A stretch of 64,000 nt of DNA, taken from positions 558,001 to 622,000 of the forward strand of contig NZ_AP022583.1 of the NCBI RefSeq assembly GCF_010731635.1. The letters are read 5' to 3'. Source of the stretch: Mycobacterium noviomagense (GTDB taxonomy: Bacteria > Actinomycetota > Actinomycetes > Mycobacteriales > Mycobacteriaceae). The notes beneath the pieces were generated by a model that was given only the letters and a program-made list of their open reading frames with translations, was not told the DNA's origin and searched no databases. Positions 1 to 64,000 of the stretch are shown piece by piece (the first letter of the stretch is position 1; every line of letters starts with the position of its first letter). A program made the translations under genes and the position numbers.

Positions 1-25
1 CGACCTTGAGGGGAGTTGTGCTCAC
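1..25 (-). CDS. mdh: malate dehydrogenase, first 8 codons only (partial)
   Basis: Only the 5' end lies in the window. Read on the minus strand from a GTG at 25, it gives VSTTPLKV and then runs off the left edge. Mycobacterial malate dehydrogenase begins MSASPLKV, and in M. tuberculosis mdh (Rv1240) is divergent from corA (Rv1239c), exactly as here. The enzyme would interconvert malate and oxaloacetate in the TCA cycle. The identification rests on eight residues plus gene order. The 207-base gap to corA holds the two divergent promoters; I see no clear operator or riboswitch in it. Confidence 0.7.
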
Positions 26-232
26 GTCAAATGCTCCTTGGGCAGTGTTGCGTCGCGTCGAAACTAGCGCACGGGCGCCGACCTGAATTCTCGGGTCCGG
101 ACTCGTTTCGCTCCACGGTGTCCAGGCGGCACATGGTCAGTCGAACCCGCGGCTGATGGGGCGCTGACGTGTCAGCGCGCGTACCATGGACCGGCGCCGA
201 TCAGACCTGCGCTGCGACGGGAGATTGACCCG

Positions 233-1327
233 ATGCCATCGTTTCGCGCATCACTTCGGCCGGTGGCCCGCTCCACATTCGCCGAGCCGGACAGCCGGTC
301 CATTTCGGCGCCGGTTACGCAAGCCATGGTCGACTGCGGCGTGTACGTCGACGGCGAGCGCCTACCCGGGCCGTGTACCCACGCCGACGCTCTGGCCAAG
401 GCGCGTGAGATCGAGCAGACCGGCCAGGAAGCGTTTGTCTGGATCGGCCTGCACGAGCCGGACGAACGCCAGATGCGCGACGTGGCCGAGGTTTTCGGAC
501 TGCACCCGCTGGCCGCCGAAGACGCCGTCGTCGCACACCAGCGGCCCAAGCTGGAGCGCTATGACGAAACTCTGTTCCTGGTCCTGAAAACCGTCAACTA
601 CGTCCCTCACGACTCTGTAGTCCTGGCCCGCGAAATCGTCGAGTCCGGCGAGATCATGATATTCGTCGGCAAGGATTTCGTGGTCACCGTTCGGCACGGT
701 GAACACGGCGGCCTTTCCCAGGTGCGCAAGCAAATGGAGGCCGCCCCTGAGCAGCTGCGCCTGGGGCCCTATGCGGTGATGCACGCGATTGCCGACTACG
801 TGGTGGACCACTACCTGGAAGTGGCCAACCTCATCGAGACCGATATCGACAACCTCGAAGAAGTCGCGTTCACCCCCGGGCACCAGATCGACGTCGAACC
901 GATCTACCTGCTCAAACGCGAAGTCGTCGAGCTACGCCGCTGCGTCAGCCCGCTGTCGGTCCCGTTCCAGCGGATGCAGTCCGAGCACAAGGATGTGATC
1001 TCCAAGGAAGTGCGGCGCTATCTGCGCGACGTCGCCGACCACCAGGCGCAAGCCGCCGAGCAGATCGCCAGCTACGACGAAATGCTCACCTCTCTGGTAC
1101 AGGCCGCGCTGGCTCAGGTCGGCATGCAGCAGAACATCGACATGCGCAAGATCTCGGCCTGGGCGGCAATCTTGGGTGTCCCCACCATGATCGCCGGCAT
1201 CTACGGCATGAACTTCAAGTACATGCCCATACTGCACTGGTATTGGGGCTACCCGGTCGTGATGACCGTGATGATCGGCGCCTGCGTCATTCTCTACCGC
1301 AACTTCCGGCACCGCGACTGGCTGTAA
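233..1327 (+). CDS. corA: CorA family magnesium/cobalt channel
   Basis: This 364-residue membrane protein is a CorA-type divalent cation channel for Mg2+ and Co2+, expected to act as a pentamer in the inner membrane. The decisive feature is the GMN signature at residues 325-327 at the end of the first of two C-terminal transmembrane helices (about 302-323 and 340-356). Long soluble alpha/beta and helical domains precede it. The ATG at 233 is preceded by a GGGAG-like ribosome site about nine bases upstream; the alternative ATG at residue 32 would still leave a complete domain. The length matches the M. tuberculosis protein. It is transcribed away from mdh and converges on sugC with an 11-base gap. 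Confidence 0.95.
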   Translation: MPSFRASLRPVARSTFAEPDSRSISAPVTQAMVDCGVYVDGERLPGPCTHADALAKAREIEQTGQEAFVWIGLHEPDERQMRDVAEVFGLHPLAAEDAVVAHQRPKLERYDETLFLVLKTVNYVPHDSVVLAREIVESGEIMIFVGKDFVVTVRHGEHGGLSQVRKQMEAAPEQLRLGPYAVMHAIADYVVDHYLEVANLIETDIDNLEEVAFTPGHQIDVEPIYLLKREVVELRRCVSPLSVPFQRMQSEHKDVISKEVRRYLRDVADHQAQAAEQIASYDEMLTSLVQAALAQVGMQQNIDMRKISAWAAILGVPTMIAGIYGMNFKYMPILHWYWGYPVVMTVMIGACVILYRNFRHRDWL

Positions 1328-1338
1328 CCACTCGAAGG

Positions 1339-2514
1339 TCACCCAGCCGGTGGCGGAATGGTCAGGTTGACGCCGGAGTCGGCGTCGAACACCGCGAGTT
1401 TCAGCGTGTCGCAAGCTAACTCGAGCGACTGTCCTTTGGCTGCCTTGGACTCGTGCGGGACGCGGGCGACGAACTGGTTTTCCTGTCCTTCCGATTCTTC
1501 CGCCAGCTCGGCTAGTTGAGCTGCGTGCACGTCCCACCCGGCGGTGGTGAAGTACACGTATTTGTCGGCGCCCAGCGATTCGACCATGTCGACCTTCACC
1601 TCGAAGGTCAGCGCCTGAAGGCGTTGGTAGGCGTCGATCAGTGCGGCATCGGCGAGATGCTCGGGCCGGATCCCGACGATGACGTTGTCCGGCTTGGGAT
1701 GCTCGGCGATCACGTCGAGGACCGGCTGCGTCAGCGTCACCTCGCCGAACGGCAGTGTCAGCCCGGTAGGTGTGAGCGTGGCGGGAAAGAAGTTCATCGC
1801 CGGCGAGCCGATGAACCCGGCGACGAACAGGTTGACCGGCCGTTCGTAAAGCTCGTCGGGAGTGCCGATCTGCTGTGCAACGCCCCCGCACATCACCACT
1901 ACCCGGTCGCCGAGCGTCATCGCCTCGGTTTGGTCGTGGGTCACGTAGACAGTGGTGGTGCCAAGCCGCCGCTGTAGCCGCGCGATCTCGCCGCGCATCT
2001 GCACCCGCAGCTTGGCGTCCAGGTTCGACAACGGCTCGTCCATCAGGAATGCCTTGGGATGCCGCACAATCGCGCGCCCCATTGCGACACGCTGGCGCTG
2101 CCCACCTGACAATTGCGAAGGCTTGCGATCCAGAAAGTCAGTGAGGTCAAGGATTTTCGCGGTCTCCTCGACCTTCTCGGCGATCTCCGCTTTTTTCTTC
2201 TTCGCCAACGTCAGCGGGAAGGCGATATTCTGACGCACCGTCATATGCGGATAGAGCGCATACGACTGGAACACCATCGCGATGTCGCGGTCCTTGGGCG
2301 CCTTCTCGTTAACGCGTTTACCGTCGATGCGCAATTCCCCCGAGGAGATATCCTCCAGTCCGGCAATCATGTTCAGTGTGGTGGTCTTACCGCATCCCGA
2401 AGGCCCCACCAAGATGACAAACTCGCCGTCGGCGATGGTAATGCTCAATTCCTTCACGGCCGTCGCGCCGTCGGGGTAACTCTTGGTCACCCTGTCCAAC
2501 ACAATCTCGGCCAT
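1339..2514 (-). CDS. sugC: trehalose ABC importer, ATP-binding subunit
   Basis: This 391-residue ATPase energises the LpqY-SugABC trehalose recycling importer at the cytoplasmic face. Visible motifs are Walker A GPSGCGKT (37-44), the Q-loop near 83, the LSGGQ signature (135-139), Walker B ending in DE (about 155-160) and the switch histidine VTHD (193). The C-terminal third is the MalK/UgpC-type regulatory OB domain, so the length is typical of carbohydrate importers. It is the last gene of the four-gene operon, four bases after sugB. M. tuberculosis SugC (Rv1238) is the clear orthologue by sequence and position. Confidence 0.96.
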   Translation of the reverse strand: MAEIVLDRVTKSYPDGATAVKELSITIADGEFVILVGPSGCGKTTTLNMIAGLEDISSGELRIDGKRVNEKAPKDRDIAMVFQSYALYPHMTVRQNIAFPLTLAKKKKAEIAEKVEETAKILDLTDFLDRKPSQLSGGQRQRVAMGRAIVRHPKAFLMDEPLSNLDAKLRVQMRGEIARLQRRLGTTTVYVTHDQTEAMTLGDRVVVMCGGVAQQIGTPDELYERPVNLFVAGFIGSPAMNFFPATLTPTGLTLPFGEVTLTQPVLDVIAEHPKPDNVIVGIRPEHLADAALIDAYQRLQALTFEVKVDMVESLGADKYVYFTTAGWDVHAAQLAELAEESEGQENQFVARVPHESKAAKGQSLELACDTLKLAVFDADSGVNLTIPPPAG

Positions 2515-2518
2515 CGAG

Positions 2519-3355
2519 CTATCCCTTCACCGCACCTGAGGTCAACCCGGCAACAATCCTTCGTTGGAAGATTAAAACAAAAACGATAATCGGGATCGTG
2601 ATCACCATCGCGCCGGCTGCGATGGAACCGGTTGGCTCCTCGAATTGGGAACTGCCGGGAAAGTTGACTATCGCTACCGGTGCGGTGATCGATGCTTTGG
2701 TGGCCGTCAACGACAACGCCAGCAGTAGGTCGTTCCAGGCGAAGATGAACACGAGGATCGCCGCGGTGACGATTCCAGGCGCGGCCAGCGGGGCGATCAC
2801 CTTGCGGAACGCCTGCGCGGGTGTGGCGCCGTCCATCCTGGCCGCCTTCTCCAGATCCCACGGGATCTCCCGGAAAAACGCCGACAGCGTGTAGATGGCC
2901 AGCGGCAATGCGAACGTGATGTACGGGATGATCAGCCCCGGCCACGTGTTGAACAGCCCTAATTTCCGCTCGATATTGAAAATCGGTGTGACGAGCGAGA
3001 TTTGGGGAAACATGGCAATCAAGAGAGCGGCACCGATAAGGAGCCCTTTGCCGGGGAATGCCAGCCGTGCCACCGCGTAGGCCGCCATAGCGCCGATAAC
3101 GACCGCGATCGCAGTGGTGATCAAACCGATTCCGATCGAGTTGATCAACGCGGAGGTGAAAAAATTGCCCCGGAAGATGCCGAGATAGTTGTCCAAGGTC
3201 ACCGCCGACGGAATCAGCTTGCCATCCTTGACCGTTGACGACGGCTTCAGCGACAGCGACAGGATCCACAGCACCGGCAACAGCGCGTAAAGCACCACCA
3301 GGGTGTCGATGACCGCCCAGCTGATCGCACGTCGGGCACCTACCCGCTCAGCCAT
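2519..3355 (-). CDS. sugB: trehalose ABC importer, permease subunit SugB
   Basis: This 278-residue integral membrane protein has about six hydrophobic helices and a binding-protein-dependent transport (MalG-type) fold. The cytoplasmic EAA-like loop that contacts SugC is visible as [19 protein letters not shown]. It pairs with SugA to form the trehalose channel. It lies between sugA (nine bases upstream) and sugC (four bases downstream) on one transcript. The start at 3355 gives a short basic N-terminus before the first helix, as in M. tuberculosis SugB (about 274 residues). Confidence 0.95.
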
Positions 3356-3364
3356 GGCTTGCTC

Positions 3365-5718
<2,354 letters not shown>

Positions 5719-5828
5719 TCATCAGGGACTGTCCCGCTATCCCGCGCCAGAACCGTAGTGCCAGCTACGCGCCATTTGCAACACTTGCGGTGCCGTCGCG
5801 CGCTGCGGCAATAGGGCGCAGTCAGGAG

Positions 5829-6356
5829 TCAGATCGCCAGGCGGGCCAGCAAATCCCGCGCCCGCTCGGCGTTCTGCGGATCGCACAGCACGTCGTAGCG
5901 GCCCGCCACCAATTGCATCGTCGAGCTGAAATCCCTTGTCCCGCGGGCCATCGCGTAGGGAACAGCCGAGGTGATCAACCCGAAGAAGACACCGGCGACC
6001 AGACCGGTGCCCAACGCCGCCCACGGGTTGGGGCTGAAGAACCCAAGCACCAGGCCGATGAACAAGCCCAGCCATGCGCCGGTCAGCATGCCGCCGCCAA
6101 GCACTTTGGGCCAGGTCAGCCGGCCGGTGACCCGTTCGACTTGCATCAAGTCGACCCCAACGATGGTCACCTGCTCGACCGGGAATTCCTGCTCAGACAG
6201 GTAATCCACGGCTCGCTGCGCCTCGGCATACGTGGGATAGGAGCCCACCGGCCAGCCTTTCGGCGGAGTCGGCAGAGCAGGCACGCCACGGCGGCTCGCA
6301 GCGGGTCCGCCGGATGTCGCGCCGGGAACCTGTCCGGGCTGGAAGGGGCTGGTCAT
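5829..6356 (-). CDS. conserved membrane protein with general-stress (YflT-like) domain
   Basis: This 175-residue protein corresponds to M. tuberculosis Rv1234. A Pro/Gly-rich N-terminus (1-35) is followed by a small alpha/beta domain (about 38-75) of the kind found in general stress protein 17M/YflT proteins. Two glycine-rich membrane helices (about 86-108 and 113-135) come next, then a short C-terminal alpha/beta tail. Some databases call this family magnesium-transporter-like, but no transport residues can be named here. The ATG at 6356 has an AGGAG site upstream. It lies upstream of lpqY on the same strand but is separated by 122 bases, so it probably has its own transcript. Function unknown. 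Confidence 0.8.
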   Translation of the reverse strand: MTSPFQPGQVPGATSGGPAASRRGVPALPTPPKGWPVGSYPTYAEAQRAVDYLSEQEFPVEQVTIVGVDLMQVERVTGRLTWPKVLGGGMLTGAWLGLFIGLVLGFFSPNPWAALGTGLVAGVFFGLITSAVPYAMARGTRDFSSTMQLVAGRYDVLCDPQNAERARDLLARLAI

Positions 6357-6489
6357 CGATCCTCATTCTCCTTTGCGCGCGGGCCGTGATTTTCGGCGCG
6401 TTGTTATCTTCCCCAACGTGCCGAATCGGCTGTTGGTGCCCGGGGTTATGACCGCACATGCCACCAGTTCATAGGCTAGGTTGAGACGC

Positions 6490-7140
6490 ATGACAACTCC
6501 CGGCGGCGGTTCCGGCGAGAACGCGCACGACGACGCCAACAGGCCGCACTCGGCCGAGCAGACACCGCCCGATCGGGGCGCTTCCGGCGAGCCAGCGTAC
6601 TCGGGTTACGAGCCCCCACCATCCGGGTTCGAGCCGCCCTCGCCGCCGTCGGGGTATCCACCGCCGGCTTATCCGCCGCCCGGCTACCCGCAGGCCGGTT
6701 ATCCACCGCCGGGCGGTCATCCCTCTGCGGGCGGTCCGCCTCCCGGGTATCAGGACGCCTCCGGCTACGGCGGCCCGTCGTACCCACCGGTACCGCCGCA
6801 ATACGGCTCTTCGGCAGGTGGCTACGGCCAGCCGTATCCGGGTGGTTACCCGGGCCCGGAATACCCCGGCGGCTACGGAGCGCCACCGCAGTCGGGGACG
6901 AACAACCTGGCGATCGCGTCACTCGTGACGTCAGTCATCGGTCTCATTCCGTACTGCGGCGGCCTATTGTCCATCGCCGGTATCGTCCTGGGCACGATTG
7001 CAGTCAAACAAATCAAGCAAACTGGCCAGCAAGGTTACGGCCTCGCCGTCGCCGGCATCGTGGTTGGCACCACGACCCTGCTGGTCGGTCTGATTTTACT
7101 ATCTTTGCTCTGCCACGACTTTGGCAGTAACAAGACGTGA
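6490..7140 (+). CDS. DUF4190 membrane protein with Pro/Gly/Tyr-rich tail (copy 1)
   Basis: About 216 residues. The first 135 are a low-complexity cytoplasmic region built of repeated PPGYP/PPAYP units. The C-terminal 75 residues form a DUF4190 domain with two hydrophobic helices around a conserved GL(A/S)IAGI-type hairpin and a QIKQTGQQGYGLAVAGI loop. It resembles M. tuberculosis Rv1233c. A TTG nine bases earlier is in frame, but the ATG at 6490 gives the expected MTTPGG start. The next gene starts inside its stop codon (GTGA) and is a paralogue, so the two proteins may work together in the membrane. Function unknown; Pro-rich tails of this kind often mediate protein contacts. Confidence 0.78.
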   Translation: MTTPGGGSGENAHDDANRPHSAEQTPPDRGASGEPAYSGYEPPPSGFEPPSPPSGYPPPAYPPPGYPQAGYPPPGGHPSAGGPPPGYQDASGYGGPSYPPVPPQYGSSAGGYGQPYPGGYPGPEYPGGYGAPPQSGTNNLAIASLVTSVIGLIPYCGGLLSIAGIVLGTIAVKQIKQTGQQGYGLAVAGIVVGTTTLLVGLILLSLLCHDFGSNKT

Positions 7141-7616
7141 CCGATCCTCAACAACCACCGAGCACCCCTTGGGGGGATGAGCAACCAAGGCCACAGAACC
7201 CACCGCCCTCGGCCGACGCCCAGCGACCCGTCGACTATTCCGAGTACCCGCTGCCACCTTCCCTTCCGGCCCCCGGCTACCCGCCCCCGCATCCAGTCGA
7301 AGCGCCCGGATACCCGGTATATCCCGGACAAGCAGTCCCATACGGCCCATACCGGATCGCGCCGCCACCGGGCACCAATGGCTTGGCGATCGCATCACTG
7401 GTCACGTCGCTGGTTGGGGTGGTCTTTTGCGGGATTCCGTCGATCGTGGGACTGATCCTCGGAATCATCGCGATGCAGCAGACCAAACGAACCGGTCAGG
7501 AGGGGCATGGTCTCGCCGTGGCCGGAGTCATCGTCGGCGGAACAATGACCGCGCTGGTGGTGCTCGCCGCCATTTTCGTAGTCATCCCATTCATCGCCGC
7601 CACAGCCTCGCCTTAG
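7137..7616 (+). CDS. DUF4190 membrane protein with Pro-rich tail (copy 2)
   Basis: This 159-residue protein has a shorter Pro/Tyr-rich N-terminus (1-72) and then a DUF4190 domain closely matching the preceding protein: GTNGLAIASLVTSLVG, then a TGQEGHGLAVAGVIVG loop, then a second helix. The GTG start overlaps the upstream stop codon by four bases, so translation is coupled. The pair clearly arose by tandem duplication. M. tuberculosis, as I recall, has one such gene here. Function unknown. The stop is one base from the stop of the convergent next gene. Confidence 0.78.
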   Translation: MTDPQQPPSTPWGDEQPRPQNPPPSADAQRPVDYSEYPLPPSLPAPGYPPPHPVEAPGYPVYPGQAVPYGPYRIAPPPGTNGLAIASLVTSLVGVVFCGIPSIVGLILGIIAMQQTKRTGQEGHGLAVAGVIVGGTMTALVVLAAIFVVIPFIAATASP

Positions 7617-7617
7617 G

Positions 7618-8589
7618 TCAGGCGCTCGGCCGCACGAAAGGCCCGGACTGGCGCCGCATTCCCGCCGCGCGGCCTTTCGCCGCGACAACCAGCGCCATCT
7701 TGCGGCTCGCTTCGTCGATCATCTCGTCGCCGAGCATCACCGCGCCGCGCGCACCCCCGGCGGCCGAGGTGTGCCATTCGTAAGCCTCCAGCACCAACTC
7801 GGCGTGGTCGTATTCGTCCTGGCGGGGGCTGAAAATCTCGTTGCCCGCAGCGATCTGGTCCGGGTGCAACACCCATTTCCCGTCGTAACCGAGCGCCGCC
7901 GAGCGGCCCGCGACCCGGCGGAACGCTTCGATGTCGCGCACTTTGAGGTAAGGCCCGTCGATCGCGGCAATGCCGTGGGCGCGAGCGGCGACCAGAATCG
8001 TCATCAGGGCATGGTGGTAGGCGTCTCCGACGTCGTAGCCCTCGGGTTGTTCGCCGACAACCCGGGTGCGCATGTTCAGGCTGGCCATCAAGTCGGCCGG
8101 GCCGAGCACCAGCGCCTGGACCCGCGGCACGGCCGCGATCGCATTGATGTTCGTCAGGCCCCGGGCGTCCTCGATCTGCGCGTCGATTCCGATGCCGCCG
8201 ACGGGCAGTCCGTGGACCGTTTCCAGCTGGGTCAGCAGAAGATCGAGCGCCTGCACATGCGAGGCGTCGGAAACCTTGGGCAACACCACCACGTCCAGCC
8301 GGGCGCCGGGTGTGGCGCCGACGGCCGAGACCACCTCGATGAGGTCGGCGTGGGTCCATGGCGTCGTCCAGTCGTTGACCCGGACGCCGCGCAGCTGCTC
8401 GGCCCATCCCGGCTCGGCGAGCGCGGCGGCCACCCGTGTGCGCGCGGAGGCCTTCGCGTCCGGTGCGACGGCATCTTCGAGGTCGAGGAAAACCTCGTCG
8501 GCGGGCAAACCCTTGGCCTTCTCGATCATTTTCGGGCTGCTGCCCGGCACCGACAGGCAGGTCCGGCGGGGTCGATAGGCGATGTTCAC
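7618..8589 (-). CDS. HpcH/HpaI aldolase family, citrate/citramalyl-CoA lyase beta-like
   Basis: This 323-residue TIM-barrel lyase has the RRTCLSVPGSSPKM start, the LEDAV segment (near 37-41) that contacts the metal and substrate, an IEDARGLTNI strand and the GYDGKWVLHPDQI segment near 240, all typical of CitE/malyl-CoA/citramalyl-CoA lyases. It should cleave a 3-hydroxyacyl-CoA to acetyl-CoA plus a 2-oxoacid. The true substrate cannot be read from sequence. The stand-alone gene lacks CitD/CitF partners, so it is not part of a citrate lyase complex. The start is GTG at 8589. It is divergent from the MgtE-like gene by only 23 bases. I do not recall a counterpart at this position in M. tuberculosis. 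Confidence 0.82.
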   Translation of the reverse strand: MNIAYRPRRTCLSVPGSSPKMIEKAKGLPADEVFLDLEDAVAPDAKASARTRVAAALAEPGWAEQLRGVRVNDWTTPWTHADLIEVVSAVGATPGARLDVVVLPKVSDASHVQALDLLLTQLETVHGLPVGGIGIDAQIEDARGLTNINAIAAVPRVQALVLGPADLMASLNMRTRVVGEQPEGYDVGDAYHHALMTILVAARAHGIAAIDGPYLKVRDIEAFRRVAGRSAALGYDGKWVLHPDQIAAGNEIFSPRQDEYDHAELVLEAYEWHTSAAGGARGAVMLGDEMIDEASRKMALVVAAKGRAAGMRRQSGPFVRPSA

Positions 8590-8612
8590 GCTCCACTCCT
8601 ACCCTTTCCACC

Positions 8613-9908
8613 ATGACGTCGGTCAACAGGGTCTACGTGGCACGGCTGGCGCGAATGCTGGTCCTGGGCCCGCTCGGCGAATCTCTCGGGCGGGTCCGCG
8701 ACGTCGTGATCAGTATCAGCATCGTCCGCCAGCAACCCCGCGTCCTCGGGCTGGTGGTCGAACTGGTGACGCGGCGCCGGATTTTCGTGCCGATCCTGCG
8801 GGTCGCGGCGATCGAGCCACACGCGGTCACCCTCAACACCGCCAACGTGTCGCTGCGCCGCTTCCAGCAGCGGCCCGGCGAGGTGCTGGTGCTGGGCCAG
8901 GTGCTCGACACCCGGGTACGGGTCAACGATCCTGACCTACCCCAGTTGGCCGACGTCGACGTCGTTATCACCGATCTCGGAATCGAGCAGATCCGAACCC
9001 GCGACTGGATGGTCAGCCGGGTCGCTGTGCGGATCCCCCGGCGGCTGGGCCGGCGCGGCGCGGTCCACGTCGTCGACTGGCACAACGTGGTCGGTCTGAC
9101 ACCGTCGGCGCTGGCGATGCCGGGACAGGCGGTGGCGCAGCTGCTACAACAGTTCGAGGGACTGCGGCCGGTCGAGGTGGCCGACGCCATCCGCGAACTG
9201 CCACCCAAGCGGCGCTATGAGGTGGTCAACGCCCTCGACGACGACCGGCTGGCCGACATTTTGCAAGAGCTGCCAGAGGACGACCAAGCGGACCTGTTGA
9301 AGCACCTCGGCACCGAACGCGCGGCCGACGTGCTGGAGGCAATGGACCCCGACGACGCGGCGGACGTGCTCGGCACCATGAACCCGGCTGAGGCCGAGAT
9401 GCTGCTGGGCGAAATGGATCCGGGCGAATCCGACCCGGTGCGACGGCTGCTGAAGCACTCCCCCAACACCGCGGGCGGTTTGATGACATCCAATCCGATT
9501 GTGCTGACACCCGATACACCCGTGGCCGAAGCACTGGCCCGGGTGCGCGACCCCGACCTGACTCCCGCGTTGGCTTCCCTGGTCTTCGTCACGCGCCCGC
9601 CAACGGCCACGCCGACCGGTCGTTACCTGGGTTGTGTGCATCTGCAGCGGCTGCTGCGTGAACCACCGGCCGCCCTCGTCGGCGGCATCGTCGATGCTGA
9701 CCTGCCTTCCGTCACCCCGGAGCTGCCGCTGGCCCCCTTGACGCGCTATTTCGCCGCCTACAACCTGCTGTGCGGGCCGGTGGTCGACCACCAGAATCAT
9801 CTCCTGGGAGCGGTGACCGTCGACGACCTGCTCGACCACCTCTTACCCCCCGACTGGCGCGAAGCCCTCGAAGAACCGGAGCTCGACGGCGTCGGGAGAG
9901 CATTGTGA
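8613..9908 (+). CDS. MgtE N-domain and CBS protein without a membrane domain
   Basis: This 431-residue soluble protein resembles M. tuberculosis Rv1232c. About 150 N-terminal residues look like PRC-barrel-type beta domains. They are followed by an MgtE N-domain of acidic helical repeats (about 175-285, with PPKRRYEVVNALDDDRLADI and DPDDAADVLGTM) and a CBS pair (about 287-415). MgtE magnesium channels have the same N-CBS order and then five transmembrane helices, which are absent here. It therefore probably senses Mg2+ or nucleotide rather than transporting by itself. The ATG at 8613 was chosen because the longer frame overlaps the divergent gene. Its stop overlaps the start of the DUF1003 gene (GTGA). 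Confidence 0.85.
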   Translation: MTSVNRVYVARLARMLVLGPLGESLGRVRDVVISISIVRQQPRVLGLVVELVTRRRIFVPILRVAAIEPHAVTLNTANVSLRRFQQRPGEVLVLGQVLDTRVRVNDPDLPQLADVDVVITDLGIEQIRTRDWMVSRVAVRIPRRLGRRGAVHVVDWHNVVGLTPSALAMPGQAVAQLLQQFEGLRPVEVADAIRELPPKRRYEVVNALDDDRLADILQELPEDDQADLLKHLGTERAADVLEAMDPDDAADVLGTMNPAEAEMLLGEMDPGESDPVRRLLKHSPNTAGGLMTSNPIVLTPDTPVAEALARVRDPDLTPALASLVFVTRPPTATPTGRYLGCVHLQRLLREPPAALVGGIVDADLPSVTPELPLAPLTRYFAAYNLLCGPVVDHQNHLLGAVTVDDLLDHLLPPDWREALEEPELDGVGRAL

Positions 9909-10438
9909 GCAAGTCCTCGCCACGGCAGCGCCTCTACACTCCGCGCACCTCGCGGGCGCTCGCCCCGCGGGTCGACCCCGAAGCAGTCGGCCAGATCACC
10001 GAATCGATCGCCCGCTTCTTCGGCACCGGCCGTTACCTGCTGTTGCAGACCCTCTTGGTGATCGCGTGGATTGTGGTGAACGTGTATGCGGCCAGTGTGC
10101 GCTTTGATCCCTACCCGTTCATCCTGCTCAACCTGGCCTTCTCGACGCAGGCGGCGTATGCGGCGCCGCTGATCCTGCTGGCCCAGAATCGGCAAGAGAA
10201 CCGCGACCGCATCGCGCTGGAAGAGGATCGTCGCCGCGCCGCACAGACCAAAGCCGACACCGAATACCTGGCGCGCGAGCTGGCGGCGCTGCGGCTGTCC
10301 ATCGGCGAGGTCCAAAAGACCCGCGAATACCTGCGCCACCAATTGGAGAACCTGCGCGAGCTTCTGGAGGAGCGGCAGCCGGAAAAGCCGGTCCACGCGC
10401 CGGACGGCGCCGACGTTCGCGCCAAGAGGCACAGCTGA
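9905..10438 (+). CDS. DUF1003 membrane protein
   Basis: This 177-residue protein matches M. tuberculosis Rv1231c. A basic N-terminus leads to two transmembrane helices (about 49-66 and 75-95) of the DUF1003 family. A charged alpha-helical, probably coiled-coil C-terminus (about 98-162) is rich in Glu/Arg and Leu heptads. The GTG at 9905 overlaps the stop of the MgtE-N/CBS gene, so the two are translated together. A complex of soluble MgtE-like sensor and small membrane partner is an attractive guess but unproven. Confidence 0.85.
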   Translation: MSKSSPRQRLYTPRTSRALAPRVDPEAVGQITESIARFFGTGRYLLLQTLLVIAWIVVNVYAASVRFDPYPFILLNLAFSTQAAYAAPLILLAQNRQENRDRIALEEDRRRAAQTKADTEYLARELAALRLSIGEVQKTREYLRHQLENLRELLEERQPEKPVHAPDGADVRAKRHS

Positions 10439-10500
10439 AAGCAGCTCGTTTCCCGGGCGCCGCATCCTCGTCAGGCAAGTCCGCCATTGTTGCCACTGCA

Positions 10501-10524
10501 GTCACCAGAGTTATGTATGGTGAC
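10501..10524. promoter_or_regulatory. palindrome upstream of the lytic transglycosylase gene
   Basis: Arms GTCACCA (10501-10507) and TGGTGAC (10518-10524) are perfect inverted repeats around a 10-base AT-rich spacer. The spacer and right arm include TATGGT, a plausible -10 element, so a protein bound here could block transcription of the gene starting at 10584. No regulator can be assigned from sequence. Confidence 0.45.
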
Positions 10525-10583
10525 CTAGTTCACGATGCCTTTGGGTTTTGACGGACGTTTGAGTCACAACTGAGGACGGTCGA

Positions 10584-12182
10584 GTGCGCATAGGGGGACG
10601 TTCGGGTGCACGCCCGACCTTCATGGCCATGCGGCAACGAGTAGTGCGTCTGGCGCGCACACCAGCTTTTGGCAGAGCCCCCATTGCTTCCCTGCGTGAC
10701 CGGCTGTCGCGGACACCGGCGGCGGGCGCAGCGGCCGTCACCTTCCTGCGCGAGCATCTCGCGGATACACCGGCGATCACGGCCAGTGCTGTGACGTCGC
10801 TGCCGGAGCAACTCGCCCGGATAACGCGGACGCCGGCGTTCGGCGTGGCGATGATCGCCCCGCTGATGTTCGCCGGAGCAGTCGGCGCCGCGGCCCCCCG
10901 TTTCCCGGGGCCAGCACCTGCGGTGCGGGGCGCCGCCATCACCCCCGTGGCGGCAGTCGCCCCCGCGCCGGGCGATCTATCCCGCCCGACCGTCATCGCC
11001 GTCGCGCATCCCCCCAGCAGATTCCACATCGCCGCGGCCACCCTCTCGGCTCCGCCGCCGGCGTTCGTGGTGAATACGCCTGGCGTGCTGGGTATTCCGA
11101 AGATCGCGCTGTCGGCCTACCGCAACGCCGAACAGATCATGGCCGCCTCGGATCCCGGCTGCGGTGTCAGCTGGAACCTGTTGGCCGGCATCGGACGCAT
11201 CGAGTCCATGCATGCCGGTGGGGGCGCCACCGACGCCCACGGGACGGCGGTTCGGCCCATCTACGGCCCGTCGCTCGACGGCACCCTGCCGGGCAACGCG
11301 GTCATCGTCCAGAGCAGCGTCGCGGGCCGGGTGACCTACGCCCGTGCGATGGGGCCGATGCAGTTCCTGCCCGGGACTTGGGCCCACTACGCCTCCGACG
11401 GCGACGGCGACGGCGTGGCCGACCCGCAGAACCTGTACGACTCCACGCTGGCGGCCGCCCGATACCTGTGCAGCGGTGGGCTCAACTTGCGGGATCCGTC
11501 GCAGGTGATGAGCGCGATCCTGCGCTACAACAACTCGATGCCGTACGCCCAGAACGTGCTGGGTTGGGCAGCGGCGTACGCCACCGGCGTGGTGCCGGTT
11601 GACCTGCCGCCGCTTGTCGGCGCTCCGCCGCCGATCGCCGACATCCATCTGGAGAACAACCCGGAAGGGCTCGGTCCCGGCTTGCCGGTCAACATCCACG
11701 GCCTGCCGTCGATGGACCCGCTGGCTCAGATGCCGTTGATCGACCTGAGCGGCCAGCCCACGATGTCCGGGCAGCAACCGATGTGGCCGTGGCAGTCGCC
11801 GACAACCCGAGCGCCGTCCTGCACCGTCATCTGCATCGGCCAAGACACCGCTCCGCAGCAGGCGGCGGGCATACCGCCGTGGATGGCTCCGCCGCCGGCT
11901 GACGCGATGTCGCCCGGGACGCCAGCAGCGCCGCCGGCCGCTCCAGCGGCTGGCCCCCAACCCGGTCCGGCCGTGGCTCCGGCTGCCGGTCCGCAACCCA
12001 CTAGACCGGGCCCCGGGCCGCAGCAGCCAGGCCCGGCGCCAGCAGGACCACCCGCCGCCGTCCAGCACCAGGGCACAGCGTCGTCGACGGCGTCCGCGTC
12101 CCAGGCCCAGCCCGGCCCGGCGCCGGCAGGACCGCCACCGAGCGCGCCCAGCCCTCCGCCGGGACCCGCTCCGGCCAACTGA
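10584..12182 (+). CDS. lytic murein transglycosylase with Pro-rich C-terminal tail
   Basis: This 532-residue exported or membrane-anchored protein corresponds to M. tuberculosis Rv1230c (about 411 residues). After an Arg-rich cytoplasmic leader a transmembrane segment lies near 85-104. An MltB/SLT-like domain spans about 165-325, with the catalytic glutamate in GIGRIES (Glu207), the AMGPMQFLPGTW motif and a Ca-loop-like DGDGDGVADPQN stretch. Such enzymes cleave peptidoglycan glycan strands to form 1,6-anhydro-muramyl ends. The last 130 residues are Pro/Ala/Gly low complexity, which explains the extra length. The GTG start gives a long leader; ATGs at residues 14 and 16 are alternatives. It has its own promoter region with a palindrome. 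Confidence 0.85.
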   Translation: MRIGGRSGARPTFMAMRQRVVRLARTPAFGRAPIASLRDRLSRTPAAGAAAVTFLREHLADTPAITASAVTSLPEQLARITRTPAFGVAMIAPLMFAGAVGAAAPRFPGPAPAVRGAAITPVAAVAPAPGDLSRPTVIAVAHPPSRFHIAAATLSAPPPAFVVNTPGVLGIPKIALSAYRNAEQIMAASDPGCGVSWNLLAGIGRIESMHAGGGATDAHGTAVRPIYGPSLDGTLPGNAVIVQSSVAGRVTYARAMGPMQFLPGTWAHYASDGDGDGVADPQNLYDSTLAAARYLCSGGLNLRDPSQVMSAILRYNNSMPYAQNVLGWAAAYATGVVPVDLPPLVGAPPPIADIHLENNPEGLGPGLPVNIHGLPSMDPLAQMPLIDLSGQPTMSGQQPMWPWQSPTTRAPSCTVICIGQDTAPQQAAGIPPWMAPPPADAMSPGTPAAPPAAPAAGPQPGPAVAPAAGPQPTRPGPGPQQPGPAPAGPPAAVQHQGTASSTASASQAQPGPAPAGPPPSAPSPPPGPAPAN

Positions 12183-12211
12183 CCAGCCGACATCGCGAGC
12201 CGCCTGCGCCG

Positions 12212-12255
12212 ATGGTTCGGCTCCTCCTCGGGCCGCATCGGCCCGCATCGTCGCC
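12212..12255. repeat. dispersed intergenic repeat, copy upstream of mrp
   Basis: The segment reads ATGG, three variable bases, GGCTCCTCCTCGGGCCGC, then ATCGGCCCGCATCGTCGCC. A closely similar block (ATGG, three variable bases, GGCTTCTCCTCGGGCCGC, TGGCGGCCCTCGTCGTCACC) lies upstream of glgA at 23007-23052. Both end just before the start of a plus-strand gene. It looks like a small mobile or recombining intergenic repeat. Confidence 0.55.
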
Positions 12256-12270
12256 GAACTACACTCGGCG

Positions 12271-13425
12271 GTGATGTCCCCAACCCACGACGACACCGCC
12301 GACCTGACCGCCGCTATCCGTGCGGCGCTGGCCAACGTAATCGACCCCGAATTGCGGCGCCCCATCACCGAACTCGGGATGGTCAAAAGCGTCGAGGTCC
12401 AACCGGATCGTTCGGTGCACGTCGAGATCTACCTGACGACGGCGGCCTGCCCGAAGAAGACCGAAATCAGCGAGCGCGTCGCCCACGCCGTCGCCGATGT
12501 TCCCGGCACCGGCGCGGTGAAGGTCAGCCTCGATGTGATGAGTGACGAGCAACGCACCGAGCTGCGCAAGCAACTGCGCGGCGACGCCCGAGAACCGGTG
12601 ATCCCCTTCGCCCAGCCCGGCTCACTGACCAGGGTGTACGCCGTCGCGTCCGGAAAGGGCGGGGTGGGCAAATCCACCGTGACGGTCAACTTGGCCGCCG
12701 CGATGGCTGCACGCGGGTTGTCAGTCGGGGTGCTCGACGCCGATATCCACGGCCACTCGATTCCGCGGATGATGGGCACCACCGACCGGCCCACTCAGGT
12801 CGAGTCGATGATTCTGCCGCCCATCGCCCACGACGTCAGGGTGATCTCCATCGCGATGTTCACCCAGGGCAACGCCCCGGTGGCGTGGCGCGGCCCGATG
12901 CTGCACCGAGCGTTGCAGCAGTTCCTGGCCGACGTGTACTGGGGCGACCTGGACGTGCTGCTGCTCGACCTGCCACCAGGCACCGGCGACGTCGCCATCT
13001 CGGTCGCGCAGTTGATTCCCAACGCCGAGATTCTGGTCGTCACCACGCCGCAGCTGGCCGCCGCCGAAGTGGCCGAGCGGGCCGGCAGCATTGCGTTGCA
13101 GACCCGCCAGCGCGTCGTCGGTGTGGTGGAGAACATGTCATGGCTGGTGTTGCCCGACGGCTCCAAACTGCAGGTGTTCGGCGAGGGCGGCGGCCCGCAG
13201 GTCGCCGAGCGACTCTCCCGCGCGGTCGGCGCCGACGTGCCGCTGTTAGGACAGGTTCCGCTCGATCCTGCGCTGGTCGCCGCCGGCGATTCGGGCGTGC
13301 CGATCGTGCTCAGCTCGCCTGACTCAGCGGTGGGCAAAGAGCTGCGCAGCGTCGCCGACGCTTTGTCGAGCCGACGCCGCGGCCTGGCCGGTATGTCACT
13401 GGGACTGGACCCGACTCGGCACTAG
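12271..13425 (+). CDS. mrp: Mrp/ApbC Fe-S cluster carrier ATPase
   Basis: This 384-residue P-loop ATPase is a putative Fe-S cluster carrier. An N-terminal DUF59/MIP18 domain (about 10-95) contains the LTTAACPKK segment. The deviant Walker A GKGGVGKST follows at about residues 129-137, then DADIHGHS and DLPPGTGD, all characteristic of Mrp/Nbp35 proteins. Unlike bacterial ApbC forms with CPXC near the C-terminus, I do not see a CXXC here; that is usual in mycobacterial Mrp. GTG at 12271 or ATG at 12274 can start it. TACACT at 12260-12265 may be a -10 giving a nearly leaderless message. In M. tuberculosis lpqX and three more genes separate mrp from tatB; here they are adjacent and convergent. 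Confidence 0.92.
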   Translation: MMSPTHDDTADLTAAIRAALANVIDPELRRPITELGMVKSVEVQPDRSVHVEIYLTTAACPKKTEISERVAHAVADVPGTGAVKVSLDVMSDEQRTELRKQLRGDAREPVIPFAQPGSLTRVYAVASGKGGVGKSTVTVNLAAAMAARGLSVGVLDADIHGHSIPRMMGTTDRPTQVESMILPPIAHDVRVISIAMFTQGNAPVAWRGPMLHRALQQFLADVYWGDLDVLLLDLPPGTGDVAISVAQLIPNAEILVVTTPQLAAAEVAERAGSIALQTRQRVVGVVENMSWLVLPDGSKLQVFGEGGGPQVAERLSRAVGADVPLLGQVPLDPALVAAGDSGVPIVLSSPDSAVGKELRSVADALSSRRRGLAGMSLGLDPTRH

Positions 13426-13431
13426 CAGGGA

Positions 13432-13854
13432 TCAGGTCGCGTCGCTGTCGAACGGGGTAGGCCGTCCGGCATCGGAATCCGATAGCCGGGGCGACGGCGC
13501 CGGGGTGGGCAGTGTCGGCTCCGACGGCACGCCGCCTTGACTGTCCCGATTAGTCAGCGGCCGATCGAACACACTGAGGAATGAGTCGTCGCCGTCGAGC
13601 AGATGTTTGGTCAACGCTGCGCGCGGCGTCATACCGCGAAGTTTCTGCAATTCGCTCAGCGGCTCGCGTAGATCGTCGAACTCCGGGCCAATGTCCTGGC
13701 GCAGCTGGTTGCTCATATCGGTGAGGTAGTCACGCGCCTGGCGCAGCGCGTTGGCCGTCCAGCGGATCGCACCCGGAAGCCGTTCGGGCCCAAGGATCAC
13801 CAGCCCGACCACCACCAGGACGAGCATTTCCCCCCAGCCGACGTTGGCGAACAC
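13432..13854 (-). CDS. tatB: Sec-independent translocase subunit TatB
   Basis: This 140-residue membrane protein has a single N-terminal helix (about 5-22) ending in [11 protein letters not shown], the conserved TatA/B hinge, followed by an amphipathic helix and a disordered acidic/Pro tail. It forms the Tat receptor with TatC to export folded proteins. The GTG start abuts the htrA stop codon with no gap, so the two are cotranscribed and probably translationally coupled. The arrangement sigE-rseA-htrA-tatB is conserved in mycobacteria. Confidence 0.95.
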
Positions 13855-15851
<1,997 letters not shown>

Positions 15852-15957
15852 CACCGGCTCCTCTCGACGCTGCATTGACCTGCACGGCACTACTTTGAAT
15901 GTAGCGCGCGACCTTCTGCAGGACATCCGTGAACAGCCGATGAACCGCCGGTGCGCA

Positions 15958-16722
15958 CTACGCCGACTGTTGGGCGGTGTCCTGCCTTCCATGCTCCGGA
16001 TGGGCCGCGAGGTAATCACGCAGCGCCTGGCGACCCCGGTGGATGCGGCTACGCACGGTGCCGAGTTTGACGCCGAGAGTGGCGCCGATCTCCTCGTAGG
16101 ACAGACCTTCGATGTCACACAACACCACCGCGGCGCGAAACTCCGGCGGCAGCGAATCCAGCGCAGCCTGCAGGTCAGGCGCCAGCCGGGCGTCGTGGTA
16201 GACCTGCTCGGGGTTGGGTTCGTCGGCGGGCACCCGGTCGTAATCCTCAGGAAGAGCTTCCATCCGGATGCGGCCGCGGCGACGCACCATGTCCAAGAAC
16301 AGGTTCGTGGTGATGCGGTGCAGCCAGCCTTCGAACGTGCCGGGCTGATAGTTCTGCACCGAACGGAAGACGCGGATAAAGGTCTCCTGGGTGAGGTCTT
16401 CCGCATCGTGCTGGTTACCCGACAACCGGTAGGCCAGCCGGTACACCCGGTCGGCATGCTGGCGCACCAGCTCTTCCCACGACGGCATCGCCGACTTGTC
16501 CCCGGTCGCGTCGAAAACCGCGGTGCCGTAGGGCTCGTCGGACACTTCCACCCAGTCGGCGTCGCGATACCGCTCGGGATGCGACATGCTCGCCGGGCTG
16601 ATCAACGTGGTGATGATGAAATCCTCCGGATTGAGACTGCCACCAAGCGTCGGCAGTTCGTCATCGCCGCCAACGCTCGGGACCTCAGGCCTATTCCCCA
16701 ACCAGCGTTCCCGGCGTTCCAT
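15958..16722 (-). CDS. sigE: ECF RNA polymerase sigma factor SigE
   Basis: This 254-residue extracytoplasmic-function sigma factor directs the response to surface, heat and detergent stress. Region 2 spans about 84-150 ([20 protein letters not shown] then FEGWLHRI) and region 4 about 187-240 ([31 protein letters not shown]). Both are almost identical to the M. tuberculosis protein, while the first 75 residues vary. An internal start at Met46 (MSHPERYRD) also matches known shorter SigE forms made from internal promoters. A likely MprA box lies upstream. Confidence 0.96.
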
Positions 16723-16764
16723 GCAGATACCGTCGCCTATGGGGGTGTGGCAGGTATATGAGCA

Positions 16765-16783
16765 AACTGAGCTTTCACTGAGA
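16765..16783 (-). promoter_or_regulatory. probable MprA box upstream of sigE
   Basis: On the minus strand the 19 bases read TCTCAGTG, AAA, GCTCAGTT: two 8-base direct repeats sharing CTCAGT and separated by three bases. This matches the layout described for MprA-binding sites in M. tuberculosis, where MprAB activates sigE. A TATACC -10-like element lies about 17 bases downstream on the same strand, which would place the box over the -35 region. Confidence 0.6.
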
Positions 16784-16921
16784 AACGGCGCCGCTCACCT
16801 GCCGTGCTGCGGTTATTCGCGGCCGTGTGACGTTGACCACTCGCCGCCCCCGGGCGTGTCGCTGCGCGGGCGCTGGGCGCGCCTGCCCCAGAGCGGCCGC
16901 GATTGCATTTACGCTGCGGGC

Positions 16922-17590
16922 ATGGCCAGCATCAACTACACCTCCGGCCAGGCCGTCGCGACAAGCCGGGCCGAATCGCTCCTGGCGCACGCCGAGGGAT
17001 CGATCTCCGAGGATGCGATCCTGGCGGCGGCCCGAGACCGTGCGACGGAAATCGGGGCCGGCGCCGTGACACCGGCGGTCGGTGCACTGCTGAGCCTGCT
17101 GGCGAAGCTCAGCGGCGGGAAGTCCGTCGTGGAAGTGGGAACCGGTGCCGGGGTCAGCGGGCTTTGGCTGCTCTCGGGGATGCGCGACGACGGCGTCCTG
17201 ACCACGATCGACATCGAGCCGGAATATCAGCGGATCGCCAAACAAGCGTTCGCCGAGGCCGGCATCGCGCCGTCGCGCACACGGCTGATCAGCGGGCGGG
17301 CCCAAGAAGTACTCACCCGGCTTGCCGATGAGTCCTACGACCTGGTGTTCATCGACGCCGATCCCCTCGACCAGCCGGAGTACGTTGCCGAGGGCATGCG
17401 GCTGCTGCGCTCGGGCGGAGTTGTGGTGATGCATCGGGCGGCGCTGGGCGGGCGGGCAAACGACCCTGCAGCACACGACGTTGAGGTGGCAGCCGTGCGT
17501 GAGGCGGCGCGACTGATCGCCGAAAACGAACGCCTTACTCCCGCATTGATACCGCTCGGCGATGGACTGCTGGCCGCTGTCCGCGACTGA
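16922..17590 (+). CDS. SAM-dependent O-methyltransferase
   Basis: This 222-residue class-I methyltransferase of the catechol/caffeoyl-CoA O-methyltransferase type is orthologous to M. tuberculosis Rv1220c. Motif I ([12 protein letters not shown], 69-80) binds SAM, an acidic strand-2 residue lies in TIDIEPE (96-101), and FIDADP (143-148) supplies metal-binding aspartates. It is divergent from sigE, sharing a 199-base control region. TACGCT (16910-16915) lies six bases before the ATG, suggesting a leaderless message. The acceptor substrate is unknown. Confidence 0.9.
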
Positions 17591-17620
17591 GTTTTTACGA
17601 ATTCCTGACGCAGGCGACCC

Positions 17621-17666
17621 TTGACCGCGGGTTGAACGTGCGTTTAGCGTACTGAACATGCGTTCA
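17621..17666 (+). promoter_or_regulatory. promoter with two overlapping TetR operators (leaderless start)
   Basis: TTGACC (17621-17626), an 18-base spacer and TAGCGT (17645-17650) form a promoter whose start site would fall at or next to the ATG at 17658. Two similar inverted repeats overlie it: TGAAC-GTGC-GTTTA (17633-17646) and TGAAC-ATGC-GTTCA (17653-17666). They are 20 bases apart, about two helical turns. The second includes the start codon itself. The layout fits autorepression by the TetR protein encoded immediately downstream. Confidence 0.65.
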
Positions 17667-18320
17667 GCCGATCTGACTGCCGCCGCTCGGATTCGCGATG
17701 CGGCCATCGAGCAGTTCGGCGAGCACGGGTTTGACGTCGGAGTGCGCAGGATCGCCGAAGCGGCGGGGGTCAGCGCCGCGCTGGTGATTCACCACTTCGG
17801 CTCCAAGGAAGGCTTGCGCAAAGCGTGCGACGACTACGTCGCCGAGGAGATCCGCAGCGAGAAGTCCGAGGCGATGCGGTCCAACGACCCCGCCACCTGG
17901 TTTGCCCAGATGGCCGAGATCGAGTCCTACGCGCCGCTGATGGCCTACCTCGTGCGCAGCATGCAGTCCGGCGGAGAGCTGGCAAAAATATTGTGGCGCA
18001 GGATGATTGACAACACCGAGCAGTATCTGGAGGAGGGTGTGCGCTCCGGCGCGCTCAAGCCCAGCCGTGACCCCAAGGCCAGAGCCAAGTATCTGGCGAT
18101 CACCGGCGGTGGCGGCTTTTTGTTGTATCTGCAGATGCACGAAACCCCGACGGATCTGCGGGCAGTGCTGCGCGACTACGCGCGAGACATGGTGCTGCCG
18201 GCCCTCGAGGTCTCTACCGAAGGCCTGATGGCCGACCGGGCCATGTATGACGCGTTCCTCGCCCAAGCCGAAGCACAAGCCGAAGCGCAAGCCGACCAAG
18301 GAGAAGCCAATGCCGAATGA
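17658..18320 (+). CDS. TetR family repressor of the adjacent ABC exporter
   Basis: This 220-residue regulator is orthologous to M. tuberculosis Rv1219c. The N-terminal helix-turn-helix (about 10-55, with [25 protein letters not shown]) is followed by an all-helical ligand pocket. The C-terminus holds an [12 protein letters not shown] repeat. No Shine-Dalgarno precedes the ATG; with a promoter ending at the start codon, a leaderless mRNA is likely. It overlaps the ABC ATPase gene by 11 bases, so repressor and exporter form one operon. The expected role is repression relieved by a toxic or lipophilic ligand. Confidence 0.9.
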
Positions 18321-19245
18321 CAACTACCAGTCTGCAATCGAGATTCGTGGACTGACAAAGAATTTCGGTGCAGTCCGGGCACTGGGCGGGTTAGACCTCA
18401 CAGTCCGCGAAGGCGAGGTGCACGGCTTCCTCGGCCCCAACGGGGCCGGCAAGTCGACGACCATCCGCATCCTGCTCGGCGTCGTGAAAGCCGACGCAGG
18501 CACAGCTTGCCTGCTGGGCGGCGACCCGTGGTCCGACGCTGTGGAGCTACATCGCCAGATCGCCTATGTGCCAGGCGATGTGACCCTGTGGCCGAACCTC
18601 ACCGGCGGCGAGACCATCGACTTGCTGGCCCGCATGCGCGGCGACATCGACGAGAAGCGGCGTGCGGAGTTGATCGAACGCTTCGACCTCGACCCACGCA
18701 AGAAGGCCCGGACGTATTCGAAGGGCAATCGGCAGAAGGTCTCGCTGATATCGGCGTTTTCCTCGCGGGCACGACTGCTGCTGCTGGATGAGCCCAGCAG
18801 TGGCCTAGACCCGTTGATGGAGCATGTCTTTCAACAGTGCGTCCGCGAGGCGCGCGACCGGGGCGTGACGATACTGCTGTCAAGCCACATCCTGGCCGAA
18901 ACCGAGGCGGTCTGCGATCGGGTGACCATCATCCGGGCCGGCAAGACCGTCGAGAGTGGCTCCCTGGACGACATGCGTCATCTCAGCCGCACCTCAATCA
19001 AAGCCGAAATGATCGGCGACCCAGGCGATCTCACCCGAATCAAGGGTGTCGAGAACGTCAGCGTCGAGGGCAAAACTGTGCGTGCCCACGTCGACAGCGA
19101 AAGCCTCGCCGAGCTGATCCGGGTTCTCGGCGACGCCGGTGTGCGCAGCCTGGTCAGCCAGCCACCGACGCTGGAAGAACTCTTCCTGCGCCACTACGGC
19201 GTCGACGGCCAACGCGACCAGAGCAGGCAGGAGGTATCGGCATGA
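18310..19245 (+). CDS. ABC exporter ATP-binding protein
   Basis: This 311-residue ATPase is the orthologue of M. tuberculosis Rv1218c, reported there as part of a multidrug efflux system. Walker A is GPNGAGKST (42-50) and Walker B is LLLLDEP. The signature region is degenerate (YSKGNRQKV instead of LSGGQ), as in the DrrA/CcmA group. The C-terminal 90 residues form the DrrA-like extension. The ATG at 18310 has AAGGAGAA upstream and overlaps the repressor's end. The permease start overlaps its stop by four bases. Confidence 0.92.
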
Positions 19246-20888
19246 GCACCACAACGCTGGACCGGCCGTCCCGGCCCGCCCACCACGCGCCGCCGACGCG
19301 AACGTCGAACTTCTCCGGAACCCTTGGGCTGCTGCGTTTGTACCTGCGCCGCGACCGCATCGTGCTGCCGCTGTGGGTGCTGCTGCTGTCGGTGCCGTTG
19401 GCGACCGTCTACGTCGGCGGCATCGAGAAGGTGTATCCGGATCAGGCCGCCCGGGCTGCGTTTGCGGCGTCGATCATGGCCAGCCCGGCCCAGCGAGCAC
19501 TCTACGGGCAGATCTATGCGGACAACCTCGGCGCCGTCGGGATCTGGAAAGCCGGGATGTTCCACATGCTCATCGCTGTCGCGGTGATTCTCACGGTGAT
19601 TCGCCATACCCGCGCCGACGAGGAGACTGGCCGTGCCGAGTTGCTCGACTCGACGTCGGTCGGCCGATACGCCAGCTTGACGGCTGCCGTGCTGTTGTCG
19701 TCCGGGGCGTCGGTTGCCACCGGTGCGATCGGTGCCGCCGGCCTGCTGAGCACCGACGTTCCCTCCGGCGGATCGCTTGCGTTCGGTGCGGCGCTGGCGG
19801 CATCCGGTTTGGTGTTCACCGCGGTGGCCGCCTTGGCGGCGCAACTGTCGCCCAGCGCCCGGTTCACCCGCAGCGCGGCCTTCGCAGTGCTGGCGGTCGC
19901 GTTTTCGCTGCGCGCCGTCGGTGACGCCGGCTCGGGTACCTTGTCGTGGCTGTCACCGCTGGGGTGGTCGTTGCAAGTTCGCCCATATGCCGGGGACCGC
20001 TGGTGGGTGCTGTCTTTGCATGCGCTGACGGTCCTGGCGCTGACCGTCGTGGCCTACCTGTTGTTGGCGCGACGCGACGTCGGAGCCGGATTGATCGCCG
20101 AACGCCCCGGGCCGGGAAAGGCGGGCTGGTCGCTGCGCGGGGTGGCTGGCCTCGCATGGCGGCTGGATCGCGGTGCGGTGGTGATCTGGACCGTCGGGCT
20201 GTGTCTGTACGGCGTGCTGATCGGCAGCATCGTGCACGGCATCGGCGAGGAGATCGGCAATTCGGCTGCCCGTGACATCGTCGTGCGGATGGGCGGCACC
20301 GGCGCCGTTGAGCAGGCTTTCCTCGCGGTGGCGTTCAGCATGCTGGGGATGGCGGCGGCCGCGTTTGCGGTCTCGCTGAGCCTGCGCCTACACCAAGAGG
20401 AGACCGCCGCACGTGCCGAGACGATACTGGCTGGCGCTGTCGGTCGGATCCGTTGGGCAGCAACTCATTTGACGATAGCCATCGGCGGTCCGGCGGCTGC
20501 CATGCTGCTTGCCGGGGTGACGGCCGGCCTCAGCTACGGCGTCGCGGCCGGTGACGTGGCCGGCAAACTGGCCACGGTCGTCGGCACTGCGGCGGTACAG
20601 CTGCCTGCCGTGTGCCTGCTCGCGGCCGTTACGGCCGCGTTGTTCGGTCTTGTGCCCCGGTTCACTCCGGTGGTCTGGGGGGTGCTGGTCGGGTTCGTCG
20701 CGGTGTATCTGATCGGTTCATTGTCGGGTGCCCCCCAGTGGGTGCTGGACTTCGAACCGTTCGCGCACATCCCGCGGGTGGGCGGCGGTGACTTCAGCGC
20801 CGTTCCGCTGTTATGGCTGTCGGCGCTCGGGACGGCGCTGATCGTGGTGGGAGTTGCGGCTTTCCGGCGACGAGATCTGCGCTCGTAG
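19242..20888 (+). CDS. ABC exporter permease
   Basis: This 548-residue polytopic protein, about twelve hydrophobic segments in two homologous halves, matches M. tuberculosis Rv1217c in length and sequence. It supplies the transmembrane pore for the ATPase encoded just upstream (ATGA overlap). The TetR-ATPase-permease set forms a self-contained exporter operon, with a downstream methyltransferase 18 bases on probably read through. The substrate cannot be inferred; the orthologous system is linked to efflux of hydrophobic drugs. Confidence 0.9.
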
Positions 20889-20906
20889 GATCCAGCGGGA
20901 GGAACC

Positions 20907-21581
20907 GTGAAAACCGTTGCAAAATTAGTGGCATTCGCGGTAGTTGGGCTCCTCGTCCTGGGATTGCTGCTGTTTGTGCCGGCCGGAACGTTCGATTACT
21001 GGCAGGCATGGGTTTTCCTGGCCGTGTTTGTCCTCGCGACTTGGATGCCGAGCGTCCGCTTGTTAGGTACGAACCCCGCGGCACTGCGGCGACGGATGCG
21101 TGGAGGGCCGACGGCAGAGCCCCGACCGTTCCAGAAGGTCGTCATGGCATTCTCGTTATCGTCGCTGTTCGCCATGGTCGTGGTCAGCGTCCTCGACCAT
21201 CGTTGGGGCTGGTCGTCAGTACCGGCGGCAATCTCGATGGTCGGCGACATTCTGGTAGTGGTTGGGCTCGGTGTGGCGATGCTGGTCGTCTTTCAGAACA
21301 GCTATGCGGCCGCGACCGTGCGCGTCGAAGCCGACCAGAAACTGGTGTCGACTGGTCTTTACGGATTGGTGCGACACCCGATGTACACCGCGAACGTGAT
21401 CATGATGCTGGGCATTCCGCTCGCGCTCGGGTCCTATTGGGGACTGGTTTTCGTCGTGCCCGGTGTGGTTGTGCTGGCACTTCGTATCCGAGACGAAGAA
21501 CAACTGCTCACAAAAGAATTAGCCGGATACCGCGAATACACCCAGCAGGTGCAGTACCGGCTGGTGCCGTACGTGTGGTGA
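20907..21581 (+). CDS. isoprenylcysteine carboxyl methyltransferase-like membrane protein
   Basis: This 224-residue protein has about five transmembrane helices and a C-terminal ICMT/PEMT-type SAM-binding segment: GLYGLVRHPMYTANV (residues about 150-164) and RIRDEEQLLTKELAGYREYTQQVQYRL near the end. It corresponds to M. tuberculosis Rv1216c. It likely methylates a lipid or small lipophilic molecule at the membrane. The GTG start has GGGAGGA upstream and lies 18 bases from the exporter permease, so it may belong to the same transcript. It converges on glgC with a 17-base gap. Confidence 0.8.
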   Translation: MKTVAKLVAFAVVGLLVLGLLLFVPAGTFDYWQAWVFLAVFVLATWMPSVRLLGTNPAALRRRMRGGPTAEPRPFQKVVMAFSLSSLFAMVVVSVLDHRWGWSSVPAAISMVGDILVVVGLGVAMLVVFQNSYAAATVRVEADQKLVSTGLYGLVRHPMYTANVIMMLGIPLALGSYWGLVFVVPGVVVLALRIRDEEQLLTKELAGYREYTQQVQYRLVPYVW

Positions 21582-21598
21582 CGACGCCACCGCCGCCG

Positions 21599-22813
21599 CT
21601 AAATCCACACCCCTTTGCCGACGGCAACCACTCCGCCGGCGCTGACCGCGAAGCGTTCCCGGTCCTTTTCCAAGTCGACGCCGACCATCTCGCCAGGCCC
21701 CACGACGACGTTCTTGTCCAGGATCGCGTGGCGCACCACGGCGCCGCGGCCCACACGGGTACCGGGCATGATCACGCTGCCCTCGACGATGGCACCGTCG
21801 TCCACGACGACGTTCGACGATAGGACCGAATTGCGCACCGACGCCGCAGAGATGATGCTGCCCGCACCGACCACCGACTCCTGCGCGGAGCCGCCGTTGA
21901 CGAACTTCGCCGGCGCGAGGTTTTCCGTCGCACCGCGGATCGGCCAGCGCTTGTTGTACAGGTTGAACACCGGATGCACCGAGACCAGATCCATGTGCGC
22001 GTCGTAGAAGGCGTCCAGCGTTCCCACGTCACGCCAGTAGCCGCGGTCGCGGTCGGTGGCGCCCGGTACCTCGTTATCGGAGAAGTCGTAGACCGCGGCT
22101 AATCCGTCGGCCACCAGACGCGGGATGATGTCGCCGCCCATGTCGTGGTCGGAGTGGTCGTCTTCGGCGTCGGCACGGATCGCGTCGATGAGCACCTTGG
22201 TGGTGAAGATGTAGTTGCCCATCGACACGAACGTGGATTCCGGGTCGTCAGGTGTGCCGGGCGGTTCGGTCGGCTTCTCCACGAAGCTGCGGATTCGGCC
22301 GGAGTCGTCGGCGTCCAGGCAGCCGAACGCACTGGCCTCCGCGCGCGGCACCCGGATACCGGCCACCGTCGCGCCTGCTCCGCTGTCGATGTGGTACTGG
22401 ACCATCTGTTCGGGGTCCATCCGGTAGACGTGGTCGGCGCCGAAAACCACTATGTAGTCGGGATCCTCGTCGTAGATGAGGTTCATCGACTGATAGATGG
22501 CGTCAGCGGAGCCGGTATACCAGCGGGGTCCCAGGCGCTGCTGGGCCGGCACCGGAGTGATGTATTCACCGGCCAGGCCGCTCAATCGCCAGTTCTGCGA
22601 AATGTGGCGGTCGAGCGAATGCGACTTGTACTGAGTCAGAACGCAGATCCGCAGATAGCGGGCGTTGACGAGATTGGACAGCACGAAGTCGATCAGCCGA
22701 TAAGCGCCGCCGAAGGGAACCGCGGGCTTTGCCCGGTCGGCGGTTAACGGGTAAAGCCGCTTGCCCTCCCCCCCGGCCAGGACGATGCCCAGCACGTCTG
22801 GCGCTTCCCTCAT
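21599..22813 (-). CDS. glgC: glucose-1-phosphate adenylyltransferase
   Basis: This 404-residue enzyme makes ADP-glucose from ATP and glucose-1-phosphate. The N-terminal nucleotidyltransferase has GGEGKRL (14-20) and the [13 protein letters not shown] substrate loop. The C-terminal third is a left-handed beta-helix. The length equals M. tuberculosis GlgC (Rv1213). It is divergent from glgA across a 255-base region that carries a perfect 19-base palindrome and repeats. The product feeds GlgA/GlgM and hence maltose-1-phosphate, glycogen and capsular glucan. Confidence 0.96.
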
Positions 22814-22871
22814 GGCACAAACCTATCGGCCGCCCTGAGCCCCTGCCAGCGCAATCGCTCGATTGCCCACG

Positions 22872-22890
22872 TTGACGGACTGTCCGTCAA
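22872..22890. promoter_or_regulatory. perfect 19-base palindrome between glgC and glgA
   Basis: TTGACGGAC, T, GTCCGTCAA is a perfect inverted repeat with a single central base. It is 59 bases upstream of the glgC start and 179 bases upstream of the glgA start. TTGAC on each strand could also be a -35 hexamer, so a dimeric repressor bound here might control both divergent genes. No local regulator is encoded, so the binding protein would act from elsewhere. Confidence 0.6.
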
Positions 22891-22971
22891 GGTATTTGAC
22901 TCAGTTCGGCCTAGATATTGCCGCCCGGCTGCAATGGCAAACCACGAGTACCGAATAACGATGGCCCGGCT

Positions 22972-23053
22972 CCGCTGGCGGCCCTCGTCGTCACCCGCGG
23001 GGTTCAATGGCCGGGCTTCTCCTCGGGCCGCTGGCGGCCCTCGTCGTCACCCG
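22972..23053. repeat. two identical 26-base direct repeats upstream of glgA
   Basis: The 26-base unit at 22972-22997 is repeated exactly at 23028-23053 with a 56-base period; it begins CCGCTGGCGGCCCTCG and ends CGTCACCCG. The second copy ends 15 bases before the glgA start and lies inside a longer block (23007-23053) that resembles the repeat upstream of mrp. Neither copy encodes anything obvious. Confidence 0.75.
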
Positions 23054-23068
23054 GCTAGCGTGCCGAGT

Positions 23069-24232
23069 ATGCGGGTGGCAATGATGACCCGGGAGTACCC
23101 ACCTGAGGTGTACGGCGGCGCTGGAGTGCACGTCACCGAGCTCGTCGCACAGTTGCGCCGCCTGTGCGAGATCGACGTGCACTGCATGGGCGCTCCCCGC
23201 GCGGCGGCGTTCGCGCATCAACCCGACCCCCGGCTGCGCGGCGCCAACCCGGCGCTGGCGACGTTGTCGACCGATCTGGTGATGGCCAACGCGGCTGCCG
23301 GGGCCGATGTCGTGCATTCGCACACGTGGTACGCCGGGCTGGCCGGGCATGTGGCCGCGTTGCTCTACGACATCCCCCATGTCGTGACTGCGCATTCGCT
23401 GGAGCCGCTGCGGCCTTGGAAGGCCGAGCAGCTCGGTGGGGGTTATCGGCTGTCGTCGTGGGTGGAGGACACCGCGTTGAACGGTGCCGACGCCGTCATC
23501 GCTGTCAGCTCGGGCATGCGTGACGACGTGCTGCGGCTCTACCCCTCCCTGGACCCGAGCCGAGTGCACGTGGTGCGGAACGGAATTGACACCGACGTGT
23601 GGTATCCGGCCGCGCCCCAAGCCGGCGAGTCGCTGCTAGCCCAACTCGGCGTCGACCGCCGCCGGCCCATCGTGGCGTTCGTCGGCCGCATCACCCGCCA
23701 GAAAGGGGTCGCACATCTGGTGGCGGCGGCGCACCGGTTCAATCCCGACCTGCAGCTGGTGCTATGCGCCGGCGCCCCGGACACTCCGGAGATCGCCGCC
23801 GAAGTGTCCGCGGCGGTAAACGAATTGTCCCGCACGCGCACCGGGGTGTTCTGGATCCGGGACATGCTTCCTATCGGGGAGATACGCGAAATACTCTCGG
23901 CTGCAGTCGTTTTCGTGTGCCCGTCGGTCTATGAGCCGCTGGGCATCGTCAACCTGGAAGCGATGGCCTGCGCGACCGCGGTGGTGGCATCCGATGTCGG
24001 CGGCATACCCGAGGTGGTCGGCGACGGCGTCACCGGCTCGCTGGTGCACTACGACCCCGCCGATCCGGCCGGCTATGAAGCCGCCTTGGCTGAGGCGGTC
24101 AACGCCCTCGTGGATGATCCTGAGAAGGCGGAGCGCTACGGCCGGGCCGGACGCCAGCGGTGCATCGACGAATTCTCATGGGCGCACATCGCTGAACAAA
24201 CCTTGGATATCTACCGGAAGGTGTGCGCCTAG
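23069..24232 (+). CDS. glgA: GT4 glycosyltransferase GlgA/GlgM (maltose-1-phosphate synthase)
   Basis: This 387-residue GT-B glycosyltransferase is orthologous to M. tuberculosis Rv1212c. That protein was annotated as glycogen synthase and later shown to make maltose-1-phosphate from ADP-glucose and glucose-1-phosphate (GlgM). Visible features are the N-terminal REYPPEVYGGAGVH acceptor/nucleotide loop (8-21), GRITRQKG and the C-terminal PSVYEPLGIVNLEAMA donor-binding E-x7-E element. I chose ATG 23069 because upstream codons fall in intergenic repeats. The adjacent glgC supplies its ADP-glucose donor. Confidence 0.93.
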   Translation: MRVAMMTREYPPEVYGGAGVHVTELVAQLRRLCEIDVHCMGAPRAAAFAHQPDPRLRGANPALATLSTDLVMANAAAGADVVHSHTWYAGLAGHVAALLYDIPHVVTAHSLEPLRPWKAEQLGGGYRLSSWVEDTALNGADAVIAVSSGMRDDVLRLYPSLDPSRVHVVRNGIDTDVWYPAAPQAGESLLAQLGVDRRRPIVAFVGRITRQKGVAHLVAAAHRFNPDLQLVLCAGAPDTPEIAAEVSAAVNELSRTRTGVFWIRDMLPIGEIREILSAAVVFVCPSVYEPLGIVNLEAMACATAVVASDVGGIPEVVGDGVTGSLVHYDPADPAGYEAALAEAVNALVDDPEKAERYGRAGRQRCIDEFSWAHIAEQTLDIYRKVCA

Positions 24233-24276
24233 CAGCAACCGCTCGCCGGACGCCGGCTGGACGTGGCTGAACCCGG

Positions 24277-24444
24277 TTAGCTGGTGACGCCCTTCAGTTC
24301 GTCACCTAGAGCGGCGGCTTCGTCGGGCGTGAGCTCGACGACGAGTCGACCACCGCCCTCTAGTGGTACCCGCATCACGATGCCGCGCCCCTCCTTGGTC
24401 GCTTCCAGAGGACCGTCTCCGGTCCGGGGCTTCATCGCCGCCAT
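24277..24444 (-). CDS. DUF3117 small conserved protein
   Basis: This 55-residue protein, MAAMKPRTGDGPLEATKEG and so on, corresponds to M. tuberculosis Rv1211. The DUF3117 family is almost invariant across actinobacteria: a small beta-rich domain ending in VELTPDEAAALGDEL. The ATG at 24444 has a very strong GGAGGGAG ribosome site six bases upstream, which decides the start against a longer 84-residue reading. It is monocistronic, convergent with glgA. Function unknown. Confidence 0.9.
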   Translation of the reverse strand: MAAMKPRTGDGPLEATKEGRGIVMRVPLEGGGRLVVELTPDEAAALGDELKGVTS

Positions 24445-24594
24445 CGAGTACTCCCTCCAGGTTCGAGCCGGCCCGTCGTCACGGACCTGGTCCAGGCCGG
24501 GTACGCCCGATACCCGGCATTGAACTGCCAATTCACCCCCCTATTGTTCCCTATTGGAACGAACAGGGTGTACAAGACCCGGTTCTGGAGAATC

Positions 24595-25167
24595 CTACTG
24601 GGCGGTCGACGGCACCCAGCAGGTGCTGAGGTGGTCGTCGACCATCCCGGTGGCCTGCATCAGGGCATAGGCAGTGGTAGGCCCGACGAACCGGAATCCG
24701 CACCGTTTGAGTTCCCGCGCCATCGCGGTGGACTCCGCAGTGGCCGAAGGGATTTGCGAGGCATCGGTGGGACGCGGCCGCGGTGGCGGCGCGAACGACC
24801 ACAGCAATTCCGATAGGTCGTCGGCGGATCCCAAGTCGGCCGCCGCGCGCGCGTTGGCGATCGTCGCTTCGATCTTGGCGCGGTTGCGCACGATTCCGTC
24901 GTCGGCCATCAGCCGAGCCACGTCGTCGTCGGTGTAGCCGGCGACCGTCTCGATGTCGAAGCCCGCGAAAGCCCGTCGGAAGTTCTCCCGCTTGCGCAGG
25001 ATGATCAACCACGAAAGCCCGCTTTGGAAGGCCTCCAGGCTCATCCGCTCGAACAACGCCACCCCGTCGCGCACGGGTCGGCCCCACTCGCGATCGTGGT
25101 AGTCGCGGTACAGGTCGGTAATCGCCCAGCCGCAACGAACCCGCCCGTCGTCGGTGGGCGCACTCAC
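24595..25167 (-). CDS. tagA: DNA-3-methyladenine glycosylase I
   Basis: This 190-residue HhH-type glycosylase removes 3-methyladenine from alkylated DNA. The Tag signature is clear: RCGWAITDLYRDYHDREWG near the N-terminus with the zinc-ligand cysteine and histidine, LFERMSLEAFQSGLSW, and GFRFVGPTTAYALMQATGMVDDH near the C-terminus. The orthologue is M. tuberculosis Rv1210. Its start overlaps the stop of the DivIVA-domain gene by four bases (ATGA), so the two are translated together. Confidence 0.94.
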   Translation of the reverse strand: MSAPTDDGRVRCGWAITDLYRDYHDREWGRPVRDGVALFERMSLEAFQSGLSWLIILRKRENFRRAFAGFDIETVAGYTDDDVARLMADDGIVRNRAKIEATIANARAAADLGSADDLSELLWSFAPPPRPRPTDASQIPSATAESTAMARELKRCGFRFVGPTTAYALMQATGMVDDHLSTCWVPSTAQ

Positions 25168-25511
25168 CCGTGGTCCTTTTGCGGCGAAACGTCCTCGGCG
25201 CTGTCATCGTCGTCGGGCTCGGCGTCCAAGGCGTCGCGGGCTGAAAGCTGACCGCGCAGCAGGTCGAGTTCCTGGCCCAGCCGGTCCAGCACCCAGTCGA
25301 CCTCGCTGGTCTTGTACCCGCGCAGCACCTGGGTGAACTTCACCGCGTCGACGTCCGCGCGGGTGACACCTGAGACTGGCAACGCGGTTGCGGTCGTGGC
25401 GCGCGGCAGCGGGGGCAGCTGCTCGCCGCGGCCGAACACCAGGCTGGCCACACCGAATAGCAGCAGCGCCAACAGGATCAACACCACGAGATAGAGCAAC
25501 ACCAACGCCAC
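25164..25511 (-). CDS. DivIVA-domain membrane protein
   Basis: This 115-residue protein has one N-terminal transmembrane helix (about 4-26), then a DivIVA-type motif (VTRADVDAVKFTQVLRGYKTSEVDWVLDRLGQELDLL, about 49-85, given here in segments only by its start and end) and an acidic tail. It corresponds to M. tuberculosis Rv1209. A membrane-tethered DivIVA domain suggests scaffolding at the pole or septum. It is upstream of and coupled to tagA, and 42 bases downstream of gpgS. Confidence 0.8.
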   Translation of the reverse strand: MALVLLYLVVLILLALLLFGVASLVFGRGEQLPPLPRATTATALPVSGVTRADVDAVKFTQVLRGYKTSEVDWVLDRLGQELDLLRGQLSARDALDAEPDDDDSAEDVSPQKDHG

Positions 25512-25553
25512 GTCACCGATCCTGCCTTATCCGGCGCCGCGTGGGCCGGACAG

Positions 25554-26519
25554 TCAGCGCGGGCGCAGAGCGTTCATCGGCGGGCGGTCGACCAATGAGA
25601 CGGGCCAGGTGTGGGGCGTGTAGCCGTCGCCGTCGGCGAAGAACTGAGTGAGCCCGACACCCGAGTCGGGGATGCCGCAGCGCGACAACAGGGTCGCGAT
25701 GACCTGACGGCTCATCGCGCCCAGTTCGGCCAGCGAGCGGTTGCGATGTGCCCGCACGCCGAGGTTGACCTGGGCGATGGCGTCCAGGCCGAGCCGGTCG
25801 TAGGTGTCGACCAACAGCCCGATTTCCACGCCGTAACCCGGCGCGAAGGGCAGCGATGTCAGCAGCTCCCGGCTGGCCGCGTACTCGCCGCCCAGCGGCT
25901 GCAGCACGCAGCCCAGTTCGGGGCGAAGCGCCGCGAGCAGGGGCCGGGCGACCAGTTCGGTGACGCGGCCTCCTCCGGTGGCGCCCTCGCTGCCGCTGAC
26001 GTTCAGGGGTCGCCGATAGAAGCTCTTGACGAGGTGGATGCCGTCATTGGTCAGCAACGGGCCGACGAGCCACGGGACGAACATGGGGTCGGGGTCGATC
26101 AGGTCGGAGTCGACAAACACCACGATGTCGCCCGTGGTGGCTGCGAGCGAACGCCACAGCACCTCGCCCTTGCCGGGCCGCGGCGGGACTTCGGGCAAGG
26201 CCTGTTCGCGGGTGACGACGCGGGCGCCGGCGGCGATGGCGCGGATCTCGGTGTCGTCGGTGGAACCCGAGTCGAGCACGATCAGCTCGTCGACCAGCCC
26301 GCCGACGAGCGGGGAGATGCTGTCGATGACCGATTCGATGGTTTCTTCTTCGTTGAGGGCGGGCAGCACCACCGAGATCGTCCGCCCGGCCTTCGCTGCC
26401 TGCAGCTCCCCGATCGTCCAGCTGGGGCGGTTCCAGCTGCGGTCGGACAGCCAGGCGTCTCCGGGCCGGGCAGCAAGAATCCCCTCGCCGACCAGATCGA
26501 CCAGCTCTGATGTGGTCAT
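25554..26519 (-). CDS. gpgS: glucosyl-3-phosphoglycerate synthase
   Basis: This 321-residue GT-A (GT81) enzyme transfers glucose from NDP-glucose to 3-phosphoglycerate, the first step towards methylglucose lipopolysaccharides. ALNEEETIESV (54-64), DSGSTDDT (83-90) and the metal-binding DSD (137-139) are the nucleotide-sugar motifs. The length and sequence match M. tuberculosis GpgS (Rv1208). Its start overlaps the folP2 stop by four bases, so it is cotranscribed and coupled with folP2. Confidence 0.95.
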   Translation of the reverse strand: MTTSELVDLVGEGILAARPGDAWLSDRSWNRPSWTIGELQAAKAGRTISVVLPALNEEETIESVIDSISPLVGGLVDELIVLDSGSTDDTEIRAIAAGARVVTREQALPEVPPRPGKGEVLWRSLAATTGDIVVFVDSDLIDPDPMFVPWLVGPLLTNDGIHLVKSFYRRPLNVSGSEGATGGGRVTELVARPLLAALRPELGCVLQPLGGEYAASRELLTSLPFAPGYGVEIGLLVDTYDRLGLDAIAQVNLGVRAHRNRSLAELGAMSRQVIATLLSRCGIPDSGVGLTQFFADGDGYTPHTWPVSLVDRPPMNALRPR

Positions 26520-27391
26520 GCGAGTCCTCTCACCGTGCGGGTCGGCGGACGTGTGCCGTAGATGGAGGCCACCATCTCCAGCACGCGACGCGTCGGGGCC
26601 ACCTCATGCACACGAAACATCCGAGCGCCGGCCGCGGCGGCGAGGGCAGTCGCTGCCAGTGTCCCCTCCAGCCGCTCGGTGAGCTCCACGCCCAATGTCT
26701 CCCCGACGAAGTCCTTGTTGCTGAGCGCCATCAACACCGGCCATCCGGTGCTCACAAGATCTTCCATGTGGCGCAATAACGCTAGCCCGTGGAAGGTGTT
26801 CTTGCCGAAGTCGTGGGTGGGGTCGACCAAGACCCGGTCTCGGGCCACGCCGGCGGCTACCGCGCGCTCGGCGGCGGCGGTGAGCTCGCGGATGACGTCA
26901 TCGACGACGCCGCGGGTGGTGGTCCCGTAGCTGACCCGGAACGGGCGGGTCCGCGGCGCCGCACCGCCGGTATGCGAGCAGACCAGGCCGGTGCCGAACT
27001 CCGCTGCCACCTCGGGCAGAGCCGGGTCGACGCCGCCCCAGGTGTCGTTGATCAGGTCGGCGCCCGCGCTGCAGGCCTGCCGGGCTACCGACGAACGCCA
27101 GGTGTCGACGCTGATCAGCTGGTCCGGGTAGGCGCTGCGCAACCATTCGATGAAAGGCACCACGCGAGCGGCTTCGGTCGCGGCGTCGACGTTCTCGCCG
27201 GGCCCGGCCTTGACGCCGCCGACATCGATGGCGTCAGCGCCGTCGGCGATCGCTTGGTGGGCGGCGGCCTTGGCCGCGTCGTCGCTGAACGTGGCGCCCC
27301 GGTCGTAAAACGAATCCGGGGTGCGGTTGACGATCGCCATGATCAGCGCGCGATCACCTGCCACCGGGCGGCCACAAAGCGTCAACTGCAC
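26516..27391 (-). CDS. folP2: dihydropteroate synthase homologue FolP2
   Basis: This 291-residue TIM-barrel protein of the DHPS family has IVNRTPDSFYDRG (20-32), the DVGGVKAGPGE loop and LISVDTWRSSVA. The second half contains LVDPTHDFGKNT. M. tuberculosis FolP2 (Rv1207) lacks measurable DHPS activity in published work, so this copy may do something else, probably linked to GpgS because the genes overlap. VNRTPDSF retains the pterin-site Asn, but a role in folate synthesis should not be assumed. Confidence 0.9.
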   Translation of the reverse strand: MQLTLCGRPVAGDRALIMAIVNRTPDSFYDRGATFSDDAAKAAAHQAIADGADAIDVGGVKAGPGENVDAATEAARVVPFIEWLRSAYPDQLISVDTWRSSVARQACSAGADLINDTWGGVDPALPEVAAEFGTGLVCSHTGGAAPRTRPFRVSYGTTTRGVVDDVIRELTAAAERAVAAGVARDRVLVDPTHDFGKNTFHGLALLRHMEDLVSTGWPVLMALSNKDFVGETLGVELTERLEGTLAATALAAAAGARMFRVHEVAPTRRVLEMVASIYGTRPPTRTVRGLA

Positions 27392-27529
27392 CCATCTATG
27401 GTGCCTGGTCGCGGGTTTACGCCTTCGGTCGCCTTCTCACCGATCGAGACTGCGCCCATGGCGTCCGTCAGCGCCAAATCCACGCGGTGGCCGCAGGCTC
27501 GATGCCACCAATGCAGACTCGGCCCAGGC

Positions 27530-29308
27530 TTACGCCTGCGGTCGCTTGCCTGCCGCGACCTCGTCGGGGTATTCGGGATAAAACGGCACGTAGCCCTCGT
27601 CACGGCCGGCGAGCACGTAGAGCGGATCCTCGATGCCGGGGCCGTAACCCTGTTCACGCAGGTCGACTTTGCGGCTCTTGAACGTCGTGGTGTGTTCCAT
27701 CGACTGCACCACCCGCACGAACAGCGGCAGCGCATACACCGGCAACCGGTCGTACACCGTGCGCGCGAGTGCCTTGCCGTCGAACTCGGCGGCGCCGCGA
27801 AGCTTGACCGCCGCCATGCCGGCCCGCCCGCCGGTACGCGGAATCTCTACCCCGTAGACCGCGCACTCCTCGACGGACTCGTCGACCGCCAGCGCCGCCT
27901 CGACTTGTGTGGTGGCGACATTTTCGCCCTTCCACCGGAACGTGTCGCCGAGCCGGTCGACGAACGCAGCGTGACCAGTGCCCTGCGGGCGCATCACGTC
28001 GCCCGTGTTGAACCAGCAGTCGCCCTTGCGGAAAGCGTTGCGTATCAACTTCTTTTCGCTGGCAGCAGGATCGGTGTAGCCGTCGTAGGGCTGAAGTCTG
28101 TTGACCGGGCTGAGCAGTAGGCCCGGCTGGCCGGGAGGCACGCGGCGCACCCGGCCTTTCTCGTCGCGCAGGGGCGCGCCTGTGTCCGGGTCGTACTCCA
28201 CGTACGCCAGCGGCAGCGGCGAGACGCCGGTCGTCTTGGGCACGTTGAGGATGTTGATGAACGCGGTGTTGCCCTCGCTGGCGGCGTAGAACTCACACAC
28301 TCGCTGGATGCCGAATCGTGTCGTGAACTCATCCCAGATCTCTGGGCGCAACCCGTTGCCGGCGATCAGCCGCACCTTGTGCGCGCGGTCGGTCGGCTTG
28401 GGCGGCTGGTTGAGCAGGTACCGGCAGATCTCGCCGATGTAGATGAAGGCCGTCGCGTCGTTGGCGATCACCTCGTCCCAGAACCGCGACGCCGAAAACG
28501 ACTTGCCCAGCGCCAGCGTCGCACCGGAATTGAGCACCGATGCGACCGCTATCGTCAGCGCGTTGTTGTGATACAGCGGCAGGCAGCAGTAGAGCGTGTC
28601 GCTGCTGTGCAGTCGTAGTCCCACGCCGCCGAACGCGGCCAGCGCCCGCAACCATCGGAAGTGTGTCATCACGCTGGCTTTCGGGAAGCCGGTCGTGCCT
28701 GAGGTGAAGATGTAGAACGCCGTGTCCTTGGCCAGCACGGCCGACGCTGACGCCGGGTTGCTGGTCGGCGCTGTGGCGGCGAGTCGCTCGAGCTCCTCGA
28801 TGGTCATCGGATCGGCGGGCGCCCCGGACTCGCTGACCGCGCTGACCAGATCGGACTCGCAGACCAGCACTTTGGCGTCGAGCAAGCCCAGGCTGTGGGC
28901 GAGCACCTCGCCGCGCTGGTGGTAGTTGATCATGCCCGCGATCGCTCCGCACTTGACGACGGCCAGCATCATCAGCACCGTGTTGGGCGAATTGCGCAGC
29001 ATGATGCCGACCACGTCGCCGTGTCCGACACCGCGCGCGGCCAGCACCGCGGCATAGCGGTTTGCGGTTTCGTTGGCCTCGCGGTAGGTCAGTCGCTGGT
29101 CGCCGAACCGCAGGAAGATGCGGTCCCCGTAGCGGGCTGCCCGCTCCTGGAACACCTTGCCGATCGAGGCCTTGGAGTTGCGCTGAGGCAGCAGCCCGGT
29201 CAGCGCGCCGCGCAGGATCACCGGCAGGTCGGGCAACAGGCCGGGCAGCCGTGTTGCGATGTCGGTGAGCCCGACGGTGGCAGGGGCGCCGGAGTCGTGA
29301 TCGGACAC
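27530..29308 (-). CDS. fadD6: fatty acyl-CoA synthetase FadD6
   Basis: This 592-residue ANL-family ligase of the FATP-like very-long-chain acyl-CoA synthetase type would activate fatty acids via acyl-AMP. The P-loop FIFTSGTTGFPKAS-like motif is near 215-230, YAASEGNTAF is the A5 motif, and GDTFRWKGENVATTQVE is the A8 hinge. I chose GTG 29308 with GGGAG upstream; an in-frame ATG lies 12 bases before. It is orthologous to M. tuberculosis Rv1206. The 138-base gap to folP2 contains a near-copy of the fadD6 3' end. Confidence 0.92.
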   Translation of the reverse strand: MSDHDSGAPATVGLTDIATRLPGLLPDLPVILRGALTGLLPQRNSKASIGKVFQERAARYGDRIFLRFGDQRLTYREANETANRYAAVLAARGVGHGDVVGIMLRNSPNTVLMMLAVVKCGAIAGMINYHQRGEVLAHSLGLLDAKVLVCESDLVSAVSESGAPADPMTIEELERLAATAPTSNPASASAVLAKDTAFYIFTSGTTGFPKASVMTHFRWLRALAAFGGVGLRLHSSDTLYCCLPLYHNNALTIAVASVLNSGATLALGKSFSASRFWDEVIANDATAFIYIGEICRYLLNQPPKPTDRAHKVRLIAGNGLRPEIWDEFTTRFGIQRVCEFYAASEGNTAFINILNVPKTTGVSPLPLAYVEYDPDTGAPLRDEKGRVRRVPPGQPGLLLSPVNRLQPYDGYTDPAASEKKLIRNAFRKGDCWFNTGDVMRPQGTGHAAFVDRLGDTFRWKGENVATTQVEAALAVDESVEECAVYGVEIPRTGGRAGMAAVKLRGAAEFDGKALARTVYDRLPVYALPLFVRVVQSMEHTTTFKSRKVDLREQGYGPGIEDPLYVLAGRDEGYVPFYPEYPDEVAAGKRPQA

Positions 29309-29370
29309 TTTGTCTCCCATTCGCAGCAAGCGCAGTCGGCGGCCAGCCTAACGCGGTGTGCCCAGCCGCT

Positions 29371-29919
29371 TCATCGAGGTGCGCACGCCGCCAAAGCCGC
29401 ATCCAGGTCGTCGACCACCACGAGCCGGTCGAGGGCCATCTGCGAGACGTATCCGGTGTCGACCAGCCCGTACAGCCATGCCCGCAGTCCGTCGTAGTGC
29501 CCGTCGGGGTCCAGCATCACCACGGGCTTGTCGTGCACGCCGAGATACCCCGCCGTCCAGGTTTCAAACAACTCTTCGAGCGTTCCGATACCGCCGGGCA
29601 GTGCGATGAACGCGTCGGCGCGATCTTCCATGACTTGTTTGCGCTCGCGCATGGTGTCGGTGACGATCAGCTCGTCGGCGTCGGTATCGGCTAGCTCTCG
29701 GTGGACCAGCATCTTGGGGATCACGCCGACGGTCCATCCGCCGCGGGCCCGCGCCGCAGTGGCCAATGCGCCCATCGCCGAGACGTTGCCGCCGCCCCAC
29801 ACCAGTACCCAGCCGCGCTCGGCGATCGCCTCGCCGAGCCGCGCGGCCAGTGCCAGCAGCTCCGGATGGGTCGGCCCGGACGCGCAGTAGACGCAGACCG
29901 CCCACCGCTTCGGCTCCAC
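29371..29919 (-). CDS. LOG family (cytokinin riboside 5'-monophosphate phosphoribohydrolase)
   Basis: This 182-residue Rossmann-like protein of the LOG/TIGR00730 group hydrolyses cytokinin ribotides to free bases. Diagnostic motifs are WGGGN (41-45), MRERKQVM (90-97) and PGGIGTLEE (108-116), the last two holding the catalytic Arg and Glu. The orthologue is M. tuberculosis Rv1205, the LOG enzyme degraded by the Pup-proteasome pathway, whose accumulation makes toxic aldehydes. It lies 62 bases upstream of fadD6 on the same strand. Confidence 0.92.
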   Translation of the reverse strand: MEPKRWAVCVYCASGPTHPELLALAARLGEAIAERGWVLVWGGGNVSAMGALATAARARGGWTVGVIPKMLVHRELADTDADELIVTDTMRERKQVMEDRADAFIALPGGIGTLEELFETWTAGYLGVHDKPVVMLDPDGHYDGLRAWLYGLVDTGYVSQMALDRLVVVDDLDAALAACAPR

Positions 29920-30004
29920 ACTCAGAAACGTAGACCAGCCTTGCCGCCGAGCGCATTTCGGGCTATCGCCCTGCTACGCCGTATACGGGCAATAAAATCC
30001 GGCG

Positions 30005-32281
30005 GTGCCTTGGGTAGCCGCGCCGCAGGTATCCGTCGTAGCGCAGGTGACGGGCGCGCTGGAGAGCTCGCAGGTTTCCGGCGCCGCGCTCGTTGGACCC
30101 GACGGCGTCGGCAAGACGACACTGGCCCGCGCCGCCGCCGAGAGGTTCGCTGCACAGCGGCCGTCGACGATCGTCCGGTGGGCGCTGGGCAGCGCGCCCG
30201 AGCGACCGGTCCCCTTCGGCGCCTTCCGGCATCTGGTCCGTCTGGCCCACATCGGGCGACCCGCGGCGCTGCTGCGCGCCGCGCGCGAATCACTCACCAG
30301 CGCGGGCGGCGACCTGCTGCTGGTCGTCGACGACGCGCATGAGTTGGACGCCCTGTCGGCCACGCTGGTGTATCAGCTGGCGTTGAGCGGTTCGGCGCGA
30401 CTTCTGGTCACCGTGCGCTCGGACATCCGGCTGCCCGACGTCGTCACCGCCTTGTGGACCGATCAGCTGCTCAGCCGCATCGAGGTGCAACCCCTGGATG
30501 CCGAGCGGGCAGCGGCGCTGCTGGAGTCGGCGCTGGGTGAACCGCTACCGAAGCCGGTGGCCGAGAAAGTCGTCGGCCGCAGCCAAGGCAACCCGCTGTA
30601 TCTGCGCCACGTCGTCGAGAACGGCGCCCTGGTGCGGGCCGACGACGGCTGGCGCTTCCGCGACGACGAGCGGTTGACGCTGTCCGCCCTGATCGACGGC
30701 CACCTCGGCGCGCTGGCGGAGCCGGCGCGCACCGTGCTGGACTACCTGGCGGTCGCCGAACCACTGTCCCGCGCCGACTTGGCGGCGTTAGCCGGCGAGC
30801 AGGCCGTCGAGGACGCCGCAGCCGTGATCGCCTTCGACGACCAGGAACTGGCGCACCCGGCTCATCCGCTCTACGGCGAACGCGCCCGCGCCGCGCTCGC
30901 AGCGCAGCAAGCCCGATCGCTGCGTGCAGCGGTGGTCGCACAGCTGGCGAAGCATCCGTCCGACCATGTCAGCGACGAACTACGACGGGCAGCGCTAGCG
31001 GTCGACAGCGACACCCCCGGCCCGGTCGCAGATGTCGTGAGTGCGGCGCAGCAGGCGCTGCGGCTTGGCGACCTGGTCCTCGCCGAGCGGTTGGCGCGGG
31101 CAGCGCTGGACCGGTCGGAAGGCCTGGCGGCGCGGCTGGTGTTGGCCTACGCGCTGGCGTGGCAGGGTCAGGGTCGGGAGGCCGGAGCAGTGCTCGCCGC
31201 AGTCGATCCCGACACCCTGACCGACACCGAACTGATGGCCTGGGCGCTGCCACGGGCCGCCAATCAGTTCTGGATGCTGAGCGAGCCGGAGCGCGCCACG
31301 GCGTTCCTGCACACCACCCGTCAGCGGGTCGCGGCGCCAGCCGCCAAGGCCACGCTCGACGCGCTGGCGGCGACCTTCGCGATGAACTCCGGTACCCCGC
31401 TGCGAGCGTTGCGGATGGCGTCCGACGTGCTGGCGTCACCGCACGCTGACGAGGTCGGCGTGGGGTGGGCGGCGTCGACTGCGGCGCTGTGCTCAGCTCG
31501 CACTGCCCGGTTCGACGACGTCGAAGCGCTGGCCGCCCGGGCCGTCGCCGGCGAGCATCCGGGCTTGCTGAGGTTCACCAGCGGCTTCGCCCGGGTCACG
31601 GCGCTGGTGATGGCGGGGCGGCTGGATGCGGCACGCTCACTGGCGCAGCGCTACACCGATTTCGCCGAACTGCAGCAGCCGGGTCGGGCGATCGGCGAGG
31701 TGCTGGTGGCGTACGTGGCGATCGCCCAGGGCGACTTCGACACGGCGGTGACGCTGCTGCGCCCGGCCGCCAGCGAGCTGGCGCGGACGGGTTATTCATG
31801 GGGGCCGCTGTCGTTGATGCTGCTCGCACAGGCGCTGGGCCAGCAGGGTGAACAGGTCGAAGCCGCAAAGGTTTTCAGCCGCGCCGAGTCGCGGCACGGC
31901 CTGAAATCAGCGCTGTTCACACCCGAGCTGGCCTTGGCCAAAGCGTGGTCGAAATCAGCACGTGGTGACCAGACCGCAGCGATCGACGCCGCCCGCGAGG
32001 CGGTGCAGGCCGCTGAACGCGGTGGGCAGTCGGCGATCGCGCTTCGTGCGCTGCAGGACGCGACGCGGCTGGGTGACCTGCGCGCGGTGTATCGAGCCGA
32101 ACGCCTCGCGGTGGAAGTGGACTGCGTGCTGGGCCGACTGACGTTGGCTCATGCCCGCGCGCTGACCGCCGGTGATTCCGCCGCGCTGGCCGACGTGGCC
32201 GCCGGCCTGGCCGAGGTGGGGCTGCATCCAGCGGCAGCCGACGCCGCTGCCCAGGCGCGGCAGGCTCAGCTCGTCAGATAG
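30005..32281 (+). CDS. large STAND-type ATPase (LuxR/MalT-like) without a DNA-binding domain
   Basis: This 758-residue protein has a P-loop ATPase module with Walker [10 protein letters not shown] (31-39) and Walker B LLLVVDD (104-110), a winged-helix-like segment (about 230-300), then about 430 residues of helical TPR-like repeats. MalT/LAL-type regulators have this order plus a C-terminal LuxR HTH, but here the protein ends in [12 protein letters not shown] with no HTH. It covers what I recall as two separate M. tuberculosis genes, Rv1204c (562 aa) and Rv1203c (194 aa), which appear to be halves of this one. The GTG start lacks a good ribosome site. Its 3' end overlaps the convergent dapE by 16 bases. 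Role unknown. Confidence 0.8.
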
Positions 32282-33330
32282 CGGCGCAACATGTCGGCCG
32301 CGGCGGTGATTTGCTCCACCGGCACCCGCTCGTCCCGCCGGTGCGCCAGGTTGGGGTCGCCGGGCCCGTAGTTGACCGCGGCGATGCCGCGAGCGGCGAA
32401 CCGCGCCACGTCGGTCCACCCGTATTTCGCCCGGACTCGGCCGGCGGCGGCGTCGACCAATGCTTTGGCGGCGGGCTTGGACAATCCGGGCAGTGCGCCG
32501 GCCGCGACATCGGTCTGCTCGATCCGCACGTCGAGCCCGTCGAGGACGTCGTGGACGTGTTGTAACGCCTCGGCCGCCGAGCGATCCGGGGCGAACCGGT
32601 AGTTGACGGTCACCGATGCGGCGTCGGGAATGACGTTGCCGGCGACGCCGCCGTCGATGCGCACCGCCGACAGACCCTCGCGGTACGTGCAGCCGTCGAT
32701 GTCGACACTGCGGGCCTGATAGCCCGCCAGCCGGTCGAGCACAGCGCCCAGTTTGTGAATCGCGTTGTCGCCCAGCCAGGATCGCGCCGAATGGGCCCGG
32801 GTTCCGGTTGCGTGGACGACGACGCGCAGCGTGCCCTGACAGCCCGCCTCGATGTAGCCGGCGGTGGGCTCGCCGAGGATCGCCACGTCGGCGTCCAGCC
32901 AGTCCGGCAACTCGCGTTCGATGCGACCCAAACCGTTTGCCGCTGACTCGATTTCCTCGCAGTCGTAGAACACCAGCGTCAGGTCGTGTGCGGGCACGGG
33001 AACCGTGGCGGCCAGGTGCAGGAAGACGGCGTCACCGGATTTCATGTCGACCGTGCCGCAGCCGTGCAGCAGCTCGCCGTCCCGGCGGCTGGGCAGGTTG
33101 TCGGCCACCGGCACGGTGTCGAGGTGGCCCGCCAGCAGCACTCGTGTCGGCCGGCCGAGATGCGTGCGGGCCAGTACGGCGTTGCCGTAGCGGATGATCT
33201 CGAAGCCTGTCGTCTGCGCACGCAGCGCGGCCTCGACCTCGTCGGCGATGCGCCCCTCGGACCGCGACTCGCTGGGGATGTCGACCAACGCCGCGGTCAG
33301 TTCGACCGGGTCGCCGTGTAGGTCCAGCAC
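32266..33330 (-). CDS. dapE: succinyl-diaminopimelate desuccinylase
   Basis: This 354-residue M20 zinc peptidase is the DAP/lysine pathway enzyme that releases LL-diaminopimelate from its N-succinyl form. The metal ligands are visible as HLD (His69, Asp71), GTVDMKSGD (Asp95), the EE pair Glu125-Glu126 and HR near the C-terminus. The length equals M. tuberculosis DapE (Rv1202). It is divergent from dapD, which acts two steps earlier, and overlaps the end of the STAND gene on the opposite strand. The substrate-binding dimerisation domain (about 175-285) is intact. Confidence 0.95.
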
Positions 33331-33361
33331 CAGGCAAGAGTAGCGGGTGGCTCAAGTGGGC

Positions 33362-33419
33362 CGAGCAGACGCAAAAGCTCCTTCTCCGGCGGCGTGTCGG
33401 GGACCTTTGCGTCTGGTCG
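33362..33419. repeat. imperfect palindromic element between dapE and dapD
   Basis: The left arm CGAGCAGACGCAAAAG (33362-33377) pairs with the right arm CTTTGCGTCTGGTCG (33405-33419), with one mismatch and one unpaired base, across a 27-base centre containing GGCGTGTCG. The centre word recurs in the palindrome after dapD. The GACGCAAA word resembles a palindromic motif I remember seeing often in mycobacterial spacers. It lies in the shared dapE/dapD promoter region. Confidence 0.6.
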
Positions 33420-33460
33420 CCGGGCGGGGCCCGGCGAACACGTCTAGCGCAACCAGTAGC

Positions 33461-34417
33461 GTGGAGCGCGTGACTGGAGCTTCGGGTATCGGGCTGGCAA
33501 CGCGGGCCGCCAATGGAACGGTTCTCGACGCCTGGTATCCCGCACCGAAACTGATCCAATCTGGCGGGAGAACCGGCACCATACCGCTGTCGCCGACCGA
33601 GGTTCCCGACGACCTGGCGGCGTTGGTCGGCCGCGACGAGGACCGGGGCACCGAAACAGTAGCGATCCGCACCGTGATCGGCTCGCTGGACGACAAGGCT
33701 TCCGATGCCTATGACGCGTACCTACGGCTGCATCTGTTGTCGCACCGGCTGGTTGCGCCGCACGGGCTGAACACCGACGGCTTCTTCGGCATCTTGACCA
33801 ATGTGGTGTGGACCAACCACGGTCCTTGTGCCGTCGAAGGTTTCGAGGCGGTGCGGGCGCGGCTGCGCCGCCGCGGGCCCGTCGCGGTGTATGGGATCGA
33901 CAAGTTCCCCAGGATGGTCGACTACGTCGTGCCCACGGGGGTGCGTATCGCCGACGCCGACCGGGTCCGGCTGGGCGCTCACCTGGCAGCCGGCACCACC
34001 GTGATGCACGAAGGATTCGTCAACTACAACGCCGGCACGCTGGGCACCTCGATGGTCGAAGGCCGTATCTCGGCGGGCGTAGTGGTCGGCGACGGTTCAG
34101 ACGTCGGGGGCGGCGCCTCGATCATGGGCACGCTGTCTGGTGGTGGCACCGAAATCATTTCGATCGGCAAACGTTGTCTGCTGGGCGCCAATTCGGGGTT
34201 GGGCATCTCGCTGGGTGACGACTGCGTCGTCGAAGCCGGGCTCTACGTCACCGCCGGCACCAAAGTCAGCCTGCCGGACGGCACCGCAGTCAAGGCCCGC
34301 GACCTCTCCGGCGGCAGCAACATGCTGTTTCGCCGCAACTCGCTCACCGGCGCCGTCGAAGTGGTGTCCCGCGACGGTCAAGGAATCGCGCTCAACCAAG
34401 ACCTGCACGCGAACTAG
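33461..34417 (+). CDS. dapD: 2,3,4,5-tetrahydropyridine-2,6-dicarboxylate N-succinyltransferase
   Basis: This 318-residue hexapeptide-repeat enzyme transfers succinate from succinyl-CoA to tetrahydrodipicolinate. The central left-handed beta-helix begins near [18 protein letters not shown] and runs through [16 protein letters not shown] and [19 protein letters not shown]. The actinobacterial form has its own N-terminal domain, as in M. tuberculosis DapD (Rv1201c, 317 residues). GTG 33461 gives a length match; GTG 33470 three codons later is possible. There is no clear ribosome site for the first. It is flanked on both sides by palindromic elements. Confidence 0.95.
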
Positions 34418-34422
34418 TCGGC

Positions 34423-34476
34423 GACACTGCGGTTTTGGACGCGACACGCCGCGTGGACGTATAAATCCGCAGAGTC
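34423..34476. repeat. palindromic element after dapD, possible terminator
   Basis: GACACTGCGG (34423-34432) pairs with CCGCAGAGTC (34467-34476) with one mismatch. The interior also has partial pairing (GTTTTGGACG against CGTATAAATC) and contains GCGACACGCCGC, which is the complement of the GGCGTGTCG core seen upstream of dapD. It sits between convergent dapD and VOC genes, so it could end transcription both ways, although no U-tract follows. Confidence 0.45.
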
Positions 34477-34484
34477 ACGCAAGA

Positions 34485-34835
34485 CTAGTCCTCCGCGAGA
34501 ATGCAGAACTCGTTGCCTTCCGGGTCGGCCAGCACCACCCAGCTCGCGTCATCGCCTTGGCCGATGTCGATGCGACGGGCCCCCAGCCCGACCGCCCGGT
34601 CGACTTCGACCTGTTGGTTGTCAGGCCGGAAGTCGAAGTGGATGCGGTTCTTGACGATTCGCTTGTCCGGTACCCGAAGAAAAATCCAGTCCGGCCCGCT
34701 CCCTGCCGGCGGATGCAAAACGACGTCGCCGTCGGAGTCGATCTCGTGCGGCCAGCCCAGTACCGTCGACCACCAGGTGCCCAGCGCGGTCGGGTTTTCC
34801 GCGTCGATGCAGATCTCGTCGAATGTCAGCCCCAT
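34485..34835 (-). CDS. VOC/glyoxalase-like small protein
   Basis: This 116-residue single VOC module has an N-terminal FDEICIDAENPTALGTWWSTVLGW and a C-terminal VVLADPEGNEFCIL, both standard glyoxalase/bleomycin-resistance fold landmarks. The central NRIHFDFRP strand supplies the metal-side histidine. The catalytic ability cannot be read from sequence. It overlaps the fadD36 stop by 10 bases, so both lie on one transcript. I recall no such gene next to fadD36 in M. tuberculosis, where this interval holds Rv1194c and PE/PPE/Esx genes. Confidence 0.85.
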   Translation of the reverse strand: MGLTFDEICIDAENPTALGTWWSTVLGWPHEIDSDGDVVLHPPAGSGPDWIFLRVPDKRIVKNRIHFDFRPDNQQVEVDRAVGLGARRIDIGQGDDASWVVLADPEGNEFCILAED

Positions 34836-36220
34836 GTCAGCAGCTCCTTCTTGAGCACCTTGCCCATGGCGTTGCGCGGCAAGCGGTCCACCACCCGCAC
34901 TTCCCGCGGCCGCTTGTGCACCGAAAGCTGCTGCGCCACATAGTCGATCAGTTCCTGCGGTTGAGCGTCACCGACGACGAACGCGACGATCCGCTGGCCA
35001 AGGTCGTCGTCGGGCAGCCCGACTACGGCGACTTCGTCCACGCCCGGGTGCCCGAGGAGTGCCGCTTCGACTTCTCCGGCGCCGACACGATATCCCCCGG
35101 ATTTGATCAGGTCGACGGACTCACGTCCCACGATGCGGTGCATGCCACCAGAGTCGACGACAGCGACGTCGCCGGTGCGGTACCAGCCATCGTCGCCGAA
35201 GACCTCGGCGGTCGCGTCCGGCCGGTTCAGATAGCCGTCGAACAGCGTGGGGCCGCGGACCTGAAGTCGCGCAATGGTTTCGCCGTCGTAGGGGGCGGGG
35301 CGGCCCTCGTCGTCAACCAGCCGGGTCTCGATACCTTCCAGCGGCAGGCCCACCCAGCCGGCGCGACGCTCACCGTCAGCGCGGGTGGACAGTGTGATCA
35401 GCGATTCGGTACTGCCGTACCGTTCGACGGGCCGGTGGCCGGTGAGCTGCGCGAGCTGGTCGAACACCGCCACCGGCAACGGCGCGCTGCCCGACACCAG
35501 CAACCGCGCGGGCCGTAGCGCCTCGGCGGCCGCCGGGTCGGCCACCACCCGTGACCATACGGTCGGAACACCGAAATACAGCGTCCCACGAGCTGCCGCG
35601 TACGCCTCCGGTGTCGGTTTCCCAGTGTGCACGAAGCGATTTCCCACTCGCAGCGACCCGAGCAAGCCCAACACCAGCCCGTGCACGTGAAATAGCGGCA
35701 GCCCGTGCACCAACACGTCGTCGGCGGTCCACTGCCAGGCCTTCGCCAGCGCATCGAGGTCGGCGGCGATCGCCCGCCGGCTCAACTGCACTCCCTTGGG
35801 CGGACCGGTGGTACCCGAGGTGTAGATCACCAGCGCGATGGAATCGGGCGACGGTTCGGGATAGCGGTGCCACGAGCGGGCGTGCAGTCGCACCGGGATG
35901 TGCGGTAGGCCGTCTGGCTCCTGCGGTACCGGCCCGAGCCACGCCTGGGCACCGGAGTCGGTGAGGATGTGGCGTCGCTCGGCCTGGCCGACATCGGCGG
36001 GAACCGGCACCACGGGAACACCGGCGATCAAGCAGCCGGTGATGGCCAACACGGTCGACGCGCTCGGCGTGGCCAGCACCGCGACCCGGCTGGCGCCCCC
36101 GACCCGCTCGGCCACCGAGGTCGCCGCGCCGACCAAATCGCTGCGGCTCAACGTGACGTCGCCGATCTGCACGACGTCACCCATATCGGTCGCAGCAGAG
36201 GCGAGGGACGTCAGCAGCAC
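34826..36220 (-). CDS. fadD36: fatty acyl-CoA ligase FadD36
   Basis: This 464-residue ANL ligase has the P-loop IYTSGTTGPPKG (about residues 137-148), RYGSTESLITLS as A5, GDVAVVDSGGMHRIVGRESVDLIKSGGYRV as A7-A8 (segments), and C-terminal LPRNAMGKVLKKEL with the catalytic Lys. A GTG at 36220 gives LLTSLAS..., aligning with M. tuberculosis FadD36 (Rv1193, 473 residues). A 501-residue reading that starts further upstream runs into the pseudogene's 5' remnant and is not supported. Acyl substrate unknown; a short size suggests medium or branched chains. Confidence 0.92.
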   Translation of the reverse strand: MLLTSLASAATDMGDVVQIGDVTLSRSDLVGAATSVAERVGGASRVAVLATPSASTVLAITGCLIAGVPVVPVPADVGQAERRHILTDSGAQAWLGPVPQEPDGLPHIPVRLHARSWHRYPEPSPDSIALVIYTSGTTGPPKGVQLSRRAIAADLDALAKAWQWTADDVLVHGLPLFHVHGLVLGLLGSLRVGNRFVHTGKPTPEAYAAARGTLYFGVPTVWSRVVADPAAAEALRPARLLVSGSAPLPVAVFDQLAQLTGHRPVERYGSTESLITLSTRADGERRAGWVGLPLEGIETRLVDDEGRPAPYDGETIARLQVRGPTLFDGYLNRPDATAEVFGDDGWYRTGDVAVVDSGGMHRIVGRESVDLIKSGGYRVGAGEVEAALLGHPGVDEVAVVGLPDDDLGQRIVAFVVGDAQPQELIDYVAQQLSVHKRPREVRVVDRLPRNAMGKVLKKELLTWG

Positions 36221-36260
36221 GGCAGCGAGATTACCCGGCGTACTCGGCGCCTCCGTTTGC

Positions 36261-37473
36261 GTGAGCGGGTCTTCGGGTAGCGGGCTGGCGCGATGGTGGC
36301 ACCTTGGCGCCGACATGCTCTGGCTGCTCAACGGGTTGGTCTTCTACGTGCTTTTGTTCAGCACGGGCCACTGGCGCCATATCGTGCCGACCAGCTGGGA
36401 CGTCTTCCCCAACGCGGCGTCGGTGGCGATCCAGTACTTGTCGCTGGAGTGGCCTAGGGACAACGGATGGGTGGCCTACAACGGGTTGCAGGTGCTGGCG
36501 TACTTCACGGTCGTGTTCATCGCTGCGCCGGCGGCACTGATCACCGGCCCGGGGATGTCCCCCGCGCTGTCGATGCGTCTCACCTGGATCAGCAAGCGGC
36601 TGAGCATCCAGGCCGCGCGCTCCCTGCACTTGCTGGTGCTGGTGTTTTTCATATTCTTCATCATCGTGCACGTCACTTTGGTGTTTGCGACCGAAGCGCA
36701 GCGCAACCTCAATCACATGTTCGCTGCCCGCGACGACACCGGTTGGGTGGGCTTTGGCGTCCTTTGCCTGGCCATGACGGTGACCGCCGTCGGCTGGGTT
36801 GCAGCCACTCCCTTGACTATTCGGCACCCGCGCGTAGTGCAGCGGGTAGGAGACGCGTTGGTCGGTCCCCTGCAGCGAATGCTCGAGCGGATGAATCCGG
36901 AGCCGGGTGCGTTCACCGAAAAGGACATCTCGCCCTACTTCTGGCACAACGGCCGCCTGCCCGACAGCCTCGAGTACAAGGAGCTGGAGAAGAACGGCTT
37001 TCGCGATTGGCAGCTGCGCGTCTACGGTCTGGTCGAAAAGCCAAGGGAGTTCTCGCTGGACGAGCTGAAGGCGCTGCCCTACCACGAACAGATCACGCAG
37101 CACTTCTGTATCCAGGCATGGTCGGGTGTCGCCAAGTGGGGCGGCGTGTCGATGCGAACGATAATGGATATCGTCAAACCGCTGCCTGAAGCGAAGTGGG
37201 TCGCGTTCTATTCGATGGGCCTCGCGCCACCTGCGGCATCTACTACAACGTGCACCCGGTCGAGCAGATGAGCCACCATCTGACGATGCTGGCCTACACC
37301 ATGAACGACGAACCGTTGTCGTACGGTCACGGGGCGCCGCTGCGCCTGTGCACGAATTGCAGCATGGCTTCAAGCAGGTGAAGTGGATCAAAGGCATCGA
37401 GTTTCTTGCCCACTACTCCGAAATCGGCAGCGGCTACGGCGGATACAGCGAAGACCGCCACCAAACGCTGTAA
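36261..37473 (+). pseudogene. cytochrome b561/molybdopterin oxidoreductase, truncated and twice frameshifted
   Basis: The reading frame encodes the end of a diheme cytochrome b561-type domain (LVFYVLLFSTGHWRHIVPTS; four hydrophobic helices to about 36870) followed by a sulfite-oxidase-like molybdopterin domain (DISPYFWHNGRLPDS, then QHFCIQAWSGVAKWGG with the Mo-ligand-like Cys). One base is missing within 37219-37232, where the frame jumps to GIYYNVHPVEQM. A second base is missing at 37352-37353 (AAC became AC), where it jumps to ELQHGFKQVKWIKG, ending at TAA 37471-37473. The first 70-90 residues of family members are also absent next to fadD36. It should not make a functional protein. Confidence 0.85.
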
Positions 37474-37475
37474 CC

Positions 37476-38987
37476 CTAAGGGCGCAGCTCCTTTTTGAGG
37501 ACCTTGCCCGTCGGGCCCATCGGCAACTCGTCGATGACGCGGACCTCGCGCGGGTATTTGTAGGCGGCCAGGCGCTCCTTGCAGTGCGCAATCAGCTCGT
37601 CGGACGTGAGCTTGACGCCCTCTTTGGCCACTACGAAGGCCAGCACCTCCTGGCCGAGCTTCTCGTCCGGTTTGCCGATCACCGCTGCCGCAGCGACGCC
37701 GGGGTGATCGAACAACACTTCCTCGATCTCCCTGGGGTAGACGTTGTAGCCGCCGCGGATAACGAGATCCTTCTTGCGGTCGACGATGAAGAAGTAACCA
37801 TCCTCGTCGCGGTAGGCCAGATCGCCGGTGTGAAACCAGCCGTGGCGGAACGCCTCGGCGGTCGCGTCGGGTTTCTTGTAGTAGCCCTTCATCATGTTGT
37901 GCCCACGGATCACGATCTCGCCCACATGATCTGGGCCAGGAGGCAATTCGTTGTCGTCCTCGTCGACCACCCGCACTTCCACGCCCCAGATCGGTTTGCC
38001 GATCGAAAGCACCTTGCGCTGTTCGGCATTGATGTTAAAGGTCGTGGTCGACGCGGTCTCGGACAAGCCGTATCCCTCGAGGATCACCACACCCGGGAAC
38101 TTCTCCTCGAAGGCGCGGATCACCTCGCCGGGTATCGCGGCGCCGCCGGATACCCCGACCCGCAGCGCGGAGAGGTCATGGCCTTCGGTGTCGGCCTGCA
38201 GCAGCGCGAAATACATTGTGGGAACGCCGGAAAAGATCGTGCAGCGGTGGTGGGCGAGTTCGTCGACTACCGTCTTGGCGTCGAACCGGGGCACCAGAAC
38301 CAGGCTGCCGCCGAAGCGCACCGTCACGTTCAGAACACTGGACAGGCCGAACACGTGGAACATCGGCAGCACCGCCATGCCGATGTCGTCGTCGCGGAAT
38401 TCGAACAGCTCGCCGGCGACGGTGCAGTTCATGAACAGCTGGAAATGAGTCAGCTCGGCGCCCTTGGGTTTTCCGGTGGTGCCCGACGTATAGATGATTA
38501 CTGCGGTATCGTCGGCGTTGGTCGGCTCGATGTCGCCGGTGTCATCGGCGAAGTACAGTTCGTCGAAATGCTTTGTGCCCTCGGGTCGTTGGTCATTGCC
38601 CGGCAGGTTCACCACATAGGTGGGCAGGTCGCCGGCGCCCTTGACCGCTTCCTCGGCGAACGTCTCGAAGGTGATCAGCAGCCGCGAGTCGGAATCGTGC
38701 AGGTGGTAGCTGACTTCCGGGGCGCGCAGCAGCGGGTTGAGCGGCACCATCACCGCGCCTGCTTTGAGGATCGCGAAGTAGGCGAACAAGAACTGCGGCA
38801 GGTTGGGCAATTGGACGGCGACCTTGTCGCCGCGGCCCAACCCGAGGTTGCGCAGGCTGGTGGCGATCCGGCCCGAGATTTCGTCGACCTGGGCGTAGCT
38901 GAAGCTCTGCTCGGCGATGTGGCAGAGCGGCTTGTCCGGGTGAGCGTTGCGGGATTCGCGCAGCATGACGGCGAGGTTGAAGCTCAT
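37476..38987 (-). CDS. long-chain fatty acyl-CoA ligase (FadD-type)
   Basis: This 503-residue ANL ligase is closer to long-chain acyl-CoA/4-coumarate ligases than to FadD36. It has IIYTSGTTGKPKG (about 155-167), GYGLSETAS (A5), TGDLAYRDEDGYFFIVDRKKD (A7-A8) and PTGKVLKKEL at the end. I chose ATG 38987 with AGGAGCGA upstream. It lies 17 bases downstream of the lipase-like gene, so a hydrolase releasing fatty acid and a ligase activating it may work in sequence. I cannot match it to a numbered M. tuberculosis FadD at this locus. Confidence 0.88.
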   Translation of the reverse strand: MSFNLAVMLRESRNAHPDKPLCHIAEQSFSYAQVDEISGRIATSLRNLGLGRGDKVAVQLPNLPQFLFAYFAILKAGAVMVPLNPLLRAPEVSYHLHDSDSRLLITFETFAEEAVKGAGDLPTYVVNLPGNDQRPEGTKHFDELYFADDTGDIEPTNADDTAVIIYTSGTTGKPKGAELTHFQLFMNCTVAGELFEFRDDDIGMAVLPMFHVFGLSSVLNVTVRFGGSLVLVPRFDAKTVVDELAHHRCTIFSGVPTMYFALLQADTEGHDLSALRVGVSGGAAIPGEVIRAFEEKFPGVVILEGYGLSETASTTTFNINAEQRKVLSIGKPIWGVEVRVVDEDDNELPPGPDHVGEIVIRGHNMMKGYYKKPDATAEAFRHGWFHTGDLAYRDEDGYFFIVDRKKDLVIRGGYNVYPREIEEVLFDHPGVAAAAVIGKPDEKLGQEVLAFVVAKEGVKLTSDELIAHCKERLAAYKYPREVRVIDELPMGPTGKVLKKELRP

Positions 38988-39004
38988 CGGTCGCTCCTGT
39001 GCTA

Positions 39005-39838
39005 CTAGGCGAGCCGGGTTTGTGAATCGGCCGCCGGCTCGGACGGTGTATCCGGCCGCGGGAACAGTGGCCGCAGCACCGCGGGCGGCCGGAACGGCGC
39101 CCACTCGCCGGAGGGTTGGGCCAAGCGGTCGGCGACAGCCCACACCACTGCAGGATTGTGGCCATAGCCGAAGTGGCTGCCGATCACGGCGATGTTTTCT
39201 GCACGCGGCGACTGCAGATCCAGGCAGGCCTGCCAGGCGACGACACCGTCATACCGGGAGTAGATCGATGTCGCCGGTACCGGCAAGGGCTCGGTTTCAA
39301 GATCCACCGGCGCCGACGTCCGCTCGACATGCAAGTGGGAGAACCGGTTGAAGGCGGCGCTGGCGCGGGTCTGGTTGTGATGCGTCAGGCGAAACGGCGT
39401 GCCGAGGGTAATCACCTGGCGTATGGACGACGGGCTGCGCCGCGCCATGGCCCGCGCGTAGATGCCTCCCAAGCTCCAGCCGATCACGGTGACCGGAGTG
39501 CGGTACCGCGCCTGGAGGTCCTGCAGGCGCTCCCCCATGCCGGCCACCGCTGCGGCCGTCGGGCCGATGTTGCGGCCCAGCCGCCAGCCGTGCACCCGGT
39601 ACCCGAGACGACGCAGGATGCGCCGCAGCGCCACGGTGGAGCCGTCGCCGGCCAGCAGCCCCGGCAATACCAGCACCGGGTGCCCGTCACCGGTCGGCAG
39701 CGTGTGCCGCAGCGGCAGCGTCCCGACCAGCAGCCCGAACTCGACGGCGGCCCGTGCGGGGTCGGTCAGCGACAGCGACCAGGGCGGGGCGCCGAGGCGC
39801 CGGGGGCGCTCGACGGGTTCGAATATCGCGTCAGCCAT
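39005..39838 (-). CDS. alpha/beta hydrolase, lipase-like (Rv1192 type)
   Basis: This 277-residue protein resembles M. tuberculosis Rv1192. It has the oxyanion/His-Gly region VLVLPGLLAGDGST, the nucleophile elbow IGWSLGG (catalytic Ser), an Asp in SRYDGVV and a catalytic His in GSHFGYGHNPAVVWAVADRL. The fold suggests a lipase or esterase for lipophilic esters. No signal peptide was found, so it appears cytosolic or membrane-peripheral. It is directly upstream of the acyl-CoA ligase on the same strand. Confidence 0.82.
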   Translation of the reverse strand: MADAIFEPVERPRRLGAPPWSLSLTDPARAAVEFGLLVGTLPLRHTLPTGDGHPVLVLPGLLAGDGSTVALRRILRRLGYRVHGWRLGRNIGPTAAAVAGMGERLQDLQARYRTPVTVIGWSLGGIYARAMARRSPSSIRQVITLGTPFRLTHHNQTRASAAFNRFSHLHVERTSAPVDLETEPLPVPATSIYSRYDGVVAWQACLDLQSPRAENIAVIGSHFGYGHNPAVVWAVADRLAQPSGEWAPFRPPAVLRPLFPRPDTPSEPAADSQTRLA

Positions 39839-40010
39839 ACCCGCCAGCCTGCCACCGACCCCTGGCCCCGCGCCGCAGGTTTGTACAGATGTGTCCCAGA
39901 GCGGCGTCAGCCTGGGCGGCTTGCTGCGCATCGAGACTGCGGTGCTACCGCCGAAACGGTATATACCGTCACGACTACCCACGATTGGGCGCCGTGGACA
40001 TCGACGCTCG

Positions 40011-40970
40011 TCAGCGCCGCCTTTCTGCCAGCGCTCGCAGGAAGAACATCAGGTTGGCTGGCCGCTCGGCCAGCCTGCGCACCAGATACCCGTACCACTG
40101 CCCGCCGTACGGCACGTACACCCGCACCTGGTTGCCGGCGTTGACGAGCCGCTGCTGTTCGGCGTCGCGGATGCCGTACAGCATCTGGTATTCGAAATCG
40201 CCAGCAGCACGTCCTGTTTCGTAAGCAATATCCGGCACGGCAGAGATGACGGCTGGATCATGGGTGGCCACCATCGGGTAGCCCGACCCGGCCATCAGTA
40301 CTCGAAGGCATCTCAGGTACGAGTCGGTGACGGCGGCCGGCTTGCGATAAGCCACCGACGCCGGTTCGTCGTAGGCGCCCTTGCATAACCGGATCCGTGC
40401 CCCAGCAGCAGCGAACTCGTGACAGTCGCCGAGCGTGCGCCGCAGGTATGCCTGTAGGACGACGCCCAGCCAGGGAAAGTCAGCTCGCAAATCACGGACG
40501 ATGGACAGCGTCGATTCCGTTGTGGTGTGGTCTTCAGCGTCCACCGTTACCCAGGCGCCGACCTGCCCGGCCCGCTCGCAAATGGTGTGCGCGTTCTCCA
40601 GTGCGATCTTTTCGCCGTCGCGGTCCAGCGCTTGGCCGAGTGCGGAAAGCTTGAGCGACACCTCGAGCGGCCGCACACCGTCAGCCGCGGCGTCGGGCCG
40701 CCGGCCCAGCGCGTCGAGAAGCCCGAGGTAGGCCTGCACTGTGGTGCCGGTGCCGTCGATGTCGGTGACATCCTCACCGAGATAGTCCACACTCACATAG
40801 CGCTCGGAAACGCGAAGCGCCGCAACGGCATCCAGCACGGACTCCAGCGTCTCCCCAGGCACGAACCGACGAACGACCTTGCGAGTCGCAGAAATCCGCT
40901 CGGCTGCGCGGCGCAGCCGATCGGAGCGACTGGCCGCAAGAATCACCGGGCGCACCGCCGTCGCGAACAC
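40011..40970 (-). CDS. proline dehydrogenase
   Basis: This FAD-dependent enzyme oxidises proline to pyrroline-5-carboxylate and is orthologous to M. tuberculosis Rv1188. The TIM barrel shows EVSLKLSALG, AWVTVDAEDH, QAYLRRT, RLCKGAYDEPASVAYR and FEYQMLYGIRD, with typical substrate arginines in QVRVYVPYGGQWYGYLVRRL. The start is uncertain. GTG 40970 gives 319 residues; a TTG at 41027 gives 338, but those extra residues are encoded by an intergenic repeat. The pathway partner pruA lies upstream. No ribosome site is seen at either start. Confidence 0.85.
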   Translation of the reverse strand: MFATAVRPVILAASRSDRLRRAAERISATRKVVRRFVPGETLESVLDAVAALRVSERYVSVDYLGEDVTDIDGTGTTVQAYLGLLDALGRRPDAAADGVRPLEVSLKLSALGQALDRDGEKIALENAHTICERAGQVGAWVTVDAEDHTTTESTLSIVRDLRADFPWLGVVLQAYLRRTLGDCHEFAAAGARIRLCKGAYDEPASVAYRKPAAVTDSYLRCLRVLMAGSGYPMVATHDPAVISAVPDIAYETGRAAGDFEYQMLYGIRDAEQQRLVNAGNQVRVYVPYGGQWYGYLVRRLAERPANLMFFLRALAERRR

Positions 40971-40978
40971 GCGTGGTC

Positions 40979-41077
40979 TGATGGGGGCGACCCGCTGCCG
41001 GCTTCGCCGCTCTTGCGATCGCCACAATTTGATGGGGGCGACCCGCTGGACCGGCTTCGCCGCTCTTGCGATCGCCC
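40979..41077. repeat. two tandem intergenic repeats between pruA and proline dehydrogenase
   Basis: The unit TGATGGGGGCGACCCGCTG, then CCGGCTTCGCCGC, then TCTTGCGATCGCC occurs at 40979-41023 and again at 41030-41077, the second with three extra bases (GAC) in the middle. The copies fill the whole pruA-proline dehydrogenase spacer. In the proline dehydrogenase frame they would encode the doubtful leader MWRSQERRSRQR. Confidence 0.8.
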
Positions 41078-41082
41078 CCGCA

Positions 41083-42714
41083 TCACTCGGCCGCCATGTG
41101 TGGATACCTGTGATCGGTTGCCGGTACGAACGTCTCCTTGATCGTGCGTGCCGATGTCCAGCGCAATAGATTCAGGGGCGATCCCGCTTTGTCGTTGGTG
41201 CCCGAGCCGCGCGAACCGCCGAACGGCTGCCGCCCCACCACCGCCGCCGTCGGCTTGTCGTTGATGTAGAAGTTGCCTGCCGCGAACCGCAGCCGTTCCA
41301 GCGCCACCGACACCGCGTCGCGGTCGTCGGCGATGACCGCGCCGGTCAACGCGTACCGTGACCCGGTGTCGATCACCTCCAGGATCCGCTCGTACTGGTC
41401 GTCGGGGTAGACGTGCACCGACAGGATCGGCCCGAAGTACTCGGTCGCGAATGCCTCGTCGGTCGGGTCGTCGCCGAGCAACACGGTGGGCCGCACGAAA
41501 TAGCCTTCGCTGTCGTCGTATTCGCCGCCGACCGCAATCGTGACACCGGCCGCACCTTTCGCGCGTTCGATCGCCTTGACATTCTTGGTGAAGGCTCGCC
41601 GGTCGATCAACGCGCCGCCGTAGTTGGACAAGTCGGTGATGTCGCCATAGCGCAATTGCGCGGTGGCAGCCAGGAACTCGTCACCCATCTTTTGCCACAC
41701 CGAGCGCGGGACGAACGCGCGAGACGCCGCCGAGCACTTCTGCCCCTGGTAGTCGAATGCGCCGCGAATCAGCACGGTGCGCAACACGTCCGGTCGCGCG
41801 GAGGCATGCGCCACCACGAAATCCTTGCCGCCGGTCTCCCCGACCAGCCTCGGGTAGCTATGGTAACGCTCGATGTTCGCGCCCACCTCCCGCCACAAGT
41901 GCTGGAAGGTGGCCGTCGACCCGGTGAAGTGGATACCGGCTAGCCGCGGATCCGCCAGTGCCACATCGGAAACCGCATACCCGTCGCCGGTTACCAGGTT
42001 GATTACGCCAGGCGGCAACCCGGCGGCCTCGAGCAGCTGCATAGTCAGATAGGCAGCCAGAGTTTGGGTGATCGACGGCTTCCACACCACGGTGTTGCCC
42101 ATCAGCGCCGGCGCCGTCGGCAGATTGCCGGCGATCGAGGAGAAGTTGAACGGGGTGATCGCGTAGACGAAACCGTCCAGCGGTCGGTAGTCCATCCGGT
42201 TCCACTCACCGCGGACGCTCAGGGGCTGCTGTGCCATGATCTGGCGGGCGAACGCGACGTTGAACCGCCAGAAGTCGATCAGCTCGCACGGGGCGTCGAT
42301 CTCGGCTTGGTACACGGTTTTGGATTGCCCGAGCATGGTTGCGGCGGCGATCTTTTCCCGCCACGGGCCGGCCAGCAGCTCGGCGGCGCGCAGAAAGACT
42401 GCAGCGCGCTCGTCGAAAGGCGTTGCAGCCCAAGCATCTTTAGCAGCCATAGCGGCTTCGATCGCGGCCGCCGCATCGGCGTGGGTGACGTTGCTCAGCG
42501 TGCCCAGCTTCTGGGAGTGCCGGTGTGGCTGCACCACGTCGATGCGTTCACCCTCACCCATCCGATGGGTACCGCCGATGACGTGGGGCAGATCGATCGG
42601 ATGGTCGGCCAAGGCGGTCAGCGCGGCGCGCAGCCGGGTGCGTTCCGGGGAATCGGGAGCATAGTCGTGCACCGGCTCGTTGGCCGGTACGGGTACATCC
42701 GTGACGGCGTCCAT
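41083..42714 (-). CDS. pruA: 1-pyrroline-5-carboxylate dehydrogenase
   Basis: This 543-residue aldehyde dehydrogenase-fold enzyme converts the proline-derived semialdehyde to glutamate with NAD+. The catalytic Cys lies in GQKCSAASRAF, the NAD-binding loop FTGSTATFQHLW is near 279, and LVGETGGKDFVV supplies the general-base Glu. The length equals M. tuberculosis Rv1187 (RocA/PruA). It is upstream of proline dehydrogenase on one strand. The divergent proline-responsive activator gene PruC (Rv1186c), which sits next to it in M. tuberculosis, is not present here. Confidence 0.95.
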   Translation of the reverse strand: MDAVTDVPVPANEPVHDYAPDSPERTRLRAALTALADHPIDLPHVIGGTHRMGEGERIDVVQPHRHSQKLGTLSNVTHADAAAAIEAAMAAKDAWAATPFDERAAVFLRAAELLAGPWREKIAAATMLGQSKTVYQAEIDAPCELIDFWRFNVAFARQIMAQQPLSVRGEWNRMDYRPLDGFVYAITPFNFSSIAGNLPTAPALMGNTVVWKPSITQTLAAYLTMQLLEAAGLPPGVINLVTGDGYAVSDVALADPRLAGIHFTGSTATFQHLWREVGANIERYHSYPRLVGETGGKDFVVAHASARPDVLRTVLIRGAFDYQGQKCSAASRAFVPRSVWQKMGDEFLAATAQLRYGDITDLSNYGGALIDRRAFTKNVKAIERAKGAAGVTIAVGGEYDDSEGYFVRPTVLLGDDPTDEAFATEYFGPILSVHVYPDDQYERILEVIDTGSRYALTGAVIADDRDAVSVALERLRFAAGNFYINDKPTAAVVGRQPFGGSRGSGTNDKAGSPLNLLRWTSARTIKETFVPATDHRYPHMAAE

Positions 42715-42796
42715 CCTGTCAGCATCCCCCTGCGACGAGCTGCGCGCGAGTGGAAACGCGAGTGGAAACCTTCCCGCCTCGGCAGGATGGCCCGGA

Positions 42797-44074
42797 CTAC
42801 CGACTGCGGGCAGCGGCGCCGGGCCGCGTCACGCCCGTGTCGGCGTGATCGGACGCGTAGATCTCGGCGAGGAACTGTTCAACCGCCACCGCTGCATGCT
42901 TGGCGCGCACGGAGCCGAAGATGTCAAAGGCGTGCTGGGCGAAAGGCAGCTCGGCGTAGACGACAGGTTGGCGGCTGACCTCGCGTAGGCGGGCGCTGAA
43001 GTTGCGGGCCTGTTCGACGGGAATCAACGAGTCGTTGCTGCCATGCAGCAGGAAAAACGGTGGGGCGTCGGCAGATACATAGGTTATCGGCGAGGCGGCG
43101 CGGAATGCTTCATTGATTTCCGCCCGCGTCCGCTTGAACACGTACTTGCCCAACATCGGGGCCATTTGCGGGTGCACGGAATCACTGCGGGTGAAGTCGT
43201 AGACGCCGTAGAACGGCACCGCCGCCCGCACGCTGGTGTCGGCGTCTTCGAAACCCGGTTGAAACTGTGGGTTGTTCGCGGTGACCGCGGCCAACGCGGA
43301 CAGGTGTCCGCCCGCCGAGCCACCGGTGATGGCGACCCACTCGGGGTCGCCGCCGTACTCGGCGATGTGCTCCTTGATCCAAGCCAGCGCACGCTTTACA
43401 TCGACGAGGTGATCAGGCCACGTCGAGCGGGGGCTCAGCCGATAGTTGATCGCGACACAAACCCACCCCAACTCGGCCAGATGACTCATCAACGGATACG
43501 CCTGGTGGCGTTTGCCGCCCAGCATCCAGGCGCCGCCGGGAACCTGCAGCAGCACAGGTGCCCGTCCGCCCGGATCGAGATCGCGACGCCGCCAGATGTC
43601 GAGGTGGTTCCGGGAACCGTAAGGGCCATAACTGATGTCCGTGTCGTGCGCGTAGTCCCGATAAATCCGGAACATGCGGATCACACCGGGAGTTTTAGCT
43701 GTGCCCGCACCTGCCGGCCGCTTCCACAGATCGCCGGACTCAGTGCGGCGCTCGCTTCCCAACCCTTCATCGAGCGCCGCAGTGAGCGGCGTGTTGGCGC
43801 TTCGGCCGATGCGATGCAAGCCCAGGAGCCCCAGCGTGGAGATGCCCGAAACCAGCGAGCTGAACAACCGGATGCGAGGTGACAGCCGCCGCCACATTGC
43901 GCCGATCATCGCCAGATGGACGCCAAGCACCTGCAAAGGAAGTTCTGACGCGAACACGCCAAAGCTGAACGCGAACAGCGAGGGATAGCCGCGCTTGGTC
44001 AGCGGCCGGTAACCGTTGGCCGTGGTCACGAGTCCGGCTAGTGAGCTCACCACCGCTATCAGTCGCTTCAGCAC
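42797..44074 (-). CDS. HSL-type esterase (LipC/LipO-like)
   Basis: This 425-residue hydrolase has three weak membrane-type segments in its N-terminal 110 residues, then a GMxx-family esterase fold. It shows VPGGAWMLGGKRH (oxyanion hole), ITGGSAGGHLSAL (nucleophile Ser), HGSNDSLIPVEQA (catalytic Asp) and FAQHAFD (catalytic His). It resembles the mycobacterial LipC/LipO/LipM group, which act on short- to medium-chain esters at the cell surface. It replaces the genes expected beside pruA in M. tuberculosis. It is 66 bases downstream of another hydrolase gene, with a strong hairpin between. Confidence 0.82.
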   Translation of the reverse strand: MLKRLIAVVSSLAGLVTTANGYRPLTKRGYPSLFAFSFGVFASELPLQVLGVHLAMIGAMWRRLSPRIRLFSSLVSGISTLGLLGLHRIGRSANTPLTAALDEGLGSERRTESGDLWKRPAGAGTAKTPGVIRMFRIYRDYAHDTDISYGPYGSRNHLDIWRRRDLDPGGRAPVLLQVPGGAWMLGGKRHQAYPLMSHLAELGWVCVAINYRLSPRSTWPDHLVDVKRALAWIKEHIAEYGGDPEWVAITGGSAGGHLSALAAVTANNPQFQPGFEDADTSVRAAVPFYGVYDFTRSDSVHPQMAPMLGKYVFKRTRAEINEAFRAASPITYVSADAPPFFLLHGSNDSLIPVEQARNFSARLREVSRQPVVYAELPFAQHAFDIFGSVRAKHAAVAVEQFLAEIYASDHADTGVTRPGAAARSR

Positions 44075-44113
44075 AAGTCACTCCCATCGACCGCACGCAT
44101 GACGTAACCATCC

Positions 44114-44136
44114 GCTCGGTTGGCATCCAACTGAGC
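44114..44136. terminator. hairpin between two hydrolase genes
   Basis: GCTCGGTTGG, CAT, CCAACTGAGC folds into a 10-base-pair stem (one G-T pair) with a three-base loop. It starts four bases after the stop codon of the upstream minus-strand gene and ends 40 bases before the downstream start. No U-tract follows, so termination would be non-canonical; it could also be an operator for the downstream esterase. Confidence 0.45.
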
Positions 44137-44140
44137 CACC

Positions 44141-45325
44141 CTAGCTGCCGAGCGAACTTGGCTGCTCCGCCGGACTGACGGTGCGGATCCACGACAGGAT
44201 GGTGCGAACGCAGGCGCCGATGTTGCCGATCTGGCAGTGGTTGCTCGCCTGTTCGGCGGCGGTGAAGACCCGGGTGGTCACCGAGCGCGCATTTGTGAGG
44301 TTGCGCGCCTGACGGTGCAACTGAGGCAGCGGCACGTAGTGGTCGTCCGCTCCGGCGATGAGCAGCACGTCGGCCCTCACCCGCCCGGAGACCTTTCGGG
44401 TAGTCACTGCGCGGGCGGAGGCGAAAAAGTCGTACGGCGTCGCGGTCCCGGTGATGTGCATGCCCTGCCACAGCCCCCACCGGGAGACCGGGCTGCGGGC
44501 CGCTCCGATACTCGCCAAAGCGTTGAGGATGCGGCGGGCGCGGAGCGTCAGCAGGGCACGGATCACGGGTGCGGCGCCCGGTGCGATTTGCCGCCCGATG
44601 ACCTCGAGGAAGTCGTCCAGGATGTCCCATGCGACCGCGCGGCGAATGCGGGTTTCGAATGCGGCGGCGCGGATCACCAGCCCGCCGCCGAGCGAGATGC
44701 CGATCGCGGTCACGTCGTCGAGACCGTAGTGGTCGAGGACCGCGGCGACCGGCCGCTCCCATTCGTGGGTGAAGACCAGGCCGGCGTCTTCGAGGGCACT
44801 GCCTTGCCCGGGGCCTTCGAACGTCACCACCCGATGCCCCGTCGCCGCTATCGCGGTGAGCATCGGCAAGAACTCCTCGATGTAGCTGTCGAAGCCACCG
44901 AACACCACCACCGGCGGGCCCGAAGCATGCTCGGGTCGCAGATCGTAGGCAGGCAACCACGCCCCGTCATAGGGGATGCGCTCGGGCTGAACGCTGAAGT
45001 GCTCGCGCATCGTCGCCAGGAAGCGTGCCCGGGCTGCGGCCTTACGCGGATCCTGCGGCGGGATGAAGAACTCCGCCGCCCGGTCGTAGTAGGCGGCCGC
45101 GAGCGCTCGGCCCTCGGCGCGAACTCGGTTCGCCAACGCCAGAAACGCCGCAACCCAGTCCTCGTAGCTTCGCACGTCGCGTACCGCCTCTGCGATTTCG
45201 TCGCGGGCCTCGGGGCCGATCCATTCGAGCCAGCGGTTGCACTGGAAGTTCAGGCTGCGGTCGGGGTGGAACTCGTGGTACCCCGACGCGGGGCCCTGCA
45301 GGTTGAAGGCTGGCTGGTTGGTCAT
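44141..45325 (-). CDS. alpha/beta hydrolase (FrsA/DHPON-hydrolase-like)
   Basis: This 394-residue protein has a helical N-terminal cap (about 30-135) before an alpha/beta hydrolase core: VVVFGGFDSYIEEFL, FEGPGQG, GISLGGG with the nucleophile Ser, LLIAGADDHYVP with the Asp and NHCQIGN with the His. This cap-plus-core arrangement is seen in FrsA-like and 2,6-dihydropseudooxynicotine C-C hydrolases, so a carbon-carbon or ester bond may be cut. The ATG at 45325 faces a divergent TetR gene across two strong palindromes, which almost certainly regulate it. I recall no counterpart at this locus in M. tuberculosis. Confidence 0.82.
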   Translation of the reverse strand: MTNQPAFNLQGPASGYHEFHPDRSLNFQCNRWLEWIGPEARDEIAEAVRDVRSYEDWVAAFLALANRVRAEGRALAAAYYDRAAEFFIPPQDPRKAAARARFLATMREHFSVQPERIPYDGAWLPAYDLRPEHASGPPVVVFGGFDSYIEEFLPMLTAIAATGHRVVTFEGPGQGSALEDAGLVFTHEWERPVAAVLDHYGLDDVTAIGISLGGGLVIRAAAFETRIRRAVAWDILDDFLEVIGRQIAPGAAPVIRALLTLRARRILNALASIGAARSPVSRWGLWQGMHITGTATPYDFFASARAVTTRKVSGRVRADVLLIAGADDHYVPLPQLHRQARNLTNARSVTTRVFTAAEQASNHCQIGNIGACVRTILSWIRTVSPAEQPSSLGS

Positions 45326-45334
45326 GACTGCTCC

Positions 45335-45356
45335 TATCGCAGGACTACTTGCGATA
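45335..45356. promoter_or_regulatory. TetR-type operator 1 (22-base palindrome)
   Basis: TATCGCA, GGACTAC, TTGCGATA: an inverted repeat with one mismatch from the ideal. It starts 10 bases upstream of the hydrolase ATG (45325, minus strand), so binding would overlap its ribosome site or promoter. Confidence 0.8.
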
Positions 45357-45377
45357 CCGTAGCGCTGAGCCATCCGG

Positions 45378-45399
45378 TATCGCAAGTGCTCTTGCGATA
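45378..45399. promoter_or_regulatory. TetR-type operator 2 (perfect 22-base palindrome)
   Basis: TATCGCAA, GTGCTC, TTGCGATA is perfect. Its centre is 43 bases from the centre of operator 1, about four helical turns. It ends 12 bases before the TetR ATG at 45412. The inner halves of the two operators also form a 13-base inverted repeat (45347-45359 against 45375-45387). Confidence 0.85.
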
Positions 45400-45411
45400 T
45401 GGTGGTCGGCG

Positions 45412-45996
45412 ATGAAGGCAACCACCGCCAAGTTGGGCCGGCGAGGCGCGGCTGTGCGTGCGGCCGTGCTCGAGGCGACGGTCGCCGAGTTGGTCGACCA
45501 CGGCATCGACGGGGTGACCGTGGCCGCCGTGGCGGCACGCGCCGGAGTGCACGAAACCTCGGTCTACCGCCGCTGGCGCACCCGAGAAGACCTCATCGTT
45601 GACGCATTGCTTGACCGCAGCGAGACGCACATCCCGGTACCGGACACCGGATCGCTGCGAGGTGACCTGATCGAGCTGGCCCGCCGGGTGATTGGTTACC
45701 TGTCGTCGCGCATCGGCGCAGCGTTGGTGCGGATGAGCACATTGATCGTCGCGGACAAGTACCTCGACCAGGCGCGTGCCAACTTCCTGTCATCGCGGCT
45801 CGCCGCAACACGTGTGGTGGTGGACCGGGCAATCGAGCGCGGCGAGTTGCCCCCCGGCACGGACGCCGGGCTCGTCCTTGAAATGCTGGTGGCGCCGCTG
45901 CACATGCGGACGATCATGACCGGGGAACCACTGACCGACGACCTGCCCGAGCGGCTGGTCGACATCCTGCTCGACGGGCTGCGGCCGCGGCGGTAA
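45412..45996 (+). CDS. TetR family regulator divergent to the hydrolase
   Basis: This 194-residue TetR protein has an N-terminal HTH (about 12-58: AVRAAVLEATVAELVDHGID then AARAGVHETSVYRRW) and a TetR_C-type helical core. It is separated from the divergent hydrolase by 86 bases that hold two copies of one palindrome, the classic layout of a repressor that controls its neighbour and itself. The ATG at 45412 was chosen over an in-frame upstream start because that one would lie inside the operators. The effector is probably the hydrolase substrate or a precursor. Confidence 0.9.
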   Translation: MKATTAKLGRRGAAVRAAVLEATVAELVDHGIDGVTVAAVAARAGVHETSVYRRWRTREDLIVDALLDRSETHIPVPDTGSLRGDLIELARRVIGYLSSRIGAALVRMSTLIVADKYLDQARANFLSSRLAATRVVVDRAIERGELPPGTDAGLVLEMLVAPLHMRTIMTGEPLTDDLPERLVDILLDGLRPRR

Positions 45997-46043
45997 CGGC
46001 CGCTCGATCGACACCGGAATTCGGCCTCCAGGCCTTCCTGTCA

Positions 46044-46538
46044 ATGCAGCAGGCGGAGCAAAATTGGCGCATGGAGCGGTCTGAGAAGACCATTACCCGC
46101 GGCTGGCTGGCCGTGCTGATCGGGACCGCGCTGCTGGTCGGTGGTCTCGTCGCGTTGTGCTTTCCCGTCTTCCTCGGCTCGTACGACAAGTACGGCCTCC
46201 AGATCAAGTGCGGCAACGGCTATCACGCTGAGTTGCTGCAAGCATCGCTCGACGACCAGGAATCGGCGTCCGCGCCAACCCACCCGGCAACCAGCTATGT
46301 CGATCAGTGCAACAGCGCCCTGGCGCACCGACGCGCCTGGATCGTCCCGGTGGCGGTCGCCGGCGCGCTCATCCTGGTTCCCGATCTGGTGGCCTGGGCC
46401 CGCGGCGGGTCAACCCAACCGGCTGCTGGGCCCCACGAGTGGTCGCCCGAACCGACCGAAACAGAGTTGCACGAAGCTGCGTTGCTGGATCGCCGGTGGC
46501 GATCACACCGGCCGCGACCATCAGACACCACCTTGTGA
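46044..46538 (+). CDS. small membrane protein with two transmembrane helices
   Basis: This 164-residue protein has transmembrane helices at about 21-44 and 98-117. Between them an external loop holds two cysteines (IKCGNGYH and VDQCNSAL) that could form a disulfide, then a charged C-terminal tail. No family was recognised. The start is ATG 46044 or ATG 46071 (MERSEKT). It follows the TetR gene by 47 bases on the same strand and could be cotranscribed with it. Confidence 0.65.
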   Translation: MQQAEQNWRMERSEKTITRGWLAVLIGTALLVGGLVALCFPVFLGSYDKYGLQIKCGNGYHAELLQASLDDQESASAPTHPATSYVDQCNSALAHRRAWIVPVAVAGALILVPDLVAWARGGSTQPAAGPHEWSPEPTETELHEAALLDRRWRSHRPRPSDTTL

Positions 46539-46615
46539 CGCGACCGCACGTGCGTCTGGGCGGACCTTTGCACCGACTGCCGTCCCGCGCGAAAACCCAA
46601 GCACTGCACCGTTAT

Positions 46616-46651
46616 TAGTTCGACACCAGCATTCCAATCGTCGTCGAACTA
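46616..46651. terminator. possible bidirectional terminator
   Basis: TAGTTCGAC (46616-46624) and GTCGAACTA (46643-46651) form a perfect 9-base stem with an 18-base loop in the gap between two convergent genes. The right arm includes the stop codon of the minus-strand transporter. No U-tract is present on either strand. Confidence 0.4.
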
Positions 46652-48976
46652 CTCGTTCTCCTCAGGTTCCTGCACGACGTGGTATTTGGGATCGGCCATC
46701 GACAACGGGCCGTTACCGCTTTGGCGCACCTTGCCGGTGATTCGCAGCACTTGGCCCGGATGGATATCGGCACCGTGCCCGGGGTGGAAGGTGACCCGGA
46801 TGTCTCCGGTGTTGTCGCCGACGACGATCCAGCGAAACGTGCGCCGGCGCTTGGTGATTTCCTCCACTTGGCTGACGCGTCCTTCGATGGTGGCCCGGCG
46901 TCCGGGAATCAAGCCTTCGATCGTGATCACCGCCGGGGGCCGCTCGGGGTGCTCGTAGTCTTCGACGTTCTCCTGTTCGCCCTGGGCGACGCGTGCTTCG
47001 ACTCTGTCGAGTGCTCGCGCGATCCGTTGCTCAAAGCTGTCGGGGAACGCTTCTTCGATCCGTGACCGCACGTCGTAGGGCACAATCGTTGCGGCCGCAT
47101 CCGGGATCCGGCTGATGGCCCGGGCAATCTTGTCCGCGGTCCGGTCATGCAGCAGCCGGCCGAGCAGTGGTGCATAGGTTCGACGCGGCAACAGCACCGT
47201 CACGTTGGTATCCGGGTGTTCGCTCAGCGCCCGCAACACCAATTCCTGCGCCGCCCGGTTGATCTGCCGATCCGGACAGTCGACCACCCGCAGGCGGGTT
47301 TGGAGATCGAAGCGATCCCAGCGCTTGCGCAGCTGCGCGGCATGGGCCGCGTCCACCATGAAATGCACGGCGATCAGTTCGTCGGCGCGCAAGCCTCTGC
47401 CGTATCGCAACGCCTCGATCACCGCCAGGTCAACCGAACTGACGAATACGAACACGCGGTGTCGCGCATATTTCACCAATTCCGGACGATCAGTGCGGAA
47501 CATCTCGAGGATGGCTGCCTCAGCCCGGTACTCCCGGTTCAGCCGAATCAGCACGAACACCAGCGCCGGGAAGACGACCACAACCAGCCATGCCCCCTCG
47601 GTGAACTTGGCCACCGCGAAGATCCCCACCACGATCGTCGACAACACTCCCGCCGAGAAGTTGATGACCAGCTTGTGCCGCCAGCCCGGTTGCCGGTGTC
47701 TCAGATGGTGTTTGGTCATCCCGTAACCGGCCATCGCGAACCCGGTGAACACGCCGATCGCATAAAACGGCACCAGCGCGTTGACCGACCCCCCGGTGAC
47801 CACCAGCAATGCCACCGACAGTGCTGTCAGCGTGATGATGCCATTGGAGAACACCAGGCGGTGACCACGTTTCGTCAGCTGCCGCGGCAGGAAGCGGTCC
47901 TCCGCAACGAAGCTGGCCAAGGCGGGAAAACCGTTGAAACTGGTGTTGGCACCGGTGAATAGGATGGCCGCAGTCGACGCCTGGACGAGAGCATATAAAA
48001 CGTTGCCGATGATCCCGTGACCGAAAACCGCCCGGGCCACTTCGGAAAGCATCGACGGATATTCGTCGACATACGGCGTGGCGTGGGTGACGTGGGTCAG
48101 GTAGGCGACACCGGCCAACAAGAAGCCCAGAATGCACGCCATTGCGGTGAGAACCCGACGAGCGTTGAGCCCCTGTGGCTTGCGAAAGACGTTGACGGTA
48201 TTGGAAATCGCTTCGACACCGGTCAGCGACGACCCACCGTTGGCGAACGCGCGTAGCAGCACCAGGATCGTCGCGCCCATGACCAATCCACTGCCCTGGT
48301 GAACCGGCACCGCTCCGGCGATGTGCTGGGGATCGTATGTCGGTAATCCCCCGAAGACTTCGCGGATGACACCGACCACGATTGTCAGCGCAATCATCAC
48401 CACGAACGAGTACGTCGACACCGCGAACGGCAAGCCCGCTTCCCGCAGTCCCCGCAGGTTGGCGTAGCAGATCAGCAGCACCACCGCCACGGTGATTTCC
48501 AAACTGTACGGACCGAGCGCGGTTATCGCCGACACCACCGCCACCGTGCCCGCCGCCGACTGCACCGCCACTGTGACCACGTAGTCGATCAACAGTGCGG
48601 CGGCGGCGATTTGGGCCACTCTGGGCCCGAAGTTCTCCCGCGCCACCACATAGGAGCCGCCCGCTCGGGTGTATGCCATCACGACCTGGCGATACGACGC
48701 GGCCACCAACACCAGGATCAGCAAGATGACACCGGTGATCGGCAGCAACAATGCGAACGCCGCCAACCCTGCATGGGGCAGCAGCTCGATCATGATCTGT
48801 TCGGGACCGTAAGCGGTCGACGAGATCGCATCCGGCGAAAGAGCGCCCAGCGCAACGGGATTCGATAGTCTCTCGGTGCTCAGCTGTTCGCTGATCAGCG
48901 GTTTTCCGAGAAAGATGCGTTTGGCGACGTCACCAAACGACAGTGGGACGCTCAACTGGCGAGCCGATGTTGCCAC
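46649..48976 (-). CDS. KimA-like APC potassium transporter with C-terminal OB-fold
   Basis: This 775-residue APC-superfamily transporter has about twelve helices (residues about 60-495). Its N-terminal FLGKPLISEQ, SPDAISSTAYGPEQIMIELL and SYRQVVMAYTRAGGSYVV match KimA (YdaO), the c-di-AMP-controlled K+/H+ symporter of Bacillus. A universal-stress-like alpha/beta domain follows (about 510-640). The last 100 residues contain a distinct OB-fold-like beta domain (ITIEGLIPGRRATIEGRVSQ ... GDIRVTFHPGHGADI ... VLRITGKVRQ, in segments). This extra domain is not in Bacillus KimA. K+ uptake is the best guess; broader amino-acid transport is possible. Confidence 0.82.
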   Translation of the reverse strand: MATSARQLSVPLSFGDVAKRIFLGKPLISEQLSTERLSNPVALGALSPDAISSTAYGPEQIMIELLPHAGLAAFALLLPITGVILLILVLVAASYRQVVMAYTRAGGSYVVARENFGPRVAQIAAAALLIDYVVTVAVQSAAGTVAVVSAITALGPYSLEITVAVVLLICYANLRGLREAGLPFAVSTYSFVVMIALTIVVGVIREVFGGLPTYDPQHIAGAVPVHQGSGLVMGATILVLLRAFANGGSSLTGVEAISNTVNVFRKPQGLNARRVLTAMACILGFLLAGVAYLTHVTHATPYVDEYPSMLSEVARAVFGHGIIGNVLYALVQASTAAILFTGANTSFNGFPALASFVAEDRFLPRQLTKRGHRLVFSNGIITLTALSVALLVVTGGSVNALVPFYAIGVFTGFAMAGYGMTKHHLRHRQPGWRHKLVINFSAGVLSTIVVGIFAVAKFTEGAWLVVVVFPALVFVLIRLNREYRAEAAILEMFRTDRPELVKYARHRVFVFVSSVDLAVIEALRYGRGLRADELIAVHFMVDAAHAAQLRKRWDRFDLQTRLRVVDCPDRQINRAAQELVLRALSEHPDTNVTVLLPRRTYAPLLGRLLHDRTADKIARAISRIPDAAATIVPYDVRSRIEEAFPDSFEQRIARALDRVEARVAQGEQENVEDYEHPERPPAVITIEGLIPGRRATIEGRVSQVEEITKRRRTFRWIVVGDNTGDIRVTFHPGHGADIHPGQVLRITGKVRQSGNGPLSMADPKYHVVQEPEENE

Positions 48977-49014
48977 GACACATCTTTACCTGATCGGCGC
49001 GCTGACCGAAAGGA

Positions 49015-50790
49015 TCAACCGATGATCAGCGCGCCGTCGGCGAGTTCGTCGAAACGCTCGATGGCCTCGTCGCCTTCGGCGTCGATGCCGTGGAGCCGGC
49101 CGCGATCGGCTAGATAGCGCTGGGCGTACAACCTCGCGACCAGTGCCTTGCGATCCGCCTGGCGGGCGGCCCGCTCCCAGGCGGCCTGTTCGGTGAGCAG
49201 CGCGCCGGCATAGACGTCTCCCATGAATTGGGCCAGTGCGAACAGTCGCGCCTCAGCCACTCGGCCGTGCAGTTTCGTCCACGCGGTGATCGCCGCGTCG
49301 AGGTCCTCGACACGGCCCCGCACCAACCGGGTGGTGTCGTCGTCGTCCGACACCTCCACCGCGTCGTGCAGGCGCGCCAGCAGCGGTTCGTGCGCCTGCG
49401 TGCGCTCGATGCCGCGCTGCACGTCCAGGCACAGGATGTTGTCCGGGCCTTCCCAGATGGTGTTCACCTGCGCGTCGCGCAGCAGTCGGGCCACCGGCCA
49501 GTTTTCGATGTAGCCGTTGCCGCCGTGGATCTCGATGGCATCGGAGGCCATGGTGATGCCCAACCGACAGACCTTGAGCTTGGCGACCGGGACGGCGATG
49601 CGCTGACGCACCGACTTGGGCTGGCGATGGTTGGCGAAACCGGTGCAGTCGAACACCAGCGCTTGGGCAGCCTCGACGTCGACGATCATTTCGGCGAGCT
49701 TGCGGCGCATCAGCGGCTTGTCGATGAGCGCGTCGGCGAACGCGCGCCGTTGCCGGGCATAGCACAGCGACTCGACCAGAGCACGGCGCGCGTTGCCGAG
49801 CCCGAACAGCGCGATGCCCAGCCGCGCGGCGTTGGTGAGTTCCATCATGCGGCCCAGCCCTTTGCCGTCGGACGGCCCGGCGTCGGTGCTGGGTTCGCCG
49901 GACAGCAGGAAGGCTTCGGCGTCGACGAACTCGATCTCGCCCGAGGCCACCGAACGGGTGCCCAGCTTGTCCTTGAGGCGGCGGATCCGCACGCCGTTGG
50001 CCGAACCGTCGCGGCGCATCCGCAAGACCAGGAAAGTGGCGATACCGCGGCTCGAGTCGGGAGCGCCTTCGGGTTTGGCCAAGACGACGAACACCTTGCC
50101 GTCGCAGTTGGACGCAAACCACTTGAAGCCATTGAGAAGCCACGCGTCGCCGTGGCGGGTGGCGGTGGTCTCCAGCACGCCGAGATCGGATCCGCCGGTG
50201 CGCTCGGTCAACAGTTGCGCGGTCTCGCCCTCCCACTCGCCGGATTCGAATTTCGCCAGCACGTGTTCGCGAACGTCGGCCGGCGCGTAGGCGGCGACCA
50301 GCGCCTTGACCATGTTGGCGCCAGTGCCCAGCGCACAGCCCATGCCGATGTCGGCCTGGTTGAGCATGTAGTTGGACGCGAACAGCGGCAGCGACGGGTT
50401 TACCCCGGCGCGGCGGGCGTCGTCTTTGAGTGCCTGGTGGACGTCGAGGATGGCGCGCTTGGATGCGGTGAACGACGGCGGCTGGATTACCCGGCTGACG
50501 TCGTGGCCCCAGCGGTCGTAGCGTTCCAGTCGGGCCGGGTTGCGGTCGGTTTCCTCGGCCCACCGCGCCACCGGGCCGCCCATCAGCTCGCCGATGCGGG
50601 TCAAATGCGGTTCGGCGAAAGCCAACTCGTCGGGCTGCAAGTAATAGGCCATCGTGAACTGCAGCGTCGGATCACTGCGATACCAGTTCAGACCGACGGC
50701 GCCCTGGTACTTCTCGGTGCGGTAGCGTTCGGCCTTCTCGGCAGTGCTGAAGGGCAGCCGGTCGACGGCTTCGAGGTCGTAGTCGCTCAT
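49015..50790 (-). CDS. acyl-CoA dehydrogenase, AidB-like
   Basis: This 591-residue flavoprotein is of the long AidB/FadE class. It has the ACAD FAD-binding LLTERTGGSDLG near 195-207, the middle beta domain with GFKWFASNCDGKVFV, and the C-terminal helical domain with GGNGYIENWPVARLLRDAQV and IWEGPDNILCLDVQRG. The last 100 residues extend beyond ordinary FadE proteins, as in AidB. AidB proteins respond to alkylation damage and bind DNA; others are true isovaleryl-type dehydrogenases, so substrate and role are uncertain. The ATG at 50790 has GGAAG upstream. It is 75 bases downstream of dapC's divergent partner region. Confidence 0.85.
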   Translation of the reverse strand: MSDYDLEAVDRLPFSTAEKAERYRTEKYQGAVGLNWYRSDPTLQFTMAYYLQPDELAFAEPHLTRIGELMGGPVARWAEETDRNPARLERYDRWGHDVSRVIQPPSFTASKRAILDVHQALKDDARRAGVNPSLPLFASNYMLNQADIGMGCALGTGANMVKALVAAYAPADVREHVLAKFESGEWEGETAQLLTERTGGSDLGVLETTATRHGDAWLLNGFKWFASNCDGKVFVVLAKPEGAPDSSRGIATFLVLRMRRDGSANGVRIRRLKDKLGTRSVASGEIEFVDAEAFLLSGEPSTDAGPSDGKGLGRMMELTNAARLGIALFGLGNARRALVESLCYARQRRAFADALIDKPLMRRKLAEMIVDVEAAQALVFDCTGFANHRQPKSVRQRIAVPVAKLKVCRLGITMASDAIEIHGGNGYIENWPVARLLRDAQVNTIWEGPDNILCLDVQRGIERTQAHEPLLARLHDAVEVSDDDDTTRLVRGRVEDLDAAITAWTKLHGRVAEARLFALAQFMGDVYAGALLTEQAAWERAARQADRKALVARLYAQRYLADRGRLHGIDAEGDEAIERFDELADGALIIG

Positions 50791-50865
50791 GGCGTCAGCT
50801 TCCGTCGGGTGGGAAGTTATTGCACGCCGATCGCGATTCGGCGTGTCATAAGTGGCCACTCGACA

Positions 50866-51951
50866 CTAGCTAAGCCGGTCGACCGCTGCGGCGATCCGCT
50901 CGTCGGTGGCGGTCAGCGCGACCCGCACATGTCGGGCGCCGGCCGGGCCGTAGAACTCGCCGGGCGCGGTCAGGATGCCGCGCTGCGCCAGCCAGTCGAC
51001 GGTGTCGCGACACGGCTGGCCGCGGGTGACCCACAGGTAGAGCCCGGCTTCGGAATGGTCGACGGTGAACCCGGCGGCGCGTAACGCCGGCAGGAGCGCC
51101 GCCCGCCGCCGAGCGTAGCGGTCACGCTGTTCGTGTTCGTGTGCGTCGTCGTCGAGGGCGGCGACCATGGCGGCCTGCACGGGGGTCGGCACCATCATCC
51201 CGGCGTGCTTGCGCACCGCCAGTAGTTCGGCGATCACGACCGGATCGCCGGCAACGAATCCGGCTCGATACCCGGCCAGCGAGGAGCTTTTCGACAGCGA
51301 GTGCGCCGCCAACAAACCGGTGTGGTCGCCGTCGCACACCAACGGATGCAGCAGCGACACCGGCTCGGTGTCCCAGCCCAGGCCCAGGTAGCACTCGTCG
51401 GAAACCACCAGCGCGCCGCGCTCGCGGGCCCAGCCGACGACCTTCCGCAGATGGTCGACGCCGAGGACACGTCCGGTAGGGTTGCTCGGCGAGTTCAGGT
51501 ACACCAGTGCCGGGGACTGCGGGCCCAGCTGCGTCAGCGAGTCGGCGCGCAGCACCGGTGCGCCGGCCAGCCGTGCGCCGACTTCGTAGGTCGGATAGGC
51601 CAGTTCGGGTACGACGACCAGATCGGCGGCGCCCAGGGCCAGCAGTGTCGGCAGCCAGGCGATGAGTTCCTTGGTGCCGATGACGGGCAGGACGGCCGCC
51701 TTCGAGAGTTTGGTGACGCCGTAGCGGCGGCCCAATGCCGCCACCATCGACTGGCGCAGCGTCGGTGTGCCTGCGGTAGTGGGATATCCAGGTGAGGCGC
51801 TGGCGGATGCCAGCGCCTCACGGATCAGCGGCGCGACCGGGTCGACCGGTGTGCCGACGGAGAGGTCGACGATCCCGTCCGGGTGTGCTTCGGCGACTGC
51901 CCGGGCTTCGGTCAGGGTGTCCCAAGGGAATTCCGGTAACGTCGCCGACAC
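50866..51951 (-). CDS. dapC: N-succinyldiaminopimelate aminotransferase
   Basis: This 361-residue PLP fold-type I aminotransferase is orthologous to M. tuberculosis DapC (Rv1178). It makes N-succinyl-LL-diaminopimelate from the ketone, using glutamate. The PLP lysine is in HSLSKSSSLAGYRAGF, the YLNSPSNPTGRVL loop holds the conserved Asn/Pro, and SDECYLGLGW holds the ring-stacking Asp/Tyr. GTG 51951 gives the expected VSATLPEFPWDTL start. It lies 27 bases after fdxC on the same strand. Together with dapD and dapE in this window it covers three consecutive steps of DAP synthesis. Confidence 0.95.
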   Translation of the reverse strand: MSATLPEFPWDTLTEARAVAEAHPDGIVDLSVGTPVDPVAPLIREALASASASPGYPTTAGTPTLRQSMVAALGRRYGVTKLSKAAVLPVIGTKELIAWLPTLLALGAADLVVVPELAYPTYEVGARLAGAPVLRADSLTQLGPQSPALVYLNSPSNPTGRVLGVDHLRKVVGWARERGALVVSDECYLGLGWDTEPVSLLHPLVCDGDHTGLLAAHSLSKSSSLAGYRAGFVAGDPVVIAELLAVRKHAGMMVPTPVQAAMVAALDDDAHEHEQRDRYARRRAALLPALRAAGFTVDHSEAGLYLWVTRGQPCRDTVDWLAQRGILTAPGEFYGPAGARHVRVALTATDERIAAAVDRLS

Positions 51952-51977
51952 GCGCCGCCAGCGATCGACCAGCCCGC

Positions 51978-52304
51978 TCAGTCGCCCTCGCCTTGCGGCG
52001 GCAGATCCTTGACCACCTGCGGGTCGTTTTCCGTCATACCGACTTTCGCCGCGCCTCCCGGCGACCCGAGTTCGGCGAAGAAGTCGGCGTTGATCTGCGT
52101 GTACTGCGCCCACTGCTCAGGCACGTCGTCTTCGTAGTAGATCGCCTCGACGGGGCAGACCGGCTCGCACGCCCCGCAGTCGACGCATTCGTCGGGGTGG
52201 ATGTACAGCATCCGAGCGCCCTCGTAGATGCAGTCGACCGGGCACTCCTCTATGCATGCCTTGTCTTTGATGTCGACGCAGGGTTCGGCGATCGTGTAGG
52301 TCAC
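51978..52304 (-). CDS. fdxC: seven-iron ferredoxin FdxC
   Basis: This 108-residue ferredoxin has two cluster motifs: CVDIKDKACIEECPVDC and CVDCGACEPVCPVEA, giving a 3Fe-4S/4Fe-4S pair. It is nearly identical to M. tuberculosis FdxC (Rv1177) in its first 70 residues. GTG 52304 has GGAGGAG upstream and gives MTYTIAEPC; the longer reading starting MEETF is not needed. It supplies electrons to unknown partners (P450s or Fe-S enzymes). The 219-base upstream gap holds AT-rich sequence near 52436-52462 that may be its promoter. Confidence 0.95.
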   Translation of the reverse strand: MTYTIAEPCVDIKDKACIEECPVDCIYEGARMLYIHPDECVDCGACEPVCPVEAIYYEDDVPEQWAQYTQINADFFAELGSPGGAAKVGMTENDPQVVKDLPPQGEGD

Positions 52305-52523
52305 GAAGGTCTCCTCCATGTGCTGGTCGTAGCTGCTGCCTGGTCGCTCGGACAGGGAGCCTGGGGGTTGCTGACCGAACACCCAGTGTGCCCTATCGCT
52401 TCGCTTGCGGGCGATGCGTTTCCGTTGATTACTGATACTAGACGTTGCATATACAATCTCACCACCGCCCCGCGCTATGCGCCACCAACAGGGCACCGAG
52501 CTGGCCGTGGGCCTGTAGAGGCT

Positions 52524-53114
52524 TCAGCCGCCGAACAGGCCGACCGTGCGGGCGTCCGCGATGGCCGCCTGGGCGATCTTCTGGGTGGCTTGCGGCGCAG
52601 GTGTGGAGGGCGCCAGCGTCAACGGGTTGTTCAAGGCGTACAGCTGGAAGCGGTAGTGGTGCACTCCCGTGCCGGCCGGCGGGCACGGGCCGAAGTACTC
52701 CGCCTTTCCGGACGAGTTCAGGCTGACGCTCGATCCCTGGGGTAGCGGGCCTTCCCCGATTGCGGTGGTCGAGGGCGGGATGCCGGTGACCACCCAGTGG
52801 ATGTATAGGCCGGAGGGCGCGTCGGGGTCGTCGACCACCACCGCCAGCGACTCGGTGCCGGGCGGGACGTTTTGCCAGCGAAGCGGCGGGGGGACATTGC
52901 GACCCTTGCAGGAGTACTCGGCCGGGATCGGTGTGTTGTCGCCGAACGCGGAACTGGTGACGGTGAATTTGGCCGACCCGGCCGGCGGTGCCGTTGTCAT
53001 GCTCGTCGCGGCTGCGGAAGTGGTCGGCCGAGGAGATTGCGGATTCACCTTGCCCCCACCACATGCGGGCAGCGCAAAAAGCAGCAGCGCAATAGTGGCC
53101 GATGCCAGTCTCAT
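52524..53114 (-). CDS. PEBP (YbhB/YbcL, Raf kinase inhibitor-like) lipoprotein
   Basis: This 196-residue predicted lipoprotein has the lipobox LPAC with Cys18, then a Ser/Thr/Pro linker and a PEBP domain: DPDAPSGLYIHWVVTGIPP (about 94-112), KAEYFGPCPPAGTGVHHYRF (about 136-155) and LYAL. Such domains bind anionic ligands such as phospholipid head groups; function in bacteria is unknown. The nearest M. tuberculosis relatives are elsewhere in its genome (PEBP-type LppC and TB18.6), so here it is a locus-specific insert. It follows the DinB-type gene by 39 bases. Confidence 0.82.
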   Translation of the reverse strand: MRLASATIALLLFALPACGGGKVNPQSPRPTTSAAATSMTTAPPAGSAKFTVTSSAFGDNTPIPAEYSCKGRNVPPPLRWQNVPPGTESLAVVVDDPDAPSGLYIHWVVTGIPPSTTAIGEGPLPQGSSVSLNSSGKAEYFGPCPPAGTGVHHYRFQLYALNNPLTLAPSTPAPQATQKIAQAAIADARTVGLFGG

Positions 53115-53153
53115 GGCGTGTGTATACCGCTGAGCGGCCGCGGGGTAAAGGCT

Positions 53154-53918
53154 TCAGTAACCGCTGAGCAGCCGGCGCACCCGGCCCAGCGTTTCCGGGC
53201 CGACGCTGCTGCAGATGCGTGACGGATCAGCGGGACGGCGACCCCACAGCAGCAGGACACGTGCCGCCGCGTCCGTTTCGAGCGTGGCCGGTCCGTCAGG
53301 CTCGGTGAGTTCGATTCGCACCGAACCATTTTCGGCTGCCACGATGAGGTCGTCGGCGCCGGGAACCCGCAGCCGGGCCTCGATGCGTTCGCCGGCATCG
53401 AGCAGCTCGGCGCCCTTCCTCAGCAGCGGTTTTCCCACCGCGATCACACTGTGGGTCGTCATCCAGCGTTCCGCCAGCCGGGCTTGTGCCGCTGCGTCGT
53501 CTCCGGTGATGTCCCAGGTGTGCAAGACGCATTCTTCGCGCATGTGCTCGGCGAACCACGGCACCTTCATGGTGCGCCCGGTCCAGGCGACGTCGGCATC
53601 GGCGGGAATACCGTCGGCTGCTTCGGCGACCTCGTTGAGTCTGGCCATTCTGTCGTGCAGGGCGTCCCACAGATCCGAGTCGTTCATGGCGCGCAGCGGG
53701 CCTTCGCGCTCCTCGAAGCTGCGCGTGTCGACGCGTTCGCCTTCGAGGTGCGCGCCCAGCACTCGGGCTAGTTCTTCGGCGTTGCCGGCTTGGTGGATGA
53801 CGATGTCGCGCACCGTCCAGGCCTCACACCACGTGCCGGCATCAGGTCGGCGTTGCCGCACCGCGTCCAGAAACGGCTGCCACTCCAGAAACCGGTCGGT
53901 GTCGACGTTTCGGTTCAT
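53154..53918 (-). CDS. mycothiol-dependent maleylpyruvate isomerase-like (DinB) protein
   Basis: This 254-residue protein of the actinobacterial MDMPI/DinB-like metalloenzyme family has an N-terminal zinc four-helix domain with WTVRDIVIHQAGN (His42) and EHMREECVLHTWD (Glu128/129 and His133) as candidate ligands. A C-terminal sterol-carrier-type beta domain follows (about 165-254). Such enzymes use mycothiol for thiol transfer or isomerisation. ATG 53918 gives a TGATG overlap with the fbiC stop; GTG 53921 is the alternative. Coupling to fbiC and proximity to mshB link it to redox-cofactor biology. Confidence 0.85.
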   Translation of the reverse strand: MNRNVDTDRFLEWQPFLDAVRQRRPDAGTWCEAWTVRDIVIHQAGNAEELARVLGAHLEGERVDTRSFEEREGPLRAMNDSDLWDALHDRMARLNEVAEAADGIPADADVAWTGRTMKVPWFAEHMREECVLHTWDITGDDAAAQARLAERWMTTHSVIAVGKPLLRKGAELLDAGERIEARLRVPGADDLIVAAENGSVRIELTEPDGPATLETDAAARVLLLWGRRPADPSRICSSVGPETLGRVRRLLSGY

Positions 53919-56494
53919 CACGCCGCCAACAGTGAGTAGGTGGTGGTCCGTTGACGCGCCGGCCGGCCGATGCCGTCGGCGATCGCGACCAGTTCAGCGA
54001 CGGTCTTGGCGGATCCGTGTTCGGAGCCGGCCATCCGAGAGATGGTTTCCTCCATCAACGTGCCGCCCAGGTCGTTGGCCCCGCCGTTAAGCATCACCTG
54101 GGTGCCCTGCACGCCGAGCTTGACCCAGCTGGTCTGGATATGAGAAATGCGGCCGTGCAACATGATCCGTGCCAGCGCGTGCACGGCGCGGTTGTCGCGA
54201 TGGCTGGGCCCGGGCCGCGACGCGCCGGCCAGATACAGCGGCGAGTTCTGGTGGACGAACGGCAGCGGGACGAACTCGGTGAAACCCCCGGTGCGGTCCT
54301 GGATGTCGCGCAGCACGTTGAGATGGGCCACCCAGTGCCGTGGGCTGTCGACGTGGCCGTACATCATCGTCGAGCTGGACCGCAGACCGACCTCGTGGGC
54401 GGTCGTGACGATCTCGATCCACATCGACGTCGGCAACTTGCCCTTGGTCAGCACCCAGCGGACCTCGTCGTCCAAAATCTCGGCCGCGGTGCCGGGGATC
54501 GTGTCCAGTCCAGCCGCACGCAGGCTGGTCAACCATTCGCGAATGCTCAAGCCGCTCTTGGTGACTCCGTTGGCGATCTCCATCGGGGAGAACGCGTGCA
54601 CGTGCATCGACGGCACCCGCGCCTTGACCGCGCGAACCAGATCGGCGTATCCGGTGACCGGCAGCTCGGGGTCGATACCGCCCTGCATACACACCTCGGT
54701 GGCGCCTTGGACATACGCCTCCCACGCGCGGTCGGCCACCTCGCCGACCGACAGCGAGTACGCGTCCGGGTCGCCCTTGCGCTGCGCGAACGCGCAGAAC
54801 CGGCAACCGGTATAGCAGATGTTGGTGAAGTTGATATTGCGGTTCACCACGAATGTCACGTCGTCGCCGACAGCATCGCGGCGCAGCGAATCAGCCAGCA
54901 CCGCAACAGCTTCCAACGCCGGCCCGTCGGCGGTGGCCAGCGCCAAATACTGCTCGTCGGAGCAGCCGGCGGGATCGCGTTCGGCCGAGCGCAGGGCGGC
55001 CAGCACGTCGGTGTCGATCCGTTCGGGTGCGCGCGCGGCCAACGCATGCACCTGCGCGCGGATGGAGTCCCAATCGCCGAACGCGCTGTCCAGATCGCTG
55101 CGGGCCTCAGTGTTGCGCCCCTCGACGTCGATCGCCGAATGCAAGTCCACCCGTCCCGCCGACGCCACGTCGTCGGGCTCTTGCCACACCATCCCTACCG
55201 GGTTCACGTCGCGGGCCAGGCCGGTCGCCGGATCCGCCAGCGCCATGACATGCCGCCGCACCCGCGGGTCGATCCACGCCGCTCCGGCCTGCACGTATTT
55301 AGGCTGCGCGGTCAGCCGCTGCACCAGGTCGTATCCGGCTTCGGTGGTGACGGCCGACAGTTCATCCAAAGCGGGCCAAGGCCGTTCGGGGTTGACGTGG
55401 TCGGGCGTCAGCGGTGAGACGCCGCCCCAGTCGTCGACACCGGCTCCGATCAGCGCCAGACATTCCTCGCGGGACACCAGGTTCGGCGGCGCCTGGATAC
55501 GCATACCGGGACCGAGCACCAACCGCGCCACCGCCACGGTCGCCACGAAATCCTCGAAGCCCGCGTCGGGCACCGAGGCCATCGCGGTGTGCTCCTTGGC
55601 CCGGAAGTTCTGCACGATCACTTCCTGGATGTGGCCGAACTCCTTGTGCACCTTGCGGATCGCATGGAATGTCTCGGCGCGCTCGTGCAGCGTCTCACCG
55701 ATGCCGACGAGCAGCCCGGTCGTGAACGGAATCGACAGCCGCCCCGCATCGGTCAGCACCCGCAGCCGAACCACCGGATCTTTGTCGGGGCTGCCGTAGT
55801 GGGCCATGCCCTTGGTTTCAAACAGCCGCCGCGATGTGGTCTCCAGCATCATGCCCATCGAGGGCGCCACCGGCTTGAGCCGCGACATCTCCGACCAACT
55901 CATCACCCCGGGGTTCAGGTGCGGCAGCAGGCCGGTCTCCTCCAGCACCCGGATCGCCATCGCCCGCACGTAGGACAGGGTCGAGTCGTAACCGCGTTCT
56001 TCCAGCCACTGGCGGGCCTCAGGCCAGCGCTGCTCGGGTCGGTCGCCGAGCGTGAACAGTGCTTCCTTGCAACCGAGTTCAGCGCCCCGACGGGCGATGT
56101 CGACGATCTCGTCGGCTTCCAGATACATGCCCGCCCCTTGCGCGCGCAGCTTGCCGGGCACGGTGACGAACGTGCAGTAGTGGCAGGTGTCGCGGCACAG
56201 CCGGGTGACCGGGATGAACACCTTGCGTGAATACGTGACCGGCAACCGGCCGGTGGCGCCGCGCCGTCCGGCCGATTCCAGTCCGGCGTCGCGCACCCGC
56301 GCCGCGCTGCGGCACAAATCAGCCAGGTCATCGCCCCGGGCCGTCATCGCCAGGGCGGCCTCGTCGACGTTGAGCGTCACCCCGTCGCGAGCACGCCGCA
56401 ACACACGCCGCAGCGCGCTGGCGCTAACGGCAGCGGATTTCCCCGGAACGGCGGGGATGGGTAGGTCGGCGCTGCGTTGCGGGTTCAGGGCCAC
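53918..56494 (-). CDS. fbiC: 7,8-didemethyl-8-hydroxy-5-deazariboflavin (FO) synthase
   Basis: This 858-residue double radical-SAM enzyme builds the deazaflavin core of F420 from tyrosine and the flavin precursor. The N-terminal CofG half has CxxxCxxC at Cys100, Cys104 and Cys107. The C-terminal CofH half has CYTGCRFC. Mycobacterial FbiC (Rv1173) is the same fused form. The GTG start has a GGGGGAG site. Its stop couples with the next gene. F420 supports many mycobacterial oxidoreductases and nitroimidazole activation. Confidence 0.97.
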
Positions 56495-56600
56495 TCCCCC
56501 GTAACACCCGCTCGCTGCGAAATCATCCGCACCCTCTCACGATCTCCATATCTCGGTGCCTGGCAACCGTCACATTAGACCTGAGTTTCGCGGGTCTTGC

Positions 56601-57065
56601 TCACCTGGGGTCGGGCGCCCGCCGCTCCGCCGCCTCGACCGGTTTCGTCCGGCGCCGGCGCCGCCAGAGCACCATCCACACCGGCGGTACGACGCCCACC
56701 GCGATCAGTAGCGGCGCCCGGGCCAAGGCAAGCACCCCCGGCCCGTCGAAGATTCTGTCGTCGCCAGGACCGCCGAGGGTCATCCCGGCCACGGTCAGCA
56801 GCCACGTCCACAACGGCAACGCGGCCACCCGTGACGACGTGGTCCAGTGCATGGCTGCCCATACCAGGAGCGCGTTGACCAGACCGCTGATCAATGCGCT
56901 TACCGGGAACGGAATCGACCCGATATAGGCGGGCAGCAGCAGTGCCGCGGCGAGTGCCGACAGGACGCCGTCGATGGCCAGCAGGGTGAGAACGACGATA
57001 CGGATGGCGGGATCCGTCGCCGCGGTGTCATCACTCGATGCGACGGTTGGCTGGGTGGCGGTCAG
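56601..57065 (-). CDS. small polytopic membrane protein (Rv1171-like) with apparent CTG start
   Basis: This 154-residue membrane protein has about four hydrophobic helices (starting at about 20, 46, 73 and 104 from the proposed start). It corresponds to M. tuberculosis Rv1171, which begins MTAPQPTVA; here the matching codon is CTG at 57065 (L-T-A-T-Q-P-T-V-A). CTG overlaps the stop of the upstream 35-residue ORF as CTGA, so re-initiation is plausible. The nearest conventional start in frame is GTG 57110, which would add 15 residues and overlap the small ORF. Function unknown. Confidence 0.7.
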   Translation of the reverse strand: MTATQPTVASSDDTAATDPAIRIVVLTLLAIDGVLSALAAALLLPAYIGSIPFPVSALISGLVNALLVWAAMHWTTSSRVAALPLWTWLLTVAGMTLGGPGDDRIFDGPGVLALARAPLLIAVGVVPPVWMVLWRRRRRTKPVEAAERRAPDPR

Positions 57066-57169
57066 GTCGGGACGCTGTCGAGCTGCGCGGCCGGGGAAGC
57101 GATCACCCACTGAAAGTTGTCGAGCCGGACCTGCCAGTGCTGCATGTCGGGGTCCATATCGGGGTCCAT
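57062..57169 (-). CDS. 35-residue small ORF upstream of the Rv1171-like gene
   Basis: This short ORF starts ATG 57169 (MDPDMDPDMQHW) five bases after GGAAGGAA, a strong ribosome site, and ends in a TGA that overlaps the CTG of the next gene. Imperfect 12-base repeats encode the two MDPD units, giving three possible ATGs (57169, 57157, 57145). The body is NFQWVIASPAAQLDSVPT. No family was recognised. It could be a real peptide or a translation-coupling leader. It starts 36 bases after the mshB stop. Confidence 0.5.
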   Translation of the reverse strand: MDPDMDPDMQHWQVRLDNFQWVIASPAAQLDSVPT

Positions 57170-57204
57170 ACCGGTTCCTTCCACGAGGCTGGCTGGTAGG
57201 AAGC

Positions 57205-58116
57205 CTACCGCGGGGAGGATGGGCACAAGTCGAGTCCGGCGAGCAGGTCGGTCTCCCAGCCGCGCTCGTCGCGCTCTCCCCCGGTCCCGGCGACCAGGAT
57301 GTAGTGCTCCTCCGCCAGGATCGGCAGCGCCAGGTTGTTCGACAACGCGCACGCGCGCCCGGTGGGTCCGACGACGACCTGGGTGGCGTGCGCGGACAGC
57401 GCCGCAACCTTGGCGGGTAGCGCATCGGGTGCCTCGATGACGGCGTCGATCCGCTCGTCCGGGTAGCCGAACTCGCCGATGTCGCTGTCGCCGGTGGGGA
57501 TTACCCAGTGGGGCTGTAAATCGTCGCGACGCAGTGCGCGCCAGCCCGCGGAGAAGGCGCTCGCAGCGATGACGGTCCAGTACATCTTCGGTACGGTCCA
57601 CGGCTCGCCCGGGTAGTCCGCGGTGTCGGCGGCTGCGACCGCCGCTGTGGTGACGGCATGGGCGCGGATGTGATCCGGGTGTCCGTATCCCCCGTTGGGG
57701 TCATAGGTCACGACGACGTGGGGACGTAGCTCCCGGATTACCGACACCAGTGCACCGACAACGTCGCGCTCGTCGGCGTCGACGAACTTCTGCTGGCGCC
57801 GCGGCGCGGTGCCAGCCATGCCGGAATCGCGCCAGCGACCTGCGCCCCCGAGGTAGCTCGGTGCCCCTACACCGAGGGCGTGCAACGCGGCGGTGAGTTC
57901 GCCGATGCGGTAGCCGCCGAGTTGATCGGCGTGGTCGACGGACAGCTGCGCCCACTGGTCGCCCATGACTTCGCCCTCCTCGCCGAGTGTGCAGGTGACG
58001 ACCTGCACTTGGGCACCGCGAGCGGTGTAATGCGCGATGGTGGCGCCTGTGGTGAGGCTTTCGTCGTCGGGATGGGCGTGCACGAACAGCAGCCGCGGCG
58101 TCTCGTGGGACGGCAT
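57205..58116 (-). CDS. mshB: MshB deacetylase of mycothiol biosynthesis
   Basis: This 303-residue zinc deacetylase removes the acetyl group from GlcNAc-Ins to give GlcN-Ins in mycothiol synthesis. The LmbE/PIG-L motif AHPDD is at 14-18 (His15, Asp17 or Asp18 as ligand/base) and [11 protein letters not shown] supplies the second histidine pair. The length matches M. tuberculosis MshB (Rv1170, 303 residues). I chose ATG 58116; a longer in-frame reading to 58332 lacks similarity. No ribosome site is visible at this ATG. Confidence 0.95.
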
Positions 58117-58432
58117 GGAGAAACCGTACCGGTGAGCTGCGCCCAGCAAGGACCATGGGCTGTCCCGCAGCGCTTGGGGCGTTGTCTGTTCGCTGGTCGA
58201 TCGACCCGCAGAGTGAACTGACCCGTCGGCGAGCGGTAGGTAATGCGTGCCGGGACCGTACATCTCGTTGCGCGAAGACGTCGGCGGTGTGGTAACGTCA
58301 CGCTCATTTATGCGACTGTCCGTGCTGCGCAACAGCTTTCACGAAGGCCCACGCTGACGACTGCGAAATCTCTACCATCGCAGAACGCGACGTCGGGGCG
58401 CCAAGAGAAACGATGATGGCTACTATCGGAGA
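58117..58432. other. 316-base divergent intergenic region, mshB and TetR
   Basis: No gene is supported here; the minus-strand frame extending mshB to 58332 has no recognisable similarity. Near its right end CTACCATCGCAGAA (58372-58385) and CTACTATCGGAGAA (58420-58433) are near-identical 14-base direct repeats 48 bases apart, each with a -10-like hexamer (TACCAT, TACTAT). The second lies six bases before the TetR ATG and suggests a leaderless start. M. tuberculosis carries PE/PPE genes (Rv1168c, Rv1169c) in this interval, and none are seen here. Confidence 0.6.
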
Positions 58433-59038
58433 ATGCCACAGCAGAGCAAAGCCGTAAAAAGCCGTCGCCGAGGCCAAGACCTCGAGAACGCGCTCTACGA
58501 GGCCACACTGGCCGAACTTTCTGCCGTGGGCTACGGCGGGCTGACCATGGAAGGGATCGCAGCACGCGCCCGTACCGGCAAGGCCGCGCTGTATCGACGC
58601 TGGGCCAGCAAGCGCGCGCTGGTGCAGGCCGCTCTGCTGCACGCCCTGCCGCCGTTGCCGGAGCCCAACGTTGACCGGTCGCCGCGCGAGAACCTGTTGG
58701 CGGTGTTCACCGCACACTGCGAGGTGCTCGCTGGAAAGACCGCCTTTCCGAGTCTGGACATCATCGGCCAGTTGGTCCACGAACCGGAGCTGCGCGCGAT
58801 CTTCGCCGACGCCGTGGTGGCCCCCCGCCTTCGCATCATCGAATCGATCCTGCGAGCAGCCGAGCGCAGCGGCGACATTGATCCCGCCAGCCTTACCCCG
58901 TTGACCGCACGAATTGGGCCGGCGTTGATCAACCATCACCTGCTGTTGACCGGAGCTCCGCCGAACAAGCGACAACTGATGCGCATTCTCGAAACCGTGC
59001 TTCCCCAGCGGACACCGGCGGTCAGTCGCGGCGGGTAG
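58433..59038 (+). CDS. TetR family transcriptional regulator
   Basis: This 201-residue TetR protein, by position and length the counterpart of M. tuberculosis Rv1167c, has an HTH (about 15-62: ALYEATLAELSAVGYGGLTM then RARTGKAALYRRWASKRALV) and a TetR_C helical domain. TACTAT six bases upstream of the ATG implies a leaderless mRNA. Its target is not evident; its own promoter region has repeated 14-base boxes. It is convergent with lpqW across a 180-base gap that contains only short ORFs and a weak hairpin. Confidence 0.88.
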   Translation: MPQQSKAVKSRRRGQDLENALYEATLAELSAVGYGGLTMEGIAARARTGKAALYRRWASKRALVQAALLHALPPLPEPNVDRSPRENLLAVFTAHCEVLAGKTAFPSLDIIGQLVHEPELRAIFADAVVAPRLRIIESILRAAERSGDIDPASLTPLTARIGPALINHHLLLTGAPPNKRQLMRILETVLPQRTPAVSRGG

Positions 59039-59218
59039 CCGTCACCGCCCAGATCGGGAATTGCACCCGATAGTTATCGAGAAGTGGCTCAAGGGTTCAG
59101 CCGTTCTTGTAGGGGCTCGAACCGCTTGGCATGTCCGGGTTGGTCGTCATCTTGTTGCATGAAGGCCAGCGTCTGCGGCCTGAAGACGCCCACGTAAGTG
59201 GAGGTTACACCCGGGGAG

Positions 59219-61117
59219 TTATTGCGAAATCTTCAGCCATTGACCGGCATCGCCGACGATGCCCACCGGCACCGCGCCGGACAGGTTGACGTTTTGCACG
59301 CTGGGTCCCGCGGCGACGATCGTGGTGTCCTGCAGGATCGGCAACACGGTCGCCATATTCCACAGCCGCGGCTCTACCGCGTTGATCACGTCGTTGATGT
59401 CCTTGGTGCCCTGCAGGGCGGCGTCGATATTCGACTGGATACTGCGGTCGCAGATGCCGGTGATGTTCGACGGCGCCTGCACCAGCGCCCCCGGCTCCGG
59501 TGAGCGGCTCGGCGGGGTTGACGTCGGCGTCCTCGACGGAGACGCGGCGTGCGGCGCGGTCGGTGATCCGTCGGACCTGCTGGCCGCCGGCGCACTCGAT
59601 GTCGACACCGGGGTCTCCTCCAGCGCGGGGCAGCCGTAGCGAGAAGCCAGCAGCGTCGCGAGGTTGCCGCCGGCTTGATGCCAGCCGACGACCGCGTCCA
59701 CCCGGTTGTTGACCAACGCGTCGCGGTAGAGCACCACCGGATCCAATCCCAGCACGGTGGCGGCGATGCCGACGTTGCGCAACTGGTCGGCGGCCGTGTT
59801 GGCCACTGCCACGGCCGTCGGGTCGTTCGACGCAACACCGATAACGAGCGATAACTGCTTGCCGTCCTTGCTGATTCGGCCTCGGGTGAACTCCGGTGCC
59901 CCGGTGTTGACCGGTGTGGTCGCCGGATCTGCCGGGGGCGGCACCGATGCAGACGTGTCGTTCTCGATCTGGTAGCCGCCGGCTTCCAAGAGACTCAGCG
60001 CATCCGCCTTGGTCATCGCCGGCGGCGCCGTCGGCACATATCCGGGGTCGCTGGGCGCGCGGATCTGCGCCTGGTCCAGCGTGACCGTGTTGTCGCTGCC
60101 GGCGCCGACCGTGGCGAGCAAGTCCACGTCGATCAGCCCCAGAATCGCCTTGCGCACCTGGGAGTCGGCCAGCTTGGGTTCGTTGGCGCGCAGGGTCAAC
60201 TGCATGACCCGCGGTGTCATGATCCGGGCGGTGCGCACGTCGGGAATGGCGGACAGTTGGGCGAATGCCGCTGAGCCGCCGTGTACCTGGGCGACCTGGG
60301 TGTCGCCGTTGCGGATCGAGTCGGCCAGGGCGGCCGGAGCGCCCGCGCGACGAAAGAGGATGAGATCCGGCTTGGCCGGCGGGCCCCAGTAACGGTCGTT
60401 GCGGGCGATCAAGATCTCGTCTCGTTGCGGGTCGATGTTCTCCACCCGGAACTGTCCGCCGGTGACGGGCAGCGCGCGCGTCAGCCCGGCCGGGAAGCCG
60501 CCGGGGACGTCTTTGACGATGTGTGCCGGCAGGATGTTGCTGAACAACTCCCGCCACGCCGGATATGGCTGGGAGAACGTGACGACCGCCTGCTTGCCGC
60601 CGTCGATCGACTGCACACCGGTGATGAGGTCGTAGCCGGCCGGGTCGACGACGCCGGGCTGGCTGACCATCTGGCGCCACAGGTACCAGAAGTCGTCGGC
60701 CGCGATCGGGGCGTTGTCGGTCCACTGCGCCTCGGGCCGGATCTTGTAGGTCACCGTGAACGGGTTGTCGTTGGTGACGTCGGCGGATACCAGCAGCGTC
60801 GGATCCATCTCCCACCGCGAACCGGTCGGAGTGCTCGGGTCGGGCACCGGGCGGAACGCGCTGGGCAGCACCAGGGCGCTGACCGCGGCGTTGACCGCCG
60901 ACAGGTCGGAAAGCAGGTGGGGGTTGAAGCCGGCGCCGATCGAGTCGATACCCATGATGACCTGCATGACGCGCGGAGGCGGCGGCGGCGAGCTGCGCGA
61001 CGTCTCGGTGCTCTGCGGCGCGGGCGGCGGCTTGACGGTGCAGCCCGACACCACCAGCACCAGCACCGTAGCCAGCCCGCCGATCATCGACCAGGCGCGG
61101 CAGGCTCGTTTCGGCAC
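59219..61117 (-). CDS. lpqW: LpqW lipoprotein controlling PIM/LAM branching
   Basis: This 632-residue lipoprotein has the lipobox VSGC with Cys26 and an oligopeptide-binding (SBP family 5) fold. In mycobacteria LpqW (Rv1166) regulates the split between PIM and LM/LAM synthesis, through PimE. A Ser/Pro/Thr/Ala-rich insert (about residues 528-572) near the C-terminus is low complexity. Start GTG 61117. It is 52 bases downstream of typA on the same strand. Confidence 0.93.
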
Positions 61118-61169
61118 GCCATCAGGGTATCGGCCGGCCCATCGGCTGCCGGCGCAACCGCACCGTCAT

Positions 61170-63077
61170 CTAGCCTCGCGCCTTGGCCCGCGCCCGGCTG
61201 CGCGCCCGCTCGGTAGCGCCGAGCTCGACCTTCCGGACCCGCACCGCCTCCGGGGTGACCTCGACACATTCGTAGGGCCCACAGAACTCCATCGCGCGCT
61301 CCAAGTCGAGGTCAATGGGCTTGGCTACGGTCTCCATGACCTCGGCGGTCGACGAGCGGATATTGGTCAGCTTCTTTTCCCGAGTGACGTTGATGTCGAG
61401 GTCCTCCGGGCGCGGGTTGATGCCTACGACCATGCCCTCATAGGTGTCCTGCCCGGGCGCGACGAAGAACTGGCCGCGGTCAGCCAGTTGCAGCAGCGCA
61501 TACGCCGTGACGGTGCCGGAGCGGTCCGACACCAGCGACCCGCTGTGGCGGGTTCGGATCTCCCCCGCCCACGGCCGGTAGCCGTCGAACACCGCGTGGG
61601 CGATGCCGGTGCCGCGGGTCTCGGTCAGGAATTCGGTGCGCCACCCGATCAGCCCGCGGCTGGGCACCGTGAAATCCATTCGCACCCACCCCGTGGCGTG
61701 GTTGACCATCTCGACCATGCGGCCCTTGCGCGCACCCATCAACTGGGTGACCGCGCCGACGTACTGCTCCGGGCAGTCGATGGTCAGCGCCTCGACCGGC
61801 TCGTGCAGTTTCCCGTCGATGGTCTTGGTCACCACCTGCGGCTTGCCGACGGTCAACTCGAAACCCTCCCGGCGCATCTGCTCGACCAGCACCGCCAGCG
61901 CCAGCTCGCCGCGGCCCTGCACCTCCCAGGCGTCGGGCCGGCCGATGTCGAGCACCCGGATCGACACGTTGCCCACCAGCTCGGCGTCCAGCCGGGCTTT
62001 GACCATCCGCGCGGTGAGCTTGTGGCCGGGCACCTTGCCGGCCAGCGGCGAGGTATTCGTTCCGATGGTGACCGAGATCGCCGGCTCGTCGACGGTAATC
62101 CGCGGCAGCGCAACGGGATTGGCGGGATCGGCGAGCGTGTCGCCGATCATGATGTCGGGTATGCCCGCGACTGCGACGATGTCGCCGGCTTCTGCTTGCT
62201 CGGTGGGTGAACGTTCCACCCCCTCGGTGGCCAGCAGCTCGGTGATTTTCGCGGCGGCGACGACGGGTTCGCCGTCGATTTCGCGCAGCCACGCTACCTG
62301 CTGTCCCTTCCGCAACCGGCCGTTGTAGATGCGGATCAACGCCAACCGGCCCAGGAACGTCGACGCGTCGAGGTTGGTGACGAGCGCCTGCAGGGGTGCG
62401 TCCGGGTCGCCGGACGGCGGTGGAATGTGCTGCAGCAAAACGTCGAACAGCGGATCCAGGTTGTCGCCCTCGGGAAGCTCCCCGTCGGCGGGCGGCACGG
62501 TGCTGGCCACCCCGGCGCGCCCGGACGCGTACAGCGTCGGCAGGCCGAGGGCTTCTTCGGCGGCCTTCGCCGCTTCGTCGTCGAGATCGGCCGCGACGTC
62601 GAGCAGCAGATCATGGCTGGCGTCGACGACCTCGGCGATGCGGGCGTCGGGCCGGTCGGTCTTGTTGACGACGAGGATCACCGGCAGATGCGCCGCCAGC
62701 GCCTTGCGCAGCACGAAGCGGGTCTGCGGCAGCGGCCCTTCGGCGGCGTCGACCAGCAACAGCACCCCGTCGACCATCGAGAGCCCGCGTTCCACCTCGC
62801 CGCCGAAGTCGGCGTGGCCGGGCGTGTCGATCACATTGATCACGGTGACGCTGCCGTCACTGTGGTGACGGTGCACGGCGGTGTTCTTGGCCAGGATCGT
62901 GATGCCTTTTTCCCGCTCGAGGTCGCCGGTGTCGAGCACCCGCTCTTTGGCTTCGCCGCGCTCGTGCAAGGCGCCGGACTGCCGCAGCATGGCGTCGACC
63001 AGTGTCGTCTTGCCATGGTCGACATGGGCAACGATGGCAACGTTGCGAAATTGCGTGAATCGACTGATGGCTACCAA
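61170..63077 (-). CDS. typA: TypA/BipA ribosome-associated GTPase
   Basis: This 635-residue translational GTPase has G1 [10 protein letters not shown]3 DTPGHADF and G4 NKTD, then EF-G-like domains II, III and V and the TypA-specific C-terminus. It acts on ribosomes in stress adaptation. The only usable start before the conserved [10 protein letters not shown] is TTG 63077, which overlaps the narI stop by seven bases; there is no ribosome site. M. tuberculosis TypA (Rv1165) starts a few residues later. Rare TTG plus overlap suggests coupling to the nitrate reductase operon. Confidence 0.93.
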
Positions 63078-63808
63078 CCGGGGCGGCGCGGCGCTGATCC
63101 GACCAGTTGATCGTCGACGACCTCGCGACTGCGGTAGACGATGTAGGGGCGGAACAGGTACGCGATCGGAACGCTGAACGCGTGCACGAGTCGTGTGAAC
63201 GGCCACAGGGCGAACAGCAGCAGTGCGATCGTCGCATGCAATTGGAAGTAGAACGGCGCCTGCAGCATTAGATCGCCGCGCGGGTCCAGGACGAAGATCG
63301 ACCGGAACCAGATCGACACATTCTGGCGGTAGTCATGTACTTGGCCGAAGTGCGTGGCTCCCATCAATGTGCAGCTCATGCCGGCCACCATCGCGCAGAC
63401 CAGCACCGGGTACATCAGCTTGTCGCTGAAGGTGGTGGCAAGGCGCACCGGTCCGCTGGCCCATCGTCGATAGATCAGCAACCCGATGCCGATCAGGGCG
63501 GCGATTCCGGCGGGCGCACCGAGAATCAGCGCCTGCAAATGGTAGAAGCGGTCGCTCATCCCGATGTCCTCGGTGACCCACTCGGGGATGCACAGGCCCA
63601 CGACGTGGCCCATGATCACCATCAGGCTGCCGAAGTGAAACAGCGGGCTGCCGATTGACAACAGCCGCGATTCGTAGATCTGCGAGGAGCGGCTGGTCCA
63701 GCCGAACTTGTCGTAGCGGTAGCGCCACCAGGTGCCGACCGCAGCGATCGACAGCGAGACGTACGGTGCGACGTCCCAGAAGATCTCGGTAAGGCTCGTG
63801 TGGGCCAT
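63071..63808 (-). CDS. narI: respiratory nitrate reductase gamma subunit
   Basis: This 245-residue membrane subunit carries the two b-type hemes that take electrons from menaquinol to NarH/NarG. Five transmembrane helices and paired histidines are visible (HFGSLMVIMGHVVGL, about 57-71, and QLHATIALLLFALWPFTRLVHAFSVP near the C-terminus, in parts). The length matches M. tuberculosis NarI (Rv1164). ATG 63808 lies one base after the narJ stop. Its own stop overlaps typA's TTG start. Confidence 0.95.
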   Translation of the reverse strand: MAHTSLTEIFWDVAPYVSLSIAAVGTWWRYRYDKFGWTSRSSQIYESRLLSIGSPLFHFGSLMVIMGHVVGLCIPEWVTEDIGMSDRFYHLQALILGAPAGIAALIGIGLLIYRRWASGPVRLATTFSDKLMYPVLVCAMVAGMSCTLMGATHFGQVHDYRQNVSIWFRSIFVLDPRGDLMLQAPFYFQLHATIALLLFALWPFTRLVHAFSVPIAYLFRPYIVYRSREVVDDQLVGSAPRRPGW

Positions 63809-63809
63809 C

Positions 63810-64000
63810 TCAGCTTCCGCCGGTTCGTTTGGGTGGGACGGTCAAGGTAAACGGTTGCAAGCCAACAGCTTCGGCCGGGGGGCCCTGCGCGGCGAGCCGC
63901 TGCGCCCGGCGCACCTCCTGGTCGGTCACCGGCGGGAGCGTTTCGCACACCGCCGCGATGACATGTTCGTACAGGGAATGCGCGTCCCGCAACGCCGTCA
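63810..64000 (-). CDS. narJ: nitrate reductase assembly chaperone NarJ, C-terminal part
   Basis: Only the last 63 codons lie in the window, read on the minus strand from the right edge to TGA 63812-63810. They give LRDAHSLYEHVIAAVCETLP, then QEVRRAQRLAAQGPP, then a Pro/Thr tail ending KRTGGS. The position immediately before narI, one base apart, and the helical sequence fit NarJ (Rv1163), which inserts the molybdenum cofactor into NarG. Identity rests mainly on gene order. Confidence 0.85.
   Translation of the reverse strand, partial: TALRDAHSLYEHVIAAVCETLPPVTDQEVRRAQRLAAQGPPAEAVGLQPFTLTVPPKRTGGS

Follow-up and report, generated by a model that had tools for sequence, protein, structure and literature searches.

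A gene for a TetR-family protein and a divergently transcribed alpha/beta-hydrolase gene share a short gap with two near-identical 22-bp palindromes, O1 and O2, which are predicted to be operators of the adjacent TetR protein. The pair lies in the 64,000-nt stretch of the Mycobacterium noviomagense genome analysed here, referred to below as the window. The evidence set out below makes it probable (about 0.83) that TetR represses both tetR and the hydrolase gene through O1 and O2. The locus appears to be a conserved, self-contained divergent switch of the TetR type with two operators; as a system, it is of a known kind and essentially ordinary.

The divergent pair and its palindromes

The gap between both genes spans 86 bp (positions 45326-45411), and is flanked by tetR (45412-45996, + strand, 194 aa, ATG at 45412) and by the hydrolase gene (44141-45325, - strand, 394 aa, ATG at 45325). 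Predicted operator O1, TATCGCAGGACTACTTGCGATA, is situated on the hydrolase side (45335-45356) and predicted operator O2, TATCGCAAGTGCTCTTGCGATA, on the tetR side (45378-45399), neither being assigned to a strand. Their centres are 43 bp apart, and the outer 8-base arms pair at 8/8 positions in O2 and at 7/8 in O1. The two 22-bp palindromes, the length of the gap and the distance between centres are exactly as given in the initial annotation of this DNA. The 13-base inverted repeat that it also described, ACTTGCGATACCG / CGGTATCGCAAGT (45347-45359 / 45375-45387), can be read directly in the sequence, though 10 of its 13 bases belong to the operator arms.

Among 20,000 dinucleotide shuffles of the gap, 597 contained at least one palindrome with 7/8 arm pairs, and two non-overlapping palindromes (at least 7/8 arm pairs) appeared in five. 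The 64-kb window contains 58 such 22-mers, with O1 and O2 as the sole pair with like arms within 80 bp, and 100 shuffles of the window yielded no match to the consensus TATCGCAAGTNNACTTGCGATA at up to 3 mismatches. To look for a wider regulon, we scanned the 4.78-Mb genome with this consensus at the same threshold and found no site beyond O1 and O2; TetR thus appears to have one strong target locus.

The tetR product has the domain composition of the TetR family, with Pfam matches to TetR_N (43.1 bits, cut-off 24) and TetR_C_11 (104 bits, cut-off 32). Its structural model (pLDDT 87.9) consists of ten helices, including a helix-turn-helix and a helical C-terminal domain, and its nearest folds are SCO5951, the B. 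cereus protein 2fq4 and the Ms6564-DNA complex; identity to the nearest solved folds is 26-34% among the best nine matches. The recognition helix reads GVHET in all ten loci that carry the motif described below. A one-to-one match between recognition helix and operator was considered and dropped: the TetR from Mycetocola also has GVHET, yet with a 21-bp form of the repeat, and among seven TetRs that have a HET helix but no accompanying hydrolase, the motif is missing from five when up to 5 mismatches are allowed. Since such TetRs mostly lack the motif, and others have related repeats, a HET helix is not enough to determine the operator. For the (V/I)(H/N)KT helix, four of seven distinct loci have a 23-bp repeat with at least 7/8 arm pairs.

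The model of the hydrolase (pLDDT 93.2) has helices at residues 23-110 that precede the core. Its fold matches, all at 15-20% identity, are SMU_737 (3fnb), DHPON (2,6-dihydroxy-pseudo-oxynicotine) hydrolase (2jbw), AbyA5, AntI and Ayg1, like it alpha/beta-hydrolases with an N-terminal helical part; the best of them, SMU_737, is annotated as an acylaminoacyl peptidase. Residues G209, S211, G213, D328 and H363 are invariant in 43 aligned hydrolase sequences, that of the window included, and Ser211, Asp328 and His363 probably constitute the catalytic triad. With a GXSXG nucleophile, the Ser-Asp-His residues and the N-terminal helical domain, the enzyme has the structural hallmarks of the DHPON hydrolase/AntI/Ayg1 group. 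In the accessible part of one account, AntI and Ayg1-type enzymes are described as polyketide-trimming serine hydrolases whose triad is Ser-His-Asp, and AntI as working through a retro-Claisen reaction (PMC11165489). Unlike in this group, the window neighbours that were searched are not polyketide or nicotine genes; they code for a LipQ-like esterase, an aldehyde dehydrogenase and a permease, plus one ORF without a match. A plasmid search returned only distant relatives of the hydrolase (5 records, 30-33% identity). The initial annotation had proposed inducible degradation by a C-C/ester hydrolase: the enzyme class, as modeled, fits the cleavage of C-C or ester bonds, whereas the inducible degradation itself is something that we infer.

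Distribution and conservation of the motif

A motif approximating TATYGCAAGT-NN-ACTTGCGATA is present in the tetR/hydrolase gap of ten loci, the window and nine others, with two copies in eight of them and a single copy in two (G386 and an Actinomyces MAG). The initial annotation had held that absence of the motif from the same gap of relatives would speak against its proposal; we looked there and found the motif, and the proposal is not refuted by this check.

A search with the hydrolase across 396 genomes of the genus identified 18 with a match at E <= 1e-40, the own genome included. Seven of these 18 loci have TetR and the motif, in two copies in G000, G147, G162, G387, G338 and G370 and in one copy in G386, and the motif is absent from all nine that have no TetR match. 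The remaining two are G185, where a deletion has removed the gap, and G243, whose TetR is more distant and accompanied by another repeat. No genus locus in which the gap is intact, the hydrolase is present and TetR identity reaches 50% was dropped for missing a motif copy. When TetR was searched in 198 genus genomes, 123 matched at E <= 1e-20, from which 30 loci were fetched and examined for the motif; in these, TetRs 44-50% identical and not accompanied by the hydrolase mostly lack it. Locus G116 was found via its TetR (75% identity, tblastn) and keeps both sites, the hydrolase match stopping after approximately residue 66. A search of genome contigs with TetR alone found no relatives.

An alignment search with the hydrolase led to 48 named loci, at least five of which are also among the genus loci; L060, the M. 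moriokaense locus L061 and L062 correspond to G147, G370 and G162, and each was counted once. A TetR match is located beside the hydrolase in 13 of the 48, and five of these 13 have the consensus motif in the gap (up to 5 mismatches). The motif occurs in the gap of none of the 35 named loci without a TetR match, a few of which (e.g., L084) have little upstream sequence. Locus L070 contains one 5-mismatch match, ca. 3 kb downstream and outside the gap. Tsukamurella sp. 8F has two copies and one Actinomyces MAG a single one, and the gene pair is also present in Mycetocola, other Actinomyces, Gordonia, Flexivirga and an Anaerolineales MAG, with repeats that are related but different or with none passing; in particular, no repeat passed the arm-pair test in A. 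oris, Actinomyces ZJ308, Flexivirga and G243. Not included in the counts of eight and ten loci are G185, where a deletion removes the gap together with the start of each gene; G281, where the hydrolase is broken and TetR has no match; G243, the locus also listed as L093; and L021, L023, L025 and L028, which form a second subfamily with a different repeat. By these comparisons, the gene pair is conserved and present beyond mycobacteria. The idea of shared TetR operators in a self-contained two-gene unit, as initially annotated, is well supported by the conservation, by the co-occurrence with TetR and by the lack of a third genomic site at up to 3 mismatches.

The mean majority-base fraction in the eight two-operator loci, which were chosen at up to 3 mismatches to the consensus, was 0.89 for O2 and 0.875 for O1, whereas the spacer gave 0.56 and 0.49 when aligned from its two ends, figures that tilt toward the operators because the loci were picked by their match to the consensus. 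The distances between operators were 42, 42, 42, 43, 43, 44, 44 and 46 bp. As judged from these alignments, the operators stay conserved while the intervening DNA drifts.

Related palindromes accompany some TetRs from loci without the hydrolase: those of L011 and L012 have a palindrome with 4 mismatches upstream of tetR. Because such TetRs can keep a related palindrome, the repeat goes with TetR. In both loci the TetR is 47% identical and a second palindrome, with 2 mismatches, is situated ca. 2 kb away, which points to a second target. Loci L008 and L010 have a longer related repeat. From these cases, TetRs of this kind seem to address other targets through similar repeats. A distinct 22-bp palindrome, TATCGCACAT-NN-ATGTGCGATA, occurs with small variation once in each of six genus genomes (L033 and L035-L039, positions 1501-1522). 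It was considered and rejected as a site of the window TetR, being located between an IclR-type gene and another, divergent alpha/beta-hydrolase gene in L033 (by Pfam) and in L039 (by eye).

Predicted promoter layout

A scan of the gap with a generic sigma-70 consensus found no promoter, and the layout that we propose relies on comparison and not on consensus strength. Read in the hydrolase sense, the right arm of O2 is TTGCGA or TTGCAA in all eight two-operator loci; the TTGCGA of the window (45380-45385, - strand) is the predicted -35 of the hydrolase gene, occupying the same place in 8/8. The predicted -10, TACGGT (45356-45361, - strand), follows after a spacer of 18 and overlaps O1 by one base. 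A hexamer nAnnnT is found at a spacing of 17-18 from the O2 hexamer in 8/8 loci, the background being 1,780 of 37,446 positions (4.8%). In five loci this hexamer shares one base with O1, and in the others it lies one base (two loci) or three bases (Tsukamurella) before it. In the tetR sense, nAnnnT does not occur 14-22 nt downstream of the hexamer embedded in O1 in any of the eight. A Shine-Dalgarno-like GGAG for the hydrolase (45331-45334, - strand) comes directly after O1 and is found there in all eight.

On the opposite side, the last TA of O2 opens a TANNNT hexamer in all ten loci, with an in-frame ATG or GTG 6-8 nt further; G162, G338 and G386 have an additional, nearer in-frame start codon. 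The predicted -10 of tetR in the window is TATGGT (45398-45403, + strand), which starts with the last two bases of O2, and the start codon is 8 nt past it. The operator itself supplies the TA, which leaves the T and the distance to the start codon as the informative features of this -10. The sequence GCGATA occurs nine times on the plus strand of the window, with a T at the matching place in three cases, at least one of them O2 itself, and a TANNNT ending 6-8 nt before the first start is found for 9 of 137 mechanically defined ORFs of at least 150 aa. For M. tuberculosis, the available portion of a transcription study reports that 73% of primary starts have a TANNNT -10 whose centre is 7-12 bp upstream, that about half of these -10s follow an SRN, often CGN, and that 26% of the genes with a primary start are leaderless (PMC3898074). 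The end of O2, CGATA, therefore fits CGN-TANNNT, and the tetR mRNA is predicted to be leaderless because the start codon is only 8 nt after the predicted -10. The predicted transcript starts are at about 45349 (- strand) and 45412 (+ strand). In G386, a TANNNT begins at either end of the single operator, and each gene has a start codon 7 nt beyond its TANNNT.

These hexamer patterns were noticed post hoc, after looking at related loci, and the 8/8 and 10/10 counts are thus not independent tests. The operators seem to contain promoter elements, in what would be an unusually tight overlap of operator and promoter.

Proposed switch, alternatives and context

In the mechanism that we propose, TetR would be a local repressor of which one dimer binds each of O1 and O2, silencing itself and the hydrolase. 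Binding to O2, which would carry the hydrolase -35, would occupy the tetR promoter, and O1 would extend over the hydrolase -10, the transcription start and the stretch up to the ribosome site. A small ligand would bind the TetR_C_11 domain and free both sites, so that the hydrolase would be made, destroy the ligand and allow repression to resume; this ligand is probably the substrate of the hydrolase or something chemically close to it, of aromatic, beta-diketone-like or ester type. As reported in the accessible part of a study with Streptomyces, five of five divergent TetR-family genes situated less than 200 bp from their neighbour repressed that neighbour (PMC3511530).

The two sites could also act by cooperative binding or through a small DNA loop that needs a fixed helical phasing of four turns. 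The distances of 42-44 bp in seven of eight loci, close to 4.0-4.2 turns of 10.5 bp, agree with this, but we consider it unlikely, given the 46 bp in Tsukamurella and the single recognisable copy in G386 and in an Actinomyces MAG. Moreover, the -35/-10 spacing is held at 17-18 while the distance between operators drifts, and promoter geometry can thus explain the operator spacing. It is very improbable that the inverted repeats function as a hairpin at the RNA or DNA level. The 65-bp block does match its own reverse complement at 80%, as results from its being two copies of one palindrome, but the predicted transcripts would include at most part of one operator. The looping or hairpin formation suggested in the initial annotation was set aside because the bases CCG/CGG, by which the repeat reaches into the spacer, are not conserved across the aligned spacers, because the operator distance varies (42-46 bp) at constant -35/-10 spacing and because the hydrolase start is predicted inside O1.

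Autoregulation of tetR alone, or the action of another regulator, with the hydrolase expressed independently, appears improbable, less so than the hairpin and more so than phasing. It would agree with the related palindromes near TetRs without hydrolase and with G116, where TetR and both sites persist beside a truncated hydrolase match (ending at about residue 66), but this unit may simply be decaying. Against it, O1 adjoins the hydrolase GGAG and O2 holds the predicted hydrolase -35 in 8/8 loci, and the motif is absent from hydrolases without a TetR match. Repression of both genes by TetR is the reading that we favour.

The pair lies between the permease and lipQ-like genes in the window and in G185. 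Relatives supplied 11 lipQ-like loci (L108-L118). In five of these (L108-L112) the lipQ-like gene is immediately adjacent to a permease match and nothing matching the pair separates them; the other six show no permease match within their short flanks. The pair looks like a patchy cassette, situated between two genes that adjoin each other in five relatives. Six window neighbours were tested in flanks of up to 4 kb of the 48 named loci, and none matched at 1e-10 except for weak aldehyde-dehydrogenase matches (31-32%) in L065 and L077. The hydrolase and lipQ-like genes have the same direction and are 66 bp apart, making read-through into the lipQ-like and aldehyde-dehydrogenase genes possible. 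We would give somewhat less than an even chance to a broader proposal, in which the operators double as core promoter DNA, O2 providing the hydrolase -35 and, with its last TA, the leaderless tetR -10, and could not drift without promoter loss. This layout would be common to a so far uncharacterised TetR/hydrolase cassette of actinobacteria, mobile as a single unit and here placing its inducible promoter upstream of lipQ-like, aldehyde-dehydrogenase and probable proline dehydrogenase (by eye) genes.

Several other features of these regions were observed. G185 (L057 / L005) retains a remnant at the same place as in the window, with the gap and the starts of both genes missing. In G116 (L004 / L034), copies (63% and 56%) of a 155-aa ORF, the one that follows tetR in the window (46071-46538), sit on either side of the truncated hydrolase and TetR, which suggests a recombination event. 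The APC-type permease ORF (46649-48976) has a C-terminal match to an OB-fold nucleic-acid-binding domain (Pfam tRNA_anti-codon, 30.3 bits, cut-off 27), an unexpected pairing, and the lipQ-like gene match in L114 (G016) contains one in-frame TGA.

The divergent tetR-tetA control region of Tn10 carries two operators, tetO1 and tetO2. The window pair has the same elements, namely a TetR-type repressor, a divergent target and two near-identical palindromic operators in a short shared gap, and would work like the Tn10 switch. It is, however, not a tet determinant, because its target is an alpha/beta-hydrolase enzyme instead of a tetracycline efflux pump; it also differs in its 22-bp operators, TetR_C_11 ligand domain and predicted leaderless repressor mRNA. 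The divergent gap of TetR is listed as 81 bp in the available text of PMC3511530. In arrangement, gap length and palindromic motif, the pair also resembles the enzyme-linked divergent actinobacterial TetRs under the 200-bp rule, as far as described in the accessible parts of PMC3511530 and PMC4482099. The 30 motifs tabled in a survey of mycobacterial TetRs are, in its available part, from M. tuberculosis genes (PMC4482099). Literature searches by motif letters, by TetR plus enzyme and by arrangement found no account of this pair in the part of the matching papers that was covered.

What the analysis yields for this regulator-enzyme pair is a consensus for the operators, natural variants with one copy, and a predicted promoter layout. 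Identification of the TetR ligand would point to the substrate of the hydrolase, and the TetR/hydrolase pair could serve as a compact sensor.
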